Below, piece after piece: positions 1 to 20,267 of a DNA stretch of 20,267 nucleotides. This stretch comes from a virus. A model generated the notes under the pieces. The model did not search any database and was not told the DNA's origin. It worked only from the letters and a program-made list of their open reading frames with translations. Location: positions 1 to 20,267 of the IMG/VR virus record IMGVR_UViG_3300037193_000328; one strand, given 5' to 3'. The translations under genes and the position numbers were made by a program. Position 1 is the stretch's first letter; the number at the start of each line of letters is the position of its first letter.

Positions 1-2
1 AA

Positions 3-104
3 CTCACCGGCGGCCTCGACGTCACGGTGGAGGTCGCCGACCTTACGCCCGAGCAGCGCGCCGCGATCGAGGCGTACGCCCTCCACCCGGGCGCGGCACG
101 ATGA
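3..104 (+). CDS. C-terminal end of an unidentified phage protein (partial)
   Basis: Frame 3 is open from the window edge and ends with a TGA at 102-104 that overlaps the ATG of the next gene (ATGA). The visible 33 residues end in ...TPEQRAAIEAYALHPGAAR and have high-GC third positions typical of the neighbouring genes. The tight overlap indicates one transcript with the next two genes. Too little is visible to name a family, and the start lies outside the window. Confidence 0.6.
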   Translation, partial: LTGGLDVTVEVADLTPEQRAAIEAYALHPGAAR

Positions 105-301
105 AGCCGGCCGACGTCGACCGCCTCCTCGACTGGCTCGAAAAGCACGCCACCGACCGCGCTGGAAAGCCCATGCGACTGATGCCCTGGCAGCAGCGCC
201 TCCTCGAAGACCTCATCGCCCTCCGCACAGAACCGAGCCCACCGCTCCGCCTCCAAGCACGCGCCGCCTGCACCTTCCGACCCCGAAACGAGGACACATG
301 A
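101..301 (+). CDS. 66-aa protein with a terminase-like PWQ motif
   Basis: This short gene begins with ATG inside the stop of the preceding gene and ends in a TGA overlapping the next ATG, so it is probably translationally coupled to both. Residues 23-40 read KPMRLMPWQQRLLEDLIA. They resemble the LMPWQ segment at residues 57-61 of the large terminase in this window, which in terminases lies ahead of the ATPase core. No Walker motif follows, so it cannot be an ATPase on its own. The tail (about residues 45-66) is basic and proline-rich. I do not recognise a characterised family. It may be a small early protein or a relic of a terminase-type domain. Confidence 0.6.
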   Translation: MKPADVDRLLDWLEKHATDRAGKPMRLMPWQQRLLEDLIALRTEPSPPLRLQARAACTFRPRNEDT

Positions 302-648
302 GCGACCTACTCGACTTCCTGAACGACCGCCTCGCACAGGACGAGGAGACCGCGCGCTCCCTGCGGCAGATCGAGCCCGAGGGAGCGGCCCGCCTTCTGC
401 GCGAAGTCGACGCCAAGCGGCGCATCCTGGTCGACCACTCCACGCCCCACACCGTGGACGGCGACTTCTGCGTCCAGTGCGGCGAGCTTGGTCCCGACGG
501 ACACCAGGGCGAGAACTGGAAGGCCGAGGACTGGTGCAACTGGCACGGCGACAACGCCTGCCCCACCCTCCTCGCGCTGGCGTACCCGTGGTCGGACCAC
601 CCCGACTTCAAGAAGGAGTGGAGACTGCCGCCACTCAAGGCGCAGTGA
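298..648 (+). CDS. DUF6221 family protein
   Basis: The 116-residue product has the layout of the DUF6221 proteins common in Streptomyces phages and prophages. It has an N-terminal acidic helix (residues 1-25, DLLDFLNDRLAQDEETAR), a central EVDAKRRIL stretch (about 36-44), and a C-terminal LLALAYPWSDHPDFKKEWR segment (about 92-109). Between these is a cysteine/histidine-rich part (CVQC at about 58-61, then further Cys and His residues) that could bind a metal; some family members carry such an insert. The function of the family is unknown. The start is the ATG overlapping the previous stop, with a purine-rich GAGGA just upstream. It ends the short upstream operon, and a spacer of about 140 bases follows. 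Confidence 0.72.
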   Translation: MSDLLDFLNDRLAQDEETARSLRQIEPEGAARLLREVDAKRRILVDHSTPHTVDGDFCVQCGELGPDGHQGENWKAEDWCNWHGDNACPTLLALAYPWSDHPDFKKEWRLPPLKAQ

Positions 649-651
649 GGC

Positions 652-681
652 TTGACAAGGCCCCCACCAGCATGCAAGCAT
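652..681 (+). promoter_or_regulatory. possible promoter ahead of the HNH/terminase genes
   Basis: A perfect TTGACA lies at 652-657, directly after the stop of the DUF6221 gene. The best -10 candidate, AAGCAT at 676-681, is 18 bases downstream but matches TATAAT at only three positions. The location, at the first real gap before the packaging genes, fits a promoter. The weak -10 element keeps this a candidate only. Confidence 0.35.
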
Positions 682-791
682 CACTTCCATAGGCTCGCGC
701 GAACTCTCGTTGCGGGCCTGTGGCGTATCTGGAGGAGACGGCCGGCGCTGATCGCACGCGCTGGCCTTCGTCGTATCCGGGGGTGACCACC

Positions 792-1070
792 ATGGGCACC
801 ACCGCAGGCCGCTCGTCGCGGCGCTTCCGGGCCCTCTCGGCCGAGCTGCGCAGGCAGGGCCGGCCGTGCTGCATCTGCCGACAGCCCATCGACTACACGC
901 TGAAGCATCCCGACCGGGGATCGTTCAGCGTCCAGCACATCAAGTCCTGGAAAGACCACCCCGAACTGCGCGAGGACCCGGCCAACCTCGACGCGGCCCA
1001 CCTCTCGTGCAACTCGGCCGGCGCGGACGGCACCGGGTCAGGTCTGGGCACGCCCTCCCGTCGCTGGTGA
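792..1070 (+). CDS. HNH endonuclease, packaging-associated
   Basis: The 92-residue product is a small HNH nuclease. A C26-x2-C29 pair is followed by the catalytic-type segment SFSVQHIKSW with H49, then N65, H70 and C73 (AHLSCN), giving the beta-beta-alpha metal fold. A Q precedes H49 where many HNH proteins have D; as I recall, QH is usual in the actinobacterial subgroup with this exact layout. The C-terminal GLGTPSRRW is also typical there. HNH proteins encoded beside terminase are known to work with it in cutting cos DNA in HK97-like phages, so a packaging role is likely. I chose ATG 792, which has GGGGG about 8 bases upstream. An in-frame GTG at 783, or an extension to GTG 720, cannot be excluded. 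Confidence 0.83.
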   Translation: MGTTAGRSSRRFRALSAELRRQGRPCCICRQPIDYTLKHPDRGSFSVQHIKSWKDHPELREDPANLDAAHLSCNSAGADGTGSGLGTPSRRW

Positions 1071-1183
1071 CTGGGAGGGGCGTCGGAATCGCTCAAAACG
1101 GGGATCGCGTCAATCGCGCCAGGGGATGGGCCATCTCTCTCCGGCACCCCCCGGGGGGTCCCCGGCGTCCGAGAGGGGGCCCG
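1071..1183. other. spacer with GC palindrome; candidate cos/terminase recognition region
   Basis: This 113-base gap separates the HNH gene from the small terminase gene. It holds a perfect 14-base palindrome (ACCCCCCGGGGGGT, 1146-1159) and three copies of ATCGC (1088-1092, 1104-1108, 1113-1117). In cos phages the cohesive-end site usually sits just upstream of the small terminase gene. This is therefore a reasonable place for cos and terminase binding sites, but I recognise no known cos sequence. GAGAGGGGG at 1171-1179 is the ribosome binding site for the next gene. Confidence 0.35.
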
Positions 1184-1639
1184 ATGCGCCCCTGCGAACG
1201 CTGCGGGACCGAGTTCAAGGCCCGCTCGAAGGCGCACCGGTTCTGCTCGCCGGCATGCCGCGACGCCGCCAAGGCCAAGGCCGCCACGGCACCCGACCGG
1301 GGCCCGTCGATGCGCGAGACCGTCGACGGCGCGATCGCGAAGATGTCGTGGCTGACCGAGGCCGATCAAGGGCTCGTGGCGACGGCCCGCACCTACGCCG
1401 ACCAGATCGACGCGAGCCTGGCGCTGCAGGAGGGCGTCAAGTGCGCGCACTGCGGCGAGACGACGCAGACCGCGAACCAGGCCGAGATCACCAAGGCGGT
1501 CTACATGCTCGCGCCGAACCTGCAGAACACCCTCAAGGCCCTCGGCGGCTCCCCGCACGACCGCAAGGCGCTCGACATCAAGGGAGGCAAGCGTGGCCGC
1601 CTCCAGGGCATTCGCGAGAAGCGCGAAGCGTCGCAGTAA
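1184..1639 (+). CDS. terminase small subunit with N-terminal zinc finger
   Basis: The 151-residue product recognises viral DNA and brings it to the large terminase. Residues 46-85 (VDGAIAKMSWLTEADQGLVATARTYADQID...) and 102-132 (ITKAVYMLAPNLQNTLKALGGSPHDRKAL...) match the helical body of actinophage small terminases. The body is preceded by a zinc-finger-like module, C4-x2-C7-x13-C21-x3-C25 (CERCG...RFCSPAC). A further C87-x2-C90 pair sits in the middle, where relatives usually have a plain loop. Start ATG 1184 follows GAGAGGGGG by about 4 bases. The high-GC third positions from that ATG onward argue that the zinc module is really translated; an internal ATG (residue 43) would remove it. The last 47 bases overlap the large terminase gene. 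Confidence 0.85.
   Translation: MRPCERCGTEFKARSKAHRFCSPACRDAAKAKAATAPDRGPSMRETVDGAIAKMSWLTEADQGLVATARTYADQIDASLALQEGVKCAHCGETTQTANQAEITKAVYMLAPNLQNTLKALGGSPHDRKALDIKGGKRGRLQGIREKREASQ
1581..1587 (+). promoter_or_regulatory. ribosome binding site fixing the large terminase start
   Basis: AGGGAGG lies five bases before GTG 1593, inside the end of the small terminase gene. This supports a start well upstream of the small terminase stop and hence a long overlap of the two genes. Confidence 0.65.
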
Positions 1640-3299
1640 GCGCCCGGCCCTGTGGGGCTGCGAGGTCCCCCGCATCTGGACGCCGCCGCTGCGCGAGCTC
1701 ACCCCCGAGACGACCCTCGGGTACGAGGTCATCGAGTTCGCCGACGTCATCGGCGTCACCCTCATGCCCTGGCAGAAGTGGTTCCTCATCCACGCGCTCG
1801 AGCTGCGCCCCGACGGCACGTTCCGGTTCCGCAAGATCATTCTCCTGGTCGCCCGCCAGAACGGCAAGTCGACGCTCCTGCAGGTGCTCACCCTGTGGCG
1901 CATGTACGTCGACCGGTGCCGCCTGGTCATCGGGACCGCGCAGGACCTCGACACCGCCGAGGAGGTCTGGGAAGGCGCCGTCGAGCTGGCGCAGTCGGTC
2001 CCCGAACTGGCCGACGAGATCGCCCAGGTCCTCAAGGTCAACGGCAAGAAAACCCTCCGCCTCACCTCGGGAGAGCGGTACAAGGTCCGCGTCGCCAACC
2101 GCAAGGGCGGGCGCGGTCTCTCCGGTGAGCTCGTGCTCTTGGACGAGCTGCGCGAGCACCAGTCCTGGGACGCGTGGGCGGCGGTCACCAAGACTACGAA
2201 CGCGATGACCCGGGCGCAGATCATCGCCGCCTCCAACGCCGGTGACGCCTCCTCGATCGTCCTGCGCTACCTGCGGATGATCGCCCACCGCGCCTTGGGC
2301 GACCCCGACGGCATCTGCGAGGCCGACGGCGAGCTCGCCCCCGACCTCGACGACATCGAGAACGACTTCGACGACGTCGACGAGGACGACCAGGACGCGC
2401 TCGACGACGTCGACGAGTTCGACATGGACGAGTTCGAGGACGAGTTCGACGGCGACGACGGCCTCGGCCTGTTCGAATGGTCCGCCAAACCGGGCTGCCC
2501 CGTCTCCGATCGCGACGGGTGGGCCCAGGCCAACCCCGCCCTCGGCCACACCATCACCGAGCGCACCATCGCCTCCGACAGTCGCATCGACCCGGAGTGG
2601 ATCTTCCGCACCGAGGTGCTGTGCCAGTGGTCGAGCGGCGCCCTCGACGGGCCGTTCCCGCCCGGCGCCTGGGAGGCCGGCACCGACCCCGACTCCGCCC
2701 CCGCCGCCGACTCCACGGTCTCGCTGTGCGTCGACGTCTCCTGGGACCGCACCCGCGCCTACGTCGGTCTCGCGGCCTGGCGCGAGGACGGCACCCCGCA
2801 CGTGGAGATCATCGCGACCCGCACCGGCACCGACTGGGTGCCGCGCTGGCTGACCGCCCCCGACCGCGACCCGGCCGTGCGGGCCGCGTCGGTCGTCGTC
2901 CAGGCCGCCGGCGCCCCCGCGACCGGCCTCATCCCCGACCTGACCGCCGCCGGCGTCACCGTCATCCCATGGAAGGGATCGGACCTCGGCGGCGCCACCG
3001 GCGACTTCTACGACCGGGTCCGCAAGGCCGTCGCCGACCTCGACGAGGAGGACCTCGACGACGGCGAGGAGCCCGGCGAGGCGGTCCCCGGTGTCTGGCA
3101 CCGGCCCCAGCAGGTCCTCGACACCGCCGCCGCCACCGCCGCGGCCAAACCCCTCGCCGACTCCTGGGTCGTCGACCGGCGCAACTCGCCGAACGACGCC
3201 GCGCCGCTCATCGCCGTCATCGGCGCCCTGTGGGGCCTCAAGGGCTGGGAGCCCCCGGCCGAGTCCGCCTACGAGACAAGGGAGCTGGTGACCGTCTGA
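1593..3299 (+). CDS. terminase large subunit (TerL)
   Basis: This 568-residue protein is the DNA-packaging motor and nuclease. The N-terminal LMPWQ segment is at residues 57-61. The ATPase has a Walker A-type VARQNGKS at 86-93 and a Walker B VLLDE at 181-185, with D184 and E185 as the acidic pair. The nuclease domain begins with SLCVDVSWD (D381, a metal ligand of the RNase H-like fold) and runs to about 550. GWAQANPALG at 309-318 is a hallmark of this actinophage group. Residues 245-289 are an extraordinary run of Asp and Glu between ATPase and nuclease. A shorter acidic patch lies at 482-493. The GTG start at 1593 is chosen for its ribosome binding site. It pairs with the small subunit upstream and feeds the portal downstream. 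Confidence 0.95.
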   Translation: MAASRAFARSAKRRSKRPALWGCEVPRIWTPPLRELTPETTLGYEVIEFADVIGVTLMPWQKWFLIHALELRPDGTFRFRKIILLVARQNGKSTLLQVLTLWRMYVDRCRLVIGTAQDLDTAEEVWEGAVELAQSVPELADEIAQVLKVNGKKTLRLTSGERYKVRVANRKGGRGLSGELVLLDELREHQSWDAWAAVTKTTNAMTRAQIIAASNAGDASSIVLRYLRMIAHRALGDPDGICEADGELAPDLDDIENDFDDVDEDDQDALDDVDEFDMDEFEDEFDGDDGLGLFEWSAKPGCPVSDRDGWAQANPALGHTITERTIASDSRIDPEWIFRTEVLCQWSSGALDGPFPPGAWEAGTDPDSAPAADSTVSLCVDVSWDRTRAYVGLAAWREDGTPHVEIIATRTGTDWVPRWLTAPDRDPAVRAASVVVQAAGAPATGLIPDLTAAGVTVIPWKGSDLGGATGDFYDRVRKAVADLDEEDLDDGEEPGEAVPGVWHRPQQVLDTAAATAAAKPLADSWVVDRRNSPNDAAPLIAVIGALWGLKGWEPPAESAYETRELVTV

Positions 3300-3535
3300 T
3301 GTTCTGGTTCACGCGCACGCTGGTGCGCCGCCGCGTCGTCGTCAACCTCGCCACCGGCCGCGCCTTCCGCGGCATCCTGTGGGCCAAGCGCGGCCCGCTC
3401 CTGGTCCTGCGCGACGTGACCATGTTCGAGCCGGGCGTCCCCCCTGTGGCCGTCGACGGCGAGGCCGTGATCGAGCGGCGCACCGTCGAGTTCATCCAGG
3501 TGCTCCCGGCCGCATCGAGCGGCGAGGCCGCCTGA
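3299..3535 (+). CDS. 78-aa Sm-like beta-barrel protein between terminase and portal
   Basis: The gene starts in the TGATG overlap with terminase and ends in another TGATG overlap with the portal, so all three are probably coupled. The 78-residue product is short and almost entirely beta-prone. The pattern RVVVNLATGRAFRGILWAKRGPLLVLRDV...VDGEAVIERRTVEFIQVL is interrupted here only for brevity. The spacing of V-x-L-x-x-G-x-x-x-x-G-x-L, a central hydrophobic strand, then I-E-R...V-x-F-I-Q-V resembles the Sm1 and Sm2 motifs of LSm/Hfq barrels. Such small genes are common at this place in Streptomyces phages but have no experimental role that I know. The Sm resemblance is my inference from pattern; RNA binding or a portal/terminase accessory role would both be possible. 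Confidence 0.8.
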   Translation: MFWFTRTLVRRRVVVNLATGRAFRGILWAKRGPLLVLRDVTMFEPGVPPVAVDGEAVIERRTVEFIQVLPAASSGEAA

Positions 3536-5472
3536 TGGCCTTCGTCGTCTCCGCCGGATCGCTCACCAGCCTGGACCGGTCCCAGCTCCCGGCCCCGTAC
3601 ACGGTCCAGCTCGCCGAGGGCCTGTACCGCCACTACGACGAGATCTGGCGGACCCAGCCGGCCGTGCGCACCGTCGTCGGGTTCCTTGCCAGGAACGTCG
3701 CCCAGCTCGGCATCCAGGTGTTCCGGCGCCTGTCCGACACCGACCGCGAACGCCTCATCGACCACCCGCTCGCCCAGCTCCTGGCCAACCCGCAGCCCGG
3801 GTCCAAGGTCACCCGCTACCGGCTGCTCAACGCGTACGTGTCCGACCTGGGCATCTACGACTCCGCCGTCCTGGTCAAGATCAGAGGCGAGGCGGGGCGC
3901 CCGGCCGGCCTGGTCCGCATCCCGCCCTCCAAGGTCGAGCCGGTCGGCGACAACTGGCTGGTGACCGAGAAGTACCGCATCCGCGGCTCGCGCGGCTACC
4001 GCGACATCCCCGCCGAGGACGTCATGCACTCCTTCGGCTACCACCCCACCGACCCGCGCGTCGGCACACCGCCGATCGAGACGCTGCGCCGCATCCTCGC
4101 CGAGGAGCACGCCGCCAACACCTACCGCGAGCAGATGTGGCGCAACGGCGCCCGCGTCACCGGCTACATCGAACGCCCCAAGGACGCCCCCAACTGGTCC
4201 GATACGGCCCTCCAGCGGTTCTCCGCGGGCTGGCGGGCCCAGTACACCGGCACCGGCCCCGAGACCGGCGGGACGCCCGTCCTCGAGGACGGCATGAAGT
4301 TCGTGCAGGCGAGCTTCACTCCCAAGGACGCCGAATACATCTCCGCGCGCAAGCTCACCCGCGAGGAGGTCGCCTCGGCCTACTTCATCCCGCCGCCGAT
4401 GGTCGGGATCCTCGAGCACGCGACGTTCTCGAACATCCGCGAGCAGCACACGAACCTGTACCAGGACACCCTCGGCCCGATCATGAAGATGCTCAAAGAG
4501 GACATCGAGCTGCAACTGCTGCCCGACCTCGACGACGCCGCGGACGTCTACTGCGAGTTCAACCTCGACGAGAAGATGGCCGGGTCCTTCGAGGAGCAGG
4601 CCGCCGCGGCCTCGACCGCCGTCGGCGGGCCCTGGATGACCGTCAACGAGCAGCGCGCCCGCCGCAACCTGCCCGAGATCGAGGGCGGCGACGAGCTGAT
4701 CGTCCCCATGAACGTCACCGTCGGCGGCCAAGCCTCCCCTCGCGACTCGGCGCCGCCGCCGAAGGCCGGCGGGATCGGCCGCCGGGTCCGGTACGCGCAC
4801 ATCAAGGCTCGCGCCGACGACGAGGCCCCGGCCATGACCGCAATGCTCGCGCGGTTTTTCGAACGGCAGGGGAACGTCCTGGCCTCGGCGGTCGGGGCGG
4901 TCACCTCGCCCGCCGTCGACGCCGACGCCGTCTTCGACCTGCCCCGCTGGAACGGGGAGCTGGCGAAGGACCTGCTCGAGGTCGCCCTCGCCGTCACCGC
5001 CGCCGCCGGCCGCGCCGCCCTCGCCGGCCTCGGCCTGGACCCCGACGAGTTCGACGTGGGCTACTCGCTGCACTGGCTGGAGTCGCACGCCTCCGGCGTC
5101 GCCTCCCGCATCAACGCCACGACGCTCAAGCTGCTGACCGGCGCCCTGGCCGTCGAGGCCACCGCCGCCGCCGTCAAGGCCCTGTTCGCCGGGTTCGTCG
5201 AGCACCGCGCCGCGAACGAGGCCGCTGAGGAGGTCTCCGCCCTGTCCGGGTTCGCGACCGTCGAGGCCGCCAAGCGCGCCGGGACGCCCATGGCCAAGAC
5301 CTGGGTCGACCGCGCCGGCGACAACACGCGCCCCTCGCACGCCGCGCTCAACGGCGAGACCGTCGCCGTGACCGACCTGTTCTCGAACGGCGCCCGCTGG
5401 CCGGGCGATTCGCTCCTGCCGCCCGCCGAACGCGCGGGCTGCACCTGCGACATGGAGATTGGACCCGCCTGA
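3535..5472 (+). CDS. portal protein fused to MuF-type minor head domain
   Basis: The 645-residue product has two parts. Residues about 20-400 are an HK97-type portal, the dodecameric ring through which DNA enters the head. Recognisable segments include VRTVVGFLARNVAQLGIQVFRR, the FGYHPTDPRVGTPPIETLRR stretch, and the ARKLTREEVASAYFIPPPMVGI motif that typifies this family (these are split here only by naming). After a Pro-rich linker (about 415-425), residues 435-645 form a helical region. It ends in a MuF/minor-head signature: TWVDRAGDNTRPSHAALNG, then PGDSLLPPAERAGCTCD. MuF proteins bind the portal inside the head and are normally a separate gene. Start ATG 3535 overlaps the previous stop. 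No separate minor head gene follows, which supports a genuine fusion. Confidence 0.92.
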   Translation: MAFVVSAGSLTSLDRSQLPAPYTVQLAEGLYRHYDEIWRTQPAVRTVVGFLARNVAQLGIQVFRRLSDTDRERLIDHPLAQLLANPQPGSKVTRYRLLNAYVSDLGIYDSAVLVKIRGEAGRPAGLVRIPPSKVEPVGDNWLVTEKYRIRGSRGYRDIPAEDVMHSFGYHPTDPRVGTPPIETLRRILAEEHAANTYREQMWRNGARVTGYIERPKDAPNWSDTALQRFSAGWRAQYTGTGPETGGTPVLEDGMKFVQASFTPKDAEYISARKLTREEVASAYFIPPPMVGILEHATFSNIREQHTNLYQDTLGPIMKMLKEDIELQLLPDLDDAADVYCEFNLDEKMAGSFEEQAAAASTAVGGPWMTVNEQRARRNLPEIEGGDELIVPMNVTVGGQASPRDSAPPPKAGGIGRRVRYAHIKARADDEAPAMTAMLARFFERQGNVLASAVGAVTSPAVDADAVFDLPRWNGELAKDLLEVALAVTAAAGRAALAGLGLDPDEFDVGYSLHWLESHASGVASRINATTLKLLTGALAVEATAAAVKALFAGFVEHRAANEAAEEVSALSGFATVEAAKRAGTPMAKTWVDRAGDNTRPSHAALNGETVAVTDLFSNGARWPGDSLLPPAERAGCTCDMEIGPA

Positions 5473-6203
5473 TGCTCATCAAGACCCTGCCCGCGACCAT
5501 CAAGGCCGCCGGCGACGGCACCCCCGACGGTGTCGTCGAGGCCATCGTCGCCGCCTACAACACCGACGCCGTCGGCGACCGGATCATCCCCGGCGCGTTC
5601 GCCAAGACCCTCGCCGACTGGCAGGCGTCGGGCGACCCGATCCCCTACATCTGGTCGCACCAGCACCACGACCTCGACGCGCACATCGGCGAAGTCGTCG
5701 AGGCCAAGGAGATCGACGAGGGCCTGTACATCAAGGCGCAGCTCGACATGGAGGACCCCAAGGCCGCGAAGGTGTGGCGGCTGCTGAAGGGCCGCCGGGT
5801 CAAGAAGTTCAGCTTCGCGTACGAGATCAAGGCCGGCGCGTGGGTCGAGACCGAGGACGAGTCCTACTACGAGCTGCGCGAGCTGGGCCTGTTCGAAGTC
5901 GGGCCGACCCTGATTCCGGCCAACCCCGAGACCGAGCTGCTGGCCGCCAAGGGCGCACTCGACCACTCCGCCGCCGCCGGCGCCCGGCCTCCCGCCGCCG
6001 CCGTGCAGGCGCTGCACGACCAGACCTGCGGCCTGGGCGCCACGTGCGCCAAGTCCGAGGACACCACCGACACCGACCGCAAGGCCACGCGAGACGACGA
6101 TCCGGCCAAGGACGAGGCCCCCCAGGGTAAGTCCGAGGAGCCCCGTCGCAGCCCCGCCTCACTCGTGCTGTCGATCGACACCGAACTGATCGATACCCCA
6201 TAA
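5472..6203 (+). CDS. HK97-type prohead maturation protease
   Basis: This 243-residue serine protease of the HK97 gp4 (peptidase U35/S78) family cleaves the scaffold part of the capsid protein during head maturation. The protease domain covers about residues 8-160. VVEAIVAAYNTDAVGDRIIPGAF (about 21-43; read as two neighbouring strands) opens the fold. The catalytic histidine is probably H63 in WSHQHHD and the nucleophile S114 in KKFSFAYEI. GLFEVGPTLIPANPET (139-154) is the usual closing strand. Residues 165-243 are a charged, low-complexity tail rich in Asp, Glu and Lys that may be removed or serve as a scaffold tail. The ATG overlaps the portal stop by one base. The stop overlaps the strong ribosome binding site of the capsid gene. 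Confidence 0.92.
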   Translation: MLIKTLPATIKAAGDGTPDGVVEAIVAAYNTDAVGDRIIPGAFAKTLADWQASGDPIPYIWSHQHHDLDAHIGEVVEAKEIDEGLYIKAQLDMEDPKAAKVWRLLKGRRVKKFSFAYEIKAGAWVETEDESYYELRELGLFEVGPTLIPANPETELLAAKGALDHSAAAGARPPAAAVQALHDQTCGLGATCAKSEDTTDTDRKATRDDDPAKDEAPQGKSEEPRRSPASLVLSIDTELIDTP

Positions 6204-6217
6204 GGAGGGGCTCTCAC

Positions 6218-7492
6218 ATGAACAAGCTGCAGGAGCTGCAGGAGCGGCTCAAGGCCACCCTGACGCCGGCGCGCGACCTCGCGGCCAAGGCCGAGGCCGA
6301 GGGCCGCGACTTCACCGCCGACGAGCAGGCCGAGATCAAGAAGGCGCTCGACGCCGCCGCGGCCATCAAGGGCGACATCGCCAAGGTCAAGGACGACCAG
6401 GCCGTCCGGGACGCGCTGAAGTCCTTCGGCGACGACCTCGGCTTCGAGCCCGGCCGCGGCGGTGACGGCCCCGACCCGTCGGGCCTGATCGTCCCCAGCA
6501 AGAGCATCGGCACGCACTTCGTGGAGTCCGACGCCTACAAGGCCATGCTCGCCGCGGCCCCCAACGGCCGGTTCAGCGAGAAGGCCCGCGTCCAGTCCGC
6601 CCCGGTCGGGTTCAAGACCCTGATCACCGGTCTGGACAGCACTTCGGCCGGCGCCCTGGTCACGGCCGAGCGCACCAACATCTTCGAGATGCTCGGCCGC
6701 GCGCCCCTGACGATCCGCAACCTGATCTCGACGCGCCAGACCTCCTCGGACGCGGTCGAGTTCGTCCGCCAGACCTCGCGCGTGAACGCCGCGGCGCCGG
6801 TCGCCGAAGCGACGGCGACCACCGGCGCCAACGGCGTCAAGCCCGAGGGCGGGTTCGCCTTCGAGGTCGTCACCGAGAACGTCCGCACCCTCGCCGAGTG
6901 GATCCCCGCCACCAAGCGGGCCCTCTCCGACGCGGCGCAGCTGCGCGGCCTGATCGACGACGAGCTCCGCGGCGACCTCCTCGAACTCGAGGAGGAGCAG
7001 ATGCTCAACGGCACCGGCGCCGGTGAGAACCTTCGCGGCATCCTCCAGACCGCCGGCATCCAGACCCAGGCGTACTCGAACACGAACGCCGATGTGGACC
7101 CGCTGCTGGAGACCACGCTCAAGGCCAAGACCAAGGTGCGCACGGTGGGCCGGTCGACGCCGACGGCCTACATGCTCAACCCGGCCGACTTCGAGACGAT
7201 CCAGCTCGCCCGCATCGCGAAGAACCCCGCCAACGAAGCGATCGCCGGCGCCGTCCCGACTCTGCACGGCCTCCCGGTCGTCGAGTCCGAAGCGATCGCC
7301 GCCGGCACCGGCCTCGTCGGCGACTTCCGCCGGGCCGTGGTCTGGGACCGCGAGCAGGCGTCCATCACCGTCTCGGACTCGCACGCGGACTTCTTCATCC
7401 GCAACATGGTCGCGATCCTCGCCGAGGAGCGGCTCGCCTTCGGCGTCACCCGCCCCGCCGCGTTCGTCTCGATCGACCTGACCGCGCTGTGA
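6218..7492 (+). CDS. major capsid protein, HK97 fold
   Basis: The 424-residue shell protein follows a strong AAGGAGGGG (6202-6210), as expected for a highly made protein. Residues 1-70 are a charged coiled coil (MNKLQELQERLKATL... to ...KVKDDQAVRDALKSFG) of the delta-domain kind. This acts as built-in scaffold and is cut off by the protease, which explains why there is no separate scaffold gene. The capsid fold runs from about 85 to 424. Its features include NIFEMLGRAPLTIRNLIS, AEWIPATKRALSDAAQLRGLID, a segment around LNGTGAGENLRGIL, and the C-terminal FFIRNMVAILAEERLAFGV. All are typical of the Phage_capsid (HK97 gp5) family. I did not look for the Lys/Asn pair of covalent crosslinking, and it cannot be judged without a structure. 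Confidence 0.95.
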   Translation: MNKLQELQERLKATLTPARDLAAKAEAEGRDFTADEQAEIKKALDAAAAIKGDIAKVKDDQAVRDALKSFGDDLGFEPGRGGDGPDPSGLIVPSKSIGTHFVESDAYKAMLAAAPNGRFSEKARVQSAPVGFKTLITGLDSTSAGALVTAERTNIFEMLGRAPLTIRNLISTRQTSSDAVEFVRQTSRVNAAAPVAEATATTGANGVKPEGGFAFEVVTENVRTLAEWIPATKRALSDAAQLRGLIDDELRGDLLELEEEQMLNGTGAGENLRGILQTAGIQTQAYSNTNADVDPLLETTLKAKTKVRTVGRSTPTAYMLNPADFETIQLARIAKNPANEAIAGAVPTLHGLPVVESEAIAAGTGLVGDFRRAVVWDREQASITVSDSHADFFIRNMVAILAEERLAFGVTRPAAFVSIDLTAL

Positions 7493-7932
7493 GCCTGATG
7501 GGCGCGACGCCGCACCACTGCCCGCTGTGCAAGGCCGCCGGCCGCGCCTGCGGGGGGCCGAGCGGCGTCGTGCCCGTCGACGAGCGCATCGAAAGGAGCA
7601 AACCGACCATGACCGCACTCAAGCGCTACAACGTGACCGTGAACGGCTACGAGACCGTCATGCTGCTGACCGAGAAGGAGGCCGAGGCCCGGGGCGGCAA
7701 GCCCTACAAGCCCGCACCCGCGCGGCGCCAGTCCACCGACCAGTCGGCGCGCGTCGCCGAGCTCGAGGCCGACCTCGCCGCAGCCGAAGCCGAGAACGCG
7801 CGCCTGTCCGCCGAGCTCGAAGCCGCGCAGGCCGGCGGCGGCGATGGGGCACCGCCGGCCGACCCGGACGGGACCGAGTCCAAGGCCGCGCAGCCGCGGA
7901 ACAAGGCCCGCACCCCGCAGAACAAGGGGTAG
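7489..7932 (+). CDS. zinc-knuckle / coiled-coil protein after the capsid gene
   Basis: The 147-residue product starts at a GTG overlapping the capsid stop (GTGA); ATG 7498 is an alternative three codons on. Its N-terminus has CPLCKAAGRACGG (cysteines 11, 14 and 21), a knuckle-like motif. The middle, LKRYNVTVNGYETVMLLTEKEAEARGG (in two neighbouring pieces, about 44-70), is the conserved core of a small protein usual at this site in actinophages. Residues 84-112 form a heptad-like coiled coil (VAELEADLAAAEAENARLSA). The tail is basic and Pro/Gly-rich. An AAAGGAG at 7592-7598 precedes an in-frame ATG at 7609, so a shorter form without the cysteine part may also be made. The function is unknown; the place suggests a head or connector accessory role. 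Confidence 0.75.
   Translation: MSLMGATPHHCPLCKAAGRACGGPSGVVPVDERIERSKPTMTALKRYNVTVNGYETVMLLTEKEAEARGGKPYKPAPARRQSTDQSARVAELEADLAAAEAENARLSAELEAAQAGGGDGAPPADPDGTESKAAQPRNKARTPQNKG
7592..7598 (+). promoter_or_regulatory. internal ribosome binding site for a possible shorter product
   Basis: AAAGGAG stands about 10 bases ahead of the in-frame ATG at 7609 (TMTALKRY...). It is stronger than anything ahead of GTG 7489 or ATG 7498. It marks either the true start of the gene or a second start giving a 107-residue form without the cysteine motif. Confidence 0.45.
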
Positions 7933-7935
7933 CCG

Positions 7936-8448
7936 ATGGCACCGCTGGCGACCGTGCTCGACTGGCCGAACTTCACGACCGCGCCGGTACCGGGGAACGC
8001 CGAGTTCCTCCTCGAGGCCGCCTCCGGTGTCATTCGCACTTACACCGAGTGGTCGATCAGCCGCGAGGTCGTGGTCGACCACCGCATCGACGGCCCCGGC
8101 GGGACGCTCCTGCTGCTGCCGACGCTGCTGCTCGAATCCGTCCAGGCGGTCGAGGTCGACGGCGAGGCCGTCACCGACTACACCTGGTCGACACTCGGCA
8201 TGCTCGAGCGCGCCGCCGGGTGGCCCCGGGCGTTCGGGGCGATCAGCGCCTCCTACACCCACGGCTACGCCACCGTCCCGGCCGAGATCAAGTCCTACAC
8301 CGTCTCGGTCGCGGCCGCCGCGGCCGCCTCGGTCGCCGGCAAGGTCCAGGAGTCCATCGGCGACTGGTCGGCCACGTACGCCACGGTCGAGCGCGTGTTC
8401 GGGTCCATGGGCCGGACGGTCCTGGACCGGTACCGGCGGCACCCGTGA
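7936..8448 (+). CDS. head-tail adaptor (gp6/gp15-like connector)
   Basis: The 170-residue protein has the pattern of the adaptor that docks under the portal. An N-terminal helical part (residues 19-40, PGNAEFLLEAASGVIRTYT) is followed by a beta-rich middle (LLLLPTLLLESVQAVEVDG, YTWSTLGMLER, ISASYTHGYATVPAEIK). A helical C-terminus holds a run of alanines (about 121-133) and ends ERVFGSMGRTVLDRYRRHP. The 'tYtHGY..vP.eIk' motif is a good family marker in actinophages. The ATG follows the previous stop by a few bases, and the TGA overlaps the GTG of the next gene. The assignment rests on motif memory and gene order. Confidence 0.8.
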   Translation: MAPLATVLDWPNFTTAPVPGNAEFLLEAASGVIRTYTEWSISREVVVDHRIDGPGGTLLLLPTLLLESVQAVEVDGEAVTDYTWSTLGMLERAAGWPRAFGAISASYTHGYATVPAEIKSYTVSVAAAAAASVAGKVQESIGDWSATYATVERVFGSMGRTVLDRYRRHP

Positions 8449-8777
8449 CCATCACGCACCTGCTCAACCGGACCCTCGCGCACCGCCGCCCGGTCGACGC
8501 CGAGGACGAGTCCGGCGGGACGGTCGCCACGTGGGTCGACCTGCCTCCGATCGCGTGCCGGACCTCGCAGCCGGCCGCGGCCGAGCGGCTCTACGCCGCG
8601 CAGCCCCAGGCCGACCACACGCAGCGGATCTACTTCGACCCCGGCGCCGACGTCCGCAAGGACGACGTCCTCGTCGACGGCGAGGAGCACTGGCGCGTCG
8701 CGGCCACCATCCGCCCCTCCCAAGCGCAATACCTGCGCGCCGACTGCGAACTCATCCAGACCCGAGGAGAGCGCTGA
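8445..8777 (+). CDS. head-closure / stopper protein (gp16-like)
   Basis: The 110-residue product begins at the GTG of a GTGA overlap. It is a small beta-barrel type protein: TLAHRRPVDAEDESGGTVATW, IACRTSQPAAAER, RIYFDPGADVRKDDVLVDGEEHWRVAATIRP (named as separate pieces). The '...fdpGaDvrkgDvl..dG..w.V....' pattern is that of SPP1 gp16-like head-closure proteins (Phage_H_T_join-type). These seal the portal after packaging and bind the tail. The stop overlaps the next ATG. It sits between adaptor and tail completion genes, exactly where a stopper is expected. Confidence 0.75.
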   Translation: MTITHLLNRTLAHRRPVDAEDESGGTVATWVDLPPIACRTSQPAAAERLYAAQPQADHTQRIYFDPGADVRKDDVLVDGEEHWRVAATIRPSQAQYLRADCELIQTRGER

Positions 8778-8968
8778 TGCTCGTGACCGTCCTGAAGCCC
8801 GTCTTCACCACCACCTACACCGGCAAGGCCGGCGACGTCCTCGACCTGCCCCAGATGGAGGCCGACCGGCTCATCGCCGACGGCCTCGCCGAGGCCCGCC
8901 CCGAGACCACCGAGCCGGCCCGCCCGGCCCGCCGCCGCGGCGGTTCGTCCGAGGAGTCCAGGGGGTGA
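8777..8968 (+). CDS. small conserved connector-region protein (63 aa)
   Basis: The short gene starts in a TGATG overlap. The first 40 residues (MLVTVLKPVFTTTYTGKAGD, then VLDLPQMEADRLIADGLAE) form the pattern of small phage proteins often found in this cluster: beta strands followed by a helix with 'aDrLiadGlAe'. The last 23 residues are basic and disordered (PARRRGGSSEESRG). I know of no defined function. The tight spacing on both sides supports real translation. Confidence 0.68.
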   Translation: MLVTVLKPVFTTTYTGKAGDVLDLPQMEADRLIADGLAEARPETTEPARPARRRGGSSEESRG

Positions 8969-8971
8969 CCG

Positions 8972-9337
8972 GTGCTCGCCTTCCGCGTCGAGATCAAACG
9001 CGCCCGGCTGCGCGAGAAGCTCAAGGCCCTCCCCGAGGACATGCGCAAGTCGTACAAGAAGAGCCTGCGCGAGGCGGTCATGGCCGTCCGCCGCGACGCC
9101 CGCGAACTCGTCCCTGAGCGCACCAAGGCCCTGCGCCGGTCGATCAAGTTCAAGGTCGCCAAGGACGGCCTGTCCGCGATCGTGCGCCCCACCGCGTACT
9201 ACGGCGGGTTCGTCGAGCACGGCACCGAGTCCATGGAGGCCCAGCCGTACATGCGGCCCGCCGCCGAGGCCGAGCGGAAGCGGTTCCCCGGCCGGATCTC
9301 GGCCGACCTGCGCGCCGCGCTCAAGGAGTACCGGTGA
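8972..9337 (+). CDS. HK97 gp10-like tail completion protein
   Basis: The 121-residue product has the HK97-gp10 signature: an N-terminal charged helix (residues 10-50, LREKLKALPEDMRKSYKKSL...), VPERTKALRRSIKFKV in the middle, then YYGGFVEHGTESMEAQPYMRPA (seen as two adjacent motifs, FVEHGTE and AQPYMRPA). Members of this family act at the head-tail joint or tail end. It starts with GTG 8972 right after the previous stop; GGGGGTGACC upstream serves as ribosome binding site. Its TGA overlaps the GTG of the next gene. Confidence 0.88.
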   Translation: MLAFRVEIKRARLREKLKALPEDMRKSYKKSLREAVMAVRRDARELVPERTKALRRSIKFKVAKDGLSAIVRPTAYYGGFVEHGTESMEAQPYMRPAAEAERKRFPGRISADLRAALKEYR

Positions 9338-9750
9338 CGCCCGCCAAGGCCGCCGCCGGCGCCGTCCAGAAGGCCATGTTCGCGCGCGCCTCGACCGACC
9401 CGGTCCTCGCCGGACTGGGCGTCGCGGTCGTCGACGACACCTCCAAAGCCGTCAAGCCCTACATCGCGATCGGCGACGGCGAGGAGGCCCCCGACAACGC
9501 ACACGGCGAGTTCGGCCGCACCGTCACCGAAGTCCTGGACATCTGGTCGGAGCAGCGGGGCTGGGCCGAGGCCGAGGCCATCCTGTCGCGCCTGTGCGAG
9601 CTGTTCGACCACCAGCCGCTCCCCCTGGAGGGGCACCGGGCCGTCTCGTGCCGATTCACCCACGCCGCCCGCATCCGGTCGGCGACCGAACCCTACGACC
9701 GCCACATCGCGGCCCGGTTCACCGTGACCACCGCCCAAACCACCGAGTAA
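9334..9750 (+). CDS. tail terminator protein (DUF3168-like)
   Basis: The 138-residue product starts at GTG within a GTGA overlap. It shows the DUF3168/gp17-type layout. An N-terminal helix is followed by VLAGLGVAVVDDTSKAVKPYIAIGDG, where 'kPYIaIGdg' is characteristic. VTEVLDIWSEQRGWAEAEAI lies in the middle, and a last strand FTHAARIRSATEPYDRHIAARF (listed in pieces) closes it. Such proteins cap the finished tail tube and bind the head side. Its position between gp10-like and tail tube genes agrees. It ends with TAA and is followed by the strongest ribosome binding site of this part of the operon. Confidence 0.82.
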   Translation: MTPAKAAAGAVQKAMFARASTDPVLAGLGVAVVDDTSKAVKPYIAIGDGEEAPDNAHGEFGRTVTEVLDIWSEQRGWAEAEAILSRLCELFDHQPLPLEGHRAVSCRFTHAARIRSATEPYDRHIAARFTVTTAQTTE

Positions 9751-9754
9751 CCAC

Positions 9755-9763
9755 AAAGGAGGG
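9755..9763 (+). promoter_or_regulatory. ribosome binding site that chooses ATG 9770
   Basis: AAAGGAGGG touches the first ATG (9764), which is too close for initiation, but lies six bases before the in-frame second ATG (9770). The second ATG is therefore the likely start, which removes two residues from the longest reading. Confidence 0.7.
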
Positions 9764-9769
9764 ATGACC

Positions 9770-10111
9770 ATGACCGCATACACCACGATCACCGCGTCGG
9801 CGGCCTCGCCGATCACGAACCTGGCCGCGCAGCTCGTCGCCGTCGCCAACGGCGACACGTTCGAGGTCGACAACTCGAACCTGTTCCTGGTCGTCAACAA
9901 CCAGTCCGCGTCGACCGTCACGGCCACGCTGGTCACGTCCGGCACGACCGGCGGCCTGGCGATCGCTGATGCGCCGCTGGCCGTCCCGACGCTCCAGATG
10001 GGCCTGATGCCGCTGCCGATGTCCCTGTTCCGGGGCTCCACCGGCCGCGGCGTCGTCAACTTCTCGGCCACCGCCACGGTGACCGCCGGCGTGGTTCGGC
10101 TGGTGTTCTGA
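9770..10111 (+). CDS. small beta-sandwich phage structural protein
   Basis: The 113-residue product is rich in Thr, Ser, Ala and Val with few charges, and alternates like beta strands: TAYTTITASAASPITNL, FEVDNSNLFLVVNNQSAS, TVTATLVTSGTTGGLAIAD, then FRGSTGRGVVNFSATATV. Similar proteins occur in many actinophages near head or tail genes, and some are thought to decorate the virion. I cannot assign a precise role. Start ATG 9770 is preferred over 9764 because of the ribosome binding site distance. The stop overlaps the tail tube start (TGATGG). Its strong ribosome binding site, like that of the capsid gene, suggests it is made in quantity, which fits a decoration or tube-associated protein. Confidence 0.72.
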   Translation: MTAYTTITASAASPITNLAAQLVAVANGDTFEVDNSNLFLVVNNQSASTVTATLVTSGTTGGLAIADAPLAVPTLQMGLMPLPMSLFRGSTGRGVVNFSATATVTAGVVRLVF

Positions 10112-10533
10112 TGGCGGGACGCGACGCATTCGGCACCAAGTTCCAGCGGGACTCCACCGGCGCCGGCACCTACGAGGACATCGCCGCCGTCGCCGACGGC
10201 GACGGACCCAACCAGTCCCGCGAGTCCATCGACACCACCACCCACGACTCCCCGAACAAGTACCGGGAGTTCGCCAAGGGCCTCAAGGACGGCGGGGATG
10301 CGAACATCACCCTCGCCTGGGACCCCGGCCAGGCCACCCACGTCCTACTGCGCGGCGACTTCGAGGAAGACGCGCTCCGGTCCTACCGGATCGTGTTCCT
10401 CCCCGGCGACGCCGACGAGGCCACGGTCACCTTCAACGCCATGATCACCGACATGGGCCACACTTTCCCCGTCGACGACAAGCTCGAGCAGGAGATCACC
10501 TTCAAGATCTCCGGCCAGCCGATCTGGAGCTGA
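10111..10533 (+). CDS. major tail (tube) protein
   Basis: The 140-residue protein should form the stacked rings of the tail tube. It has the usual tube layout: GRDAFGTKFQRDSTGAGTYEDIAAVADGDGPNQSRE at the start (in pieces), the hallmark SIDTTTHDSPNKYREFAKGLKDGGDANITL across residues 38-69, and a beta-rich C-terminus ending TVTFNAMITDMGHTFPVDDK...EITFKISG. The 'T.hdS..k.reF..GlkDgG' pattern is typical of siphovirus tube proteins of the TP901-1/lambda gpV kind. The ATG overlaps the previous stop, and the chaperone gene follows three bases after its TGA. Position directly ahead of the chaperone pair and tape measure is the standard order. Confidence 0.9.
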   Translation: MAGRDAFGTKFQRDSTGAGTYEDIAAVADGDGPNQSRESIDTTTHDSPNKYREFAKGLKDGGDANITLAWDPGQATHVLLRGDFEEDALRSYRIVFLPGDADEATVTFNAMITDMGHTFPVDDKLEQEITFKISGQPIWS

Positions 10534-10536
10534 CCC

Positions 10537-10950
10537 ATGACCGAGAAGAAGTACCTCTCGCGCGCCGCGATCGACACGGTCGAGGACCGCCCCACCGGCG
10601 AGGTCGAAGTCCCGCAGTGGGGCGGATGGGTCCGCATCCAGGCCATGTCCGCCAAGCAGCGCAGCATGATCACCGGCACGATGATGGCCGTCGACGGCGT
10701 CGACGTGAAGGTCCGCGCCGACGAGATCGGCAGCGTGCAGCTGCGCACCGTGGCGGCCTGCCTCATCGAAGAGGACGGCTCCCCGACCTACCAGGAGCAC
10801 GAGTACGACTCGATCGGCGAGAAGAACGCCGGCGCGATCGAGACGATCTACACGGCTCTGCAGGAGCTGTCCGGACTTGGCAAGGACGCCATCGAGGACG
10901 CAGAGAAAAACTCCGAAACAACCCCGAGCGAGCAGCCGCCTTCCGAATAA
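10537..10950 (+). CDS. tail assembly chaperone (G protein)
   Basis: The 137-residue product matches tail assembly chaperones, which hold the tape measure protein while tube subunits polymerise around it. Its order is an N-terminal basic start (MTEKKYLSRAAIDTVEDRP), a beta part EVEVPQWGGWVRIQAMSAKQRSMI, then VRTVAACLIEEDGSP, and a helical end ELSGLGKDAIEDAEKNSE. The 'EkNSe.tp' ending just before the stop is the place where such genes slip into the -1 frame in other phages. It is followed by an overlapping open frame without a credible start of its own. Function is known from lambda gpG; here it is inferred from order and motifs. Confidence 0.85.
   Translation: MTEKKYLSRAAIDTVEDRPTGEVEVPQWGGWVRIQAMSAKQRSMITGTMMAVDGVDVKVRADEIGSVQLRTVAACLIEEDGSPTYQEHEYDSIGEKNAGAIETIYTALQELSGLGKDAIEDAEKNSETTPSEQPPSE
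10905..10911 (+). promoter_or_regulatory. candidate -1 ribosomal frameshift site (GAAAAAC)
   Basis: The zero frame reads GAG AAA AAC TCC. Slipping back one base at G AAA AAC gives GAA AAA CTC and moves into the frame that stays open to 11225. Five As in a GC-rich gene are striking. The heptamer is not the ideal X XXY YYZ pattern (G then AA), so pairing in the P site would be imperfect. The location, a few codons before the end of G, is exactly where tail chaperone frameshifts lie in other phages. Confidence 0.6.
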
Positions 10951-11225
10951 CCGCAGAGCTCGGCGGCATGACCGTCGCCGAGATGCTCTCGCGCATGTCG
11001 AGCACCGAGTTCACCGAGTGGCTCGCGTTCGAACGGATCAACGGCCCGCTCGGGGGCAAGCGGTTCGACTACCTCGCCGCACAGCAGGCCCTCCTCACCG
11101 CGGCCGCCGCCTCGGGGAAGAAGGGCAAGAAGCTCCGCTTCCAGGACTTCCTGTTCAAGTGGAGCAAGCAGCGGCCCGACGCCCGGGAACTGCTCAAGAA
11201 GTTCCGCGGCATCCTCCCTGGATAG
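10911..11225 (+). CDS. tail assembly chaperone T part (made as G-T fusion by -1 frameshift)
   Basis: This frame codes for RNNPERAAAFRITAELGG, MTVAEMLSRMSSTEFTEWL, AFERINGPLGGKRFDYLAAQ and FLFKWSKQRPDARELLKKF. It is a helical domain typical of the second chaperone (lambda T-like) in actinophages. The only nearby start, ATG 10968, has no ribosome binding site and would cut off the conserved ITAELGG lead-in. The frame is -1 relative to G. A fusion of 125 G residues plus 104 T residues (229 aa) is therefore expected at low frequency. The T part is thought to bind the tape measure, which follows immediately. Confidence 0.75.
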   Translation, partial: LRNNPERAAAFRITAELGGMTVAEMLSRMSSTEFTEWLAFERINGPLGGKRFDYLAAQQALLTAAAASGKKGKKLRFQDFLFKWSKQRPDARELLKKFRGILPG

Positions 11226-11273
11226 ACCATCCCCGGCCACCGCCGGGCCGAACACCGGCAGGGGGTGGTCTGC

Positions 11274-13424
11274 GTGGGCCTGCTCGACGACGTCACCGTC
11301 CGCCTGGGAGCCGACGACCGCAAGGCCCGCAAGGGCATCACCGGATTCGGCGGGTTCCTGGACAAGAACCTCGCCCGCTGGTCGGCCGAGGCCAAGCAGC
11401 GCGCCAAGGACTTCGGCTCCGGCTTCGGTGAGGACCTGGTCAAAGGCGCCAAGCCCGGCGCCGCGGCACTGACCAAGATGATGCTGTCGGCGACCGCCAT
11501 GGGGCAGGCGGCGGCCGGTGCGGCGCAACTGGCCGGGGCGATCGCCCCGATCGCCGGCGCCGCCGCCGGTGCCGCCGCCGCGCTCCCGGCCATCGCCGCC
11601 GGCGCGATCGCCGCCGGCGGTGCCGCGAAGTTGGCCTTCGCCGGCGTCGGCGACGCGATCGCCGGCGACGAGGAGGCGCTCGAGAAACTGGCGGGCCCCG
11701 CACGCGAGTTCGTCGGCGTCGTCGAGGACCTCAAACCAGCGTGGGAGGACGTCCAGAAGTCGGTGCAGGGCACCTTCTTCGAGGGCCTGTCGGACACCTT
11801 CGAGGAGGCCGCCACCACCGTCCTACCCCACCTCAAGACCGGCCTCGTCGGCGTCGCCGACGGCCTCTCGGACGTGGCCGCGGCCGCGCTCGACGCCGCC
11901 GACAGCCCGCGGTTCCTCCAGGGGATGGACGCCGTCCTCGCCTCCACGGCCGACGGTCTCGCCATCGCCGCCGAGGGCACCGGCGGGTTCGTCCGCGGGG
12001 CCGGCGTGCTCCTCGAGTCGTTCGCACCGCTGCTGCGCCTGGCCGGCGCCGCCGCGGCAGACCTCGGCGAGCAGTTCGAGACGCTCATGGCCGAGGCGCA
12101 GCGCTCGGGACAGCTGCGCGACCTCATGTCCACCATGCTCGTGGTGTTCTCCCAGCTCGGCGGGATCGTTGCCAACGTCGGATCGATCCTCGGCAGCGTC
12201 TTCGGCGCCGCCGCCCAGCAAGGCGGCGGCCTGCTCGGCACTCTGGAGTCCCTGACCGGCCAGGTCGCGGACTTCCTCTCCTCCACCCAAGGACAAGAGG
12301 CGCTCTCGGCCCTGTTCACCACGCTGGCCACCATCGGCGCCGCGCTCGGACCGGTCCTTCTCGCTGTAGCCGACGCGTTCGCCACGGGCCTCGCCCCGAT
12401 CATCGGCGAGATCGCCCTGAACGTCGGCCCCGCCCTCGTCACCGTCGCCGAGGCCATCGGCGACGCCCTCAAGAACGTCGACGTCGGGCAGCTCGCCGGA
12501 GCGTTCGCCGACCTGCTCGTCGCCGTCGCCCCGCTCCTGCCCAAGATCGGCGAGCTGATCACCATGGTCTTCGACATCGCCGCCGAGTTCATCGCGTTCG
12601 CGCTCGTGTTCGAGCCCATCCTCGGCCCGCTCGGGGCCCTGCTCGACCTCATCGTCATGCTCGAGCCGGTCATCACCCCGCTCGCGATCGCGCTCGGCAT
12701 CTGGACCGCCGCGCAATGGCTCCTCAACATCGCCATGCTGGCCAACCCCATCATCCTGATCGTCACGCTGATCCTCGGCCTGATCGCCGCGATCGCCTGG
12801 ATCGCAACGGAGACGACGTTCTTCCAGGACCTCTGGGACGCCTGCTGGGGCGGGATCAAGGCCGCCGCGAAAGCGGTCGTCGACTGGTGGACCGGCACGT
12901 TCGTCCCAGCCCTCCAAAGTGGACTCAATGCCATCAAGTCGGGCATCACGTCGGCGAAGGACTGGATCGTCTCCAAGTTCAACGCCGTGATCGACTTCTT
13001 CAAGTCCGTCCCGGACAAGATCAGCTCGGCCACGTCGGGCATGTGGAACGGCATCAAGGACGCGTTTAAGAGCGCGATCAACTGGCTGATCGGAAAATGG
13101 AACGGCCTCTCGTTCTCGGTCCCCTCGATCGACATGGGCCCCTTGGGATCGGTCGGCGGGTTCACGGTGTCGACCCCGAACATTCCGATGCTCGCCAAGG
13201 GCGGCATCGCGACCGGGCCGACGCTGGCGATGATCGGTGAGGGCCGCTACGACGAGGCCGTGGTCCCCCTCCCCCGCGGCGCCCGCGACTTCGCCCGCAA
13301 CGGCGGCGGAGGCGGGCCCACCGAGATCACCATCTACCTCGACGGCGACGAGGACATGATCCGGATGCTCCGCAAGGGCATCCAAGCGCGCGGCGGCGAC
13401 GTCGTCAAGGTCCTGGGGGTCTAG
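11274..13424 (+). CDS. tail tape measure protein
   Basis: The 716-residue product sets tail length. From the usual rough ratio of 1.5 angstrom per residue one would expect a tail near 105-110 nm. It begins MGLLDDVTVRLGADDRKARKG, a standard start in actinophages. A very Ala/Gly-rich hydrophobic stretch lies at about residues 75-125, and a second strongly hydrophobic segment at about 485-505 (IILIVTLILGLIAAIAWIA). The middle part is helical. The C-terminus has KGGIATGPTLAMIGEGRYDE followed by AVVPLPRG, the common tape measure ending motif. I chose GTG 11274 because GGGGGTGG lies at a good distance. GTG 11265, three codons earlier, is possible but coincides with the ribosome binding site. The TAG shares its last base with the next start. 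Confidence 0.93.
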   Translation: MGLLDDVTVRLGADDRKARKGITGFGGFLDKNLARWSAEAKQRAKDFGSGFGEDLVKGAKPGAAALTKMMLSATAMGQAAAGAAQLAGAIAPIAGAAAGAAAALPAIAAGAIAAGGAAKLAFAGVGDAIAGDEEALEKLAGPAREFVGVVEDLKPAWEDVQKSVQGTFFEGLSDTFEEAATTVLPHLKTGLVGVADGLSDVAAAALDAADSPRFLQGMDAVLASTADGLAIAAEGTGGFVRGAGVLLESFAPLLRLAGAAAADLGEQFETLMAEAQRSGQLRDLMSTMLVVFSQLGGIVANVGSILGSVFGAAAQQGGGLLGTLESLTGQVADFLSSTQGQEALSALFTTLATIGAALGPVLLAVADAFATGLAPIIGEIALNVGPALVTVAEAIGDALKNVDVGQLAGAFADLLVAVAPLLPKIGELITMVFDIAAEFIAFALVFEPILGPLGALLDLIVMLEPVITPLAIALGIWTAAQWLLNIAMLANPIILIVTLILGLIAAIAWIATETTFFQDLWDACWGGIKAAAKAVVDWWTGTFVPALQSGLNAIKSGITSAKDWIVSKFNAVIDFFKSVPDKISSATSGMWNGIKDAFKSAINWLIGKWNGLSFSVPSIDMGPLGSVGGFTVSTPNIPMLAKGGIATGPTLAMIGEGRYDEAVVPLPRGARDFARNGGGGGPTEITIYLDGDEDMIRMLRKGIQARGGDVVKVLGV

Positions 13425-16249
13425 TGGCCGACTACGTGACCGAGCTGTACTACTCCGGGGCCTGGCAGGACATCTCCGCTGACGTCCAGGACAAGCAGGT
13501 CGTGACGATTGCGCGCGGGCGCCGGGACTGGGCCTCCGACGCGGACCCCGCGGTGATGAAGCTCAGGATCAACAACGGCGCGAGCAACGTGATGCCGGGC
13601 CAGTTCGGGCGGTACTCGCCGCGCAACCCCATGAGCGACCTGTACGGGCTGATCGGGCGCAACACGCCGATCCGGCGTCGCCTGGTCGACCGCGCCGGCC
13701 GCCTCGCGCTGCCGGGTGTGCCGGACCTGCTCACCGCCTACGCCGTCGCCGCCGACCACGCCGCGCTCGACATCGTCTCCGACATCGAGTTCCGGTTCAC
13801 CCTGCACCCCGACACGTGGCGGCCGGCGAACCTGGTCGGCATCGCCCGCCGGTACCTGATCACCGACGACGACCGGTCCTGGGCCATCGGACTCACCTCC
13901 GAAGGCGCCATCAGATTCTTCTGGTCCCCCGACGGCACGCTCGCCGCCCGCCTCAACGTCGACTCCGACCCCGTCCCGGCCGACACCGGCGCCCTCGCGT
14001 TCCGCATCCGACTCGACGTCAACACCGGGGCCGGGTGGCGCGTCGACTTCGACACCGCGCCCGACGTCGACGGCCCCTGGCCGGGCACGGCGCTCGGCAC
14101 CGTGACCGGAAGCCCGGCGACCCTCGTCGCCCCCGGCGCCGCCCCGCTCGAGCTCGGCCGCATCATCGACCCCGTCGTCGGCGGCATCACCTCGGTGCCG
14201 TTCTCCGGCACCATCAGCCGGTTCCAGATGCGGTCGGGGATCGGCGGGACCGTCGTCGCCGACGGCGACTTCACCGACCTCGAACCCGAAACCACCGCGT
14301 TCACCGATGCTCCCGGCCGGTCCTGGACGATCGAAGGCGCAGCCTCCGTCGCCGACCCCTCGATCCGGTTCTGCGGCGAGTGCAGCGTGTGGCCGCCCCG
14401 CTGGGACCTGTCCGCCGCCGAGCAGTGGGTCCCGATCGAGGCCGCCGGCGTCACCCGCCGCCTGGGCAAGGGCAAGGCGGCCTTGTCCTCCAGCTTGTTC
14501 CGGGACTTCTCCACCCGGGCGAACGTGGCCGCGTACTGGCCGATGGAGGAGGCCTCCGGGGCCGAGCAGTTCGCCTCCGGGCTCGCCGGCGACCGGACCG
14601 TCCTGCGCCCCAGCGACACCGCCCAGGTCAAGCCCGCCGCCTCCGACGCCTTCGTCGCCTCGGCGCCGCTGCCGACCGTCGCCGCGGCGACCATCAGCGG
14701 CCCCTTCCCCACCTACCCGGCCCCGAACATCGACCAAAGGTTGGTGTTCCTGTGCCAGATCCCGGCCGCAGGGATCGCCACCGACCGGCACGTCGCCCGC
14801 ATCACCACCTCCGGGACGGCCGCCCGATGGGACATCGTCTACGCCGCCGGCGGCGGCGCCCGCTTCCGCTGCTACGACCAGGACTTTGTCCTCATCTTCG
14901 ACCACGGCCCGATCGCCGCGGGCCTGAACGGCACCCTGGTCATGTTCTCCCTGCTGCTGGAGCAGCGCGGCGCGAACGTCGACTTCCAGCTCGCGACCTG
15001 GACGGTCGGCTCCACGATCGCGACCGTCCTCGACACCGGCAGCGTCGCCGGCACCTACGGTCGGTTCACCGGGGTCACGCTCGGCACCACCGTCGGCATG
15101 GACAACTCCACGTTCGGGCACGTCGCGCTCCTCAACGGCGACGTGCACAACATCTGGGACGTCATCGGGCATTCGCTCCAGGGCTGGTCCGGTGAGACCG
15201 CGAGCGACCGCGTGATCCGCCTGTGCGAGGACAACGGCCTGCCCGTCCCGAGGATCATCGGCGGCGGCCACGGCTCCACGGCCATGGGCCCCCAGGCCGT
15301 CGACACGCTCATGGACCTCCTGCGCGAGATCCCCACCGCCGACCTCGGCATCCTCACCGACCGCCGCGACGCCCTCGGCCTGACCTGGCGCACCCGCGCC
15401 AGCCTCTACAACCAGACTCCACGCCTGGTCCTGGACTACGCGTCCGGGCTCATCTCCGACCCGTTCGGACCCGTCGACGACGACCAGCAGACCCGCAACC
15501 AGATCACCCTCACGCGAGAACGGGGCTCGGCCGTCACCGTCCGCGCCGACACCGGGCCCCTGTCGGTCGCCGACCCTCCCAACGGCGTCGGCGTCTACGA
15601 CTACTCCGAGACCGTCTCCCTCGCCACCGACGAGCAGCTGAGCGACCAGGCCGGGTGGCGCCTCCACCTGGGCACCGTCGACGAGGCCAGGTTCCCCGAC
15701 CTCACCCTCGACCTCCTCAACGAACGCGTCGCGCTCCTGCGCTCCGAGATCCTCGCCCTCGAGGAGGGCGACCTGGTCCGCATCACCAACCCCCCGGCGC
15801 ACATCGCCACCGGCCACCTCGACCTCATCATCGACGCCTCCACCGAAACCAAATCGGGCAGCGTCTGGAAGGTCAACTTCACCTGCTCACCGGGCTCGCC
15901 GTGGACCGTCGGCGTGTGGGCCGGCGATACCGAGACCCCCGCCCCCGACGCGGCGCAGCGGTACGACACCGCCGGCACCATCCGCGCTTCCGGGACGATC
16001 GCCGCGCTCGCCACGTCCATCACGTTCCAGACCCAGACCGGCCCGCTGTGGACGACCAACCCGGCCGACTTCCCCTTCGACGTCATGTGCGGCGGTGAGC
16101 GGATGCGGGTGACCGCGATCGCCGCCGAATCCCCGGTCGGCAGCCGCAACCAGGTCTTCACCGTCGTCCGCGCCATCAACGGCGTCCGCAAGAGCCACCC
16201 GACCGGGACCGCGGTCGCGCTGTACCGGCCCGCCCGCTACGCACTCTGA
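13424..16249 (+). CDS. tail tip/baseplate protein with two lectin-like domains
   Basis: At 941 residues this is the longest gene. Residues 1-100 (YVTELYYSGAWQDISADVQD, then a DPAVMKLRINN motif) are a typical tail-tip N-terminus. Residues about 100-265 look like a concanavalin/LamG-type sandwich (IEFRFTLHPDTWRPANLVG, FRIRLDVNTGAGWRVDFDT). Residues about 365-565 hold a second such domain introduced by VAAYWPMEEASGAEQFASG. Residues about 580-850 (VIRLCEDNGLPVP..., LTWRTRASLYNQTPRLVLDY) resemble hub or Gp37-like tail proteins. A final beta domain covers 850-941. It probably recognises surface sugars and forms the tip. No separate distal tail gene exists between it and the tape measure. GTG 13424 overlaps the preceding stop by one base. 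Confidence 0.85.
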   Translation: MADYVTELYYSGAWQDISADVQDKQVVTIARGRRDWASDADPAVMKLRINNGASNVMPGQFGRYSPRNPMSDLYGLIGRNTPIRRRLVDRAGRLALPGVPDLLTAYAVAADHAALDIVSDIEFRFTLHPDTWRPANLVGIARRYLITDDDRSWAIGLTSEGAIRFFWSPDGTLAARLNVDSDPVPADTGALAFRIRLDVNTGAGWRVDFDTAPDVDGPWPGTALGTVTGSPATLVAPGAAPLELGRIIDPVVGGITSVPFSGTISRFQMRSGIGGTVVADGDFTDLEPETTAFTDAPGRSWTIEGAASVADPSIRFCGECSVWPPRWDLSAAEQWVPIEAAGVTRRLGKGKAALSSSLFRDFSTRANVAAYWPMEEASGAEQFASGLAGDRTVLRPSDTAQVKPAASDAFVASAPLPTVAAATISGPFPTYPAPNIDQRLVFLCQIPAAGIATDRHVARITTSGTAARWDIVYAAGGGARFRCYDQDFVLIFDHGPIAAGLNGTLVMFSLLLEQRGANVDFQLATWTVGSTIATVLDTGSVAGTYGRFTGVTLGTTVGMDNSTFGHVALLNGDVHNIWDVIGHSLQGWSGETASDRVIRLCEDNGLPVPRIIGGGHGSTAMGPQAVDTLMDLLREIPTADLGILTDRRDALGLTWRTRASLYNQTPRLVLDYASGLISDPFGPVDDDQQTRNQITLTRERGSAVTVRADTGPLSVADPPNGVGVYDYSETVSLATDEQLSDQAGWRLHLGTVDEARFPDLTLDLLNERVALLRSEILALEEGDLVRITNPPAHIATGHLDLIIDASTETKSGSVWKVNFTCSPGSPWTVGVWAGDTETPAPDAAQRYDTAGTIRASGTIAALATSITFQTQTGPLWTTNPADFPFDVMCGGERMRVTAIAAESPVGSRNQVFTVVRAINGVRKSHPTGTAVALYRPARYAL

Positions 16250-16258
16250 GGAGGCCCC

Positions 16259-16702
16259 ATGCCGCTCGCAGGACAGACCACCCGCGCCCTCGACTGGCCG
16301 CCGGCCGTCCAGGTCAGCGAGGGAACCGACGAGCTCAACATCGTCTCGACCTCGTACATCGCCGGGGGCACGCCGTGCGCGGTCACGTTCACCGCGCCCT
16401 CGTCCGGCCGGGTCCTCGTCTACATCTGGGCGCGCCTGGGCAACACCGACGGCACCAACCGGCTGTTCGTCTCCTACCAGCTCCGCGAGGGCTCGGTGTC
16501 GGGAACGATCATCCGCGACGCCGGCGACAGCACCGCGGTCCAGGGCACCCCCACCGCCGTCACCAGCTACGGCATGCCCGACCTCGTCGACGGCCTCACC
16601 GCCGGCGGCACCTACTACATCCGCACCATGCACAAGGTCGCCGGAGGCGCCGCCGTCGCCGACATCTTCGACCGGCGCATCACCGTCACTCCCGAACCCT
16701 AG
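16259..16702 (+). CDS. small tail tip / receptor-binding type beta protein
   Basis: The 147-residue product follows GAGGAGG (16248-16254). It is beta-rich: VSEGTDELNIVSTSYIAGG, PCAVTFTAPSSGRVLVYIWA, RLFVSYQLREG, YYIRTMHKVAGG and a closing DRRITVTPEP. 'f.apsSGrvlv.i.a....' is a pattern seen in small tail or fibre-tip proteins of actinophages with a jelly-roll-like fold. It lies between the tail tip gene and the endolysin, the usual place for receptor-binding or fibre proteins. No sugar-binding residues can be picked out by eye. The functional call is by position and general pattern. Confidence 0.72.
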   Translation: MPLAGQTTRALDWPPAVQVSEGTDELNIVSTSYIAGGTPCAVTFTAPSSGRVLVYIWARLGNTDGTNRLFVSYQLREGSVSGTIIRDAGDSTAVQGTPTAVTSYGMPDLVDGLTAGGTYYIRTMHKVAGGAAVADIFDRRITVTPEP

Positions 16703-16746
16703 CCACCGCAGCAGACCTCGCGCTGCATCCCGAGAGGAGGCCGCTC

Positions 16747-17631
16747 ATGGCCCGATGGCCTGACCTCGCCCAGTGGCGAGGCCCCAGCCCCAACAAGACC
16801 GCCAGCGGCCAGACCGAAGTCCGCGGCCTCGTCGTCCACATCGCCGCCGGCTGGTACGAGGGCACGATCTCCTGGCAGCGCAACGACGACTCGAACATCT
16901 CCTCGCACTTCATCGTCGGCCGGAACGGCCAGATTGCCCAGATGGTCGACACCGCCGACGCCGCCTGGACCCAGCGGTCGGGCAACGGCGAGTGGCTGTC
17001 GGTCGAATGCGAAGGCTTCACCGCGAGCGACAGCAAGAACCCCGGCGGCTGGGAGCGACTCTCCGACGCCCAGATCGACGCGGTCGCCCGCCTCCTCCTT
17101 CGCATCCACCAGGTCTACGGCGTGCCCCTCCAGACCACCACCTCACCCACCGGGCGGGGCCTGGGCCACCACTCCATGGGCGCCGACTGGGGCCACCGCG
17201 AATGCCCCGGCACCCCCATCATCCAGCAGAAACCCGCCATCGTCGCCAAGGCGCTGGCGCTCAAGAACGGAGACGACGACATGAGCTGGGACGAGAAACT
17301 CAAGACCATCCGCGGCCAGGGCGTCGGGTACTCGGATTCGGAGTGGTCGGCCGGATTCATGCTCGCCTCGAACCACTACTACACGCTGAAGCTCGGCAAC
17401 GACATCCTCGCCGAGCAGAAGGCCGCGCGCCTGCGCGAGGAGGCGATCCTCGCCGCCGTCAAGGGCCTCGACACCAAGGCCGTCATCGCCGCGGTGAACG
17501 CGGCCTCCGCCGCCGACGCGCAGCGCGACGCCGCGCTCCTGACCGAGCTCCAGGACCTCGCCGCCGGCGGCGCCACCGCCGAGCAGATCATCGACGCGCT
17601 CGCCGCCAAGCTCGCGGGCCGGACCGAGTAA
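16747..17631 (+). CDS. endolysin, N-acetylmuramoyl-L-alanine amidase
   Basis: The 294-residue enzyme cuts the bond between muramic acid and the peptide stem of peptidoglycan. The Amidase_2 domain covers about residues 20-175. H31 (VVHIAAG), H141 or H142 (GLGHHSMG) and C153 (HRECPG) are the expected zinc ligands. SSHFIVGRNGQIAQMVDTAD AAWT at 52-74 is the classic substrate-side strand. Residues 180-294 form a helical, Ala-rich region without a LysM or PG_binding_1 motif that I can see; it may bind the wall or mediate oligomerisation. There is no signal peptide, so release should depend on a holin. ATG 16747 follows GAGAGGAGG at 16732-16740. It opens the lysis cassette with two membrane proteins behind it. 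Confidence 0.92.
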   Translation: MARWPDLAQWRGPSPNKTASGQTEVRGLVVHIAAGWYEGTISWQRNDDSNISSHFIVGRNGQIAQMVDTADAAWTQRSGNGEWLSVECEGFTASDSKNPGGWERLSDAQIDAVARLLLRIHQVYGVPLQTTTSPTGRGLGHHSMGADWGHRECPGTPIIQQKPAIVAKALALKNGDDDMSWDEKLKTIRGQGVGYSDSEWSAGFMLASNHYYTLKLGNDILAEQKAARLREEAILAAVKGLDTKAVIAAVNAASAADAQRDAALLTELQDLAAGGATAEQIIDALAAKLAGRTE

Positions 17632-17636
17632 CCCGA

Positions 17637-17996
17637 ATGACCGTCGACCTCAACGCCCTGCTGACGCTCCTGCTGCTCCTGTCCGGCCTGATCGGCGCGC
17701 TGGTGGCCGCGTTCCTGCGCATCAAGAAGTGGGTCTCTGACGTCGCCAAGTCGTCGAGGGCCACGGCCGAGCAGCTCGAGACCACCGACGACAAGACCAT
17801 CGCCGACCACGTACAGGAATCGTCCCGAGAGATCGGGAGAATCAACGGCCACATCGAGAAGCTGATGAAGACCGCGCAGGAGAACCGCGACCGCTCGATC
17901 CGAGCGGAGACGCTCGCCGAGTCCGCTCACGTGCGCATCGACCGGCACCTGATGAACGACCACGGCGTCCACGTCACGCCGCAGTCCCACGAGTAG
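17637..17996 (+). CDS. DUF2746-like membrane/coiled-coil protein, probable holin partner
   Basis: The 119-residue product starts at ATG 17637, five bases after the endolysin stop. Residues 6-26 (NALLTLLLLLSGLIGALVAAF) form one membrane helix, followed by a basic stop (RIKKW). Residues 33-105 are a charged, coiled-coil-like cytoplasmic part, and the protein ends DRHLMNDHGVHVTPQSHE. One N-terminal membrane helix plus a helical tail, next to an amidase, is the layout of DUF2746-like lysis-cassette proteins of actinophages. A holin or holin-regulator role is likely but unproven. The ribosome binding site is poor, so translation is probably coupled to the endolysin gene. Confidence 0.75.
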   Translation: MTVDLNALLTLLLLLSGLIGALVAAFLRIKKWVSDVAKSSRATAEQLETTDDKTIADHVQESSREIGRINGHIEKLMKTAQENRDRSIRAETLAESAHVRIDRHLMNDHGVHVTPQSHE

Positions 17997-18101
17997 CCCA
18001 ATCGCACGCAATCCGCACCGACGTGCGCGACCGTCTCGACCGCCACTTCATCCACGACCACGGTGCGCAACCCGCACCACCCACACAGGAAGGAGCAACC
18101 C
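17997..18101 (+). pseudogene. spacer with degenerate second copy of the preceding gene's end
   Basis: This 105-base gap is not a gene, but one frame reads IRTDVRDRLDRHFIHDHGAQ (about 18011-18070). The end of the gene just upstream reads HVRIDRHLMNDHGVH. The matching DNA core (CGACCG.CAC..ATC..CGACCACGG type) agrees at about 23 of 29 bases. It sits in another frame after the stop and lacks a start. It looks like a relic of a tandem duplication, or of an older C-terminus lost by frameshift. AGGAAGGAG at about 18088-18096 serves the next gene. Confidence 0.5.
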
Positions 18102-18359
18102 ATGTCCAGTGAACTGCGCACCGCCCTCTACGGCCTCATGGCCGCCATCCTCGGCGTCCTCTCCGCCGTCGGCTGGGTCAACGCCCAGGACGCCGCCGAG
18201 TACTCCGCAGCCGGCCTCGAAGCACTCACCGCCGCCGGCGCCATCATGGCCATGGTGAAGACCTGGAAGCAGCGCGGCGCCAAGGCCGTGATCACCATCG
18301 AGAACGCCGAGCGACTCGTCGACGCGCTCCAGGAGATCCAGCGGCGCGGGCTCCTCTAA
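18102..18359 (+). CDS. small two-helix membrane protein, probable holin
   Basis: The 85-residue product has a hydrophobic helix at about residues 7-24 (LYGLMAAILGVLSAVGWV). A short loop with acidic residues (NAQDAAEYS) leads to a second, more amphipathic helix at about 32-49 (GLEALTAAGAIMAMVKTW). It then has a charged tail with KQRGAKAVITIENAERLVDA. Two membrane helices with a short charged tail, placed after the endolysin, fit a holin (r1t-like size). ATG 18102 follows AAGGAG. An upstream in-frame ATG at 18063 has no ribosome binding site. It is the last gene before a strong terminator, so it ends the late operon. Confidence 0.75.
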   Translation: MSSELRTALYGLMAAILGVLSAVGWVNAQDAAEYSAAGLEALTAAGAIMAMVKTWKQRGAKAVITIENAERLVDALQEIQRRGLL

Positions 18360-18373
18360 CCGCAACCAAGCCG

Positions 18374-18407
18374 AAGGCGCCCCACCCACACCGGGTGGGG
18401 CGCCTTT
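18374..18407 (+). terminator. late operon terminator
   Basis: A perfect 14-bp stem (AAGGCGCCCCACCC at 18374-18387 with its complement at 18393-18406) encloses the five-base loop ACACC and ends in a short T run. It stands 14 bases after the last lysis gene. Its stem is nearly the same as that of the terminator at 19301-19333. Confidence 0.88.
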
Positions 18408-18437
18408 CGCGTGCGCGGGGACCGCACCGACGAGAAA

Positions 18438-18459
18438 GGGTCCGTTCTAGAACGGACCC
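18438..18459. repeat. perfect 22-bp palindrome (hairpin or operator)
   Basis: The two 11-base halves GGGTCCGTTCT and AGAACGGACCC are exact complements. As RNA it would form a 9-bp stem with a CTAG loop, with TTTT at 18465-18468, so it could be a second, back-up terminator. As DNA it has the symmetry of a repressor site ahead of the lipoprotein gene. The sequence does not decide between these. Confidence 0.6.
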
Positions 18460-18498
18460 CCGCCTTTTCGCGTGTGGGAACCGTACGGCCACATCCGG

Positions 18499-18514
18499 TC
18501 ACCCGATCGGGTGA
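18499..18514. promoter_or_regulatory. perfect 16-bp palindrome, candidate operator of the lipoprotein gene
   Basis: TCACCCGATCGGGTGA is an exact palindrome about 85 bases before the lipoprotein start and after both hairpins. It has no T run, so a terminator is unlikely. Its position between terminator and gene suits a binding site for a dimeric regulator. I found no convincing -35/-10 pair beside it, so this is a candidate only. Confidence 0.45.
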
Positions 18515-18599
18515 GAGTGGACGGTCTCCGCAACCGCGCGCCGCCGCGGCCCGTGTTGGGCCTGTTCCGCCCGCCCATCCGATCGAAAGGGCACGCCCA

Positions 18600-19289
18600 A
18601 TGAACACTCCCAAGCAGATCCGCCCCGCTGCCTGGTGGACGCTCGGCACCGCCGCAGCGGCCCTCGTCCTCGCCTGCTCCAGCCCCGGCACCGACAACTC
18701 CTCGTCGAGCGGCAGCGGCGACACCGAGGAGGGCGGCGACTGGTTCGCCGAGACCTATCCGGTCTTCGAGGTCGCCGAGCACACCGGCGACGGCGACGGC
18801 GTGATCGAGCTGCCCGACGGCGTCTCCGCCGCGATGGTCACCGCCACCCACGACGGGGACGCGAATTTCAGCGTCTCCGCGCTCGACGACGGCAACCAGC
18901 CCACCGGCGACCTCCTCGTGAACACCATCGGCGACTACACCGGCACTACCGCCCTGGGCATGCACGACCTCGGCAACCCGGCCACCACGCTCCAGGTCAC
19001 CGCCGCCGGCGCCTGGACGATCACCCTCGCGCCCCTCGCAGACGCGCCCGCGCTGGCCGAGTCCGGCGAAGGCGACGGCGTGTTCCGGTACGAAGGCGGC
19101 GCGGCCACATGGAACGTCACCCACGACGGCGACGCGAACTTCGTCGTCAGCTACTACACCGGCGCCGACTTCGAGATGTCGCTGCTGATCAACGAGATCG
19201 GCGCCTACGAGGGGTCGATCGCCGCCACCGAGGGCCCCGGCCTCGTCGTCATCAACGCCGACGGCGCGTGGACCCTCACCGCCGCATAG
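18600..19289 (+). CDS. lipoprotein with two tandem repeat domains (moron-like)
   Basis: The 229-residue product has a lipoprotein signal: basic N-terminus, hydrophobic stretch (about 11-25) and lipobox LVLA-C with C26. A Ser/Gly-rich linker and an acidic stretch follow. Two related domains come next, at residues about 62-146 and 154-228. Shared motifs are THDGDANF (83-90 and 174-181), LLVNTIGDYTG (105-115) against LLINEIGAYEG (195-205), and AAGAWTI against NADGAWTL. The mature form should be anchored outside the host membrane. ATG 18600 has GAAAGGG about 9 bases upstream. It stands alone between two terminators after the lysis genes, the usual arrangement of a moron expressed in the lysogen. 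A role in surface change or superinfection exclusion is inference. Confidence 0.85.
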   Translation: MNTPKQIRPAAWWTLGTAAAALVLACSSPGTDNSSSSGSGDTEEGGDWFAETYPVFEVAEHTGDGDGVIELPDGVSAAMVTATHDGDANFSVSALDDGNQPTGDLLVNTIGDYTGTTALGMHDLGNPATTLQVTAAGAWTITLAPLADAPALAESGEGDGVFRYEGGAATWNVTHDGDANFVVSYYTGADFEMSLLINEIGAYEGSIAATEGPGLVVINADGAWTLTAA

Positions 19290-19300
19290 AGCGCACAGCG

Positions 19301-19333
19301 AAGGCGCCCCACCGATCCGGTGGGGCGCCTTTT
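19301..19333. terminator. bidirectional terminator between convergent genes
   Basis: A perfect 14-bp stem (AAGGCGCCCCACCG at 19301-19314 with its complement at 19318-19331) has the three-base loop ATC. T19330-T19333 follow on the + strand. It lies between the lipoprotein gene and the end of the minus-strand gene, so it can serve both. The first 13 bases of each arm are the same as those of the terminator at 18374, apart from the last base. Confidence 0.85.
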
Positions 19334-19345
19334 GGCGTGCCCGGG

Positions 19346-20242
19346 TCAGGCCGGAACGGGCGGAACCGGGCCGGAAACCTGCTCGTCCTCCTCGTCGCCG
19401 GCGCGGACCATGTGGGCGAGGGCGGCGCCCATGCCGAGCACGGCGACCGGGAGGCACGCGACCCCGGCCGTGATCCACCACGGGGCCGCGGTGACGCCCG
19501 CGGCGACCATCACGTGATAGGCGACCTGGCCGAGCGCTCCGACGGCGAGAGCGATGATCGTGGAGGCGCGGGCCATCCGCAGCGCACGCGCGGGCGCGCG
19601 CCCCGACAGCCACACGTACATCGCGTACGCTGCGTACACCTCCATGCCGATCGGCAACGTGATCGCCGAGTTGATCTCGAAGTCGTCGACGATTCCCGGC
19701 AGCGGGCGCACGGGACCGAACCCGGCGAGGCCGCCGAGGCCGACCCACCCCGACCAGATCGCGACTGTGGCCGGGAGCATCAGCAACGCGATCGGCCACA
19801 CCACCGGCCGCTTTCGAGCAGGCGCCGTTCCGTCCGCGTTCCGCTCCGGTTCCGCCGGTACCGCGGCGACCGGTTCCGCCTCGACGGCCGCCGGGGCCGA
19901 CGGCGCCGAGGCCGCCGGAGGGGTGACGCTCGGTGGCAGCGACCGCTCCTCGGCCGCCGCGGGTGTCGTCTCGTTCCGGTCGTTCCGGCCCGGTTCCGGC
20001 CGTTCCGGTTCCGGCCGTTCCGGCGCCGACTGCGGCGACGTCCCGCCGGTCTTCTCGTCGAGGATCTCGCGGATGCGGGCCCGGCCCCACGAGTCGGTGA
20101 GCCCGAAGTGCTCACCGAGTTCGAGTCCGCTCATGCGGTGCCCGAGCGCGAGGCTCGCCAGGAAGATCCGGCGCGCCTCCTCCCTCGTCTCCTCGGTGGT
20201 GCGCTGGCGCGTGGTGCGCGCGGGAGTCATCGTGTCTACCAT
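19346..20242 (-). CDS. winged-helix plus four-helix membrane protein, Spd/DUF2637-like
   Basis: This minus-strand gene encodes 298 residues. Residues 20-62 (EEARRIFLASLALGHRMSG, LELGEHFGLTDSWGRARIRE) resemble a small winged-helix module. Residues 68-145 are a Pro/Ala/Glu-rich linker containing ERPEPERPEPGR. Four membrane helices follow at about 149-173, 189-212, 224-249 and 255-279. Segments INSAITLPIGMEVYAAYAMY and LGQVAYHVMVAAG are, as I recall, typical of Spd-type (DUF2637-like) proteins of Streptomyces conjugative plasmids and integrative elements. In those elements they are linked to spread between hyphae. ATG 20242 is supported by AGGAG at 20254-20250 on the minus strand, seven bases away. 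It converges on the lipoprotein gene. A role here in regulation or transfer is unproven. Confidence 0.75.
   Translation of the reverse strand: MVDTMTPARTTRQRTTEETREEARRIFLASLALGHRMSGLELGEHFGLTDSWGRARIREILDEKTGGTSPQSAPERPEPERPEPGRNDRNETTPAAAEERSLPPSVTPPAASAPSAPAAVEAEPVAAVPAEPERNADGTAPARKRPVVWPIALLMLPATVAIWSGWVGLGGLAGFGPVRPLPGIVDDFEINSAITLPIGMEVYAAYAMYVWLSGRAPARALRMARASTIIALAVGALGQVAYHVMVAAGVTAAPWWITAGVACLPVAVLGMGAALAHMVRAGDEEDEQVSGPVPPVPA
19992..20021 (-). repeat. two perfect 15-bp tandem repeats in the linker of the minus-strand gene
   Basis: GGTTCCGGCCGTTCC occurs twice in a row on the + strand (19992-20006, 20007-20021). It encodes the repeated ERPEP block of the linker. The unit is a multiple of three, so copy number changes keep the frame. 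Confidence 0.75.
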
Positions 20243-20267
20243 TGGTGTTCTCCTGTCTCGCTATGGG

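Follow-up and report, generated by a model that had tools for sequence, protein, structure and literature searches.

The window, by which we mean the whole stretch of DNA analysed here, is a complete IMG/VR record of 20,267 bp that encodes tailed-phage proteins, namely terminase, portal, capsid, tape measure, endolysin, a small membrane protein and holin. Neither tRNA genes nor an integrase or repressor gene were identified in the window, which is a fragment of a phage genome. Because the records of two relatives carry a tyrosine integrase, the group to which this phage belongs is probably temperate. Identification of the host or the phage through nucleotide similarity was abandoned since the window yielded only two weak matches, both from Streptomyces phages and both to the endolysin. 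The region of interest lies behind the lysis cassette, with endolysin and holin just upstream as the preliminary description had placed it, and comprises the following features:

16744–17631, + strand: endolysin (N-acetylmuramoyl-L-alanine amidase, Amidase_2; PF01510, E=1.4e-19; PHROG endolysins)
17637–17996, + strand: small membrane protein of the lysis region (phrog_9090 membrane protein, E=3e-6)
18102–18359, + strand: holin, which closes the rightward late operon (weak holin matches to phrog_565/526, E=1e-4 to 5e-4)
18374–18406, + strand: terminator T1 at the end of the late operon, stem AAGGCGCCCCACCC, loop ACACC
18434–18467, + strand: T3, a palindrome with flanking AAA/TTTT, terminator-like and bulged
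18499–18514, strand not given: 16-bp palindrome TCACCCGATCGGGTGA, a possible operator or a product of chance
18600–19289, + strand: gene for a lipoprotein of 229 aa with two beta-rich domains in tandem, putative accessory cargo
19301–19331, + strand: terminator T2, stem AAGGCGCCCCACCG, loop ATC, separating the lipoprotein gene from the convergent leftward gene
19346–20242, − strand: convergent gene running leftward and encoding a putative multi-pass membrane protein of 298 aa, the conserved neighbour that marks the junction

Two near-identical terminators had been proposed to bracket a single lipoprotein gene and to differ mainly in loop and closing base, and both hairpins were recovered at these places. 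In full, T1 reads AAGGCGCCCCACCC-acacc-GGGTGGGGCGCCTT and T2 reads AAGGCGCCCCACCG-atc-CGGTGGGGCGCCTT. Each contains 14 perfect pairs, 13 of which are identical and form the common stem AAGGCGCCCCACC, so they differ only in the loop and in the closing pair, which is C-G or G-C. Their predicted folds are stable (−36.5 kcal/mol, z −5.0 for T1; −38.0 kcal/mol, z −6.6 for T2, both against dinucleotide shuffles). Within the window the stem 13-mer is confined to T1 and T2, and no further copy was found when up to two mismatches were allowed. A strict scan of the window for E. coli-type terminators listed neither hairpin because their T-runs (TTT and TTTT) are only three and four bases long; short T-runs are common at terminators of high-G+C organisms. 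The lipoprotein gene and T2 are 11 bp apart, and 14 bp lie between T2 and the end of the convergent gene. The only Rfam matches, to P11 and mir-2060, fell far under the gathering scores and were dismissed as chance.

Between the terminators, two perfect palindromes were expected from the preliminary description and were found. The longer one (22 bp, GGGTCCGTTCTAGAACGGACCC, 18438–18459) forms the core of T3 (−19.7 kcal/mol, z −2.5), and a palindrome of such length occurred in none of 60 Markov sequences. For the 16-bp palindrome, about one of that length is expected by chance per window; it is not repeated in the window, a search for it in relatives was negative, and its reading as an operator was rejected. 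The 3′ flanks of T1, T3 and T2 have GCCTTT(T)nGCGTG in common (18402–18492 and 19327–19350), and T1 and T3 are alike over about 26 nt 3′ of their stems despite the different stems (window-pair P 0.002).

The lipoprotein ORF is preceded by an RBS-like GAAAGGG, and its translation contains a signal peptide in which R8 and a hydrophobic stretch are followed by the lipobox LVLA-C26, assessed by eye with PROSITE rule PS00013. Its tandem domains repeat the motif THDGDANF...LLVNxIGxYxG. Neither this protein nor the product of the leftward gene matched a family above cut-off in Pfam, NCBIfam, PHROGs or PADLOC. A single-sequence structure model of the lipoprotein reached a mean pLDDT of 59, and comparison with the PDB (best match TM 0.41, the majority under 0.3) was uninformative beyond indicating two beta-rich domains. 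The lipoprotein was missing from 25 related phage records and from the viral-contig scan. A search for relatives in phages gave only three distant matches, which lie in two gut phage sequences that lack annotation and in a virus of haloarchaea. Relatives were identified in 27 of 395 actinobacterial genomes, and the best of them (45–50%) align through C-terminal parts of larger host membrane proteins, which suggests that a cell-surface domain was taken up from host genomes. The one host relative tested with Pfam (L124) has a TM2 domain; the host proteins L123–L126 combine TM2 (by eye for the other three) with the same tandem beta-rich domain, for which no Pfam model scored above cut-off. The G+C content of the lipoprotein gene by codon position (0.64/0.53/0.95) is like that of other phage genes, and the gene thus bears no mark of recent import.

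The same junction was compared in three relatives, whose leftward genes are 67% (L151), 63% (L152) and 32% (L085) identical to that of the window. In the nearest relative by capsid (82%; L006, read as L085), the holin (7235–7588) is followed by one hairpin (7643–7678, beginning AAAGGCGCCCACCC) and then by the leftward gene, which ends at 7691. L151, found via its leftward gene, likewise contains the holin, one hairpin and the leftward gene, and the lipoprotein gene is present in neither. L152, found via its endolysin (68%), has neither the lipoprotein gene nor such a hairpin at this junction. Because the junctions of L085 and L151 have one terminator and no gene, the lipoprotein gene together with one or two terminators may represent either a gain in the lineage of the window or a loss in the others. 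The cassette character that had been attributed to this part of the window is supported by the comparison. Unrelated terminators in related phages had been named as evidence against the proposal; the single terminators indeed differ in sequence, yet their style is similar (AAGGCGCCCACCC in L085, GCGCCCCGCCTCC in L151). The distance from the T-run to the convergent gene is similar for T2 and the L085 hairpin, which hints that T2 may be the ancestral copy, although the L085 hairpin can be aligned to T1 about as well as to T2. Collagen-like Gly-X-Y proteins are encoded between the endolysin and the holin region in L151 (reverse complement, 4803–5501) and L152 (7216–7761) and are absent from the window.

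Taken together, we consider it probable that a moron-like accessory cassette was gained at the junction between the late operon and the leftward gene and that the twin stems arose by duplication or recombination. In the ancestral state, a single terminator would have separated the end of the rightward late and lysis operon from the convergent leftward gene, and a surface lipoprotein gene with an extra terminator would have been inserted there in the phage of the window. T1, probably backed by T3, would end late transcription after the holin, and T2 would halt the lipoprotein transcript ahead of the convergent gene. Since T1/T3 and T2 would insulate the lipoprotein gene, it should need its own promoter within 130 bp upstream; no sigma-70-type promoter was recognised there, and promoters of actinobacteria and their phages may differ from that type. 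We infer that the gene is expressed in the lysogen. For its product we predict export and lipid anchoring on the host cell, where it probably helps the host or excludes other phages during lysogeny. The near-identity of T1 and T2 would most likely reflect one terminator that was duplicated or recombined when the cassette was gained, and recombination between the two could delete the gene and keep a single terminator, as in the relatives.

That the matched ends arose by duplication, as first suggested, agrees with the rarity of the stem, the sharing of 13 nt and the matching 3′ flanks, but not with the 5′ flanks. The 3′ flanks of T1 and T2 are identical at 10 of 12 positions, a match reached in 0.35% of random window pairs (alignment P ~0.008). 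The 5′ flanks show no significant likeness, and a duplication spanning them was tested and found to be absent. Among 40 hairpins from 24 phage records, only two within-phage pairs share 13 nt, that of the window and one in G006, and the others share at most 7. Alternatively, T1 and T2 could be independent high-G+C terminators that converged on the same stem through composition and selection for strong GC stems, a reading that would retain the gene insertion, render the twin stems meaningless and which we regard as unlikely. It accommodates the unrelated 5′ flanks and the occurrence of the exact stem alone in unrelated organisms: a search of 257 Gb of genomes found the exact double stem at 15 sites, mostly in diverse Actinobacteria, and one other viral contig, from an unrelated phage (L089), has it too, suggesting that it can arise independently, if rarely. 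It would also fit three neighbouring terminators with a common 9-nt stem in the streptomycete-sized genome G208. However, two host genomes contain about one such hairpin per 50 kb (16 in 0.8 Mb), which together with the 15 exact stems in 257 Gb gives a rough estimate of ~1e-5 or less for the chance of this stem at a given terminator; moreover, 13-nt sharing is nearly absent from hairpin pairs between phages, and convergence would have to account for the 3′ flanks as well. As the exact stem is rare and the 3′ flanks match, duplication or recombination was judged to be about three times likelier than convergence. The G208 triple lies within 2.5 kb of a 7.4-Mb bacterial chromosome (L183, 14921–17400; stem GGGCCCGGC) and is a bacterial parallel to the twin terminators.

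Phages related to the window offer further cases of exchangeable genes enclosed by matched terminators. The capsid-related G006 matches Arthrobacter phage Abidatro, in which the hairpins AAAGGGCCCCGAGTC and AGGGCCCCGAGTC, 899 bp apart, surround accessory genes that point leftward and lie next to the integrase, with repeats of a 42-bp promoter-like element upstream of the cassettes. G007 is 88–94% identical to G006 over most of the compared region but has only one hairpin, and its genes between the shared ends are different. Chickaboom and Jamun carry the same terminator pair as Abidatro. In Renna12 and Leona, one hairpin with the same stem start occupies the second position, and Renna12 has another of the same style, so that the full pair is present in three of these five phages; PhluffyCoco has no hairpin above the limit. 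The 42-bp element is repeated in all these Arthrobacter phages. This recurrence supports in kind the proposal of the preliminary description that the twin stems serve as homologous sites for swapping accessory genes, and a swapping model is plausible for this phage group by analogy with the same layout in the Arthrobacter phages.

For the window itself, we find it doubtful, more so than convergence, that the twin terminators are active exchange sites at which homologous recombination swaps single genes, including with co-infecting phages. Such a role would agree with the near-identical AGGGCCCCGAGTC terminators and 42-bp repeats around the integrase-side cassettes of Abidatro, Chickaboom and Jamun, with the other cargo of G007 next to its one terminator copy, and with the empty layout in relatives of the window. 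On the other hand, a search among these relatives for the same stem around other single genes found none, nor any exchange of cargo; the repeats are only about 30 bp and inverted, and identical stems of 13–14 bp are short for homologous recombination, which speaks against this part of the original proposal. No repeated promoter segment was found in the window either, and a 20-bp match of the upstream region to G030, made up of G and C alone, was put down to low complexity. Expression of the lipoprotein as a late lytic gene (e.g. for lysis timing or a late superinfection block), through a leaky or antiterminated T1 and T3, is highly improbable: the gene lies on the strand of the holin and directly behind it, no promoter was recognised and the U-tracts are short, but two hairpins, one of them very stable, and a 240-bp gap in contrast to a tightly packed late operon separate it from the holin, and no relative shares it.

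The favoured gain of a moron-like cassette can be compared with known systems. The ltp gene of Streptococcus thermophilus phage TP-J34 is a moron gene for a lipoprotein that acts in superinfection exclusion (PMC3952083). Similar to morons, the gene in the window is a single extra gene between conserved phage genes, is absent from relatives, has its own terminator (T2) and encodes a surface lipoprotein as cargo. Unlike morons, it has no recognised promoter and its product matched none of the four family collections above cut-off; its codon-position G+C is not atypical, whereas atypical base composition is common, though not required, in morons. Since relatives have one terminator and no gene at the junction, it is in all probability an accessory gene that was gained recently and belongs to a generally known kind.

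The exchange-site reading was modelled on a proposal for T4-type phages, in which promoter/stem-loop mobile regulatory cassettes (PeSL) were reportedly described by Arbiol in 2010 and Comeau in 2014. The window resembles these in its repeated terminator stem-loops at the ends of an accessory gene. It differs in that only the stem-loop, and no promoter, is repeated, in that it belongs to a high-G+C phage of a probably temperate group rather than to a T4-type phage, and in that its relatives hold no different cargo between such stems, a change of cargo being seen only in the Arthrobacter phages. With the integrase-side cassettes of Abidatro, Chickaboom, Jamun, Renna12 and Leona, the window shares near-identical or same-style hairpins that bracket small genes about 0.9 kb apart, but its stem sequence is different, its site is not beside an integrase and it lacks the repeated 42-bp promoter-like element. 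As a tentative generalisation that we hold possible rather than probable, near-identical terminator stems particular to each lineage may serve temperate actinophages as shared joints for the gain, loss and exchange of accessory genes, whether or not a promoter is repeated as well. If so, these joints would be a high-G+C counterpart of the T4 PeSL, and the window would be the minimal, terminator-only case.

The junction, empty in the relatives and filled in the window, offers a clear before-and-after view of a probably temperate actinophage acquiring a single gene for the host surface, gene gain as such being already known. The lipoprotein is a candidate for a factor in lysogeny or exclusion, and the link to the Arthrobacter phages makes the exchange idea testable with sequenced isolates. 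The region searched in these phages matches 39 phage records, and the 42-bp element, CAATACACGCCTAACCGTGCTAAACTTAGAGAGTCAGCAAGG, is present in two to three copies (L200, which is G006 20001–39122, at 1783–3090; L202, which is G007, at 2030–2842; and L241–L246).
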